Source: Cheilinus undulatus (Eukaryota; Chordata; Actinopteri; Labriformes; Labridae). From it: DNA of 64,000 nt. The stretch is taken from positions 25,068,769 through 25,132,768 of the forward strand of contig NC_054872.1 of NCBI RefSeq assembly GCF_018320785.1. Reading direction: 5' to 3'. A program made the translations under genes and the position numbers. Position 1 is the first letter of the stretch. Each line of letters opens with the position of its first letter. The notes under the pieces are model-generated. The model worked only from the letters and a program-made list of their open reading frames with translations. It did no database searches and was not told where the DNA came from. Below are positions 1 to 64,000 of this stretch, one piece after another.

Positions 1-39
1 TTTAAAAAAATATATTATATTATTGTAGAAAAGTCTGGT

Positions 40-250
40 TTGCGAAGGTTTCCTGTGCCTTCATTCTCTCACTCTGGTTCAGTACACACAACCACAATCA
101 TGAGGAAGACTTCTGACTTGACTACTGCCCAGAAGACAAACATTGACATCCTCCACAAGGAGGGTAAGCCACAGAAGGTCACTGCTGAAAGAGCAGGCTG
201 TTCTCAGAGGCTGTATCAAAGTATATTTATGGAAAGCTGACTGGAAGAGA
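40..250 (+). mobile_element. Tc1/mariner transposase fragment (N-terminal end only)
   Basis: The reading frame starting at the ATG near 100 begins MRKTSDLTTAQKTNI and continues with a helix-turn-helix-like stretch (KVTAERAGCSQRLYQS). This is typical of the N-terminal DNA-binding part of fish Tc1-like transposases. The frame stops at 240 with no catalytic DDE domain behind it, so this is a truncated, inactive relic. It lies in what should be an intron of cbx3. Confidence 0.75.
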
Positions 251-364
251 GTAGAACTTTCAGTCTTATTCATTAGCACTGCTATTGCTTTACTTTAGGC
301 AAAAACTACAAGCCCAATATTTAAAACAAAGTACATATGTAGACAAAACTATTTAAGTTAATCA

Positions 365-615
365 TTACCTCTGCCAAGGAGGTTATGTGATTGGCAGGGT
401 TTATTAGTTTGTTAGCAACATAACTCAAAAAGTTGAGGATGGATTTTGATGAAATTTTCAGGAAATGTCAGAAATGGCATAAGGAAGAACTGATTAGATT
501 TTGGGAGTGATACGGATCACCGTCTGGATCCAGGAATTTTTTTAAAGGATTCTTTACTTGGGAGATGGGCTAATGGTGGAAGTCTGCGCTCTCCAAGTGC
601 TTTTCTAGTTTATAG
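365..615. repeat. Widespread interspersed repeat (CTCTGCCAAGGAGGTTATG family)
   Basis: The segment begins CTCTGCCAAGGAGGTTATG and contains AACTCAAAAAGTTGAGGATG and a GGATCACCGTCTGGATCC core. I recognise this consensus as a dispersed repeat common in fish and other animals. I cannot assign its class with certainty. It is non-coding and lies in the last cbx3 intron. Confidence 0.5.
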
Positions 616-949
616 ATAAAGTGGACAAAAATTATGGATCAGAATCACAGTGAAAGCACTAAAAGTGAATTCTGTCTGATTGAAGTTTATCAGTTGTAAA
701 TGCTGATTAACTTCACAGAAGGAGGCAGACATTCTACCTTTAAGTCAGAATAACTGTCGCTTATATCCAAACTCAGTCATTTTTAACAAGACTCTTCTCT
801 AATGAACAGTAGTTTAAAAATTTTTTTGTGCTAACAATGACCTGTTCTTTATTTCTAAATTGCATCTTGTGCAGTTGCTTAAACACTTTACCTACATCAA
901 AAGTTACAGCCACTTTAATGGTTCCCCTTTCCATTTGATTCCCCCACAG

Positions 950-1070
950 GAAGAACTCTGATGATGTAGCCCTGCTGCCAGCCCGTGAAGCCAGCGCCAG
1001 GTGTCCCCAGGTGGTCATCGACTTCTATGAGCGCAAGCTGACATGGCACTGTGGAGATGAGGAGCCATGA
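950..1070 (+). CDS. cbx3: cbx3 (HP1-gamma-like chromobox protein), last coding exon, partial
   Basis: This is the final coding exon of a heterochromatin protein 1 paralogue. It follows a clear acceptor (CCCCCACAG, ending at 949) and reads, after one base completing a Trp codon, [20 protein letters not shown], then [13 protein letters not shown], then a short acidic tail ending at TGA 1068-1070. This is the second half of the chromo-shadow domain, which dimerises and binds PxVxL partners in chromatin. Human CBX3 ends with the very similar [20 protein letters not shown] and IVIAFYEERLTWH. The earlier exons lie left of the window. Human CBX3 is next to SNX10 in the same orientation, which supports the call. 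I cannot tell from one exon which teleost duplicate (a or b) this is. Confidence 0.9.
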
Positions 1071-2640
1071 AGTAGGCAGAGAAACAGCTGTGCTCTCACC
1101 TGAAGCTTAGTTTAACCTCCATCAAGCATCCTCCTCTTGCTGACATTAGATGCAAACGTTGTGGAGTTTTAGATCCTGGCAGGTGCGAGATCCTCAGCGG
1201 GGATGGATTTTAAGTGCTCTGACTCCTGCAGGGCTTAGAAAAAGTCTGTGTGCCTTTGTGCAGTCTGCGATGGAGACTAAATCTAACCTTGTGCGTAGAG
1301 CAGCTGATTTTCTGGGTCAGACTAACCTGTAGCAGCTTTGGTTCTGTGTGAGCAGACACAATCACTGTGGATGTGTTCTTATCTTTTACTGTTGTATAGT
1401 AATATAGTCCTGAGTGGGTGCTTTATATTTTGACTAGCAGCACTGTGTAGAGAAAGTGAACTAACTACTGTCCAAACCGTACCTCCAGTCCATGTAGCGC
1501 TGAAGATTGTAGACTTGTTGTATCAACATGTGTTGTTTGAGGTGCTTTTGGTGTGTTACATTTGCTCAACCCTTGTCATTGATGTTACATATCTAAAAAA
1601 TGTTGCCCACTTGAAATTTCCTTCTTATTCCAATTAGCCGCTACAGACCAAATGTTCCCTTCTCCTCTGTATTGAGTTAAGGTTCTCAGAAATGTTGACA
1701 CTCCTTGATATCATGTGCTTTAAAGCAGCAGTATTTTACTTTAAAGCTCTGGTGTGCAGTTTTAAATTAGTTGTGAAACAGGCCAAACTAGTGATGCTTT
1801 TTATGACCTACAAAAAACAAAACATCAGGATAAAGGGTAATAATTTCTAAATTGTTGATTTTTAATGCCTGAAACCATTGGCAGGGGGTGGGCTTCAGAT
1901 GAAGCAATACCAGCACGGTAAAGTGGCAACCTTTTTTAACATTTCCAGGGCAAAATTCAGAGTATAAAAGGTGTGACTGTAGAAGATCAGCAGAGTGTTA
2001 ATGCGTGATCATTCAGTCACATGAGGTCCTAAAACTCAGCAAAACATTTGAGTTTCTCTTTAGCTTTAATGACCGATAGTATGAAAAAGTACAGAAACTT
2101 TGAAAACCCTTTTGTTTCAGTTCAGAAGCTTTGCCAATTTAGACAGTGTGCAGATGTTTGCCTACAATATTTGGTAATAAAACAGAAGAAAGACCAAGCA
2201 TTGGCTGCCTAGGCCTTATATTTTTGTTTTTGGTGCCATGGCAGCCCCATATTGAAGTATACTGCAAAGACTCTAAAACATTTGACATTTTCTAACTAAA
2301 ATCCAAGCAGAATTATGTAAAAAACCTAGACTATTTCTAAAACTAATGTATTTAGATACATACATTGAACTGTGCACCTTTGATGGCTAAAAGATTGTTA
2401 AATGTAGCACTTTAGATATGAGTCTCCTATTTTTCAGGGCCTGTTTCTTCCAGTAGTTGTACAGGTTTGTGTATATGATCCATGTATTCTGATGGCACTG
2501 TCCTGACTCGACATATCTCCCATGACTGTTCTGGGACTGAACCTTAAACCTCCTGAAACACATCTGCTACTGACTTACTGTAACTGTTGACCATGGATCT
2601 GTGAAGTCTGTGAATAAAAAAAAAAAAAAAAAAAAATTTT
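1071..2640 (+). other. cbx3: cbx3 3' untranslated region (probable)
   Basis: There is no coding potential after the cbx3 stop. Possible poly(A) signals AATAAA are at 2176-2181 and 2613-2618. The latter runs straight into a 21-base A run (2616-2636), which could be a genomic A tract or a real tail site. CBX3 has a long 3' UTR in other vertebrates, so the extent is plausible but not proven. Confidence 0.5.
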
Positions 2641-2956
2641 GCAAAGTTTTTCTTGGATTTTGTTTTTTTACTTTCACTTTTGCAACATGCTGAATCATAA
2701 TAGAGAAGCATTATGATAAGTTTCACTTTGAGCACAGTCAAGGGTGAGTCTGGATATCTGTTTCTCCCTGACAGCCAAAAATATTCATGAGTAGTATTGG
2801 ATTGATTTCTTCATGCTAGCACATGTGCATGACAGCGCTGTTACTTATTAATCAGGGGAGAGTGCTGCTGATTTGATATTACGAGGAAAAGGAGGGGCCT
2901 ATCTTAGTCTTGTGGCTTTATTTTGAAGCCTTTGCTCCTGGACAATAAAAGTGAGA

Positions 2957-2964
2957 ATAAAAGG
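2957..2964 (+). promoter_or_regulatory. snx10: Candidate TATA box for snx10
   Basis: ATAAAAGG lies about 30 bases upstream of a GCACAGCAGAG stretch that could hold a start site. A possible non-coding first exon then ends at a GTCAG/GTTGGT donor (3055/3056). The placement 0.35 kb upstream of the first coding exon fits. The donor is weak, so the model is tentative. Confidence 0.35.
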
Positions 2965-3308
2965 CGCAATGCTGAGCACAGCAGAGTTTGTTTGACTTTG
3001 CTGTGCTGAGATTCAAGCGGGAGAATCTGGATTACAAGGAAACACTAAAAGTCAGGTTGGTCAGAATGCTTTCCTTTCTTAAGTTTTCTAGTTTTTATTA
3101 TAAAGGTATGATTAAAAATGTTTGGCTAAGTCTTGAAAAACAACTTTTTTCATCCCTGTGAGCAATGTTGGATATTTTCAGGGAGTTTCCTACTCTGGTT
3201 TTTGGTGTTTTAGTCACCTCACTTCCTCTTACTGGCCGTGAAAAACTTCCCCTTTCTCATCCCACAGTTTAGTCCGCTCAGTGTCTTCTCGTCTCTCCTG
3301 CCTTCTCC

Positions 3309-4794
3309 ATGCAGCCGGCCGTCAGTGTCTGGGTGCGGGACCCGCGGATACGAAAGAATGACTTTTGGCATGCCTACATAGACTATGAAATTTGTTTACA
3401 TGTGAGTACAATGATAAAGACAGTCACTTTATTCTCTAAAAGCAAAATAGTACAGCTTATTGTGATATGTGTTTACTATTTGTGTTCTGTTTTAGACTGA
3501 CAGTGTGTGCTTCACTAAGAAAATCTCCAGTGTAAGACGGAGGTACAGTGAGTTTGTATGGCTTAGGCAGAAGCTACAAGAAAATTCCATGTTGATGTAA
3601 GTCAGATTTTGTTTGTACACTTCTATTTTCATACAAAACAATAAGATTCGTTTTGTGGAAGCTCCAGTTGGACTTGCAACTCTACATTTTTATTTTACTC
3701 AGTTTTTCAGTGAAAAGTGTACTTGAGTTTGTGAAACATCTCGATCTCATAAACCTTGAAAACAATATTATTTTATATTTTACTTGTAAATTATTTCTGT
3801 ATCTAAGGAATCCAATGTTATTTTAAGGTAACAGCATAAGTCAAGATGTTGGCAAAACTACAGAAAGTTCCTCATTACCACAGGAAAGCTGAGTAAAGGA
3901 CTGCATTTCCATGGAACGCTTCCATATCCTGTAACTCCTGATTACATTTTTGTTATTTTTTTAGGGTACAGCTGCCACAACTTCCCCCAAAGAACCCCTT
4001 CTTTAGCCTGAACAATGCCCAACAGATCACAGAGCGAATGAAAGGCCTCCAAAAGTTTCTGGAACAGTAAGAGTGACCTCAATGATCAATAACCTTATGA
4101 CCTTTTTTTATGAACTTTAACATACTGAAACACAAAGATAACAATATGATGGATCGATGTTTCCATAAAAAAACCTTGTGACCGCACTTTTCTCATAAAC
4201 AAGTGATAAACTGTGTATGACAATCTTATTTCTTTACTGCCCTTGTTTCCCAGGATCCTTCAGAGCCCTCTGATTCTGTCCGACAGTTTGCTGCATCTTT
4301 TCCTGCAGTCGCAACTCAACATGTCCAACATGCAGGCCTGTGCAGCTGGAAGGACGCGTTACTCTGTAGCCCAGGCAATCCAGAAATGTGGTCTAAGGCG
4401 GTTTAATTCAGAGGAAGATCTGCAAAAGGACCTGTGCACGTCATGTGACTCTGATTCTGATAGGTATTGACCTGCTACACATTGGTTATCCCACACTTTA
4501 CCTTTCTCTTCACAAATCCATCAATAGAGCAGGTTTTCTGCTACTATACAGGCTAGGATAATTTAAGTATTTTTAAGTATGCACATAATGCTCCACTCTA
4601 TTTCTGTTCCTTGACTGAATGCTTAAACTCTCTTTCCATACCCCTGTCTCATCTGTCATTCCAGTTCTGATTGTCGAGATCCAGAACCTCGGATTAAGGA
4701 TTTGGCATTACACAAAGCAGCCAGCACAGCTTTACTTGGTCTCATGGGCACTAGCCAGGAGGAAAACCTCAGCAGCTCATCTGATTCGACATGA
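3309..4794 (+). CDS. snx10: snx10, sorting nexin 10 (PX-domain endosomal protein)
   Basis: Five coding exons join in phase: 3309-3401, 3496-3596, 3965-4066, 4254-4463 and 4665-4794 (TGA 4792-4794), giving about 211 aa against 201 in human. SNX10 binds phosphatidylinositol 3-phosphate through its PX domain and works with V-ATPase in endosome and osteoclast function. The PX domain covers roughly residues 5-125. Visible hallmarks are [27 protein letters not shown], the lipid-binding [14 protein letters not shown] (about 44-57), [12 protein letters not shown], and [14 protein letters not shown]. The tail is Ser-rich, as in the family. All donors are GT and all acceptors AG. Start choice: ATG 3309 gives MQPAVSVW. 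A possible acceptor (CCCACAG, ending 3267) would put this ATG inside a 5' UTR-bearing exon. Alternatively, the pyrimidine tract ending ATGCAG (3309-3314) could itself be the acceptor, with the start further upstream. Confidence 0.92.
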
Positions 4795-5470
4795 AAATAT
4801 TTTAGAAATGTTTTGATCTGAGAGGAAGATATCTGTCTGTTACATTGTCATACTGCACTTTTTTTTTTTTACTTTCAATTGTTTCGCTTCATGGCATTTC
4901 ATGTACAGCACAAAGTAGTTAAAATGCACTTTTTAAAAATCCTTGTTTATGTGTCTCTTTTTATGTACTGCTTTAAGGTAATAGCAACAATTAACCTGAA
5001 GATGGCAGTGTTGTTACATCCATCTGATGATGAACATATACTGTAATTGTCTATATTGACTTCATAAACATGCTTATCAAAATCATCGTGATTCATTTCA
5101 GATGATACAAAAGGTTAATTTTGACTCATATGTAAAAGATAATGATTAACAGTCAGTGACAGCTCTCTCTCTCTGGCTGAACTCCCCCTCTTAATAAGGG
5201 TGCAGGCTGGAGAGCTTGTCACCTGATGGCTGCTGCAGTTTTAAGACATCTAATAGAGGCTCTGTAGAGTTTTCATATAATCCCTGTTTTGTGTGGGACT
5301 GGTAGGAAGCTGTGAGGGATCCCAAAAGACTCGTTGGGTTTAATAGGACTACCAGGTATTAAGGCTACATCATTCCCTCATGAACAAAATACCAGCTGCA
5401 CTGCAGCCACCATTCCTACTTCTGAGTGGCCGTTTGGATAACCTTAATGACAGTTTTTAAATGCATTTAT
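4795..5470. other. snx10 3' UTR and start of intergenic region
   Basis: I see no gene here. The first few hundred bases are probably snx10 3' UTR. The rest is unremarkable unique-looking sequence. Confidence 0.4.
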
Positions 5471-6595
5471 GTTTTAATATCTAGCTTTTTCTTCACATTT
5501 AACTAATGCCACAAATATAGAAATATAGATCAAATTTAGATTGAACATTGAAGTTTTGATTCAACATTAAGATTAAGATATGATATTTAGATTTGACATT
5601 TCAGTTTAGATATTACATTTAGATTTAAAATTTAAATTTGGCATTTAGATTTGAATAAAAAATTGAAATTTAATCTCCTAAAATGTTTTTAACATCTATG
5701 TGTGGATGTAACTGTTAGAGAAAGATTAAACGTTTAAATTTAGATTTAAGGTGTACATTTGGATTTAGGGTTTAGTTTTAAAATTAAGCTCTGGGTATAA
5801 TATTAAGTTATAGATTTAGCATTTAAATTAAGATATAACATTTTGATTTAACATTAAGGTTAAGCTTTTACATTAACACAAAACATTTATGTTTAAATAT
5901 AATTTTTAAATTAAACACTAAGGTTTAGATATAACATTTTGAGATATTGTTTATATTTAGAAATCATATTTAGATTAAGATTTTGTATGTAGATTAAGAT
6001 TGAACATTACAATTGAGATATAATATTAAGAATTAGAACATCTAGATTTAGCATAAAGGTTGAAATATTACATTTAACTTTCAATTTAAAATTAACATTG
6101 AACTTTCAGGTAAAGCTTAAAATATTAAGCTTAAAATGTAACATTTAAATTTATATTAAAAATTCAGACTTGGGTTTAAATTACTGTTGTAATGTGAATT
6201 TTAAATTGCATTATTTATCATGACGTGCTGCTGACCTCTGCTGACCTCTGCTGACCTCTGCTGACCTTTGTGTGCTGCGGAAATAAAATTTTACTAATAG
6301 ATTTAATATTTAGATCAATATATATTTTCACATTTAGGTTTGGATATAACATTTAATTAATATTTCTGTTAAGATATAACATTTATTTTTAATATAATAT
6401 TAAGATTTAGATATACATTTAAATTAAATCTTTATATTTAGATTGAGACAACATTTAGACTGAGACTAATTTTTAGATTAAGATATATTTTTTAAATATA
6501 AGTTTTAGACATTTAAAATTGGATATAATGTTTAGATTAATATATGATTTTTAAATTTAGATAAAGCATTTAAACGGTTCTATACAGGTTTAAAA
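5470..6595. repeat. Degenerate AT-rich satellite with ATTTAGATTT/TAACATTTA units
   Basis: For about 1.1 kb, near-copies of a short unit built from ACATTTAGATTTAGAT recur with substitutions and indels. There is no coding potential. A separate GC-richer 10-base array (6231-6270) interrupts it. Confidence 0.75.
6231..6270. repeat. Four tandem 10-bp units CTGACCTCTG
   Basis: CTGACCTCTG occurs three times in a row, followed by a one-base variant (CTGACCTTTG). On the minus strand each unit carries the nuclear-receptor half-site AGGTCA, and consecutive half-sites are separated by four bases (DR4 spacing). Confidence 0.9.
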
Positions 6596-6599
6596 TGCT

Positions 6600-9500
6600 T
6601 TTTTTTTCACAAAATCACATTTTTCAAATAATGTATGTATCTTGTTGTGAAATTAGCCTACTGTGAAGAAAATGGCCTAAATACTGAAATATACTCTATA
6701 TGTGTTTAAAAAAAAAACTGTCATCAAGTTTTGGCTCATTCTTCAACTACTGTCCATTTTGGTTTAGAAAATTTTAGAAAATCTAACAGGTTTTTTTATA
6801 TAAACATTTGATATGTGTTGTTATGTTGTTTCAATGACAAACACCTTTTAACTGTCTGTGTATGTTTTCGTTCATCCAGGTCATGGTCATCCAATTCTTT
6901 GTTAAAAGGGCGACTGGACCTGCAAGAGGTAACTTTTAACTGTTTTACTACAGTCTTTCAGTCAATTTTTTACAAGGCACAGTCATCAGCTTTCTATTCC
7001 CAGACATTGATTGTAACCACCAAAACTGCACAATTTTCAAAACTGCAAAATATTATTAGTGTGACTGTTATTTTTATAAATTTTATGTAAAAATATGTGC
7101 CATGATGTAGATGACATTGCGTCATGGAAACGATTGTGCATGCTGGAAATAACATGACAAACAGAATTGCTGAACAGTGTTCATTTGTATTTTACCTGAA
7201 ACAAAATAGCATCAATTTTGAACCATAACTTTATTACTTTACCTTAAAACATGAATGCACATTAAATCAGATGACAGAAAATGACTCCTTATGTGCTCAA
7301 ACCTACAAGCAAGTTGCAAAAGTTGAGCTTGCTGTTGAAAGCAAAACAAAGACAGTTTAACTTAAGAGCAACAATCAAACCATAGATTTGTTTTCACTGT
7401 AAAATTACATAATATGTTGAAAAGGCAACAAATTGAAATTGAAACACAATGTATTCATTTACTGCTCTCCAGCCATGTTCTCCCCTGTCACATGACTACT
7501 GCTGTGGTTTCAAGAACACAAACCCTAAAAAAAACTCCCTAAAGTTACATTTGGTGATGTGTGGTGGAAATGACAGCGACCCAAAGGGACAGGTGTTCTC
7601 TTTTGGTGTTCCTTTTGGTGTCAAGTAAGTGTGACCAAGATAAAAAGTAAGAAATATGTTTTTGTTATTCTTATTTCTGCAAAACAAAACTTCCACAATA
7701 ACTGAAGAATCAACCTTTTACAAATGGCCCCCACGTCTACTAAAGTCACATATCTATGTATATCTATGTATGTCTAAGCAGCGTTTGCCCCCACAGCGAG
7801 CAGCACCATGCTTATGCAGAGGCAATGACCACTAAACAGTGAAGGCACACTGACACATCTGCACAGTTAATTAGAACAGCTTTGTCTCTCTGCAGCAGCA
7901 GCATGAGTATTCATTACATATTCAGTGAGGAGAAAAGGCTACTGTAGAGTGAGAATAGAGAGGTGCTGTCACATCAGACCTGCTCTGCTCTGAAAAGCAC
8001 ACTTTGGACTGGAGAAGAGATCACAAGCTCAAATAGAGCATCCATGGTGTGTTTGTGTGCATCCACGTATGGGGGGGGGGCTTGCTCTGTGCCTTCAAAC
8101 ACATGTATTTCAGCTGTCTTACATGCAGTGGTTTTCAACCTTTTTCCTCTGACTTTTAAAAGAAATTTGAGTCCCCTCCCCCTGGATCCACACAGAATAA
8201 AGTGATACATGGCTGTCAGAAATGACCATAACAAATGCTCTTGTACAGAGGTCACACCTAGGATTCTAAGGGAGTTTTTTTTACACAAAAGTGAGGGTTT
8301 TACTCATCTCTTTGCATTACACATTTTTTTTAGTCTGTTCAGAACGTACAAAAAAACATCCCTCCTTTTTACATTTCACCTTAAATTTTCTCTGGGGTTC
8401 ATTACAAACACTAAAAAAACAACACAAGTCACTCCACTGTGTACAGTCACCAGAAACATCTCCTATATTTTGTTAATCACATGGCAATTTTGTAGGAGAT
8501 ATACTTAACACTCAGACATTGTGGGTGTTTTATGGGCCAGTTATTGCATATTTAGAATGAATATGTTTACAGTGGAATATTTTAAGGCATCCTACATAAA
8601 TATGGAGGCTTAAGTATTTGAGAAGTGTAAATGACTAAATAGAACATAAAAACTCAAGTTATTAAAACATTTTAGAGACCTTAATTTAGGCTTCTGGTCA
8701 CCATTTTATGAGCATGGTGAGGGGAGTGTTTGGGAAACTCATGACCTCAGTATATCTAAGATCCTGGCAAGATTACAACCGAGGGCGGCTAATGTACGAG
8801 GCGAAACATGTTAAACATGTGCAGCGTGTCACATTAGTTCAGGGAAGGGATTTGGTTTTGGGTTCTGAGCAGCTGCAAAGCAAGTTTTTAAAATCAAATC
8901 ACACATGCATCCAGTAGGGGAGACCGGGGTTGATTGTTGCACTTTTTACTGTCATATGTGAAACTCATAATAATAAATCTGATAGCGGTCATCCTGAATT
9001 TGATGGAAGCTTAAGGTCTTGCAATGAACAAGTACTTCTTTCACTGTATTATTTAAACAGCAAAAAAATATCCATCAAAGACACTCTGTCCTACAGTGCA
9101 TGGGATTGTTTGTCCACAGTTATCAATGGAAGTTTGGTTTAAAAAAATAAAGTGATAGCAAAACATGCAGGAACTTTTTCATTTTCTGAGCTAAAGTGCA
9201 GAATAAGTTTTAAATTAAAGCCATCTTTTAATAATCATCAATGTACTTTGTATGTAGTATTCCTCTATTTTCTTGAATTGTCCTCTTGAATCAAGTAGAA
9301 TAAATAATCCTGTTATTCAGCAACTTAATTCATGTTTATTTGTGTGGTGGGTGGACAGGTGAGAGCAAAACGAGAGCCAGTCTTAATCAAATATACCCAT
9401 GTCCCTTCCACCTATCCTTACCCTTGTGTTTTGCGTGTTCATGTCTTGGAGTAGGCTGTCCCGATTTTTGTTGGAGCACGCAGGTGATGTTCAGCATTTC

Positions 9501-9780
9501 CATTGAGGGTTTGTGCTACATGCTTGTGAGTGACATGTAACATCCAGCACCCAGAGCAGTGAGACAGCCATCCTTATTCAGCCTGTTGACAGCGGTTTTA
9601 TGTCAGCTGCAATGTCTTTAACAAGCTAGCGGGTACTAGCCTAAAATCAAAGCTACTGGCTCTCCTTTAAGAACATGCTTGAAAAAAATTAAGAGGGACT
9701 GCACATATGAGACTGTAGATCTCAGACATGCCCACTTGTAGACCACTATTTTGAGATACAACTTCTGAAATTAATTGCCA
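6600..9780. other. Intergenic, no gene recognised
   Basis: Short open frames are scattered and show no family resemblance. A stretch beginning at about 8130, CAGTGGTTTTCAACCTTTTT, resembles a hAT (Charlie-type) terminal repeat, but I could not find its partner end. A G10 run lies at about 8071-8080. Confidence 0.5.
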
Positions 9781-10340
9781 GTAAAACGTATTTCCAGTTT
9801 TAGATTTTGTTTTCCTAAATTCAACTTAATTCATAAAAAAGTCTGGCAGTGACATGCAAAAAATACCCTTATTGCTAATATTACAGACAAAGTAACCTTT
9901 CATGAATAAAACAGAAAAAAAGGTCAGAGGTTTAATCTGGGATTAAATTATGTGTAAACCTGTTTCAGAGGAAGTTACACAAACAGTGGCTCACTTTAGC
10001 TTCAATAGCTTTAGCTAAAACTACAGTAGCTGCGCTAGCTAGCTAGATAACATCACTACATAAATGAATGTAGCTATGTTAGCTTCAGTTTTAGCAACAT
10101 GAGCTTTAGCAAACGTCACATGGCTACATAAGCCACTTAGTCAACGTACCAACAAAGCTAACGCTCACATAACTATGAAGCTAACATAGTTAACATTAGC
10201 AACGCACATTAACTTTAGCAAACATAGCATTAGCATATGTAGTTTTGTTAGATTAAGCTTTAGCCATGTTGGTTAAATAGCTACATTATTTACATAGCGA
10301 ATGTTGCTTTCTTAGTTTTAGCCTTAGTCTTGTTAGCTGT
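9780..10340. repeat. Dispersed repeat with TAGCTA-rich core (copy 1, inverted)
   Basis: From about 9985 to 10330 the sequence is dominated by irregular GCTA/TAGC motifs (for example GCTAGCTAGCTAG, ACATAGC, TTAGCTTTAG). The left flank contains AGTCTGGCAGT, the reverse complement of the ACTGCCAGACT found beside the copy at 46.3-46.6 kb. This suggests an inverted member of one family. Confidence 0.55.
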
Positions 10341-12829
10341 GAATGTGATGTGATTAGTTCCTGGTGCTGAGGCTGATTTGTTGTTACAGAGATCGCTGAC
10401 ACCTGATTCACTCCAGCCCGTCTGCATTTACCAGCTGCGGCAGCCAGCTCGCCCCTTTTTGCTCCAGCCTCTTCCAACAAAGCATCCTGTGTGTTTTGTA
10501 GTTTGTTGTGTAATCCTGAGAATTCAGAGGGTAAATCAAAAATACAGATTTTTAATTGAATTGCGGTAAATTGTTTAACATGTTGCACCAACCAAAACTT
10601 TGTATTACTGTTGACATTTTTCAGCACCCCAGTAGTTTGTAAAAAGGTGAGAGGGAAAAAGGTTTTGTTTTGTGTGGAGATCCTCTGTTGTTGAGACATT
10701 GGCTTTTTGCTAAACCAAATAAAGCACTGTTTTTATTCCTTAATGAATTGTGCCACAGGCTTTAATGGGAGTTGGGACCACATCATTTTACGTTTTAGTT
10801 CCCCTGGACCTGAAACGTAACATGATTTGATGTAGCCTTTGTTGCTGCTGAATAGAGACACTGGTATCAGCCGGGCCAGTCCGGCAGTATTGACTCATCT
10901 TTTAATTGTCTGCGACTCCGGTCCATTGGCTGTTAACCTTCAGCTATTGTAGCCTATCCTGTCAGTGCGGCTCTGCTGCCATGACAACGCTGACACATTT
11001 AAACCCATCAAATCGATTGGCTAGCAGCTCCCTGCTCCATGCTGCATGACCCTGGACCTGGAAAATCACTCTGTTGTCAGTGTAGGTTTCAGCCAGATAT
11101 AAGTTCAATTATTCAGTAAAGTACAGGATGAAATCATTATTTTCCTGAATGCTTTAAGCTCAGTTTAATCTAATTAGCATGCTTATTGTTTGACACATAA
11201 AACGGAGGAAGATAAGATAAAGCAGAACAGCTCCTCAGGGGCATACCCATCTGCCTTAGACCAAGTCAGCATGTCTTTCTGCAACGACGGTTCAAAAAAT
11301 AAACCTCTTCTCACGTCTGCAATCTGATGCCTCAACTACTTTTCATCTGTTCAGTAATTAACACAGATCCCCCCCCAAAAAAACGTAAGAAAAAAAATTA
11401 TGTGTTGGAAGAAACCAAACTGGAATGTGACAATATGAAATCCCAATCAGCCTTGGCTTGCTACGTGGGAGCCAAAAAAACAAATGGAAGTATTAAGAGA
11501 GATATGCTCCAGTGGAGGCAAATTACAGATAAATCAGAGGCTGTTCATGCATTTTAAGTGCCGCATTATACAGAATCCATTAGTAGCAATAGGGCTTCAG
11601 CACCACTTGAGATATTAAATCTCTTTGCCTGCAACTCAAGAAGCAGGATGAGTCAATATCAGAGGATGCCAGCTGCACTGTTAGATAGGAGCTGAAACCT
11701 GAAGGAATGATGCCACACTAACAACAATCTCACGATAAAGACAGGACAGGCTGGTGGTATCAACATGTAGCTTGTTATATATACCATGAAAATCCCGCTC
11801 ACAAGGGGGGCGCACAAGGGAGCACAGTAAATGATCTGGAAGCTTTGGGTTAATTGAATTGTTAATAACACACGCCCCAGCTTTGAACATTTTTCAAGGT
11901 CTCCCATATTTCATGCCAGTAGTGGGGGGCTGATTTACCGAGGGCTACAAAACTTTCACAACCTGACAGCCCAAAAAAAGATTTTTAGACATTACATCTG
12001 CCCTTGGATCTATGTGTGTGTCTCTTTAAAGGTGTGTGCACATCAGGAGCCAATATCCTTCCACCTGCCTCCAATCTACTGGATAAAAAAAATCTTTTTT
12101 CACTCAAGGCTGAATCATTTTTCTCCACCCTCAATCAGGCCACAATGGAAATGAGCTGACTTTAAAGCTATCCATCATTCATCAAAGCCAGCAGCCCTCT
12201 TCTGTTCCTCATACATACCTGCTTTTTTCCATCACTACATGCTGTTGCTTGTTGATACATTTTGCAGTTAAGGTGAACAACCCTGATTTGGAAATCAGGG
12301 TTGATCCTCTCTTCTGGAGACTCATGCCTACTTGTCCAAGAGATGATCTGTTGAACAAGTAGGTCTGAAAGAGAAAAGAAAAACAGGAGTGAGCGCTCTT
12401 TAATTTCCTTGAGATTATAGGGGATGAAAAAACAGACATGTTGCCTTTAAATGGAAACAGGTGGTAAAGGAGGGAACAGCAATGAAAAAGCAAAATCACA
12501 AAGTTCAGAAAGCATTTTTTAATCACTTTTGGGAGCAGAGTGTTTAGTGTTGGGCATAATTTCAAAACAGTCTGGCTGCAGACATTCATTTCTGATGCTC
12601 ACTATCATAGATCATGTATTTGAGACTTTGTATATCTCAGAAAGGAAATATATGCTCAAACTTTTTAAATAAAATCAGAATAAACTACTGTTAAAGGTTA
12701 AGGCACGGTTTAATGTTAGGATACAGAGAGTTTATAAGTTCTAAAACCTGACTGGAAAAAGATTAATACAAAATGTTAAGTAAAGCCACGCAAACGGTCC
12801 ACTTACAGAAAAATTTATAAACATAGAAA
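10341..12829. other. Intergenic, no gene recognised
   Basis: This stretch contains no supported gene. About 10.77-11.10 kb is relatively GC-rich and non-repetitive, and could be conserved non-coding DNA. Two adjacent stem-loops occur at 12.28-12.36 kb. Confidence 0.45.
12278..12363. other. Two adjacent inverted repeats (stem-loops)
   Basis: The first has 12-bp perfect arms (12278-12289 and 12292-12303; core AACCCTGATTT) with a two-base loop. The second has 9-bp arms CCTACTTGT / ACAAGTAGG (12327-12335 and 12355-12363) with a 19-base loop. No known RNA family is recognised. Confidence 0.6.
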
Positions 12830-13340
12830 ATGTAAACGTAGCTCTGTTAGCTGCACAAACTTTGAAGATAACAGAGCTATGTAGCTAACGGAGCTACCTT
12901 TCTAACCTAACTAAAGCTAAACTCAGAAAACATATCTATGTTATCTACATAGCTAAGTTAGCATTAACTACATTTGCTCAAGCTCACATTGCTAAAGCTT
13001 AGCTTACTTAGCTTTCTACAACTACTTAGCTAACGGAGCTATAAAGCTAATGTAGCTCAAGCTAAGCTCACACACATCTATTACATAGATACTTTATCTA
13101 TCTTTGTTAGCTTAATCTACGTTTTGCTGATGTTGGTACAGTTCATGTTGCTAAAGCTTACTTAGCTACATTGGCCTATGTAGTAATGTTAAATATATAG
13201 CTAGCATAGCTATGTTAGCTTTAGCTATAACAAAATGTCGTATAGTCTAATTGTGCAATGTGGTTATTTCATGAATGTAACTGCTAGACATAAATAAATT
13301 TGTATTTAGAATTTTTAAACTTTAAAAACTTAAAATTGTA
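12830..13340. repeat. Dispersed repeat with TAGCTA-rich core (copy 2)
   Basis: A run of GCTA/TAGC motifs (12840-13230) is followed by AATGTGGTTATTTCATGAAT. The same 20-mer follows the TAGC-rich core near 46.5 kb. The shared core and flank define a repeat family rather than chance low complexity. Confidence 0.65.
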
Positions 13341-13721
13341 CTAGCACTTCTTTTCTGAAATAAATGTTGTCTCAGGAGAGTGGTCAGAGAAAAATAAAAT
13401 GTTTCAAAAAATTCGATATTGCATACAATTGTGCCAACATTGTTTTTTGGCCCATTTTTACAGAAAACATGCTAAATTACACTGAGAAACTGTACCCAGC
13501 TACTCTGCTGTATAGCCTAGCTTCTCTAGGCATGTCCTGTTTGAAGGGGCAGTGCTCACTGAAATCACTGAAGGCTAATGGCTCTACTATCCCCAAGTAC
13601 CTCATACAATCCAGCTTTAAAAATTCCAAAATACTCCTTTAACCTTTGAACGTATTCACATATAAATCATTCTATGTGCATGTCTTCCTATGCACATTCC
13701 TGATATGCCCACATCTCTGTA

Positions 13722-13845
13722 TGTCAGCCCTATGATTGACAAGAGACCAGTCCAAGGTGTACCCGCCATGTGCCCAATGTTAGCTGGGGTTGGCTCCAGC
13801 CCCCTGCAACCTAGAATGAGATAGCGGGAAATAAAATGGATGGAA
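13722..13845 (+). mobile_element. LINE 3' tail (L2/Maui-like)
   Basis: The stretch contains GACCAGTCCAAGGTGTACCC, GTTAGCTGGGGTTGGCTCCA and GCCCCCTGCAACC, and ends AAATAAAATGGATGGA. This is the characteristic 3' end of fish L2-type LINEs, which end in GATGGATGG-like tails. Only the tail is present (5' truncation). Confidence 0.75.
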
Positions 13846-13859
13846 ATATTTCAACAATG

Positions 13860-15720
13860 ATATGTTAATTTTTTATTTTATTTATTTTATTCTATTTTAT
13901 TCTAAAGTATTTCTGCTGTCTCTTAATGTTTTTGAAGTGATAAATGTTTTGTTTTTGACTCTGTAAAGCACTTTAAATTGCTCTGTGTATGAATGATCCT
14001 CTGTAAATAAACATGCCTAGCCTTACTTGCTTTAGTTAGACCAATATGTTTATTTTATTTAGATTGTTTGAAAGTCTGGCGCCTACAGAGTCTGTCCTAC
14101 AGAGATACCTTTGATGCCCACTGCTCATCGTTGCAGAGAGGAGCAGCTCCTCTGTGTGAGTAACATCCCCTCTAATGTCTATTAGAGCTGAAGATCAAGT
14201 AGAGAGGGGTCTCTTTGGTCAGTTCAGGGGTGGAGAAGCTCCCGATGGTGGCAGAAAGAGGACCATAAAGGGTGTAGAAACAAGGAAAGGGGGGAAAAAA
14301 GAGGGGTAGAGGGCACCGTCTCCTGAGGCCTCTGTGCTTCACTGCCAGTGTGTGTAAATCAGCAGGCAGCTCACGGCTGCAATGAGGTAGAAAATAAAAA
14401 AAACATAAAAATGTCCGAGTGAAATAGAGGCAAGGAGAAATCTTTTATGATGAGTCTAAATTCTCCTTACTCTGCAGTAGATCCACTGGCCGGCTCAGCT
14501 TGTCTTCTCCAGACACCGTCCATCATCCCAGTGTCTGCACACAGTCACAAATTACTCAAATGACCCCACCTGCTATTCATGTAATACATATGTAATGAGT
14601 TTCCTAAATTCATATGATTATCTTATTCATGGTATGTTAATAGGTGTATGTCAAGTTCATTAATGTGTGTGTAAATGTTGACCACTGTCACACCAGCGTG
14701 TTCAAGTTCTGTCGATAAAACATAAACATATATCAACATGTTTAAACTTTTGTTTTAGAGCATTTTATGACTGTTTGGATGTATGATGGTCCTTCTTGAG
14801 TGTTAAATACAGATAAATACCAAAGACTTAATTGAACTGATGTATCCAACCTTAACATAAGGTTCAATATGAATGTTAGGAAAGCAGTTAAATGATCTTC
14901 AAGCTTTCATTTTTTCAGTTCTCTTAATGCATGTTTAATGTTTAATAATGCTTTGTTTTTATAATTCTCACCTTAAGTTATTTACATCTGTTAAGCTTTT
15001 AAATGACATCAGTGATGGCCAGCCAGAGACAAGCTTATACTCTGAGCCTAATGAAGTGTCCAGGTGCCTTTAAAACGTCATGTTTTATTTTTAAATATTT
15101 TTGATTTAGGGTAGATTTATTTGGCTCCGGGAAACTACCCAATATGAAGATTTGAATGGTAATGTGAAACAGACTGGTACTGCCAAATTAGTAGTAGTAT
15201 CAAAAGAATCAAAGAATTCACTCCAGTTTGAGGGAACCAAACTCAGCAGAAGGGAAAAAAAGATATAAGAAAGATATTAGAAATAACAACTCAATCATAA
15301 AAAAATCTGTTTAAAAAAAATCAAGTAAATGTAGTGTATGCACTTCTGTAACAATCAGTTCCTTGTGTCCAGAAGGCCAAGTAAAATATGTGCGACAGGA
15401 GTGCTGCTAAATGACTCAAAACTGCAAAAACAGTCAGAGAGTGTTTGGTTAAATGTGCTTGTAGTATACTAAAAAGAAAAAGCAGGGATGAAGAATGCCT
15501 GCATTATACATCTTTTTTCTCCACTAAACATAATAAAAACAAAAAATTGTTCTGTTCTGCAGTATTTGTCTTGGAACAGGTGCTTTTCAATTACCCTCAG
15601 CACATCAGTTTTCTGAAGAAATATAAAACAGCTTTATGTTCACTGTCTCTCAAATCAAACAAGCTGGCCTAAGAATTTATTACGTGTAATAGAAGATGTA
15701 AGATACTTTATAATATGCAC
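13860..15720. other. Intergenic, no gene recognised
   Basis: About 14.07-14.57 kb is GC-richer unique sequence without an extended frame and is a candidate non-coding conserved block. The rest is AT-rich without recognisable features. Confidence 0.4.
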
Positions 15721-16320
15721 AGTATGCTGCAATTTGATACATTACAATACATTTCAATGTGATGTGATATGATAGGATGCAATACAGATGGATATTATGT
15801 GCATAGAGCAACATTATATCATATATCATATTTTGCATCATGCTATACCATATAGTGTATTGTATATCTTATTATGTTGTATCATATGGTCATCATATTG
15901 ATGTTGTATCAGGTTGTATTGTATTATATGGAATCATTTTGTATCATATCTGATCATATCATTTAGCATTATGCATTGTATATTATAAACTTAAGCCAAA
16001 AAGTAAGGAAATTTGTGTTTGGTAGATTTTTTCTTTGTTGTAACAATGCTTCTCAGCAATACATCTTATACTGTTGGAAAGCCTGTTTATTACCCTTTTA
16101 AATGATGCCACATTTGTAAGGAACATGCATTTGTGGGATGAGCAGCAGAGCTGAGTATGTGGGTTGTGCCAATGAAAAGTGTGCCAGATCTTCTCTGTCA
16201 ATGCCAAACAGCTTATTCTGCCATTGACTGTTGTTTGGTGTTTGGTGATTGTGTGATTGAGGTCTGAAGAAACAAGACATATCGGTAATTTAAAATTAAT
16301 TCATTTAACAAACAGGAGCC

Positions 16321-17049
16321 TCAGTAGTGTGTGGAAGAACCATGCACAGCCACAACAGCCTGGCACCTCCTCCTCATGCTGGTCACCAGTCTGGTCACAC
16401 ACTGCTGTGGGATAGTATCCCATTCTTCAACCAGCATTTGTGGCAAGTCAGCCAATGTGGTTGTGTTGGTCACTCTGGCACGAACAGCACGCCCAAGCTG
16501 ATCCCACAAGTGTTCAATGAGGTTAAGGTCAGGACTACTGGCCGGCCCATACATCCTCTCCACTAACCAAATTCTGGAGGTAGTCTCTGATAAACCCCGC
16601 TCTGTGGGGGGCGAGCGTTGGAGGATGGAGTTTCAGTCCTAGGCTGTGGAGATATGGGATTGCCACTGATTGAAGAATCTCATCTCAATATCTCTCTGCA
16701 TTGATATTGCCTCCAATGATCACAAGCCTTGTTTTTATAGTGAGGGAGATGCCGCCCCACACCAGCATTCTCCGCGTCTTCTCTACACTTTGACCCTACG
16801 ATCCAACTGCTGTAGACAGAATCTGGACTCATCGCTGAATATAACATTCCTCCACATGTTCAGGTTCCAGTTCATGTGTTGCCGACACCAGTGCAAACGG
16901 GCCTGATGGTGAAGGGCAGACATGGCAGGCCTCCTGGCAGCCCTATGAGACCAGAGATTAGCTGCATGCAGTCTGTTCTGGATTGTTTCGGCAGAGAGCC
17001 ATCGGCCATATTGTCCTTCAAGCCTTGACTGCAAAACTGTAGAAGACAA
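16321..17049 (-). pseudogene. Tc1-like transposase remnant
   Basis: Two frames survive. The upstream one (17049 to about 16783) has SRLEGQYGRWLSAETIQNRL and the motif NVIFSDESRF with the first catalytic Asp. The downstream one (16563-16321) has SPDLNLIEHLWDQLGR, containing the third-acidic-residue region, and ends RRRCQAVVAVHGSSTHY. The middle DN motif and the N-terminal helix-turn-helix part are not intact, so this is not a functional transposase. Confidence 0.85.
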
Positions 17050-17302
17050 CCTAGAGCACCTGGGGGTACCAGAAGCTTAAAACAAGAGTCACTAGCAACA
17101 ACAAAATAAGCTGTTTGGCATTGACAGAGAAGATTTGGTAAATTTTTTATAGGTGCAACCCACATACTCAGCTCTGCTGCTCATCCCACAAATGCATGTT
17201 CTTTACAAATGTGGCATCATTTAAAAGGGTAATAAACAGGCTTTCCAACGGTATAAGATTTATTGCCAAGAAGTATTGTTACAACAAAGAAATAATCTAC
17301 CA

Positions 17303-18480
17303 TGATGTCCTTTGAACAGCTAAAAGAGAAATATGAATTATCTAATAAACATTTCTTTTGTTATTTACAACTACAAGCCTTTCTGAAACAAGCCCTGGGG
17401 GAAAGAATGTTACTACCTGAGATGACAAAAATCAAAGAGATCATCCACAGCAAAAGTGGCTCAAAAAAGTTTATTGGCAGGGTGTACTCTGTAATGATGG
17501 ATCAATATCCAAAACAAAATGTACATTGATCAAGAGAGAGGTGGGAATCTGATTTATGTATTTCCATAGATGAAAATCTATGGTCTGAGCTTTGCCATAA
17601 CAGTATTTTCACTATTACAAATTCTAGATTCAGACTCATCAATTATTATTTTCTTCATCAGCTTTACCTTACCCCTCACAAACTACACCAATATAATTCT
17701 AAAATATCAGATCTTTGCTTTAGATTTGGTGTTAAGCAAGGAACAATGCTTCACTGTACATGGCAATGTACTAAAATTACAGCCTTCTGGCTTGATTTAT
17801 GTGAAGCTCTGTCTAAAATAACGGACACACCAATTTCACTTGACCCACAGATCTATCTTCTTGGGAATACAAAATGTCTGAATCTATCAAACCCTATCAA
17901 AATGGATTTTTGAAATGTCAAACTGTATGCCATTAGAAAAAAATACATATGCTATTAATAACAAGCATGATTCATTTGTAAAGATCTGGCAGCCATTTAT
18001 GGATTATATCGAAACATCACCTCTAACCCAAGCGGACTTGTGACTTTTTAAATGTTTCCAATGCCACCTTTAATTTACAGGTATTTAAGATGTAATTTCT
18101 TTCTCAGAAACTCTGCCCTGAAATCTTATGTTGGCATGTATTTATGTTATATTTTACACTTATTGTTGTAAGGACACATATGAACTAATGTGTATATATA
18201 CATATATATATAGGCATGTATGCTTGTATGTGCTGTATACAGATGTAATTGTTTATTATCATTATTATTATAATTATTATTATTATTTATCTATTTTTGT
18301 ATTTAACAGCGTATGTGTCTGTTAGATATATTAATTTCATTTTCTAAGGGATTAATTTGTTCTTTTCTTTCTTATTTTTATGTTTTTGTTTTTGTTTTTT
18401 TGTTTTTTTTGTGCTTCAGTATAACAGAAAAAATCTTTAAAAAAAATAAAGTACTTCAAAAAAAAAAAAAAAAAAAAAAA
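17303..18480 (+). mobile_element. 5'-truncated L1-type LINE with A-tail and 17-bp target duplication
   Basis: The frame at 17302-17529 reads MMSFEQLKEKYELSNKHFF then CYLQLQAFLKQ. This resembles the end of L1/Tx1-type ORF2, just downstream of the reverse transcriptase. A 26-base A run (18458-18483) ends the insert. The target-site duplication AAAGAAATAATCTACCA is at 17286-17302 and again at 18481-18497. The insert therefore arrived by target-primed reverse transcription inside the Tc1 right arm. Confidence 0.9.
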
Positions 18481-18745
18481 AAAGAAATAATCTACCAAAC
18501 ACAAATTTCCTCACTTTTTGGCTTAAGTTTATCATATTGCATCATACTGCATCATAGAGTATCATATATCAGAACCTATATTTTGGTACTGTATTGTTTG
18601 ATAAAATGTGATGCAAAATAGGATATGAGAAGGAAAGTGAATTAATACAATATGATACAATAAAATATGTCACATTATGATACAATATGAGCTGATGTTG
18701 CTTAATGATACAGTACTCTGGATGTGATATGATCTGATGTTAAGC

Positions 18746-19300
18746 TCTACTCCTCTGCTCTCCTGATTTCACTCAGTACTTTTCCACTCTCCACTACTCC
18801 ACTCTGCCTGCCAGTCATTCCCACCTGATCAGTCAACCCAACTCACCTGTGCCCACAGCTGCCTCTTATCTGCAATCAAACCAGCCTAAAAGCCTCCTCT
18901 GCTCACTGCAACACTGTTCTCTGTCCTTTCAAGAATTTTCAGCACTTTCATTTGGACTGCTTGCCTGTTGTCCACCCTGTTTGGTCTCAGCTTTTGTTGT
19001 TATCCTGGGATTAGACCCAGCCTGCTGCTTCTACCTGCCTGGTTCTCATCTGCTTCTCTCCTAAGCTGATGGCTCTGTACCACATCAGCTCCCTTTGAGT
19101 GAGTTTTCCTCTCCTCTTTGATTGTGTTTTCCTGGACTCATAGATTCTATTGAGGCTGAGTGGACTTTTAGTTTTTTTTTTTCCTGCTAGATTCTGACCC
19201 TGCCTACATTACAGCTCTTGTATTTTTTTTTTTTTTTTTTTTTTTGTAGCTCTGTTATTGCTCACCTGTTGAGCATTTTAGTACTAACGATCTCAGTAAA
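18746..19300. other. Pyrimidine-rich stretch, probably an unassigned interspersed repeat
   Basis: CT-rich sequence with CCACTCTGCCTGCCAG, CACCTGTGCCCACAG and a T run at about 19221-19245. The composition resembles retroelement leaders or LTRs seen in fish, but I cannot identify the family. No convincing gene is present. Confidence 0.35.
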
Positions 19301-19304
19301 GACT

Positions 19305-20667
19305 ACACAGTGATCTAGATTATTATGCAAATACGATTCCAATTAAACAAAAATGGGACTTTTAGTTTTCATTTAAAGTTTTCAATTGTGCTATTTCTCC
19401 TGTCAGTTTACATCATTGACAACAACCTCAGACAGGTTTGGTCATTAGTTGGCCAGGTGAGCCTGATAGAAGGGAAAACTACGTAAAGAGGTTGTTCCAC
19501 ATTATTAAGCAAGCCACGGGTTTCATACAATATGAGGAAAAAGATCTTTCTGCAGCTGTAAAGTGAAATAGTGAAGTATATTGCAAAAGGTATGAAAACA
19601 CTGAATATTTCATGAAAAAATGAAGAGAGATCATTGTAGTGTGAAAAGATTTGTGATTCAGAGCACAGATGGATTCGTTCAGATAAAGGAGTATTGAGGA
19701 AAGTTTCTGTAAGGCACATTCATTGTATAAAGAGAGCAGCTGTTAAAAAAAATCCCGTGATGAGTAGCAAACAGGTATTTGTAGCTGCTGGTGCCACTGG
19801 AACCCAAAAACCTCTTGATAGATGATCCTCCAGAGGCTTGCTGATGAGTGTAAAGTTGTATTTCAGCCACCCTTAACCAGTGCCCACAGCGAGAAACAAC
19901 TGCAGTGGGCTCAGAAATAAAAATACTAATTTTCAAACAGTTTTATTCACTGATGAATGCCGTGCTACTCTGGATGGTCTGGCTGGATGAAGTTCTGGAG
20001 GGTTGGTGGATGGCCAACATGTCCCAACAAGGCTGCAACATCAGCAAGGAGGTGGTGGAGTGATGTTTTGGGCTGGAATCATAGGAAGTGAGTTGGAAGG
20101 CCCCTTTAAGGTGCCTGAAGGCATCAAGATGACCTCAGCAAAACATGTGGAGTTCCTAACTGCCTATTTCCTGCCATGGTATAAAAAGAAGAATTGTGCT
20201 TTATGGAGTAAAATCATTTTCATGCAAGACAACGCACCATCCCATGCTGCAAATCACACCACTGAGGCCTTGGCTGCTATGGGCATAAAGGGGGAAAAAA
20301 ATCCCCTGACTTCAGCTGTGTTGAGAACCTGTGGAGCATCCTTAAAAGGAAGCTCTATGAGGGTGGATGGCAGTTTACCTCAAAACAGCAGCTCTGGGAG
20401 GCAATTTTGGCATCCTCAAAAGAAATCCAATCAGAAGCTATACATGGACTTAGAAGTTCAAAGTTTGAGAGAGCTGTTAAGCTGACATCAAAAAAGGGCT
20501 CCTATTTTAATATGTGACCTGATCTGCAAAGATGTTTTTGATTGAAATAGCTTTGATTTGAGAAATATTGTCTTAGAATGCAACAATTAACAGATTTCTG
20601 TTTTCAATCCTTTAGAAACCATTATGTGTTTTGAAACACTGTTTTGCATGATAGTTTGGAGCACTGC
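19305..20667 (+). mobile_element. Second Tc1/mariner-like element, degraded
   Basis: The left end CACAGTGATCTAGATTATTA (about 19306) and the right end near GTTTGGAGCACTGC (to about 20667) are inverted relatives, and both carry a TATGCAAA/TTTGCAT core. The length of about 1.36 kb fits a Tc1-like element, and a damaged transposase lies inside. Confidence 0.75.
19870..20510 (+). pseudogene. Tc1-like DDE transposase remnant
   Basis: Catalytic landmarks are visible: FTDECRATLDG (first Asp, about 19950), GGGGVMFWAGI, and IIFMQDNAPSHAANHT (second Asp, about 20230). A one-frame shift near 20300 leads into SPDFSCVENLWSILKRKLYE. The frameshift and a missing N-terminus make it inactive. Confidence 0.85.
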
Positions 20668-20669
20668 AT

Positions 20670-22490
20670 TTTAATTATTTTGCAAAGAAAAGCCATTGTC
20701 ATTGCCATCAAATAAAATTCAAAATAAAATAAAATTATGATATAATAGTTGAGGAATGTATCTGTCATCTTCACTCTTGTTTTCTTTTTTGCCATTTAAC
20801 TTCTGTTCATGTCACCCTCATTCATGTTATAATCATGCCACTATGAAGAGTCAAAAAGTGATGACTCTGTGAGTGAAATTGGCAGGGAAATCTGTTTGGA
20901 GCACCATTTTTTTTAAATGTAGAAATCAATATTTCCACCAGTAATTAAAAAGATTGTATCTGATCAGGATGATGATACATTGCTGTATCAATATTTTGCC
21001 CCTCCTCATCATGTAGTTATGTTTTTCTGTCCACCCTGCTTGTTTGATTGGCCATTCCACAGGCCACGTGGACTACCCTTGGCTCTAAATTAGCCCAGGT
21101 TAGCATGGCAGGACCATGGACACATACCAAAGCTGACATTATTCAGGAGTGATTGCAACAATCTGCTATATCCAGTGACTCTGTAAGCTCAGCAAGCTCC
21201 TGCAACTCAAGCCTCATACCTTTACTTCCTCTGTCAAACTGAAAAGCTGCTATATTAAGAGCTGACATTTGAGCAGGGACTTCAACCTGAATGTGGGGTC
21301 ATTACAACCAGAGGCATTTCATCCATCTGTGCAGGGGGTAAAAGAGAGAAAGAGTAAATATCAGTTAGCTGTACAGAGGTGTAAAAGGTACGGTGTAAAG
21401 AGGGCTGTAATTACAGTTAGAGCACCTCTGACCTCCACTGATTACAAACTATCCTCCCAGACCATCCAGCGTCATTACTCACCCCTCTAACTAGTCGAGT
21501 AAATCAGAGGTGCAGCAGCGACCTAATATTAGAGTCACAGCAGGAGAGTAAACACGGCCAGAGTACGGAGGCTGAAGCCTTGTAAATAATGTGATGGAGC
21601 TGGAGCGAAGCGTGGGAGATGTTTATAGCAGATGGACAAACACCTGTCACTTTGATAAGACTGATTTATTCTGAATGACATGTCAGCACATAGCTTTCCT
21701 CCCGCCTGACAGCCCAGACCACAACCATCACTGCCAGGAACATGAGACCTGTTAGTAGCAGAGATGGATACAGTTAGGGAGAGAGATGACAAGCAAAGCT
21801 GCTGTGACTACATCTTCATTAGTTAAAATATCAGCGGGGACATTCACATTTACACTTGTCCTTCAAATAAGTATCATTAAACTAGAAAGCAAACAAGACA
21901 GGGTGACAAAACGCTTCTGCAAAGCAAGAGGATAAATACTCCAATATCGTGTGTTTTTTTGCTGAATTAACTGTATTAGCACTTAGTATAATTAACTATT
22001 AATATTTTCCTGGTAGCTAAGCAATAGAGTGGCAAATTGTAAAAACAAATAAATAAATACAATAAATAAGAAATAAAGAAATACTGATTTCAAAAGCAGT
22101 TCACCAAACATACTACATACATTCACCTGCAACCATTGTCCTTTGTACCTCGTATGGGGTGGGAAATTAAATACAGCTTAAATGTTGCAATGATATGGAA
22201 GCCCAAAGAGGACATGGAGTGATAATGCTTGTTTTGAGAAGCTAATTTCTGTTGTCTTCTCCAGATCTAATCATTTTCTTCTTACAACAGGAAAATTAAA
22301 CTGATTGTTTTTCAGATGTTCGATCTCCTCGTTGTCAAGAATGAGTAAAGAAATCCTTTCATCAGCCAGATGAAATCTGAATCTTTTCTTTGTCCAGTCA
22401 TGATATATAGGAAAAAATTTTCATGTATGTAGTTCTCACCCAGTCTCTTGACTGATTTCTTGGGTCCCAGGTTGATGGACTTGCAGAAAA
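20670..22490. other. Intergenic, no gene recognised
   Basis: About 21.16-21.85 kb is unique, GC-richer sequence and could hold a conserved non-coding element of the Hox 3' flank. No supported coding frame is present. Confidence 0.4.
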
Positions 22491-23425
22491 TCAGAAAAAA
22501 ATAAATTTCAAAACTTTCTCTGTCCCGTACAAAACATTCTCTGTGCCAACCATAGACTGTAGAAAGAATTGGACAAACCCTGTGTGACGTCAGCCGTCTG
22601 CTGACAATAGGCGGACTCAAATTGCTTTTGAAGCCATTTCTCCATGGGCTCCATATTGAAATCACGGTCTCAACCAAACTTTGGATCAACCTAACGCCTG
22701 TCCACTAAGCTCGACCTCCTGTCAGCTAGCTAGCTAGCATTCTGGTTGACAGAAGTGTAGCTTCTGCCTGTAGAGCTATCTGTAAATCAAATGAGACGCG
22801 CCAATCAGTCCGCAGTGAGATTTTTCCTAAATATAATCCAAACGATTGTGGTACAAAAAAATTCACCCGCCGTGCAGTGAGAGCACATGAAGACATTCGC
22901 AATGAGACATGTTTGGTTTTTTTTGAACCAGGCTGTAAACCAGTTTATTTCTAGTGAAAAAAACAGCTTTTTAACAGGTGTTCAGCGGGACTTCCAGTGT
23001 TCCTGCAGCCAGCCTCAAGTGGACACTCACTGTATTGCAATTTTTTTGCACTTCCACACTGGCTTCATTTTTAAGGACCAGAGGTTGCCGCTTGGTGTGA
23101 ACTCAAAACTTTCTCTGCACCATACGAAACTTTTTGTGTGCGCTGAAAACTTTCTGTCTCATACAAAACCTTCTCTGCCCCGTACGAAACTTTCTCTGTG
23201 AGAGATCAAAACTTTTTTCTGCTCCATACAAAACGTTCTCTGCGGGAACTCAAAACTTTCTGTTCCGTATGAAACTTTCTCTGTGTGCGCTCAAAACTTT
23301 CTCTTTCTCATATGAAACTTTCTCTTTGCGTGCTCAAAACTTTCTCTGCCGTGTACTAAACTTTTTCTGTGTGCACTCAAAACCTTCTATGTCCCGTACA
23401 AAACTTTCCCTCTGCAAGTTTCTCT
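22491..23425. repeat. Minisatellite of ACAAAACTTTCTCTG units, split by an insertion
   Basis: Units such as CTCAAAACTTTCTCTG and CGTACAAAACTTTCTCTG alternate at roughly 22-28 base steps over about 23095-23420. Two units also lie at about 22500-22545. An open frame across it merely reads the repeat (ALKTFSFSYETF). The two parts are separated by a non-satellite block, 22547-23092. Confidence 0.8.
22547..23092. mobile_element. Unclassified insert of about 545 bp interrupting the minisatellite
   Basis: The block begins CATAGACTGTAGAAAGAATT and contains GCCATTTCTCCATGGGCTCC and TTGAACCAGGCTGTAAAC. I recognise these phrases from dispersed fish repeats. It is bracketed by minisatellite sequence on both sides, so it looks like an insertion. 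The class is unknown. Confidence 0.5.
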
Positions 23426-23584
23426 GCCCTGTACCTGCCCTAACCAATAGAAATTGCTTATGTAAAAGTACTATGGTTAAAAACTCATCACAATGTACAA
23501 ATTCACAAAAAGCTACTTAGTTACAGTAATGTGGGTAAACAAATCAGTATTCCCCCACCCCTGCTCTTTAGTAACACCTCTTTT

Positions 23585-23763
23585 TTTTTTTTTTAAGATT
23601 TATTTTTGGCCTTTTTGCCTTTATTTGATAGGACAGTGGATAGAATCGGAAACAGGGGAGAGAGCGGGGAGAGACATGCAGGAAATAGTGCCACGGGCCG
23701 GATTCCAACCCGGGTCGCCTGCGTATATGGCATGCGCTTTAACCACTCGACTACCGGCGCGCC
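23585..23763 (-). mobile_element. tRNA-derived SINE
   Basis: Read on the minus strand, it begins with a tRNA-like head: A-box region TAGTCGAGTGGTT (plus 23741-23753) and B box GGGTTGGAATCC (plus 23700-23711). It ends in an A/T-rich tail (T run at 23581-23594 on plus). Near-identical flanks AGTAACACCTCTTTT (from 23570) and AGTAACCACTCTTT (from 23764) look like a target-site duplication. It is not a functional tRNA gene: no cloverleaf can be completed. Confidence 0.85.
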
Positions 23764-23779
23764 AGTAACCACTCTTTAA

Positions 23780-26436
23780 GGTGAATAACATCATTGGGTC
23801 AGCTTTTGCCATGTCCTATTTTTTTTTTTTTACCATGAAATTGTGAAATTGGCACAGACAGGGTCAGATTTCTGTTGCATTTTCTGCATTTGAGTCACAA
23901 CCCTGTGCTTTACAATAGGAGAGGAAACAGGCATCAAAGGACCACTTTCTCTGTTGTCAGAGCCCTTGTTTTAGTAAGCATCATCCAAGAGGTTGATGGG
24001 CGAAAGACCCATGGTGTCTCTGCCCTTCGTTCTGAGATGTCTTCAGCAAGCAGAAGGCAGTTATCAAGAGTGAGGAATAGACACTGAGAAATGGGTGTGG
24101 TGCTGGTATTTAGTGAAAGGTTGGTCTTCCTTTGTTTATAATTAAATAGAAAAAATACAAAAAGAATTAAAATTCTATGCCTAAAAAAACCTCCAGAAAA
24201 TACTTTTCAGGCAAGCTTTCATTTCAAACAGACCTCGTCTCCTCATAAGCTTACTGGAGGGGAAAAAGAAACCTTAATTTGTCAGCTGCCATGAGTTATG
24301 TTAACAGAAAGTGACCTCAATTAAGAGTGACTTGCATTTAAAAAGTGTCTATATCAGATTTTCGGATTTAGACGGGGGGAGAGAGGCTTTAATGGAACGC
24401 TGACAGAGGGCCAGTTGGAGAGGTAATACATTTCCTGCAAAATGCCAGGGGATACCACATAAATAAAGCAGTGTTATTCCTGACAGAAACTCTGTATGAA
24501 GCTGCGCTGTGATCTACGGCTGAGTGACCCGGTTAAAGAGCAGCAGAAACAGCTGACAGCTTGATCAAGATTACGTCTCTAAAGTGGAATAGATCAAATC
24601 TTAAGCCTTCTCTGCAAACCTCAGGACTGACATGACAGTGCCCTACAAAGACAAACCATCTGTGATTATCATGGTACTGATAATGACACTTATTACCCAG
24701 AATGCATACATTTAGGGAAGATGAGCATCAAAGCATTGCATAAAACAGGTGTTAGGCTGTGTAGAAAATTACATCTAATCAATAATTTGTCAGGATAAAT
24801 TGACTTTGAATACATTGTGTCTAAAAGGGACACTTGTTTTATATTTCCATCATCTTTTTAAGCAAATCCACTGTTATTTATTGTTACTTAGCAGCTCCAT
24901 CTTTATATATTTGGCTGGTAAAAGTGTATTTTTATGGTTGCAAGTATTAATTAGTGATGTTCTGGTATCATTAGTGTAATTTAGTGCTCCTTAGATTAAT
25001 TGCACAGTGGCATTTATCTATGAAACATTATATCTTGATGTTAAATTGCAATAAAAGAACCTGTATTTTCTGAAGATATGGCTGTCCACATCTAAGAGGG
25101 GGATGGGGTGTAGTTGACATCCATTAAGGAAATCCTTTATTGGCACATAAAAATGAAAGGCAATATTTAGCCTTACTTGCCTTTGGCAACCTAACCCATA
25201 GCCTTACATTAAAGGGGGGAAATGCAGAGCTATGTCAGCAGTTTAGATGTGTTTGTATTTTAATTCATTATTTAACACATTAAAACATCTTTAAAGAGCT
25301 TTTTGATCCAAATGACAGCTTGTCAGTCATGTTGGCAATGTCTTGTCTACATCCTTACAATAAGCAATTCCTCTCTACATCCAATGCAGCATATTCAATA
25401 ACTAATTATGGTAATTCATTACATCTCCAATTAGCAGAGAGACTTTATCGCTGCACTGTACCGTAAAGAGCAGGATTTATGTTGGCTTTGAATGTCACCC
25501 AGAGGACAAAGGACGAGCTCATCACTCAACGAGAACAAAACAGTAAGACAGGAGCAATGGAGAAAATACAGGCAAGACAGAGAAAAAGATACAGTGACTT
25601 ATGGGTTAATGATCACAATTTGCTTCCCACAACCTTGAAAGAACCTTGGCAAGAGCCCTTTCTGTCTTCTACAGACCAGAATTGAAAGAATTATCTTAAT
25701 AGCTGAAAATATTACAGCTTTTGTGTATTAGTTCAAAGATGGTTAAAAAATAAAAGATATCCACAGTATGTGTGTATCCTCAGAGGGATAAGCCCAGCGA
25801 ATGCAACCTCGCCTGCTGTCAAACAGCCCCTCAGAGGGCGATAAGCATTCCTCTCTGTGAGGGTGGTTGTCTTATTAGTGCACCTCAGCCATTTCAGCCA
25901 GGCACGCAGCACAGCCAGCCATCTGCCACGCTGTGATCCTCTGCCCAGCTACGTCTCTCAGGTGCCATAAAAAGGAGCCCAGCATCCCTGAAGCCTGGGA
26001 TAGAAGTGCTGACCAAATGAACAAAGTCTTGTGAAAATAAAACAAATAAATTAGTACAAATATACAGGCTTTTATTTTGACCGAGGCTTGATGTTTATTT
26101 GGAGGTAAACTATGTGATTCAGTCGCTTGATATTTTATAGATAACTCTTCTTCAACAAATCTCCATCACACTGCATATGCAATCTAGTCTGTTAGCACTC
26201 TTTCTCCTCTATCTCTTAATCTGTCTTTGTCAATTCAGACTAAAACTATTATTTTAAAGCTTGTGAAGGCATCAACAAAGAAAAATAAATGACAAATGGT
26301 ATTTCTGCTTTGAGCATTTCTGTCATAGAGACAGATTGTCTCTGACCTCTGAAGAGGCTCTATTGCCACCTTGTGGCATAAGTGGCAACTTAAATAATGA
26401 AATGAAAGACTCTGATGCTTCAGACATCTTCATCGC
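23780..26436. other. Intergenic tail between the repeats and the skap2 3' end
   Basis: I see no gene. Blocks at about 24.24-24.66 kb and 25.78-26.00 kb are unique, moderately GC-rich and free of known repeats, and are the best candidates here for conserved non-coding DNA. The probable skap2 poly(A) signal (AATAAA on minus) lies at 26437-26442. Confidence 0.4.
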
Positions 26437-26668
26437 TTTATTCCTTTAGGCATTTACAAAAGATACATTTGAGAAAAACTGTGCACAGCATACTGATGTA
26501 GAAAATAAATACACAAATACTTTCAAACTAGTGAAATCTGCCATCCAGTCAATAGATTATGCAGGAAGACAAAATATACCTGTTATATATTCTGGTCAAT
26601 TAACTCTACACAGAGCGATAAATGTTCAAGATAGAAGCCGTTTATGAAGCAGCTTATACAGCATGTGT

Positions 26669-29600
26669 CTATATAGCATAAAGCTCCATCAAGTACTCTT
26701 TGGGGACGATTCCTATCGCTCCATTCTTCTCTCCAACCCACCATCCATAACTCTGGTATTCCTGGAATATGAATTAAAAAAAAAGAAACAGAGAGGAAGA
26801 TAAATCTTTATGTTTCCCAATACAGACAGTAATTTCTATGTACCAAATATTTGATTTTTAACATCAGTCATCACATCACAAAGCTGAGATTCATCTTATA
26901 TTTCAGACGTCATTTCTCATTGCTCCCTGCCCTAGCATCCTGTTATTCCTCGACAAAGCCATAAAATTTCCTCAGTTTTTTCTGGTTTTCCTCCTCCAAA
27001 ACATCATGCACATCCTATTTCCTCTCCTCTCGCTCATGCCTCTCCTCCTTACATTGCTTTTGAGCCTGCACTCACTCCACACAAAAAACCCCTTTGGAGC
27101 ACATCGCACATAAATCTGTCACAACATGACAAGTAATAGCTCCAAATGGCTGTCAGCATGCTGAGATGTGAGGGGGAAACAGTGAGGAGAGATCTGAGAC
27201 AAGAGAAGGAAACCTCTTCCTCTCTCTCGCTCTCTCTCTCTCTCTCTGTCGCTTTCTCTCTCTCTCTGTTTGGCCAGGAGCCTTACCACACATCAAAGCC
27301 CTCCCTGGACATGAATCAACATTGGAGATTGGGTTCTGACACGGATAAAGAAAGAGGAACCTGCACAATGTATCGAATCAATGCAAAAACTCAGGGACTG
27401 AGAGAGAGCACATCTGTGTCCAGTTATCCCCAGAGGAGAGTTATGGATGTAAGTGATCATATGGTGAAATTAGAGAGAGGAAGATTACAATGATAGTTAT
27501 GGCTAACATGGACACTTGTCTGCAGGTTGGTCCATTCATCACGTCTTGAGGAGATCTAGATAATTGACGGCAAGTTAAACATCACTGAAAACAAACAGAA
27601 AATGTCTCATTCATTTCAAGAATGTGTCGCAGTGTTTCACAGGCCCCTGAGGGATAATGTAGCACATCGACATGAGGTGTGTGTAAGAGAGTGTGAGACC
27701 TAAGTGTGTGCACATTATGACTTCCTGCAGCAGGCCTTTGAAAAGAGCAACACCTCAGTGAGGAGTTCTGGCTCACAAAGAAGTCGTGCCTGAGTAAATG
27801 TGGGACATAACATGAGCAGACATACAGACCTATGGAAAACAAAGCACACAATAAAACAAATATCCTAAACATGATGATACTACTGTTCTACTGTTAGTAT
27901 TTTATATGAATGCAGCATTTGGAGTCAGAGATCAATTCATCTACAGGGTAAATTAAGCATATGCTATCCCATCCTATCCTATTTTCATTCCTATATGGTA
28001 TTGTATCATACCATACTGTACCACTCACAACAATCGTACCGTGTTGCATCACAGAGAATCTGCAAATATTTATATCTATATTAGAACATTAATAAAACAC
28101 AAACAAACAAAATATAAAGTCTTAAATAGATGCACAACCAAATGTAGAGTCCTGAGTCGTTATTTTCCCTTCACTATAAATAAAATGGTTCTTTTTATTT
28201 ATTGGCACAGTATGAGAAGTAGGAGGATAAAGGTTGTGACAATTTTCAACACTTAAATACTTTTCAAGATGTGTTTCAAAACATTGCTATCTCAGTTTTG
28301 TTTTATTCTAACTATTGATTGTATGGAAAAGCACAGAAACTTAAAAATAAGATCTAAAAGGGATCCCTGCATGTTAAGACATGTCCCAGCTAGAGTTCGG
28401 CCTGTGGCTCTTCCACTGCATGTCATTCCCCACTTTCACATCCCTTTTTCCAACTTTAATCAAAGTCCACAACTTTGGTAAAGCCATATCAGTGTTTCTC
28501 TGCAGCCACAGTGACGTAAAATAAGTCAACCACTGTGCCTTAATGTCCCATTTCACTGTAAATTTTAAAAAAATCTGCCAGCTCAGTGGGCAAGTCAGAA
28601 GTCATCTGGACCTAGTATCAAACATTTACTCTTTACTGTCTCCACATATCCTTTCCAATCCCTAACATGCTCTTTTTTCTGTGGTTAAGTTCACGTAATA
28701 ATCTTCTATCTACCTATAAAAGCAGGTCTATATCCAAAGAGGAAGTCATTTAATTTTAGTTTATGACATTAGACAAATCCAAAATGGCGCAAAGACAGTT
28801 TAAAATGTGACATAGTGGAATTTAAAATTAAGATTAATTAGATTAATCATGATTAGCTAAAGAAATTCTGAGATTAATTACTATTCAAATTTGAATCTAT
28901 TGACAGCCCTAGTCTATTTATATATCACCTTTTAAAGATAAGTTTACAAAGTGCTTTGATGGAGGCATAAGCATGAGAATAAAGTTACAGAACCCAAACA
29001 ACAAGAAACCCAGCCAACATAACAAATCACTACCTGACCCTGTCCAATTATTTTGCTATTTTTGCCAAATAAACACAACTTCACTGATATATCTCTTGTC
29101 CAGCACGTTGTGAAAGATTTGCAGTAGTAAAATCTTTGGACAGCATGAGCATCGTATCAAGCCAGTTAAATAAAGTGAGATGTGGCATCTCTCATTAGTT
29201 TTGTGTGCTATGGTTTAAAGAGGATGTTGGGTCGGTGCAGCATATCTGGACACCACTCTCCCTCACTCCCAGTCAAACTCTATAATCAACACCCCGCTCC
29301 TCACTGGGGGGTCTCAGAGCTGTAACACTACAGCTATTTCTGGACTGTGGAATGGGGGAGGGACGCGGGTAAGGGAGAGAAAGGGGAATGAGGGAGTGAT
29401 GGGAGGAGGGGGAAGGAGCCGTCCGTCCCTTTAGCTGCAGCTGGCCACTGCAGTCCAGACAGGTTTTATGGTCATTGCCCTCACAGCGGACCACAACCCC
29501 CAACACCAAGGTTTCAGCTAATGGTACTCCCAGTCTGAGTGAAAGGGCAACTTGATTCTTGGTCCTTTTCCACACCAGAGGAAGAGTCATAAACAGGCAT

Positions 29601-32600
29601 TTGGCCATTGAGCATTGACGGGTCTGTCTGCTTTGTGCATTTGTTTCCTTCCATTAGTGTAGGATCAATGAATCAATAAGACGCTCAGAAGAGGAGGAAT
29701 TTTCACAAATACGTTATTTTCTCAATTTTAGGAGTTTGTTTACCTTCTTATTAGATATGAAAATGCAATGCCTTTTGATCAAAAAAACCTTAAGATGTCA
29801 CTTCTTAGATTAAATGTAAATGTTAAATATTAATGTAGGAATAAAAAAAAAAAGTCAGAGCAGCAGCCTGTGTCCAACTCTACTGATAGAAAAAGAATAT
29901 AAACCTTCAGCCAGGATCTGAATTCAGGTTTTTTACACATCTTAAAGGTTCCATGTCTTTGAGTTGCCACTAGATGGCAGAATTGAATTTGGAAAAGGAG
30001 CTGGCCAGCTGACAACTGTGTGTCTCAGTAGACTTCATGCACCATAGAAACCAAACCAGACAGGAAATATAACCAGTCTAGATGGTGCAGATTTCACACT
30101 TTCATTTTACACAAACCACAGGGTTGACATTAAACTATAAAAATAAAATATTCTTTAACCAATTTGCTGTGGGATGTTCTAAAACCATCTTATTAAATGC
30201 ATCAAAACTGAATCCAACTCTGAGTTAACATGAAGCATTTGAGCACAAAAGGGTTCCTGTCTGGTTACATAATGCAGGTAAAGAACGGCCCCTCAGTCCT
30301 CATTAGCCAGCATGCACACCAAGGCGACAAGCCTCGGAAACTGTGCGTCCCCCACACGTCCTCACCTGCTCTGAATGGAGTGGCGGACTGAGCCTGGGTT
30401 TCCTGAGAACACACATTCCTATTTGGCGAGGTGAGAGAGACATCTGAAAGGTGTGTGGGCTGCAGGCTGCTCAGCGCCTGGCATGGCGGCAGTGACAGCG
30501 TGCTGAAACTGTCCAGATGGAAGTGATGGAATGGCACCGTGTGCCAGCGAGGCCCAGTCTCCGCCAACGGCACTAAAACAGTTTCCGTTGTGACACAACT
30601 AATCCCCATCACAGTGCCAGAGAGAGAGCCGAGCCCAGTCTGCCTCTTACCAGCAGCCGCCCGCATCCAGGCAGAGTGCCAGATGCTGCCAGTAAAGGAT
30701 GTGAACAGCAAGTTTCTCTGAGGGCCCTGAAATTACTCACTTTAGGTGGTCTCTAACTACTCTCGAAATTTTTCTTTACAATTGCTTTGAGCTAATCCTG
30801 GCTTTTCAATGCACAAATGAAACTTCCAATGAGACACAGACTAATGTGTAACCTCTAAAGGAGAGTTCCCAGCACACCTTGCTCAGGATGTAGATGGCAT
30901 CTCCACGTTTGAAGGACAACTCATCAGGCTGGTCTCCTACACAGTCCCACAAACCCTGGTAGTAGTTGGCATAATCTGTGCTCTTATCAACTGGAGAAAC
31001 AGAGAAAAAGGAGACAATAACAGATGAAGAGTTAAGAGAAATGTCAATTACAACACAGTGCACCAACTGTGAGTGTGGAGCCACACCAACAGGAGGCAGT
31101 GCAGAGCCTGGAAAAGTGGAGGCAGACAGGAGCTGGGAGCATTTACTCTATATTAAAGCAAGCAGGGTGTTAGGTATGAAGTATTTTCCCACCATGTGAT
31201 GCACACTATTTACCCACAAATCCATGCACAACAGAGTTAGAGGAGTAGAAGTGTTAAATGGATCTGAATCAGCACAGAGCTTTAATTTAGCTTTATCTAT
31301 CACCATCAATCTTTAAAGCTTTTAAATGCTTTTATTAGGAAACCAGAGAGAGAGTGGAGAAATACATGAGTGAAAGGAGCTGAGTGTTTGGTTCAGTCCC
31401 ACTTCTGACTTCTATCTCTACTCCTTAATTTTTAAAGTCCCCTTCCAACAAACCTTCAAATCATAAAGAACTCCACCACAACCAATATTTAACATGATTC
31501 AGGAAAACTAATCTGCAGTATCAGCATGGGTCACTGTTTGAGAAACATTTAAAAACCCTGTGAGGGGACAGGAATCATATGTGGTCACTTTGGTAGACTT
31601 CCTTTGTGGTTTCCCCCCAACTCTCCATGATACAGCAGAACCAGAATGATTTTTCTCAGCCAATCAGTGGAGACCAGCAAACGTCAAAGAAAGTGACATC
31701 ACAGTATCTGATCAGTTAACAGTTAACAATGGCTCAGAGCGTCTCAAACTTTCTGTTTCCTCCAGAACTCACACATAGTTTCTCATCTCTTTTTGGCCAA
31801 CGTCTTTACTAACCATGATTAGTTAATTCATTATAATATTCATAATAAAGGTAAATAGTAGTGCTAAATGCCATGATAGGTTTTGTTTGCATAGGATTTC
31901 TAACAGTTACTGTAATTTTAGTGAAAACTGGAGGAACCATATTTGGACACAGGCCTGTTTAAGGGTGTAAAATATTGTCTATATTAAGACCTATGGCAAA
32001 TTTATCTAGCAGCCACAATAAGGGTGTTTTCTTGACAATCAACTCATTAAATATAAGATAACAGTACTCTATAGTGTAGTTAGAGGTCACCATTGGTTTG
32101 TTAAAAAGATATAGAGTGATCCAGTGGTAAATTTTACTCATTTATAGAAATTTTCAAGGAATTATTATTCAAATAGGAGTGGTTTTTTGTCATTTTAGAA
32201 CATTTTAACAGTTTTATTATACTTGTGTGGTTTATATAAGTTTTTTATTACAACACGAGACTTATTTCTGCTTAATTTCATTTAGACATTCAGTATTTGT
32301 GTTTTATTAATTATAAGGAAAAGTCAGCGGTGTACATAGTGAAAATATGTTATTTGAGCCTGTTTTACAGTATAACTGCTTTATTAAACTTAAATGGCAT
32401 AAATCCCTTTCTTTAATTTACATTATGAGTCTTGTCCCTGCTAAAATTCACGTAGTAATTCAATATTTTTGATATTTTTATGTTTCTTGTTGGAATTATA
32501 AGATAAAACAGGTGGTACTACCATTACTCAAGTCTACCCTCCAAAAGGGGGCACTGGCAAAAGACAACCTCATCAACTTTGATGTCTCTGTTGACCTTTC

Positions 32601-35600
32601 TCTGTTTCATTGCCTAAGTTTTACAGAAAAGCAGCATGTCGATTTATCTTTTAAGTGTCACTATGTACCTCAAAAATAATTAAGTGTATAAATTAAATAT
32701 TATGTATTTGAATGTATTTTAATGTGTAACACTTATTTGACTTTTTATGAGTAAATTTTATATGTATACACTCAATGGGTTTTTTAAAACCATAAACAAG
32801 CAAGGAACTATGTATGGTCAATTCATTGACCATGATTTTCACCATAATAGTGAAAAATATAAAAGTGACAAAATAAAAAAGGCATAGGATGACCACCAAT
32901 AATATTCTAGGACAGGGGTCATCAGCTACATCTGTACAAGGGCCAGCTTTTGTCTTGACAGACAATGTGGGGGGCCAGACTTTCAAATAAACTAAACTGA
33001 TATAAACATTTTCCTCTAATTAACATATTACTGTATTATTATTAAAAAATACTAATACAGTAATACATATTACTGTATTAGTATTTTTTAAAATGTTTTG
33101 ATTTTTCAGGCAATATAAGTGAAAAGAGTTCCTACTACCCTTAGTGATGGCACCAATATAGGCTTAATACCTGGGGCTGTCATGTTGTCTAACACTGGAT
33201 TTGCTACTAATATGCTGTGTTGTGACTGGTTTAAAACATGTACAGGAAACAGGCCTTTTGTTTAGATTCTCAGGCAGAAAAAAAGGCATTTTAAGTGAAA
33301 ACACAGAAAATCACAGATTTAATTAGGTGTGGATTCCTGGTTATGTGTTTATCATGTATCATATTTCTTAATAATGGTTGACAGGTGAAATTTTACACAA
33401 CAGATGGAAAGTTAAGTCATTCTCACAAAAACTATCAGGAATAGTAATCTTTTTTGGGGGTTGCTGACAGGAGATAAAATATGCCTTAAAAACAACAAAG
33501 GAAGTTTATCCTCTCTCCATTTCCTGAATTTGGTAACCTTTTGCGGCCCAGATGGGAATTTATTGGGGGGCTGATATGGCCCCCGGGCTGCCAGTTGATG
33601 ATCTGTGTTTAAATTTGAAATTCAATGTATTTTCATGAGTGCTGTGTAAAGGATTAAGAAAAAAAATTGACAATCTCTGGTTTCAAGGTCTTTAAACTAG
33701 ATATCTCTAATTTTTAATCTATTGCTCAAACATTTCTAAAAGATTTAGACACTATATTTATAGCTGATGAGCAGAATAGCTGTTGCAAATCCTTAGATAA
33801 TGCAATACTATTTTAGATCCCAGTGAAGAACTCAGTTTGTGCTCATTTTGAGCTTCCTTTGTGAACTAGTGTGCCTTATCTTGTCACTGATCTTGTTCCA
33901 TACATGTTAAAGTATCATTTTCTGATGAAAAGAAATTAAATATGTCACTCTCAGTGTATCTGCATAAAAATGTAACAAAAAGAAAAGCTGCTTCTTCTCT
34001 GTGCTGTTCATCGGTACAGCTATTTTGCTGGTCATAAAAAGATATCCCTATTAATTTTAGTCTGTTTTTTTAACCGACTAAAAACTCCTCACAGGAGCTT
34101 TAAAATCTGCAGTTTGTTGCTTTTGCATGTTGAGATTACTGAATCACTTTGCTTGTCCAAATGGTAGAGCAGTTTTGTTTAATGTACTGCCAAACAAAGT
34201 AAACCTTCACGGTTCTGCAGTTTCCTGCATGTAGGAAGTTGGATTAGGACCCGGTTTATTGGCAGTAAATGCTCTCTTAGCCTATTTACTGATCTGAAGA
34301 TGGAACATTTCCCGTGCCTATTCTTAATGTTATAGAAATGTTCAATAAAACACAGTAGACAGGGATAGATACCAGGCTACTTCTGAAAACAGAACTGTAC
34401 AACATTACTTGTTAAGGGGAAGTTGCAAAAACCGGCTAAAAGTTATTTCCAGCATTGTGTATAACTTTCAGTCACACTTGTTCACAGCAACTTCCTCTGT
34501 ACATGCTACCTCTTCTCTGTGAGCTTTGTTTTTTCACAAGGCAGCAAAACACTGTTTGACTAATGGGTAATCAGTTGATTGCTGTCCCATCTGGTATGCA
34601 AAGTGACATTTTTATCAATCCAAATATTAGATAAAACACTTTACTGTGTTGAAAGCCGACACAAGTTTGTATGCGGTGTACCTGCAGCAGGAGGAGCAGG
34701 TTTTCTCACTGGAGCTAGCTTTGGAGGAGGCTTGACTGGAGTTGGTGCTTCATCCTCTGTAAAAACACAAAATATTGACAAATACTGTTTAAGATTATGA
34801 CTCAAATTTCAAGAGGACTGAAAACATGCTATGGCAGTAGAAAAAATCTTTCACCACCAAAACAAAGGAAAGAATGTATGTAGACATGTAGCGTGAATGT
34901 TTTCAAGCATATTACAGATTTCAACAGTTGTGTGTTCTGACCTGGGAGCTCCTCATAGATTTCTTCATCTATCGCTTCACGCTGATCTTCCTCCTCCATA
35001 TTTCCCACATCATCATACAGTTCTTGCTCTTCGTCTTCCTCTTCAGGGATGATGCCCGACATGTCTAAAAACAGGCAAACCTTCTTCACTCACACGTAAA
35101 ACAACATTAAGAGAAATCTATCTATTCTGTGGCTTTCACTCATACATTCTTTTAACATAAGGACAGTAAAAACTATTTTTTAAGGCTGAAACTATTCAAA
35201 CCTTTTATAACAAGGTCAATCTGTTTCACCCATTCCTCCGCCTCTTTCACAGATGACGCACAAAACTGTGAAATGAAAGAGAGACATGAAAACTACACTC
35301 AGTGCAGCGTGCAGCCCTTCATATATTAATTAACATAAACAAATAATACTGCATCTATGCATATTAAAATGTTCCACATGGAAGAGCTTGGATGTCTGAA
35401 ACACTCATTTAGACTTAAGTTATGCATGTCAGGTTGAGCCGTTGCAGAGGCAGTCGTGTCAAACGAATGAATGAACAAGTTATTATGAGTAAAGATTTAA
35501 TGGTGTGAAAGTGCAAACATGCCTTTACAAGTTTAAACATGTCACATCAGAAGTTTTTTTTTTTTATAATGGCTCAGACCATCATCAAGAGACAAGAGTA

Positions 35601-38600
35601 CCTGATAGACTCTCTTATCTGGAGCGGAAATCTCAAAGCAGCAGTCTTTCTTGGAGTCTTTCCGTACAGTGCTGTTCATTTTCACGGAGTAGCCGTCGAT
35701 ACTAAACTCGCCCTTCTGCTGCTTGTCTGTTACAGAAAATTAAACATCATTGTAAGTGTTCAGACCAATGTTATTATAGTAAACTAAAACTAACTATATA
35801 ACTAAAACTAAAATTCAAAAAACATTTTTGTTAACTAAAACTAAATCAAAACCAAGCTTTACCAAAAAAATGAAAACTAACTAAAACTGTATAGTGCGCT
35901 CACAAAACTAACTAAAATAAAACAAAATAAAAATAGAGACAAAATATCCTTAGTTTTAGTCTTTGACACAACCATATTGACTGGCATCTATACCAGTCTG
36001 GGGAGAGTAAAATTGCCTGAATTGATCGGTTAAGACTTCATACAGTGATAGTTTAATGTCTGGAGTTGGATTCAAACATCATCTTTAAACAAATAAAATG
36101 AAAAGTGAAGAGCAACCTGTTTGAATATGTTTTTTAAAAAAGTATAATGTTCCCTCAGCCCCGATATGTATCTGAAAAAACTAAAACACTAAAACTAATA
36201 AAAACGAAACTGAAACGAAGCATTTTTGCAAAATAAAAACTAAACCAAACTAACAAACCAGCAGTAAAAACGAATTAAAACTAAACTCAAATTGAAAAAA
36301 TAAAGTGAAAACAAAATAAAAATTAAAACTATTGAAAAATCCAAAACTATTACAACCTTGGTTCAGACCATGACAAAACCTGGGAGACAAAATCATAACA
36401 CCAAAAAGCCTAAATCTAATACACAGTATGCAATTATAAAAACAACTGAGGTACCTTTCTCGCTGCCATAATAGTAGAAGGTCTGATGGCTTAGAGCGCA
36501 CCATCTTTTCTGCCACTCAGTGCCAAAAAAGCTGTGATCTGTGGAGGGAGGACATGAAAGTCTTTGAATGGAAAGAATTTTAAGCTTATTCTTAGGGCAG
36601 TAAGAGTTAAATATTGCAAAATAAAGTGCATTACATGCATAGGTACAATCTTGTATGTTTGTGCATTGTTTTTTAGGTGTTTGAAGTGGTTTTCATGATT
36701 CATGTATAAATGGGTCAGTGACATGATTTTGCCCAAATCTATACTTCATAGTTCATGGCATGTATCAATCTATTCTACGCAACCCACTTTGTTTGAATAT
36801 GATTGATTGATATGATTTATTTCATATTTTGGCATCTCAAACTGTAAAAATGTCAGGCGGTGTGACCGTCTGAATAAATTAATAGATTACCAAAACTTTG
36901 AAAAATTACATTTTATTTGTGAGAAATTTAAATAAGAATACTTTGGCATGATTTCATGGTTATAATCTTTGAAATCTTTATTAATCTGAAGTGTATAAAG
37001 TAAGTAAAATCACTGAAAAACTTTTGGTATTTCAAAGTTCTTAAATCTCTTTAACTCTTGATTTAATTTTAAAATATATGTGCCTATTTTCTAACAAGAG
37101 CAAAACTTACAACCTGCATCTGAATATCTGCCTGTTTATTTGAAATTAGTTGTATATGTCAGGTGGCGCAAGCAATGTTTCAGGTGGTAAAACTACAAAA
37201 AGTGTCACTACATGAAATAAATAATAATATTTAAAGCTTTAAGAATACATACTTTTCTTCTGATAAGTTACATTATGAGGTATCACATATAAAAAATGTA
37301 ATTAATCACAATTTGGCTTAGCTGAGGGGGTACGCTTTCCATGTCATGTGATACAGCCAAGGTAAAACATTTCAATTTTATTTTACCATGAAATTCTTTT
37401 TTTTTTTCTTAATATATGTGTCCTCTTTCTAATAAAAATGAAAGTAACGTGTGAAAGTATTTGCCTGCTTAACCTGATATTAGTTGCAAATGTCAGGTGG
37501 CACAACCACAACGAAAAAAGCCTTATACGTAATCAAGCCAAAGATATTTCCTGTTTGTTTTTTGTGACCAATTCTATGCACAAACACAAAAGTATTAACA
37601 GACTTATCAGACTTTTTCTTTTATAAATTTTCTCAAGTATGCAGTACTCCTATTACAACAGTAGCCATGTGTTCGTCATGTCAAGTCATGTTATGGAGGG
37701 GTGGAAGTAAATTGCATTCACTGAAATTACTGTAATTAAGTAGTTTTTTCAGTGACTTGTACTTTTCAAAGAACATTTTGAAATCGGTAGTTTTACTTCT
37801 ACTTAAGTTAGTATTAACCAGAGTAACTGCCCTTTTACTTGAGCTCAATAGTCGTGTACTTTTTCCAACTTTGATATCATGTCATGTCATGAGCAGAGCA
37901 CCCACCCTTGCGGCGCTTCTCCAGGTACCCAGCTTTAAAGACAGACGTCAGGTCCTGAGCTGCCACAGGTGGAGACTGCTGAGTTCCTGAAAAATCATTT
38001 ACAAAAGAGGATCAGTGCTGAACCAATAATTAGGGTGGTCATAATACCACAATTTAAACATCATTATGATACTTGTAAAAATTAAACAATGTCAATACTC
38101 TTTAGATACCACTGCAATAAACCTAGAGATCCTAGCCAAACAAAATTGGGCAATATCTTGTTCTTATTAGAGATGCTCAGTATTATCAGCATGACATCTA
38201 TATCAGCAGATAACAGCTTAAAAACTGGAATAATGGCACCAGCAGATAGTAAAATTTCTGCCATTTACAGCCAATAAATCAGCCATACATATCTGAAGTA
38301 TTAGCTGCACTTATCAGCAGAATGCAGAAGAACGTGTTTTATGTTTTTATGTGTTATTTCAAAAAGTTTGGCCAGGACCATCTCAGTGAACACACCTGCA
38401 AATGTGTCATTTAATAGGATAATTCATTTTGATTGTAAAGTATCAGCGGAGTATAAAAGGGTCATATTTTTAATTGTTCTTCTTTTGATTGCTCTGCTGA
38501 CAAGCTGACACTTTAAACAAATGTACATATAATGTATTTGTAATCCAAAGAAAGGAATTTCTGTTTTTAATGACTGAATGACTTTGTTTCCAATTTTCCA

Positions 38601-39936
38601 ATGTTGTTGACATTGCTTGAAATGTAACTTTTGCACATGATGATGGAAATGCTCAGGAATTGCCAATGTATCTGTGAAATTTAGACAGTACTCCGTTTCT
38701 CTCTTTCTTTTGAAGGCAGCTTTGGTATAGGGAAGTATCAAAGATGGGAAAATGTTAACAACCTTAAACATTATCCTTCAAAGTTTTTCTATCATGCAAA
38801 CTAAAAATGACTGTTTTTGCACTCTTGTATACCTTTCAAAAGGTTTCTGATTAGGCTTAGCATGAACTCAAAAACAGGAGGTCCCACTAAGTTTTGCTTT
38901 GCCTCTATTTGGAGGAGATTCCTCTTGCAGTGTGCAACTTCAATGCAAATGTTCAACTGCTGTGTCAAAGTTGCTTTGTGTGAAAGAGCAGCCATAAAGC
39001 TGGCAGCTGCTTATAGCCCATAAACCCCAGACAGAGCCCTAAACACCATTTCACAAGGATTTCACTGATAATCTATTTAACAGACTAAATAGAAAATCTT
39101 GTACAGATAGATAACACTGGTTTAAACTCCTGTATATTAAGGAATGTTATTTTTGCCTCAAACTACAGCCATGGCAGTCATTTTCAGTCCCCAGACTGTG
39201 ACTGGCGGTAATAAAGCACACTCAGGCTGTCAGAGGGGAGGGGTGAAAGGGGTGGTGGGAGTAGCAGTTGTGCCCCTAAATTGCTCCTCAAGTATGTTGC
39301 CAAGTTACAGTTGGAATGTCCCCCTCATTGTGTCACTCAAAGTCACTTTCTCCACAGAGCAGACCCACAGATTTGTATATTTTAAAGCCAAGTTGCAATT
39401 TTCAACACTTTAATCCTCAGCAGTTAGTCATTAGTGAGTCGAATTTGGACATCTGCTAAATGGTTTACCTTCACAGGCGTCATCATCTTTGTCTGTGCGC
39501 TCTGACTGCAGTGACCCGCCGTCATTGTTGCTGTCAACCTCCTCCTCCTCTGAATCATCTCCACCTGCAGGAGTAAACAGTGCTGTGTGGTAATGGTGCA
39601 TGTTATGGTGTAATACAGAGGTTCCCAATGTACTGTGCATGTCTGTGGAGGCAAGAGAGGCTCCTTAGGTGTGTTTTAAAAGGCTAAGGATGGAAATTAA
39701 ACTTTACAGTACAATAAAAGAAAATAAATCAAGAAAAAATTAAATCAACTATGAGTAAAGCAATGAAGAGAAAATTAAAGAGAAAATACTCACTTCTGTC
39801 CTTGAAATCTTGTGGGAAACTGTTGGAGTGAGAATGAACAAAAAGATCTGTTAGAATTGATAAATATCAGCTTAGTTTAGTTTACAATTTGCACAATTCA
39901 ATTGAAACGTGTGTTGAAAACTCAGACTACTCTGTA

Positions 39937-39979
<43 letters not shown>

Positions 39980-41813
39980 TATTATTATTTTTTTTTTTTT
40001 ATTTTACATAGTCACAAAAAAAGAGGGGTCCTACGTCTGAGGTCCTGAAGCTGCTGCCTGCATGGCTGCAGATAGGTACTATTGTAAATGCTTGTGAAAG
40101 ACTTCGACATGATAGAGTGGGTACTGCAACTGGAAACTGCCTTGCTGTTGCTGTATCTCATTCATGTTTTATGCTACTTACTAGTGATGGACCACGATTA
40201 TTTTCTGCCATCATTTGCAAGCTCAGTCGTCTTACCTCACCACCTGGAACTCAACATCCCCTGGGGCTGTGGCTCCACCAGGCATTTCCTGCTCAGCACC
40301 CACCTCCTCTGCTTACTTCTTGTTCATTAAAAACTGGATTCTGTACACTGTACATACTAAACATTAATCCAGTGTTTTGGTTCCATGGATGAATTATCAA
40401 AAGAATTAAATATTAAAAGTGCCCTTCATAGTTTGTGCTGTGAGCAGTCCAAGAAAGCTTTGGAAGTAAACCACAGCATTAACCAGGAGGCCACTTACAT
40501 GTTTTCTCCCTCATGATGTGAATCTCACAAATTAAAACAAAAATGGGTTTACTGTTTATTAAATGCAAAGAGTCCTCAGTCAAAAACAATAATTATACAA
40601 TGGAGGTGGGCAGAGCTGAGCATTGTGTCTCAGAATCTTTTGTTGTTTTGATTGGAGCCCCTTGGCAGCAGAACTTGCAACTTACATACTTACATTTAAA
40701 ATAAAATCACAACTAACAAAGATCATAGGTCTACATATGCAGGAAGAGGCAAAAACAAAACAACAACTCAGGAGCTTATCTAAAGCCTGTCACTCAGGGG
40801 TGTCACAATTTTAGCATTAATACAGCCTCATACAGAAAAAATCAAGGATGACCTGACCACTTTGACATACCTCACCTTTATTGTGTTGGTACAATCAATC
40901 TAGAGTAGGTTAAGATATGCTTAGTTATTGAATATGCTTAAAGGAAAAACACCCTGCATCACAGCTTTCCATTAATGGCTGACAAGACAAGTAACTAACA
41001 ATTGTGAGGGATTTTGGTTTGGGCAATCAGATTTCGGGGGGGGTGTTGGTTGGCCCTGGCTTCTACTAGATCCACCTCTGATCAATGTTTAAAAATGTAC
41101 TGATAATTAGGATTAGACGTATGGTTACAATGAAAGCCAAACCAAATAAGTAGATTTGACTTTATGAGGCTTATGACAATGTGCATATGGCCCTGTACCA
41201 GGGCCATAATACTAATATGACATGAAAATTTAAAATCATGTAATCCAGAGATATAGACCCTAAGGATATCAGTACAAAATGGGTATAGTTAGAAAACATG
41301 AACTAAAGTCATTTATTTCTGACCAAACCCAAGTAGGCTACAAAGCCTATGTTGATGTTTAATTCAGACTAACATACCCCAATTTGACCTCCTTAATCCG
41401 TTTAATGAAGGCCTCTCTCTTCTCTTTTGCCTTTTTGCTGAGATTTTCCCCTTTTAATCCATCGCAGAGGAAATGTTCAAGATCTAAACAAGAGACAAAA
41501 GACAACTTTCACACAATATATCATAAGTGACAGCTAAATATCCCAGCCTGGGATAAATTCACAGAGTTTCAGAGAACATCACATGAAAAGTTAGCCGAAA
41601 TGACGTCAAAGTGCTCCTGGTTATCTGTGGTAAAATACCAGTGGACTCAGAGTCAGTCATCCATATTGAGTGTGTGCTTCCTCTTTTTAACAGCCTCCTT
41701 TTGCTCATAAAACCATGAAGCAAAGCAAAAACCAGCCTACGCTTGCAGATAAATTAAATGTACGGATATTTACCTGAAATGAGCGTGGTTAGCTCCTCGG
41801 GAATAGCTTTCAT
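26669..41813 (-). CDS. skap2: skap2, Src kinase-associated phosphoprotein 2 (PH and SH3 adaptor)
   Basis: Twelve coding exons, read on minus, all join in phase: 41813-41774, 41483-41378, 39819-39794, 39564-39469, 37986-37906, 36538-36455, 35726-35602, 35265-35202, 35064-34942, 34756-34682, 30990-30878, 26761-26669. They encode about 341 aa (human 359). SKAP2 is a cytosolic adaptor in Src-family and integrin signalling of blood cells. Visible parts: N-terminal helix [19 protein letters not shown] (about 20-40); acidic linker; PH domain about 102-206 ([49 protein letters not shown]); tyrosine motif DEEIYEELP (about 240-248), a likely Src-family phosphosite; Pro-rich stretch; SH3 domain about 279-341 (ALYDY-equivalent [36 protein letters not shown]). 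Exon 3 is only 26 bases. All donors are GT. The start is [13 protein letters not shown]. Large introns 10 and 11 (about 3.7 and 4.1 kb) hold repeats but no other gene. Confidence 0.95.
27214..27268. repeat. (CT)n microsatellite
   Basis: An interrupted TC/CT dinucleotide run in skap2 intron 11. Confidence 0.9.
28500..28918 (-). repeat. Dispersed DNA-transposon-like repeat, copy A
   Basis: The right end contains TTGACAGCCCTAG next to alternating GATTAATTAG motifs. The body contains CAGCTCAGTGGGCAAGTC. The same landmarks (AGGGCTGTTAGCATTGAT, CAGCTCAGTGGACAAGTC) recur in the copy at 54.65-55.14 kb in the opposite order. It lies in skap2 intron 11. Confidence 0.65.
28919..30877. other. Proximal part of skap2 intron 11
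   Basis: No separate gene is supported. 29.22-29.64 kb and 30.28-30.73 kb are GC-rich unique blocks. The long frame on minus at 30265-30711 has no recognisable domain and is best treated as chance. Confidence 0.5.
32914..33610. mobile_element. Non-autonomous hAT-like element of about 0.7 kb
   Basis: The left end CAGGGGTCATCAGCTACA (about 32914) and the right end, read as CACAGATCATCAACTGGC on minus (about 33610), are inverted relatives. Inner motifs GGGGGGCCAGACTTTC and GGCCCCCGGGCTGCCAG are typical of fish hAT (Charlie-type) repeats. It has no coding capacity and lies in skap2 intron 10. Confidence 0.65.
33042..33091. repeat. Perfect 24-bp-arm palindrome
   Basis: The arm 33042-33065 (TTAAAAAATACTAATACAGT plus AATA) is exactly reverse-complementary to 33068-33091, with a two-base spacer (CA). 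It lies inside the hAT-like element. Confidence 0.9.
35775..36360. repeat. ACTAAAACTAA simple-repeat blocks flanking a short unique segment
   Basis: Blocks of AACTAAAACTAA units at about 35775-35950 and 36170-36360 bracket about 220 bp of non-repeat sequence in skap2 intron 6. The arrangement resembles a dispersed fish repeat with satellite-like ends. Confidence 0.65.
36850..37510. repeat. Diverged tandem repeat with about 0.3-kb period
   Basis: The segment 37070-37165 (AATATATGTGCCTATTTTCT to ATGTCAGGTGGCGCAA) is matched by 37412-37505 (AATATATGTGTCCTCTTTCT to ATGTCAGGTGGCACAA), about 340 bp further on. A third ATGTCAGGCGGTG lies near 36850. It is in skap2 intron 5. Confidence 0.6.
39936..39979. 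repeat. (TA)n microsatellite
   Basis: A TA dinucleotide run with one TG interruption, about 120 bases 5' of the 26-base skap2 exon 3, in intron 2. Confidence 0.95.
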
Positions 41814-42675
41814 TGTTTTGAGTCAGCGTTGGACTGTCCGACTGGAGGGGAAACTGAACTTTACACGGAAGCGGCATATACGGAAGTTAAAGTGCTATTT
41901 ATTTATCACTGACCACTTCTGTTGTGACACCCACACTGACTAACGGTTATTACTCCATCAGTCTCTGTGTGTACGTGATGACGACGATTTGATGCTTTAA
42001 TGGATCTTTATAGCCTATTAAAGTCAATCATATTGTTTGATTGATTCCCGATAATATTTCTCTGCCACTGTGACTGACTCACTGAACATATTGGGAGTGT
42101 CTTTTTTTAAAATGATGCCGGTACTTTGAGTTTATGAAGAGGCTATAAGAATAATTCCCTAACAGCTATGTCAACACTGTAAATCTTAACAGCCATTAAT
42201 TATCGAGATGGCACTTATGTCAAACGTTGTGAAGGCTCCTGAGCCAACACTATTTCAACAACAGTCTGTGCTAACTACACACTTTTTATTCCTTTTTATG
42301 CTAGCTTAGATTTTGGCACTCTCTATGGACAACGTGGTACGCTACATCAAATTTACCTTTCTCTGATTTTATGTCCAAGTGTTTTGTGTTTGTTTTTTTG
42401 GTTGGTTTACAACAAAAAAAAATGTTTCTTACAACTTTCAAATAACTTATCTCTGTCTGCTCCAGTACAGTGATTCTCAGCTGGTGGGTCGAGGCCCAAA
42501 AATGGGTCACAGAGCTGCTTTAAAAGGGTCTTGGAAAATTGTGGCAAAAAGTCTATGGTTTAGCTACAGATGCCCTAAAGGGACAAACATCCATGCTGTA
42601 ATAATAGGTACATTTTGTTTTATTCACAAGATCTCAACTTATTTAGGCTACCTTTATCTTTGGATAACAAATCTA

Positions 42676-43791
42676 CAGAAAAAATAATCACCCCTTTCAA
42701 CTCAGCATTTAGTAGATCCACCTTTGGCTGCAATCGCAGCACTGAGTCTATGTAGATAGGTCACAATCTTTCACATCTGGATACTGCAATTTTACAAAAC
42801 TGCTCAAGCTCTGTCATGTTGCATGGGGATTGAGCGTGAACAAGGCCAGCCACAAATTCTCTATTGGACTGTGAGGTGTAGGCTTTGACTCGGCCACTCC
42901 AGAACATTTATCATTTCTGTGTAGCTCTCACTGTATGCTTTAGGTCATTGTCTTGCTAGAGAATAAATCTTCTCCAAAGCTAGTTCTCTTGCGGATTGTA
43001 TAGGTTTGTCCTCCAGGATTTTTCTATACATTGCTTATGTGTATTTATTTTACCCTCTACCTTTACCTGCCTTCCAGGGCCGGCTGCCAAAACGCATTCC
43101 AACAGCTTGATGCTGCCACCATGCTTCACAGTGGGATGGTGTGTTTGTGGTGATGGGCAGTGTTGGGCATCCGCCGAATATAGTGTCTTGTCTGATAGCC
43201 AAAAAACACTCTTTTGGTCTCATCAGACCAAATACCTTTCTTCCATGTGTCCAACATGCCTTTCGGCAAACCCTAGTCATGGTTTAATATGATTTAGGGC
43301 AGATTTTAACGTGGTGTATTCCTTTAACTGAACTCTAGGGGTGTTCAGTGCCTTGGAAATTATGTTGTATCCATCCCCTTACTTATACTTTCCAAAAAAC
43401 TTTTCTTTTAGTTCTTTGGAGTGTCATTTGGCATCATGGTGTAATGGAAGGAATACTGATTAACCCATGACTGGGCCTTCCAGACACTGACTGTGTCTTT
43501 ATACTACAACTATGTGGGAGACACATTCACTGCACTCAGGTGATCCCCATTTCACTATATGTGACTACTAGCATTAATTGGCTGGACCTCTGTTGAATAA
43601 GGTCATTCGCTCTAAAGAGGGTGAATATTTATGCAATCATTTATTTTACATTACATATTTTTACTTAATAAATATTACTTTGACATTAAAGGGGGATTTT
43701 ATTTTCATGGAAGACAAATTCAATCGACTATGACTGATTTCTAAAATCAATAAAAAGGACAAAACATCCAAGGGGTGAGTACTTTTCACAT
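42676..43791 (-). mobile_element. Tc1-like element nested in the hAT-like left arm
   Basis: The ends AATAATCACCCCTTTCAA and GGGGTGAGTACTTTTCACA are inverted relatives. On minus, transposase phrases are readable in shifting frames: near 43130, TVKHGGSIKLLE followed by VLAAGPGR (compare the VKHGGGSIMLWGCF motif of Tc1 enzymes), and near 42730, RLSAAIAAKGGSTKC (the C-terminal motif). The frame is broken repeatedly, so it is inactive. Confidence 0.8.
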
Positions 43792-44232
43792 TAGTTGGTA
43801 TGATAATGTGTTAATGTCTTGACATATCTAGCCAAAATCTATGTTATCATGGAAAATTGAGCAATTAAAATGCATGCATGCATCTCCTCCCAGGGCCCTG
43901 CAATGATGTTCTTTTTAACATGTTTTTAGGAAATCTTGGTTGTAGCTCTCATTAGGAAGATTGTGTAGTTTCTTGTTGGTAGAACAGTTGAATCACTGGC
44001 CTGGAGAATGATCTTAGGTTAGGCACCCTGAAGTTGTATGTGAAAATGTGATTATATGCCTTTATTATGTAAAAATAAACAAACATGCAATGATTGAAGA
44101 GTGGAAAAATAAATCATTTAAAAATACTTTTATTCCTACTTAAAGCTTTTGAGGAACATTCACTTTGTCTCAGTTTTGGCGCCCCCGGTGGTCAAGGTTC
44201 ATGTCTTAATTTTATTGATCTCTTCCTGTACT

Positions 44233-44288
44233 CTTTTATTGGAAACCCTACTCATAAATGATTTATGAGTGGGGGTTTCCAGTAAAAT
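44233..44288. repeat. Long near-perfect palindrome
   Basis: TTTTATTGGAAACCCTACTC then ATAAAT is mirrored by ATTTATGAGTGG then GGGTTTCCAGTAAAA. The arms are about 27 bp with a one-base centre and few mismatches. It is inside the hAT-like composite. Confidence 0.85.
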
Positions 44289-45216
44289 ATCACTGCTTTC
44301 TTTTTACAAGTTAACCTATTAGTAACTTTGGTTCTGGAAAATGTATCAGTGAAAGACTTCTTTGTCATAACTTCAGTAGAAATCTTAAAATATCCCATAA
44401 CAAGCTAGATACTCCACACAGGAGCTTTAAACATTCACTTTGTGTCAACTTTGGCGCCCTCTGTAGACTACATGGTAGTTGTAAATAGCTCAGCATTCTC
44501 CACTTTCCTTTAGCAGACAAATCACCTATTAGGGATTTTATTTTGAAAAACATCATTTAAAAACATCTGTCTCTGCAGCATGCCGTCTGATCACCTCTTC
44601 TGGAACACAGATACCAAAATAAGTATGTTTATAGAAACAGCTAGTCTGATGGTCTTTTTGTTTGTGGCTCATAAATTGACATCAGCCTTGATTTTAGCAT
44701 TTCTTAGCCAGCTGAAATCTCCATACAAGACATTAAATGCATTTGCTTTGCACAACTTCTGTCCAATCAGATGCAACCAGTGCATGAAAGTGCATCAACA
44801 ATGAGGTGTGCCTACTGGTGTATTCAGTGAAAGCAGCCCCTTGTCATATTGTTTATAAAGGTGTCCATCATTCATTACTCATCTTCTGACAGCCAGTAGC
44901 AACCAAGCCAGGCTTTAAGAGTGAGCCTTTGAACTGTACACCCTGTTATTGTCTTTGAGGAATGAGTCAGAAATGTCAGAACAGCTCTGAAGGGGCTGTT
45001 TGAAGAGCTCTAGCTTTAACTACAGCTGCAGGCTGTGGATTTTATCAGAGGGAATATGTTACAATTTCTGCCCAGAAGTTTTGGGAAGATGTACATCAAG
45101 ATGACATTTTGTTCTTTTATGTTTTATTTAATATATTTTAAAGCTCCTGTGAGGAATTTTAGTTAGTTATAAAACAGACTGATATCAACACTGAAGCCTC
45201 TTTTAAACCTGAAAAA

Positions 45217-45860
45217 GCAAACAAGATCATCAGCATAAAGTTTGAGCTTTAGCTGTAGTTAACATAGCTACATGTTTCCATGTAACCCAGTGTAGCTATA
45301 ACTTAGCTTTAACTTAGCAACATTAGCTTTGGCAAATGTAGCTAAAGCTTACATGGCTACATTAACATCATAGATAACATAGCTTACGTAGCTAAAAAAA
45401 AAAAAAAAAGCTTCATTGGCTGCAGCCTTAGCGTTAGCTGTGTTAGAGAGTTTTCATAGTGAAAAAGCTTTTTTCCTGTAAAGCCCCATTTACACTCTAC
45501 ACATGTTTGAAAATGAATCCATGCATTTTAAATGTTATAAAATTATAACCCTCATAATGATGCAAAAGCAAACAAGATCATCAGCACAGAGTTTGAGCTT
45601 TAGCTATAGTTAACATAGCTACATTAGCCTATGTAGTTGATTTTTCCATTTAACCCAATGTAGCTATGTTAGCTTTCACTTTAACAACATTAGCTTTTAC
45701 AAATGTAGCTAAAGCTTGCATGGCTACATGTAAGTATTCATAGGTAACATAGCTTGCGTAGCTAAAAAAAAAAAGAAAAGCTTAACATAGTAACATAGCT
45801 TACGAAGCAAAAAAAGGCTCATTAGCTGCAGTCTTAGCTATTGATATTTGATTTGATGCT
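45217..45860. repeat. 351-bp tandem duplication with TAGC-rich sequence
   Basis: GCAAACAAGATCATCAGC occurs at 45217 and again at 45568, each followed by GTTTGAGCTTTAGCT, TTAACATAGCTACAT and an A-rich block. This gives a diverged two-copy tandem repeat of about 351 bp. The core belongs to the TAGC-rich family. Confidence 0.8.
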
Positions 45861-46299
45861 GCTCTGTTCGTCCCATCAACTGTAGCACGGACGGTCAGTC
45901 CTCTGCTCAGCTGTGCTTTTCTGTCCTTGTGCCCAGGTGAGCTAACATCAATGATAAGTTTAGATTTTCTAACAACGCACTCAATATTAGCTAAAAATCC
46001 CTCAGAAAACTTGATTAAGTTCTGCCTTTTTTAAAAATGATTCTTTCTTTGCTGCGTTGCTGGGTTGAACTGTTGGCTACATTGCTCATCACTGCCTCCA
46101 CAGTTGGCGGTGGTATTTCAGTGTTGTTTTCCATGGCCTTGGTACAGATGAGAAAGTCTGCCCATATCTATATGTGTTTCAATATAGCATTAATGAGCCT
46201 TAAGCAGACTGTTTACTTGGCATCTTTAAATGTTTTGTAATTCTATTTTTTTTTTTTATTTTATTTGAAAGTTTTAGTGAGTATTTCTATTCTGACAGC

Positions 46300-46620
46300 T
46301 CACACTGCGAAAGCGAAAGCTGGCGTAGCTACACTGGCTTATATAGAAACATCAACTATGCACCTAGCATAGCTTTGTTAGCTTTAGCTAAAGCCAACGA
46401 AACTAAAGCAAGCCAGCATTCATGTAACTACTTCTCATACATAATTCAATCCCAGATTAGACCGCTGTACGTTTTTTCAGTTTATTTATGAAACGTTTCT
46501 TAGTCTATAATGTTTTCAATGTGGTTATTTCATGAATCTAACTGCCAGACTTTGTTAAAAAATAAAGTTGTTAAAGACAAACTTTTTAAACGTTGTACCA
46601 GCAAATTACATTACTTCCAT
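46300..46620. repeat. Dispersed repeat with TAGCTA-rich core (copy 3)
   Basis: A TAGC-rich stretch (46310-46420) is followed by AATGTGGTTATTTCATGAAT and CTAACTGCCAGACTTTG, matching the flank of the 12.8-13.3 kb copy. Confidence 0.65.
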
Positions 46621-47305
46621 TCTGACAGAGGCACGTCCCACAGTAGTGGTCGGCAAGAGGTGGTGTCTGAGATCTGTGGTCTGCAGACAGACTGTCTTGC
46701 AGTAGCTTTGAGCAGAGGTGCCCTCTTATTTGAGAATTATTTGTCCACTCTTCTATAAGACTACAAGTAAAAATGTTTTGGTTTCCCTTTTCTCTAAAAT
46801 CATGCTGTTGGCCAAACCCACAGGTTGCTTGGTTTTGGACTGTTCTGACCTCAGGACACTCCACCACCACTTTAATGGGAGATTGTGACCCAAACTAAAA
46901 ATGAAATCTTTTTTTTTTATTTAATGCCACATTTTTGGTAGATGGACCAAAACATAATAAGACAAGACAAAATAAATATGTTTAAAACGGGCGTCCTGAC
47001 AGAAGTCCTGGGAGGAGATGCATGTCCATTTCCTGTGATAACAAATTTGGTTCGAGATCTTGAGAAACCAACACATTATTGTGGGGAAACCAGCTTTTTT
47101 ATCAAGATAAGAGGGTAGATAAGTCAAGAGCTTGAAAAAACAAACTTACTCATCACCATAGCAAAATTTAGTTAAATGAAATACTGCTCGTGGACTGCCA
47201 TATATCATAGATTTTTTGGCACGTTTTCCACACACACATTCATGACCCACTGAAAACAGCTCCATGACCCACTTTTAGGCCCAGACTCACCAGTGAGAAC
47301 CACTA

Positions 47306-49088
47306 GTCAAGGCAATGGTTGTTTATGCACCATTTTCCTGATGTCACTTCCTTTTCAACTCAACTGAGCAGCCAATAAATTCCTCAGACTTGGCTGTGGT
47401 CATTCAAAACCTGACCCCTTCCTGACCTGGCAGCAGTTCCTCCCAGTTTGGAGAGGACAGGAGAGCCAGCTTGACCTTTTTGACCTCTGTGTGTGGAGGG
47501 AGGGATCTGCTGGCACCCTGTTGTATCTAGTTTCCCATAAAGCTTCATCTACTTGTCTGCCATCATACAAACTCCTCCCTGCATTGGTTCCTTCTCCTTA
47601 TTAAAACTTTCATATCAGCCCATAACGATGGTATTTCCTAATCAGATACAGAAATATGTGACTTTTTTTTTTGTCCTAAAAAGGAAAAGCAGAGTACTCT
47701 CACATTGGTGACTCAGACACTCTTTGCTAGAATAAATCTGCATTGGGAGAGCCTATAGATTTTAAAATAGATCTGTGGCTTCATCCCCAAACTAAACCCG
47801 AGTCTCTGTCCATCAATGTTTTCCCTCCTTAATCCATGATTTTTTAATCACCACCTTCCAACACTTCCAAGACTGTTAGGCCGCCTCTGAGCCCCTCATG
47901 GTTGCAATAAGTCTGCAGATCGTCAGAGTTGCAGGATGAGAGCAAATGATTCTGCAGACTGGGAATAATAAATTAACCTGATCGTTAATCTTGTCATACC
48001 TGCAACACGTTTGGGCATTTCACAGACCATTCTCACAAACATTTAATGGCGGGAAAGTGACTTTTATATGCCAAGGTTTAACTGACTTTGAACAATTAAA
48101 GAGCGTGGATGAAAATTTCTGAACAATTAGCACCTTTAAAATAATATCTTATCATAATATCTTTTTTAAAGAATTGCAATAACGCACGTCATTAAATACT
48201 GATAAACCAGGGTCTATTTTTCTTCTGCGTTTACGTTACAAGAGCTGTGATTATTATTTACACATGAAAAAGAAAGCCTAATGTCTGCTGGCTCAAACTC
48301 CTCTTATTATTCAGTTCATAATGAAATGGGGGGAATACCAAAATGATTCTTATTTCCAGAAGATTGTATTGCGTCTTGGATCAGGGTATTAACAAGCCCC
48401 CTCTGCGCTGTGAGTTTTATAGGCAATAAAATTTAATTAGAGAGCCGAGAAAAGTCAGAGCTTTTGGCCTGGGACTCCTTTCGGGCAATTCTTAGTGAAA
48501 ACGATTTTTTTTTAGGCCTTTGGAGGTAATAAATCTTATCTTCTGGTCAGATATATCCTGAGGGTTTATACTAGAACAATGGCCACGTTGAAAATACTTT
48601 TTTTTTTTTTTAAATCAGGGCCAAATGGAAAAACAAGAGCAGTTTTTGTTTCCAAATGGAGGGATGTTTTGGAGAAGTTTGAGATAATAAAACGAACTAT
48701 AAAAATAGGAAAATATTCTGTTTATTTTATGACGTCGTTAAATTGATCTTTGAATATTTTAAGAAGCTGATCAGGATTTTGTGTCACGCATGGCCATCTA
48801 TTGATGCCAAATGCTCTTTAGGTGTTTTTACGCATTGACCCAGCATGTATTAGTGAAATGAGACAAAATGGCTCTGCTGGTTACAACCAAAGTAAAGTTT
48901 TATTTGAAGAAAATATTCTGTTCAGTCACACTGGAAATCCATACAAAAATAAATATGTAACTGCCTTAAAGGGCTGGATTGTTTTTTTTTTTGTTTGTTT
49001 TTTACTTACCTTTGATTTTCCAATCAGCGCTAAAAATAAAAATATAAAACTGGACACAAGTGTCTGAAATAAAATAGAACAAAATGTT
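47306..49088. other. Downstream flank of hoxa2b, candidate conserved non-coding DNA
   Basis: There is no coding sequence. About 48.40-48.56 kb (TTTTATAGGCAATAAAATTT, TAATTAGAGAGCCGAG, AATAAATCTTATCTTCTGG) is unique, homeodomain-site-rich sequence of the kind conserved in Hox clusters. Probable hoxa2b poly(A) signal (AATAAA on minus) at 48899-48904. Confidence 0.4.
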
Positions 49089-50523
49089 TTAATAGGTCAA
49101 GTTCTGCAGGTCGATTGTTGTGAGAGTTTCTGAGAAAAGGTCAAAAGTCTCGGATGATAAAGTCAGAGGACTCTGCGTGGATTCAGACAAACTGGGTGAG
49201 AAAGAAGCAGAGGGGGAGAAAACGTGAAAATCCTGAAAGCAGACGTCCAGGCCCGTGGAATGGCCATCATTGTCCCGGTCTATTGTCGGCGCGTAAAGTG
49301 GAGCAGTAGGAGCCGCGATGGGAACATGTTTCAGATTTTTCTCATCGTTGTCCAGAGCCGGGCTCTGATTCTCTCCATTGTGCTGCTGGAAAAACCTCTC
49401 CTCCTTCCCTGCCCGCTCGAAAAAGTCCTCCTCCGCTGCGTCGTCGTCTTCGTCGTCCTCCAGGCCCACGTACTTGCCCTCGCTGTCCCTGTTCTCCTTA
49501 CTGTGCGTCTGCCTCTTGTGCTTCATCCTCCGGTTCTGGAACCAAACCTTCACCTGCCTCTCGCTTAAATCCAGCAAAGCAGCTATTTCCACGCGCCTTG
49601 GTCTGCACAGATATTTGTTGAAGTGGAACTCCTTCTCCAGCTCCAGGAGTTGGGTGTTGGTGTACGCGGTCCTCAGCCTCCGGGATGCCCCTCCACCGCC
49701 AACAGCACCCTCAGGAGCCTCTGGTGAACCTAAAAACACAAACCAAACATGAGATTTTAATCACGTGCTTTCAGAGGAAAGCGTCTCCATTGTATTGGTT
49801 TGTTTATGTGGTGAAAGTTGTGGCGAGCAACAAGCGCAGGAAGATTTATGAGCCCCGGCATGATATGATGGGTCTGCGTGGACAGGACAGCACGGAGGGT
49901 GAAGATTAATGCACGTGCCAGTTGCTGGTCCGTGTAAGAATCATTTATCACTCTCCATTACTGTCAAACATTTACACTCTTACACTGCATCACAAGTCAG
50001 TGCGTTACTTGATGAGATTAGGCGTGTTTAAATCAAATATCCTGTCCCTGACTGAGGGGGACGCCCACGCCGCACAAGGCCCGGGATGCAGCTCTTTCCC
50101 TGCAGACAATGAGGAAGCTTCAAACATGGAGGGTATTAATCATCATGTCTTGCCTTGGGGGGAGAAGTGAGGAGGTGAAGAGTCAGTCGTAGTTGCAGAA
50201 ATCTGGTTCCTCCTGATGCTTTTCTTCTCCTTCATCCACGGGTACTCCGGGGGTAAAGATGCAGCCTGCGCCGGGCTGCTGTAGCCTTTCACGGCCGCCT
50301 GCTGCTTTGTGGAGCGGCTGTGGCGTGGGTGGGCGCCCGGGTTCAGGCCGGGGATGCTCTGCTCAAAAGGAGGAGGAATCAGTGTGGAGTGTGAAAGCGC
50401 CGGGCTCTTGATTGATGAACTTTGAAATGCATCACCGACAGGGTTAGGGAGAGATGTCAGGCACTCAGCGAGCGACGGCTGGCTGTTGATGAAACCACTT
50501 TCTCGCCCAAATCCGTAATTCAT
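49089..50523 (-). CDS. hoxa2b: hoxa2b, homeodomain transcription factor (HoxAb cluster)
   Basis: Two exons, 50523-50154 and 49729-49089 (TAA at 49089-49091), encode 336 aa; human HOXA2 has 376. The N-terminus [20 protein letters not shown] is the Hox2 signature. The Pbx-binding hexapeptide is [10 protein letters not shown] (YPWM 94-97). The homeodomain spans 139-198 ([19 protein letters not shown], then [31 protein letters not shown]) with N51 and the DNA-contact residues intact. The C-terminus [12 protein letters not shown] matches the family. An acidic block ([12 protein letters not shown]) follows the homeodomain. Hoxa2 is the selector of second pharyngeal arch identity and a hindbrain patterning gene. 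Intron oddity: phase demands a CAAG/GCAAGA donor, a GC-AG intron. Assigned to the b duplicate because it sits directly beside hoxa9b/a10b with no a1 or a3-a7. Confidence 0.96.
49903..49912 (+). promoter_or_regulatory. Candidate Hox/Pbx site AGATTAATGC in hoxa2b intron
   Basis: It fits the WGATNNATNN consensus. Known hoxa2 intronic rhombomere-4 control uses several Hox/Pbx sites plus a Prep/Meis site. The match is short and could be chance. Confidence 0.35.
49961..49966 (+). promoter_or_regulatory. Candidate Prep/Meis site CTGTCA in hoxa2b intron
   Basis: An exact CTGTCA, 48 bases from one Hox/Pbx-like site, within the intron where such a site is expected from other vertebrates. Confidence 0.35.
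50133..50142 (-). promoter_or_regulatory. Candidate Hox/Pbx site TGATTAATAC near the hoxa2b donor
   Basis: On minus it reads TGATTAATAC, fitting TGATNNATNN, and lies just inside the intron (the exon ends at 50154). Confidence 0.4.
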
Positions 50524-53010
50524 CTCCTCCTGGAAGTCTGGAACTCTCAGAGTAAAATCAAATTAATAAACTGTTTGCGTCCATTGAGTCCAAATTTGGA
50601 AATAGTCGTATAGGGAGACCTGTATGCCATAAACTATTGCTTTCATGAGGACATGGTTGGAATTAGACCGTGCTGCTTGTCACATGATTTCATCTGCCCA
50701 ATGACAATTTGAGCTTTTTTTATCAAAAGGAGCCACTGTCCCCTGTGATTGATCGAGAAAGTCAGAGGGGTAACGCCCCGTTCCGGGGGTAGGGGCTGCT
50801 TTATTTACACATTTTGGGGGGTCAGTTTGTTCACTGCTGCCCCCTTTCTGTTTTTGAACATGTATCCAAAAAGCTGCGCCTTCGTGGAGCGCGTCCACGC
50901 GAAGGCAGACTCCCTCTCCTCGCCGGTCTTTACGCACGAGTGTGGGTCGCTGTGCGGGTGCGCGCCTGAGTTGGTGCATGTTCTGTGAGCGTTTATGACC
51001 AGGGTGGCACCCTACAAATCATTTCAGCAGTCACATTTGCGTCTCATAACGACGCCCACAGTCGTTATCAGTGCCAAGGCGTTAATCTTGAGACTTTCTT
51101 TGGAAGGTTTTGCTTGGAGAGGAAGGGCTGCACGAGACAGACATCCAGAAACATGTCCAGCTACCCCTCCCCCAATAAACACACATACACCACTTATGAG
51201 TGAGGGAGAGAGAGGCTTATAAGATTTCAGTGTAAAATTTGGTCATTTATCTCCACTCATCTACAAAATGTCCACAGTGAGGGCAGCTTTTAAAACAGTA
51301 AGCGTCTTAAAACCATATTTTCAATCAGTGCAAGAGTTTAGCAGCTATTTGGCGCCGTTTTACAGTTTACAACTCCATCCTCACTCCACATTCCAATCAG
51401 TTTATCTCGCCTAAAGGGGGTGTAATGCTGAGCTAAGTCATCTTCCATACACTCCACAATTATTGTCTCAAACATGGCGGAGAGGGGAGGATGATTTGCC
51501 ACTGTAGTGTGAAGCGGTAGAAAGGTGGGGATCTGATGGCTGTTTATTGCTCGAGCTCCTAAACAAAGAGCTCTGGTAGCCTGCGCGTGATCAATCTTTC
51601 TCACCAAAAGGTCTGACAGCTCGCTGCCCCTGAGAACACATTTAAACCACCTAACTCTCCCTTAGACCATACACGAGCAGGAAGAGGACGGTCACCCTCT
51701 GGGTAGAGCTGCTGGAGAAGGTTTCTGATGTGAAATGGAGGGATTTTTTTATTTGGAGAAGGGATGAGGCGCGCGGTCATTACGCACGAAGATTTCTTTG
51801 AAAATCTGCTCGTACTGAGTAAGAAATGCATCTAATAGCACGTTCTGGTAGTTTTTCGTTTGCATGAAGGACTGAATTAAATATAGAGGAGCAGAAATGG
51901 CTTGGTTAGAGGGTTAGAAACGAAAGGAGCAGCTTTAACACACGATCAGTTGTTTACTGAGGTGAGTGGGTGTTGGCATTCAGCAGAGGTCCTATTCAAT
52001 CTTAAATCTTTCTGTCAGAAACCAAAAAAGGAGTTTCCCTTAAAGGGTGGGACTTTGATTTAATTCTGCTTTACCCTGTATGCGTAAAATGTTGGATTGC
52101 TTTTGTAGAATTTATATTAATTTATATTTTCATTTGTCAGGATGCTCTTTTAAGCCACGTCCTCGTGCATCTATGAATTATCCACACAGCCCAACTTATA
52201 ACATCAACATTTAATTAAAATAAGTATTTCATTAAAATCTTGTGCTTTTACTCAGTTGTCAAGCACTGCAATAATTTTTTCTAAAAAAAGAATCCAAACT
52301 TGTTCTTTTTTTACTTTGCAAATTAGAAATCGAAATTAAAAATACAAACAAACTGATGAATTATTGCTTCTAATGGTTGTATTTGTATAGCCAGAGGTGG
52401 TTTAAATGCTTAATAGACCACTGATACTTAAAAAGGTACAGAAATAGAGGCTAAACTGTGCGCAGTGGTTGGCTTTTCTTTCTTTTGTTGCTGCCACTTT
52501 TGATCTATATCTGCTGTTTCTGTCCGAAGCTGTGCAGATATAAAAGCCACATTTTTGCTGCTTGTTTTTAATCGGACGCAGACAGATGACGGTGTTTGGA
52601 GGAGCTGTGCGCACGAGCGCTACGATTCCCGTCTGTTCCCGGGCGGCGCGAGACATCTGGGAGGCAAGAGGGCCAAACTGAGACCACAGACGGGCACCAA
52701 TCAAGCCCGGTTTATTTTTTGAGTGTGTTTATTGAAATACATTGTGTGTGTGTAATTCTATTTTAATCAGACCAATAAAATAAAAACCTAAAACCAATGT
52801 GCGTACGTTTATTTTTGTTTGTTTAGAGATGGTAGAGCATTTACACTTCTATTGTAAATGGAAGGATATCAAGTGAAGGCTATTTGTGTTTATTTAAGTG
52901 TTTATCGCGTGTTTTTCTTCTCATCATTAACGCTGTTTTATATCATGTTACTTCATGTTCAGCTGTGGAGAAAATCAGCCAGTAAGCCTCCTGGAAAATA
53001 CATTCACAGC
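50524..53010. other. hoxa2b upstream region
   Basis: No homeobox or other gene is recognised. GAGTGGGTG at about 51964-51972 fits the Krox20 consensus (GNGTGGGNG), as used in hoxa2 r3/r5 control. 52.44-52.72 kb is unique and GC-rich, with ATATCTGC/GCAGATAT half-palindromes. Confidence 0.4.

Positions 53011-53039
<29 letters not shown>
53011..53039. repeat. (TG)n microsatellite
   Basis: A pure TG dinucleotide run. Confidence 0.97.
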
Positions 53040-53041
<2 letters not shown>

Positions 53042-54035
53042 AGGAAACAAAGCTGTGGTCCTGTCAGGACTTTCATTTCATTTCACACTTTTATTTATAG
53101 AGCCGCATGGAATCATGGGAAGATTTGACAGATGTCTACTTCAGGCGCATTAAAAAGCCACAAATCAAATGTGCTCCGTACGACATGTGCAGAAATATAG
53201 AGATAACTGGGAGAAAGAAAAGGAGGAGAGGGAGAGACGACAAATCACTGATACGGTCATTCTGGGACATGTTTTCTTGACTCTTACAAAATCAAAGACG
53301 ACATGTTAATAAAAGAAATGTGTGATCAGAGAGGATACAAAACCCATATCCGTCATTCCTGTCAGTTTATAATAAAAAATTAGATTTCTATTTCGGCAAA
53401 ATGCGCATGTAAAGTGATCTGTTGATGGGACAAACTGATGCAGGAAATGTTATTTAGGGTTGCTGATGTCATCTCTGCATATTGTATTTTAAAAGAAGTC
53501 TCAAACTGCACTCTTTTAACAGTCAGATGTCCCACTTATCAATCCTTTTTTGTTCTGGAAAATGCAAACAGCATGATACCTATTTATCTCAGCCTATTTA
53601 ATAGCAGCTAAAGTCCACTCGCAGGAGCTTAAAAGAGCATTTATATGAGGTGTTTACTAATATAAAGGCCTACTGTTTTTTATATTACTGTGGTCTGACT
53701 CAGTATTTTCCACAAGTATCTACTAAACTTCCAAATTCATCCAAAACAACAGGCTCATGGCGGCAGGGATCAAAGGATGAAACAGCCTCTCGTGCCTTTA
53801 CTCCCCTGAACCTCTCCTCCTGAGTTCACTCAGGGCCTCCTCACTCACCAGCCGTGTCAAGAAGTTTGATGTATGAGGGGTTACAAGAGGTCACTGAAGG
53901 CAACTCTCTGTTTTCCTGCTGCATGACTCATCCTCGGATGCTTGTATGTTAGATAATCATAAACATAAGTCAGGAATGCCATTTCCAACCCCTGTAGCTT
54001 TCAATGAATAAATATCACTTAAGGCGATCAAGTTG
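53040..54035. other. Hox-cluster intergenic sequence, non-coding
   Basis: Mostly unique sequence without long frames. 53.10-53.50 kb has no repeat character and is a candidate conserved block. No homeodomain helix-3 (WFQNRR) coding remnant was found on either strand. Confidence 0.4.
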
Positions 54036-54560
54036 TACACTGTAAAACCAAATAAGTTAAAAATACTTAAAATATTTGTCATAAGTGTTTACATAGAAGT
54101 AGTGGGAAAATCTTTTCAAGTATGACTCAAGTTACAACTTTCATGTTTCTAACCCACTGCAGGTTTCCTTATGTCTTTGACGTACTTTGTTTTTTAACAA
54201 TCATGCCACCCAAAGTTAATTTACCTCAAGTAACAAAGACTGAAAAGGGATTTTGGCCCAGAAATGACTCGTATAGTGTGCAGTACATCATCCTTGCTAA
54301 GCTGAAGGTGAGCTGCATAGGCAGGACTTCTCTAACTAAGCAACCTCAGCTTAACAAAAATGTCTAATGCCCAAAGGCCTTCTGGGAAAACCGTGCAGAT
54401 TAAGGGATGACTGACAAATAATTTGAGTAGAATGACAAGAATCACTTGGAGTGACCGAGTAGTGTTGACTCAAAGTAAAAATGTGATTTATCAACTCAGA
54501 AATAGAGCTGAAATAGCTATCTTTGATTTTTAAGTTAACATAACTCATTTTTTACAAAAC
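54036..54560. mobile_element. MITE-like element with CACTGTAAAA ends
   Basis: The left CACTGTAAAACCAAATAAGT and the right (minus) GTTTTGTAAAAAATGAGTTA, each followed by TTAA-rich AAGTTAAAAAT/AACTTAAAAAT, are inverted relatives. This matches common short non-autonomous fish elements. It has no transposase. Confidence 0.6.
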
Positions 54561-54639
54561 CTCTTTATGTTCAGTCTGACCGCTGACTATCGTATACTGG
54601 GTCCTATTGTGGAAAATATTGTATATCATATCAAACATA

Positions 54640-55140
54640 TTGTAACCAGGGCTGTTAGCATTGATCAGGATTAATTAAGGTCCATAATTAGTGCATTAAT
54701 TAATTGCATTAATCATACACTCTTTTGTCCCGTTCAGCGGACTGGTTTAGCCACAGTGGTGTAACATAAGTCCACCACTGCTCCTTAATGCCTCATTTCA
54801 CTTTAAAAATGTCAGAGACAGCTCAGTGGACAAGTCCAAGTCTTCTTCACCTGTTATTCAACATTTCACATTTTCTGTTCCCTTAGTTACTTTTCAGTCC
54901 ATAAAGTCCTTTTTCCATTGCTGAGTTCATGTCACCTTCCTTATTTTCCTTGAAATGAAAGCTCTTCTGATGGTAACCATGGCAAACAGTGGAATTTTTA
55001 AAAATGGGTTTCTGTTATTCATTTCCTTCAGTGGTTCTGTGGAACCATGCAAGATGCAAAAATCCAAGATGGTGGACTCCATGAAAGGGCCCTTAATTAT
55101 GAATAATCGCCTTATTCTAAGTTAACGCCCCTGTAAGTGG
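54640..55140 (+). repeat. Dispersed DNA-transposon-like repeat, copy B
   Basis: Begins AGGGCTGTTAGCATTGATCA with TTAATTAATTGCATTAAT, and contains CAGCTCAGTGGACAAGTC. It shares these with the copy at 28.5-28.9 kb in inverted orientation. Confidence 0.65.
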
Positions 55141-55339
55141 AATACAAACTTTGTGTTTTAACACACTAGATATGTTGGAATGAGGTTACTGTTAATGTGT
55201 GAAAACACTGTAATCTATGCGTGACTGAATTTCTCAATTAAGACAGTGAGAAAGTTGTTACGCTGTGTTTTTTTGTTCATTGTGAGGTAAGCTTATGGCG
55301 GCCAACAGGTCATTAAAAGTAGGGGGAGGTCAAATTTGA

Positions 55340-56090
55340 CACCAGCAAAACATTCCTTAAAATTGGAACGGGGCAAGAAAAGACTCAGAAAGTTGAAGAA
55401 TGTTCAGGAATCACCTGGAGCGTTCCACAGGTATCTAACTAGTGACAGGTATGAGAAGAACTACCAAAAGCAATCAAAAGCAATATCAGCAATGTCCAGG
55501 AGTGTCACTGACGTCTCTGGGCCCAAACTCATTTAAGATGAACCGACTGATTGTGGAAGAGTTTGCTGTGGTCTGACGAGGAAAAGGACTGTCCAGATTG
55601 TTGTCAACATAAAGTTCAAAAGCCAGAATCTGTGATGGTGTATGGGTGTATTTGTATTGATAACTTGCACATCTGTGATGGCACCATAAATACTGAGAGG
55701 TTTTGCTTCCATCTGATGCCATTTTGAGAGACTGGCTTATTTCACCATGACATCCCCTAAAATGACAAGCCACTACTTCACAGGTTACAACAGCATGGCT
55801 TTACAATAAAAGCGTGTGGGTACTAGACTGGCCTGTATGCTGTCCAGACCTGTCTGCCACTGAAAATGTAATGCATTAGGAAATGCATTCACAGCACCTG
55901 CACTGTTGAGCAACTTAAGATATTCAGCCAAAAGGAAAAAGAGTTCCACTTTCAACACTTCAACAATTACTGTCTTCAGTCCATGAAAGCCTGCAGAGTG
56001 GTATTAGCTAAGCAGGGTAAACATGCCCCTATATCCCAACTTTTTCGGAACAAGTTGCAGGCATCAAATTTAGAATGTGTGTTCTTATCT
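55340..56090 (+). mobile_element. Degraded Tc1-like transposon (third family)
   Basis: AAGAAAAGACTCAGAAAGTT, GTGCTGTGG-like TTTGCTGTGGTCTGACGAGG, AAAGTTCAAAAGCCAGAATC, GTACTAGACTGGCCTG and CCAACTTTTTCGGAACAAGT then GCAGGCATCAAA are landmarks of a very common fish Tc1-like element. Large internal pieces are missing (about 0.75 kb against an expected 1.5 kb or so) and the frame is broken. Confidence 0.8.
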
Positions 56091-56214
56091 TATTATGTTA
56101 TAAAGTGCTGTAAAATATTATCATTTTTTAGACAGCGATACTATTCAGTTGAATACGTTTACAGTTTCTCCAAAATGGGTGAGGCAGAATACAGACTGGG
56201 GTGTGTTTAGGGGG

Positions 56215-57530
56215 GAACAGAAGGGAGGGACGGTTTTGTGGAGCATCACTCACTTTTAAAACCTTTTAATGAAGCTCATGGCTACTTTGGGTCCAGTGTG
56301 GCTCTATCTGGGAAATATGCCCCTGATTTGTGACATTTTGTTTGTGCCTGTCTGGACATGTTTTGTTTGTTGAATACTGTCAGCTCAGACAATGAGGTAA
56401 TTATCATATCATTATCATTTTGTTCCTTTAATCCACACTGATAACTATTTTAAGAAAACTGATTTTGCAGTTTCTGTAAGAATAAACTTTAATGACTGAT
56501 TATCATACAGATATTCAAAGCCACGGGTAGCAGTCCTTTGATAAACGTTTTTGTGCTTTTCTCAGCGGCAGCAGTAAAAATTAAAAGAACCCCTGGCTGG
56601 ACTTTAATGAAATAAGAATCTTTCAAGAGTAATTTACACCAAAGATGACGATTAAGTGAAACAGAAAAAGCTACGCAGCAAGAAGATATGATCTACGACG
56701 GAAATGACACGAGAGGTGCAAGTCTGTAGTGAATGGGGAGTGGTTCATGGTGGGCCACACCGCCTCGTGCAGTTTGCTGAAATGAGCAGCTGCTTCCACC
56801 TGCTGGTGATGAGGAGGCAGTAACACTTGGGGAAGACACCGTGTTGACAATGCTGTTAACTGTGATACTTTTTAGTACGTTTATTTGAGTTCAGGTACCA
56901 TTTTGTGTCTTAATTTCAGTTTGACAATTTTCCGTTTAGCGTATGTTGTGATTTTCTTTTCTTTTAGTGCTAGTTATTGAAGTGTGTGTATGTGTGCTCT
57001 CTAACAAAACCTCAGACGGAGGGTTCAGCTGCACAGAGACAGTCTGATTGCTGGTTGAAGGTTGTAAAGTAATTAGACGTTTTAAGACAGACTCATCCTC
57101 CTGTCTGTGTGAGTGTCCAGTCTAATATCAGTATCACAGATTTAAACGTCTGTCAGAAAAGCTGCCTGCTGCTGTCACAGCCTCTCCATGCTCTGCTGTT
57201 TTCACACCTTATAAACAGAGCAGGCTGTGGTTAGTCTTTACTGCACGAGGGCATCTAGTTTGTGAAGAGATCAAAGAGGCCGAGACCGTCGTACAAAGTA
57301 ATGATACACATTTTACAATTTCGGCGGAAATAGTGCTAAAAGATCGATAAAAACCACTATATTTCTCTGTTAGGCTAATTTGCTAAGTAAATATCGTCAT
57401 ACTGGATTAAAACTGTATCAAACAGTGAATTATGTCTAAATACAGCCTAAAAATTAACCCAAGTTAGCCTACTACGACAAATTACTATAGCCTGGGCCTG
57501 AGTTAGCTAAATGTCGGCTGACGAGACCCC
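56215..57530. other. Unique intergenic sequence upstream of hoxa9b's neighbour region
   Basis: No gene is recognised. 56.46-56.86 kb and 57.00-57.30 kb are non-repetitive and GC-balanced, and are candidates for regulatory sequence retained after loss of hoxa3-a7. Confidence 0.4.
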
Positions 57531-57537
57531 ACGGCTG

Positions 57538-57597
57538 TTTTTTTTTTTTGTTTTTTTGTTTGTTTTTGTTTTTTTGTTTTTTGTTTTTTTTTTTTGC
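57538..57597. repeat. T-rich (TTTTTG)n tract
   Basis: An almost uninterrupted run of T with scattered G. Confidence 0.9.
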
Positions 57598-58457
57598 TTT
57601 TTGAAAACTTGCCGTATTCCTCAAGTATTTCTTTTCAAGGATAATGTAATTATCTTTGAAATGTTTTCTAAAACTTACTTCATGTCCTTGGGCCTGACAA
57701 AATCCTCCAAAAGAAGTCGGCTAGTTAACGCGAGATTTTAGAGCCTGTCCATAGAGCTAAAACGTTACAAACAGGAAAACGTAAATTCTGTTATTTAAAT
57801 TAAATTAAAATAATATTTTTCTCAACCTTGATATTATTTTCATAAAGGCCCAATATATGTCATTTAGCTTTTGGTAAGAGTTGAAAATTTAATACTAGGC
57901 CGCAATAAACTCGTAATTTGTCAAATAAAAATATTTTAAAAACAAAAGCTGGGATAACCTATAAATTAAGATATATTTTTAAGCATTTAGTTTTTAGATA
58001 ATGTTTAAATGTGTTTTTATTTTAAGCCAAATGAAATAAATTTCAAAAATAACGATTTCCTCATGTTCTACTGAACTACTCTTTATTTCTGATGAGAATG
58101 AGGTATTCGAAGTGTGCACATTGTTTCCACAAATGGATCCAAACGGTTTAAAATCATCTACATGTACAAAAACAATAATTTAAATTATTACACAAATAGG
58201 TAGCTGTAAGACATTCAGGTAGTCAAAGATCAGAACATGCAAATGACAAATTATCTACAAGTATTTTCTACCTTTGTGCAACAAATACAACAATTACTTA
58301 TTATCCTGACGAGACAAACATGAAACACAACCAGAAAAAAAATCTCCAGCTTTGTTTAAACAACACAAACAACACAGGGATATTCAGTACAGACCCCCTC
58401 CCTCCCCTTTCTCCCCCTCCTCAGACTCTAATCCAGCATCAGTCCAATAAAAAAAAG
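57598..58457. other. hoxa9b downstream region / 3' UTR
   Basis: AT-rich, with no frames. A probable hoxa9b poly(A) signal (AATAAA on minus) is at 58082-58087, about 370 bases past the stop. Confidence 0.4.
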
Positions 58458-59617
58458 TTAACTGTTTCTCCGCCGGTCCTTGTTTTCTTTCTTCATCTTC
58501 ATCCTGCGGTTCTGAAACCAGATTTTCACCTGTCTCTCGGTCAGATTCAGGAGTCTTGCTATCTCGTATCTACGGTCCCGGGGGAGGTACATGTTAAACA
58601 AAAACTCCTTCTCCAGTTCGAGGATTTGGTGCTTTGTGTAGGGACAGCGTTTTTTTCTGGTGGGCTTTGCGTGCAGCCAGTTGGATGAGGGGTTATCTAG
58701 GAAAAGGTGATGAAGAAAAGCTCTCAGAACAAGATTCAGAATAATACGAGTCAATCAAGCTTTAATCTTAGGGAGTGCATGCTGTTACAGGCAGGACTGG
58801 TCAATTGTAAACAACCATTTTGGTTTATTTCAAATTTGAGGGTCAAAAAAGCATCAGCAAAACCCATGAGTTTCTGTGAATTTCACAGTAGTGTTCGAAT
58901 CAACATTTTGATCGTGCATTCTAAATTTTACAGATTAATGCAATTAACGCTGTTGTTTCTATGTAGAACGTTTTTACGCACAGCTTGACAGTGATTTGCA
59001 GAACATGCCTCCGCATCTGTCGCCATAATAATAAGAAATCCCGTTATCCACATTGAGCTCTAAAATAATCAGACTTTTTTAAAGAAAAGGCCGCATTTCT
59101 TACTTGCATCTGCGTCCCTCTTCTCCTCCGATGACGGGCTCTCCTCCTCCGTAGGTTTAATCGTGGTCTCGCAGGGGATCTCTGCGAGCGATGCTTCGTT
59201 TCCGATGTCAGACAAAAGCGGCGTGTGCGTCTCTAAATTTGTGCACTCGGCACTCCCGATCAGAGGCTCGGGTTTGATCTCATAATGCATGGCTGTCGAT
59301 GGTAATCCCGTCAGACACAGGGACGCGGAGACCGGATCCAACGCCCAGGAGCGCGTAAACATGCCATCGCAGTCTCCGCTGGTGTAAGGGTGATGTATGT
59401 AGGTCGGGGCGGCTGTGTTTGGAGGGTGAGCCGAGATTGGACTCCAAGATCCACCAAAAATAGAAGATTTCGCCTGCAAAGGGCATGACTCCTGTCCGCC
59501 ATATTCGGCGAGCATCGCCTGCTCCACCCCTGCAGCTGATGAGAACCTGGGTGCCATGTCTTCCTGCTCGGAAAGAACAGGCGTGTCAATATAAAAACTC
59601 GTCCCCAGCGTCGACAT
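58458..59617 (-). CDS. hoxa9b: hoxa9b, posterior homeodomain transcription factor
   Basis: Two exons, 59617-59104 and 58696-58458 (TAA at 58458-58460), encode 250 aa (human HOXA9 272). The N-terminus [20 protein letters not shown] is the Hox9 activation-domain start. The exon junction gives [15 protein letters not shown] with the Pbx-contact Trp (178). The homeodomain is 184-243: [20 protein letters not shown], then [18 protein letters not shown], then [13 protein letters not shown]. Two homeodomain residues differ from the usual Hox9 sequence: Ile at position 13 (usually Thr) and Pro at position 27 (usually Thr). Donor GCAA/GTAAGA and acceptor TTTTCCTAG are canonical. Hox9 proteins pattern posterior axis and paired fins with Pbx/Meis partners. 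A CACGTG E-box lies about 155 bases upstream of the start. Confidence 0.96.
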
Positions 59618-60860
59618 TGCACAAAATTAAAGAAAAATAGCGCGTTAAAGTTGAAAGAGGCGGAGATAAAACGAATTCATTGCATATAATGTGCTGCTTT
59701 CCTGCGCCAGCGAGGGGGCTCTATGCGTCCAGTTAGTTGAACCTTGCCCAAGCCTGGATAGGGCGCCCTGAACACGTGACCGTGGGACAGAACAATAAAT
59801 AATAAATCAGCCTGCTGCTCAAGTAAATGGCCACCATTTTCCCCACCATATTTTAATAGCAAATCCCCGCGCTTTTATTGGGGAATTTTACGTTTTATTA
59901 GCAATAAATGTTATGATTTTTTTTGTCGAGACCTCACGTTGGCGCAATCAAACACAGAAGTGATAAAGAGGGGGGGAATACTTTTAAGTCTGCAATTTTC
60001 AAATCAATAATCAACCCCTCAATTAAAATGTATTCATCAAATCCTTCCTGGATTGTTTAACCTTCAACATAAAAACAAAACATAAAAATAACGCAACCTT
60101 TAAAGCTTTTAGGGTGACAAAATCTGGCTCTTCTTGTTCGTGACAGCTAAATAAAACATTGCGCATTTCAATAAGACATGGAGATGTGTTCAAGGTGGAC
60201 AAAATAGTGTGGGATAGTTTCCAGGCCGCACAATGCTGCGTCTGCAGGGTTTAAGGCTTTACTTTGAAGGCAATCTAAAACGGAAAGCAGGGTGAGGTTA
60301 TTTGGGTGCTATATAACAGCCCTTTTATCACGGGCAATTGGGTTGTTTTTCTTCAGGTTACAACATGGCTGTCTAAACTAAATATCACCAATAAAGCCCT
60401 GCCTTTGTGTCCTTTCTCTGGCGCAGGCAGACGCATCCGGCATTTCCTACGGCGAGGCAACTGGCAGACTGCAATGATCATAACCGAGGCCTTGTCTGTC
60501 CTTTTCCTCCTCTGCTGGATATAAACGAGCCGTAATCCTTTCATTTCCAGGCCTGATCTTTTTCCTTATACGCCCCAAACCATCCACAGATGCTGTTAGA
60601 CTGTGTATCAAACGCATGATGAAAACTTCGACTATTTGCATTATCAGTAGCTTCTAAAATATCATTTCACCTTTAACTGAAAACTCGTTTAAAAGAACAA
60701 AATATCTGCATTTTACGCACAACAGCAGAAACACTTCAGCACCTTTTAGGGTCATATTTCGTGAGCATATTTTGTCAGAGCAGTCTGAGACAACTTTTAA
60801 TAAATTTGAGCATTAATGTTTTCAAAGTGATTCACTTTACAAGATGCGATGAGTTTTACT
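59618..60860. other. hoxa9b upstream region
   Basis: Non-coding. On minus there is GGTCACGTGTTC and, further up, CCAATAAAAGCGCGGGG about 250 bases from the start, which could serve as a CCAAT/TATA-like pair. 60.19-60.64 kb is unique and GC-rich, and is a plausible conserved element between hoxa9b and the microRNA. Confidence 0.4.
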
Positions 60861-60933
60861 GAGGTAATCAAGGCAGTTTCGTGTTGTGGGAGAAATATTA
60901 AAGCCCAACAACATGAGACTACCTAAACCACTC
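60861..60933 (-). ncRNA. mir196: miR-196 family precursor hairpin
   Basis: On minus, 60925-60904 reads TAGGTAGTCTCATG then TTGTTGGG. This equals canonical miR-196a except for C instead of U at mature position 9. The opposite arm, CCCACAACACGAAACTGCC followed by TTG, pairs along nearly the whole length (one bulged U, two or three mismatches), and outer pairs GAG/CTC and GGT/ACC extend the stem to 60933/60861. The loop is about 13 bases. The location between hoxa9b and hoxa10b, on the Hox strand, is the ancestral place of mir-196 in HoxA clusters. miR-196 represses Hox8-class and other Hox mRNAs. The seed (positions 2-8) is intact. Position 9 forms a C-A mismatch in the stem where U would pair. 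Confidence 0.92.
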
Positions 60934-61891
60934 AACAGCCCGCTCTCCTCTGCAGAACTATCTACTGAATATACATTTTTTACACCTTAACATGAGTTTG
61001 AAAATATTTACTTTCGTTAAAGGTCTATCTGGAACAGCTCTAAAGTCTTAGAAGGAGTAAAAGAAAATGATTTGACCGGGGTTATTTACGGAAAGTTTGC
61101 GCGCAAAATTCCCAACTTGCAGATATGCCTTATTTAGATATTAAATTATTATTTCTTTGCATGAAAAATATCAAATGTCTATTTTAGTTTTACAAAAAAG
61201 AGGAAAGTTTTCACTTATTAAGAATTTATAGGCAATACCAGCCATGTTGGTGACATTTCTGTCAAGGACAAAAAGAGACCAAGTGCGCACAGCCGCCAGA
61301 CATCCATTACAGGCTTAAACTATGAAGGACATCACCCTCTACTACTGTAATAATATTTACTGTTCACAAAGCGGAGCCGGTCCAAAACACAGAGGCATTA
61401 CTAACAGCATGCACTGCTCCGCTGCCAGCTTCAAGATTTAAACTCTTCCAGTCTGACTCTCTGAATGAAATAAGAAGTCTGCAGTTGCAGGGATGGTTTT
61501 ATTCATTTGACCAGCAAAAATGTGCAAATATTCATCAGACCTCTGTCACATTAAGGCCTAACTGTAACACAAGGATCCCAAGGGTGAGGCCAGCATGCAA
61601 AGTCCAATGATTCCCTCAGGTTGAAAATACAAACATGAACAAGCCTGGAGCTCGGAAACATTGTGGTCACAGTCTGAACATTTCAAACACGACGGATCAA
61701 CGATACAAATGGAGCCATTTATAAATACAACAGATATGAAAACAAGAAAGAGCAACGATCAATAAGTTAGCAGTAGGGTCCTATTTTTCCATGGGCATTC
61801 TCACAGTTGGGTTGTAGGGGGGGATCTGCACAGACGCCCTTGCCATGGATGGAGGAGGGCGCCAAAGGCGCAGACCGACAGACACACAGTC
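60934..61891. other. hoxa10b downstream region / 3' UTR
   Basis: Non-coding. A probable hoxa10b poly(A) signal (AATAAA on minus) is at about 61498-61503, roughly 390 bases past the stop. No repeats were seen. Confidence 0.4.
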
Positions 61892-63813
61892 TCATGAGAA
61901 ACTGAAGTTGCTGGAGAGCTCTCGGATCCTGTTCTCTCGGCTCATTTTTTTCAGTTTCATCCTTCTGTTTTGGAACCAGATTTTGACTTGCCTGTCAGTG
62001 AGGTGCACACTGCGGCTGATCTCCAGGCGACGCTCTCTAGTCAAGTACATGTTGAAGAGGAACTCCTTCTCCAGCTCCAGAGTCTGGTGTTTGGTGTAGG
62101 GGCAGCGCTTCTTTCGGCCACTCTTTGCTGTGAGCCAGTTGGCCGTGCTTTCTATTTTCCCATCTGATGCGACAAAGAAAAGACAGAAAATTGTTAGCAA
62201 CAGGTGTTTGAAAACAAACAAAAAACACAAGTTTGTGAGATATCAATCAATTTAAAAACTAAAATAAAAGATGGGCGCATTAAAAATGTTCTAACTGCAG
62301 CATAAAAATAGTGCAAATAATGTGCTGTTTGAACTGAGACCTGTATACATTCAAAGTATATTAATACTGGTATATCACTGATTTATGGATTCATTAAATA
62401 TTTCACACTATTTTACGCACTGTCACACACCAGCATTTACCACAACCTGCTATTTGGCCTGTTAAACAGCTTTAAGAGCAGCAGCCTGCAGCCAACTGCA
62501 CCTTTATTAAGACATAAAACACAACCTGCACAGTGTGCTCAAATTAGAGCAAAGGCTTTGATGAGAGGACAAGTGTAGGACAAACGGAGCAGGCTGGATA
62601 CTCTCTGTTATTAATGAAGATAAGAGTAAAAATAGTAATATAACTAATTTCCTTTGTGATTTAAAAATACCCCTCGTGCATTCTAATGATCTAAATCTCA
62701 AATAGTTCCTTTAAGATTAAAACCCAGAGGCCTGTTTAACAGCGTAATAAGGCAACTATAGCGGTGTGTTTGTTGTCTGAACAGCTCGTGCATCACAATA
62801 GCTTTGATTCTTGGCTCTGATTGGTCACGTTCAATTTCGTCTCATGTCTTATAAAGCTGTAAATACCCGATAAACGCGCACCTGAGAGTCTCTGACTGTT
62901 GACCTAAATATTTACAGTCTGAAATTCTGAAGCTCCACTCGTGCATTCCTTTATGTTTGGCACTGGAGGGCTCATAAATAATTACAATGATTAATTCTGT
63001 TATTTCTGCTACATATTTTCACATGTCTTCACCTTTGCTGGTTTTCTCCGGACACTCCGCCCTGCAGGTCTCGGCGGGCTCAGGAGAGGAAGAGCTATCT
63101 GAGGAGAGCCGGCTGTCCTCCTCTCCGGCCGGGGCGCAGGGCGCAGGGACAGGCGCCTCCTCGTGGCTCTCCCTTCGCTCCGGCTCTGCAGAGGCAGCCT
63201 GGGAGGGCTGGCTGTCCGAGCGTGCAGGTCTCTGCAGGGTGAAGTGGTTCATGTTTGGCTGGACATCTTGGTACAGCCTTGAGGAGGAGGACGTGTACGT
63301 CTGAGACAGGCGGAAGTAGCCGGGGACCGGCAAGGTGCTCCCGGTAACCGGGCATGATGCGCTGGAGTAGGAAATGTCATCTACCGGTGCTCCTTTAGGA
63401 CATTTGTCTGACTCGTAAAGGCAGTAGGCGCTCTCCTCCTTTATGCTCGGGGAGAAGGAACACTGAGACATATGCTGGCCGCTGCTGGGCTGATCCACCC
63501 GGCACGATCTCGACGTTTCCAGCCACGTTTCCATCCCCTGAACATAGGGAGCAGAGGACGGGATCACGCTCTGGGTGACTGGCTCGTTACTGCGCTTACC
63601 GATCCCCGGAAAACACGAGCCACCGGAGAGTCCATATGAATATTCCGACGCCGGTGGCAGATAGACGCCGTTACTTTGGTAATATGAACCAGTGTCGGTT
63701 CTCACGTTGATTAAAGAGTCCACAAAAAAGGAATTTCCAGCCTGGTTGTTCGGGCATGTCATCGTTGTGGTGTAATTTGACGGAGGATGAAGATAGCCCT
63801 TTCTGGCTGACAT
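61892..63813 (-). CDS. hoxa10b: hoxa10b, posterior homeodomain transcription factor
   Basis: Two exons, 63813-63033 and 62163-61892 (TGA at 61892-61894), encode 350 aa. The homeodomain (276-335) and tail read [19 protein letters not shown], then [20 protein letters not shown], then [30 protein letters not shown], which is nearly identical to human HOXA10 up to the last residues. ANWLTAKSG just before it carries the Pbx-contact Trp (270). The N-terminus [20 protein letters not shown] and the motifs NSFFVDSLI and [11 protein letters not shown] fit Hox10. A Ser/Glu-rich region ([18 protein letters not shown]) precedes the junction. Splice phase is 1 on both sides (AGCAAAG/GTGAAG; TCGCATCAG/AT). 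Hox10 proteins specify lumbar-level (rib-suppressing) axial identity and fin/limb segments. The two exons are separated by an 869-base intron. Confidence 0.97.
62164..63032. other. hoxa10b: hoxa10b intron
   Basis: A canonical GT-AG intron. It contains TTATAAAGCTGTAAATACC and TTGATTCTTGGCTCTGATTG (62.80-62.87 kb), unique AT-rich sequence that could be regulatory. No nested gene is seen. Confidence 0.5.
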
Positions 63814-64000
63814 TTCTTGTGCAAAACATTGCTGAATAATTACTGATACTCACGCTTCTCACTGTAGCCTGCAGCCAATTAAAACAGCAGGCGACCAAAG
63901 ACTCCTCCCAGTCCGAGCAAGCAGCTCCTCTGTGTCAGAGATTTAGTTTAAGGCTAAAGTAAAGAAAGGACTGTTTGGAGGGGAGCATGATAGAGCTTTA
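63814..64000. other. hoxa10b 5' flank to window end
   Basis: Non-coding. On minus, TTTAATTGGCTGCAGGC lies about 70 bases upstream of the start. hoxa11b and hoxa13b would be expected further right, outside the window. Confidence 0.4.

Follow-up and report, generated by a model that had tools for sequence, protein, structure and literature searches.

It has been reported that miR-196 binds mouse and human Hoxb8 with extensive complementarity and that this leads to degradation by cleavage (PMC3394115), and that pairing at guide positions 9-12 sets the tolerance of slicing to 3' mismatches, miR-196a being among the guides tested (PMC11100590); statements made here from papers cited by PMC number refer to excerpts of those papers. 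In fish, miR-196 forms obtained by sequencing from zebrafish include G11 and U11 members (PMC2684549), the U11 form has been used as miR-196d in mandarin fish (PMC6887715), and mir196c is inferred to be absent from the percomorph ancestor (PMC5168715). In medaka, mir196-Ab was not found and might be lost, which suggests that the HoxAb copy is dispensable; mir196-Ba was likewise not found, so that dispensability would not be special to HoxAb (excerpted text of PMC2080641).

The locus described here is mir-196 of the Cheilinus undulatus HoxAb cluster. It has the same seed, length, hairpin and Hox9-Hox10 position as canonical miR-196a, represented by the HoxAa and HoxCa copies of the same genome, but it carries C rather than U at position 9 and differs at several 3p-arm bases. 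The zebrafish U11 and G11 forms, as given in the excerpts, are of the same family with one central substitution each, at position 11 and not at 9. Fish miR-196b (A13, the HoxBa copy here) also has an intact seed and one central departure, but at position 13 and in a different cluster.

Within the window, that is, the whole stretch of 64,000 nucleotides that was analyzed, the mir-196 hairpin is the sole Rfam match at the gathering threshold (RF00256, minus strand, 70.8 bits against a cut-off of 55.4, E 1.3e-14; Table 1). The mature arm has the 5' end UAGGUAGU and the family seed, and it differs from the canonical mature sequence UAGGUAGUUUCAUGUUGUUGGG only at position 9, where U is replaced by C (C9). 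When up to three mismatches were allowed, the mature pattern occurred once in the window, compared with a mean of 0.01 in 100 shuffles (1/100 reaching 1). Re-reading of the sequence showed that the coordinates, minus strand, letters and C at position 9 in the first-pass annotation were correct, and its assignment to miR-196 by arm sequence, stem and position between hoxa9b and hoxa10b is borne out by the Rfam score, the fold and the flanking Hox frames. It had also read the loss of one U-A stem pair, and C9 indeed lies opposite an A of the 3p arm, a mismatch marked as a non-standard pair in the Rfam alignment; two further mismatches between the arms, A12.C and U19.C, were absent from that annotation.

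Table 1. Features of the window and mir-196 copies of the genome (window positions unless a contig is named; cluster names follow homeobox order).
Feature	Location	Strand	Basis or remark
Source window, 64,000 nt	Cheilinus undulatus, GCF_018320785.1, NC_054872.1:25,068,769-25,132,768	forward	
mir-196 precursor hairpin, HoxAb cluster	60861..60934	-	full-length match (model 1-77) to Rfam RF00256, 70.8 bits
Mature 5p arm UAGGUAGUCUCAUGUUGUUGGG	60904..60925	-	ends set by homology alone
Mature position 9, C in place of U	60917	-	sequence reading
3p arm CCCACAACACGAAACUGCCU	60871..60890	-	its A at 60878 opposite mature position 9
hoxa9b homeodomain exon, open frame	58458..58754	-	Pfam Homeodomain, 80.7 bits
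hoxa9b first exon, open frame	59069..59626	-	Pfam Hox9_act, 170 bits
hoxa10b homeodomain exon, open frame	61892..62242	-	Pfam Homeodomain, 76.5 bits; paralogue number presumed from position and sequence
Probable hoxa10b first exon, open frame	63019..63849	-	no Pfam match; name presumed from position
hoxa2b, two exons	49089..50562	-	homeodomain, 80.6 bits; first-exon frame without Pfam match
mir-196 copy	contig C11 (HoxCa)		83.4 bits; canonical mature
mir-196 copy	contig C16 (HoxAa)		73 bits; canonical mature
mir-196 copy	contig C8 (HoxAb, window)		70.8 bits; C9
mir-196 copy	contig C21 (HoxBa)		67.8 bits; A13

Along the direction of transcription, the order on the same strand is hoxa10b, mir-196, hoxa9b and then hoxa2b as the next Hox gene, which places mir-196 between Hox9 and Hox10, the location typical of the family. 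We presume the number 10 of hoxa10b from its position and sequence, and the paralogue number of hoxa2b from the HoxAb gene set. Elsewhere in the window, an open frame at 30806-31147 (minus strand) matched SH3 weakly, at 21.6 bits, slightly short of the cut-off of 22.9, and is probably SKAP2, a neighbor of HoxA clusters. Frames at 16321-17180 (minus strand) and 19991-20485 (plus strand) resembled, by eye, pieces of Tc1/mariner-type transposases.

Folding, which the first-pass annotation had proposed as a check, indicated that the stem remains stable with C9, at a cost of 3.7 kcal/mol. The 74-base hairpin, with the mature sequence on its 5p arm and a paired basal stem on the sense strand, gave -26.1 kcal/mol (z -4.61), and none of 200 shuffles was equally stable; a 94-base version gave -30.5 kcal/mol (z -3.43; 1/200 shuffles equally stable). 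Placing U at position 9 of a 75-base version lowered the energy from -27.4 to -31.1 kcal/mol, and the same loss of 3.7 kcal/mol for C rather than U was found in each of the four genomic hairpins. The HoxAb sense z is the least extreme of the four loci, the others being -5.29 (HoxAa), -6.04 (HoxBa) and -7.04 (HoxCa).

The host genome (a single assembly of 1.17 Gb in 46 contigs), when searched with the Rfam model, gave at least 13 matches with four above the mir-196 cut-off, 59 of 212,393 first-look candidates having been scored, which leaves room for a very divergent fifth copy. Positions 1-8 are identical in all four copies, in agreement with the earlier statement that C9 leaves the seed intact, and the HoxAa, HoxCa and HoxBa copies have U at position 9. 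In addition, a search with the hoxa9b homeodomain (E up to 1e-12; 150 of 188 candidates scored) gave at least 54 matches genome-wide. From the order of homeoboxes we infer that C8 carries HoxAb, C16 HoxAa, C11 HoxCa, C21 HoxBa, C15 HoxDa, C6 HoxDb and C20 HoxBb; among the clusters, sequence was read directly for the window and for parts of C11, C16, C20 and C21. Single matches outside the named clusters lie on C7, C12, C14, C18 and C19, one on each. A HoxAb gene set of a2, a9, a10, a11 and a13, named from order, fits the five homeobox matches on C8, with ten on C16, the fuller HoxA cluster. No eighth cluster (HoxCb) was seen among the hoxa9b-homeodomain matches, and seven clusters without HoxCb fit the set given for neoteleosts and percomorphs in the excerpts of PMC2080641 and PMC5168715. 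The latter also assigns mir196b to hoxba, in agreement with the A13 copy found here.

Within two mismatches, the mature pattern was found at 22 places in the genome and a backward control pattern at 39. Since the control gives this number, the 18 two-mismatch places are at chance level and were set aside as miR-196 loci, the four Rfam loci being kept; one of them, found 570 bases past the stop of hoxb8a, was retained as a target site on account of that position. At C8:44061505-44061526 (L035), another of these 18 chance-level places, we observed 22 bases complementary, in a minus-strand transcript, to canonical miR-196a when two seed G-U pairs are allowed; there was no Rfam match in 10 kb around this place and no recognizable gene among the open frames. 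The mature pattern had no matches in genome-contig and viral-contig collections, both of which lack vertebrate relatives, and the C9 mature letters, in four spellings, were absent from PMC full text, a scope outside which supplements and most subscription papers fall.

Hox-linked miR-196 had been described in the first-pass annotation as usually almost invariant, which does not describe fish well: two of the four copies of C. undulatus depart from the canonical mature sequence, and zebrafish G11 and U11 forms are in print (PMC2684549). The fish departures fall at positions 9, 11, 11 and 13, all four within positions 9-13 and none in the seed; for these four cases, which are not a random sample, p is about 0.003 if departures are uniform over 22 positions, and 0.012, with the same reservation about sampling, when positions 2-8 are left out. 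The seed is thus frozen and the guide center variable, and C9 is one more case, an ordinary between-copy difference in fish. We take the zebrafish G11 form to be miR-196c, and the U11 form (196d) may, by elimination, be the HoxAb copy. The HoxAb 3p arm of C. undulatus shares 17 letters, CCCACAACACGAAACUG, with a miR-196d antagomir of crucian carp (PMC9912656); trout 196a-2-3p has 14 of these 17, ACAACACGAAACUG (PMC10376541), and the 3p core is therefore not unique to 196d as far as the excerpts go. The antagomir, as excerpted, consists of mir-196 3p-arm letters and does not complement the U11 5p form named miR-196d elsewhere; either it was aimed at an antisense product or its strand was mistaken.

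To what extent C9 bears on targeting depends on the kind of site. Seed-type sites should be indifferent to the base at position 9. The supplementary region of a guide spans about positions 13-16, and since position 9 lies outside it, the initial suggestion that C9 affects 3' supplementary targeting is unlikely to hold. At sites paired right through the center, hoxb8a among them, an effect of C9 is plausible on modeled pairing. The hoxb8a site on C21, TCCAACAACATGAAACTGCCTA, has A opposite position 9 and has thus not been altered to fit C9. Predicted duplex energies at this site are -35.2 kcal/mol for the canonical guide, -33.0 for U11, -31.5 for C9, -31.4 for G11 and -30.8 for A13, so that the loss relative to canonical is 3.7 kcal/mol for C9 and 4.4 for the HoxBa A13 copy. 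The extended 3' site of hoxc8a, TCCCCAACAACTAAAACTGCCTAT (C11, L066:1126-1149), also has A opposite position 9; here A13 is predicted to pair best (-28.0 kcal/mol; canonical -26.6, C9 -24.7), a hint of copy-specific target preference. Furthermore, we collected as seed-like sites every CT[AG]CCT, apart from the first 20 bases, in seven Hox 3' stretches (six of 2.5 kb and one of 3.2 kb) that were taken without annotation, three of the seven gene names being doubtful. The base opposite position 9 at the 18 sites was A in 8, T in 5, C in 4 and G in 1. G, the base expected of a co-evolved target, was thus at neither extended site and at a single seed-like site, a weak one with a wobble in the seed. 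Judged from these seven stretches, there appears to be no co-evolution of targets with C9.

We favor the reading, with a probability of about 0.72, that this is the HoxAb mir-196 of a percomorph-type teleost, with an intact hairpin, competent in its seed, and bearing a tolerated U-to-C transition at guide position 9. The Rfam match and fold, together with four loci in four Hox clusters of which two are canonical, make a tolerated variant most likely. Drosha and Dicer would release the 5p arm of the HoxAb copy as for its paralogues, and Argonaute with the unchanged seed would repress Hox messages; the reading presumes that the copy is expressed and that C9 is fixed. The change would be tolerated because ordinary seed sites leave the guide center unpaired and U9 miR-196 is provided by three other copies. 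At center-paired sites such as hoxb8a, C would face A and slicing by the HoxAb copy would be slower, and this slower, perhaps weaker, slicing of hoxb8a is a probable secondary effect as far as modeled energies can suggest. Against this reading stands the HoxAb sense z, the least extreme of the four loci. Furthermore, the sequence of one assembly would look alike whether C9 is tolerated, selected or a rare allele.

Selection might have produced a division of labor, in which the HoxAb copy keeps seed repression without efficient slicing of hoxb8a and acts at its own time and place on other Hox targets. It would suit this proposal that only center-paired sites are affected, that both the hoxb8a and the extended hoxc8a sites have A opposite position 9, and that central pairing (9-12) matters for slicing of 3'-mismatched sites, miR-196a having been tested (excerpts of PMC11100590). 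The HoxBa copy, however, loses slightly more at hoxb8a (4.4 against 3.7 kcal/mol), so weakened pairing is not special to C9, and with G opposite position 9 in one of 18 seed-like sites and in neither extended site we think such selection unlikely. That a lineage-fixed C9 splits seed repression from hoxb8a slicing in one copy, a single-base subfunctionalization of a duplicated microRNA, appears distinctly unlikely. The three mismatches between the HoxAb arms, the least extreme sense z and the possible loss of mir196-Ab in medaka (excerpted text of PMC2080641) could instead point to a copy decaying towards loss; yet its seed, basal stem and 3p core are intact and its Rfam score exceeds that of the HoxBa copy (70.8 against 67.8 bits), and decay seems improbable. 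The C call comes from one assembly, and an error there, or else an allele that is rare or heterozygous, could in principle explain it; with 46 contigs, those inspected measuring 37 to 60 Mb, this assembly is however near chromosome scale. Consensus errors are rare at unique non-repetitive bases in such assemblies, and we hold this explanation to be very improbable.

The antisense strand bears on one further alternative. At the HoxAb locus (60861-60934, plus strand) it folds at -27.6 kcal/mol with a z of -5.48, more extreme than the sense value of -4.61, whereas at the other three loci the sense z is more extreme than the antisense one (-3.43 for HoxAa, -2.06 for HoxCa and -4.16 for HoxBa). Both C9.A and A12.C become G-U pairs on this strand. 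These features would suit a mirror pair, in which a microRNA is made from the antisense strand as well and C9 is neutral there since C.A turns into a G-U wobble. Mirror pairs have been reported in teleosts, mir-196 not being among those named in the excerpted text (PMC6408482), and the crucian-carp miR-196d antagomir, with 3p-arm letters and not a 5p complement, would be compatible with such a product, but it may simply be the 3p arm (PMC9912656). The antisense upper stem is stable, but an open loop of 7 by 6 bases lies where the basal stem should be. Microprocessor requires a basal stem. In addition, the antisense strand scores 34.6 with the Rfam model, short of the cut-off and between the values at the other three loci (30.6, 36.3 and 39.0). 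Whether position 9 is C or T shifts the antisense stability by a mere 0.1 kcal/mol, so the antisense hairpin is not built by C9. A mirror pair is thus, in our estimation, extremely improbable.

Under the favored reading of a tolerated transition, the HoxAb C9 copy is ordinary in kind and mildly informative. It adds position 9 to the short list of sites that vary among teleost Hox-linked miR-196 copies, and it is consistent with a frozen seed and a guide center that can diverge freely between duplicates, since it comes into use at slicing-type sites alone. The HoxAb C9 copy also provides a natural experiment on the importance, in fish, of central pairing to hoxb8a.
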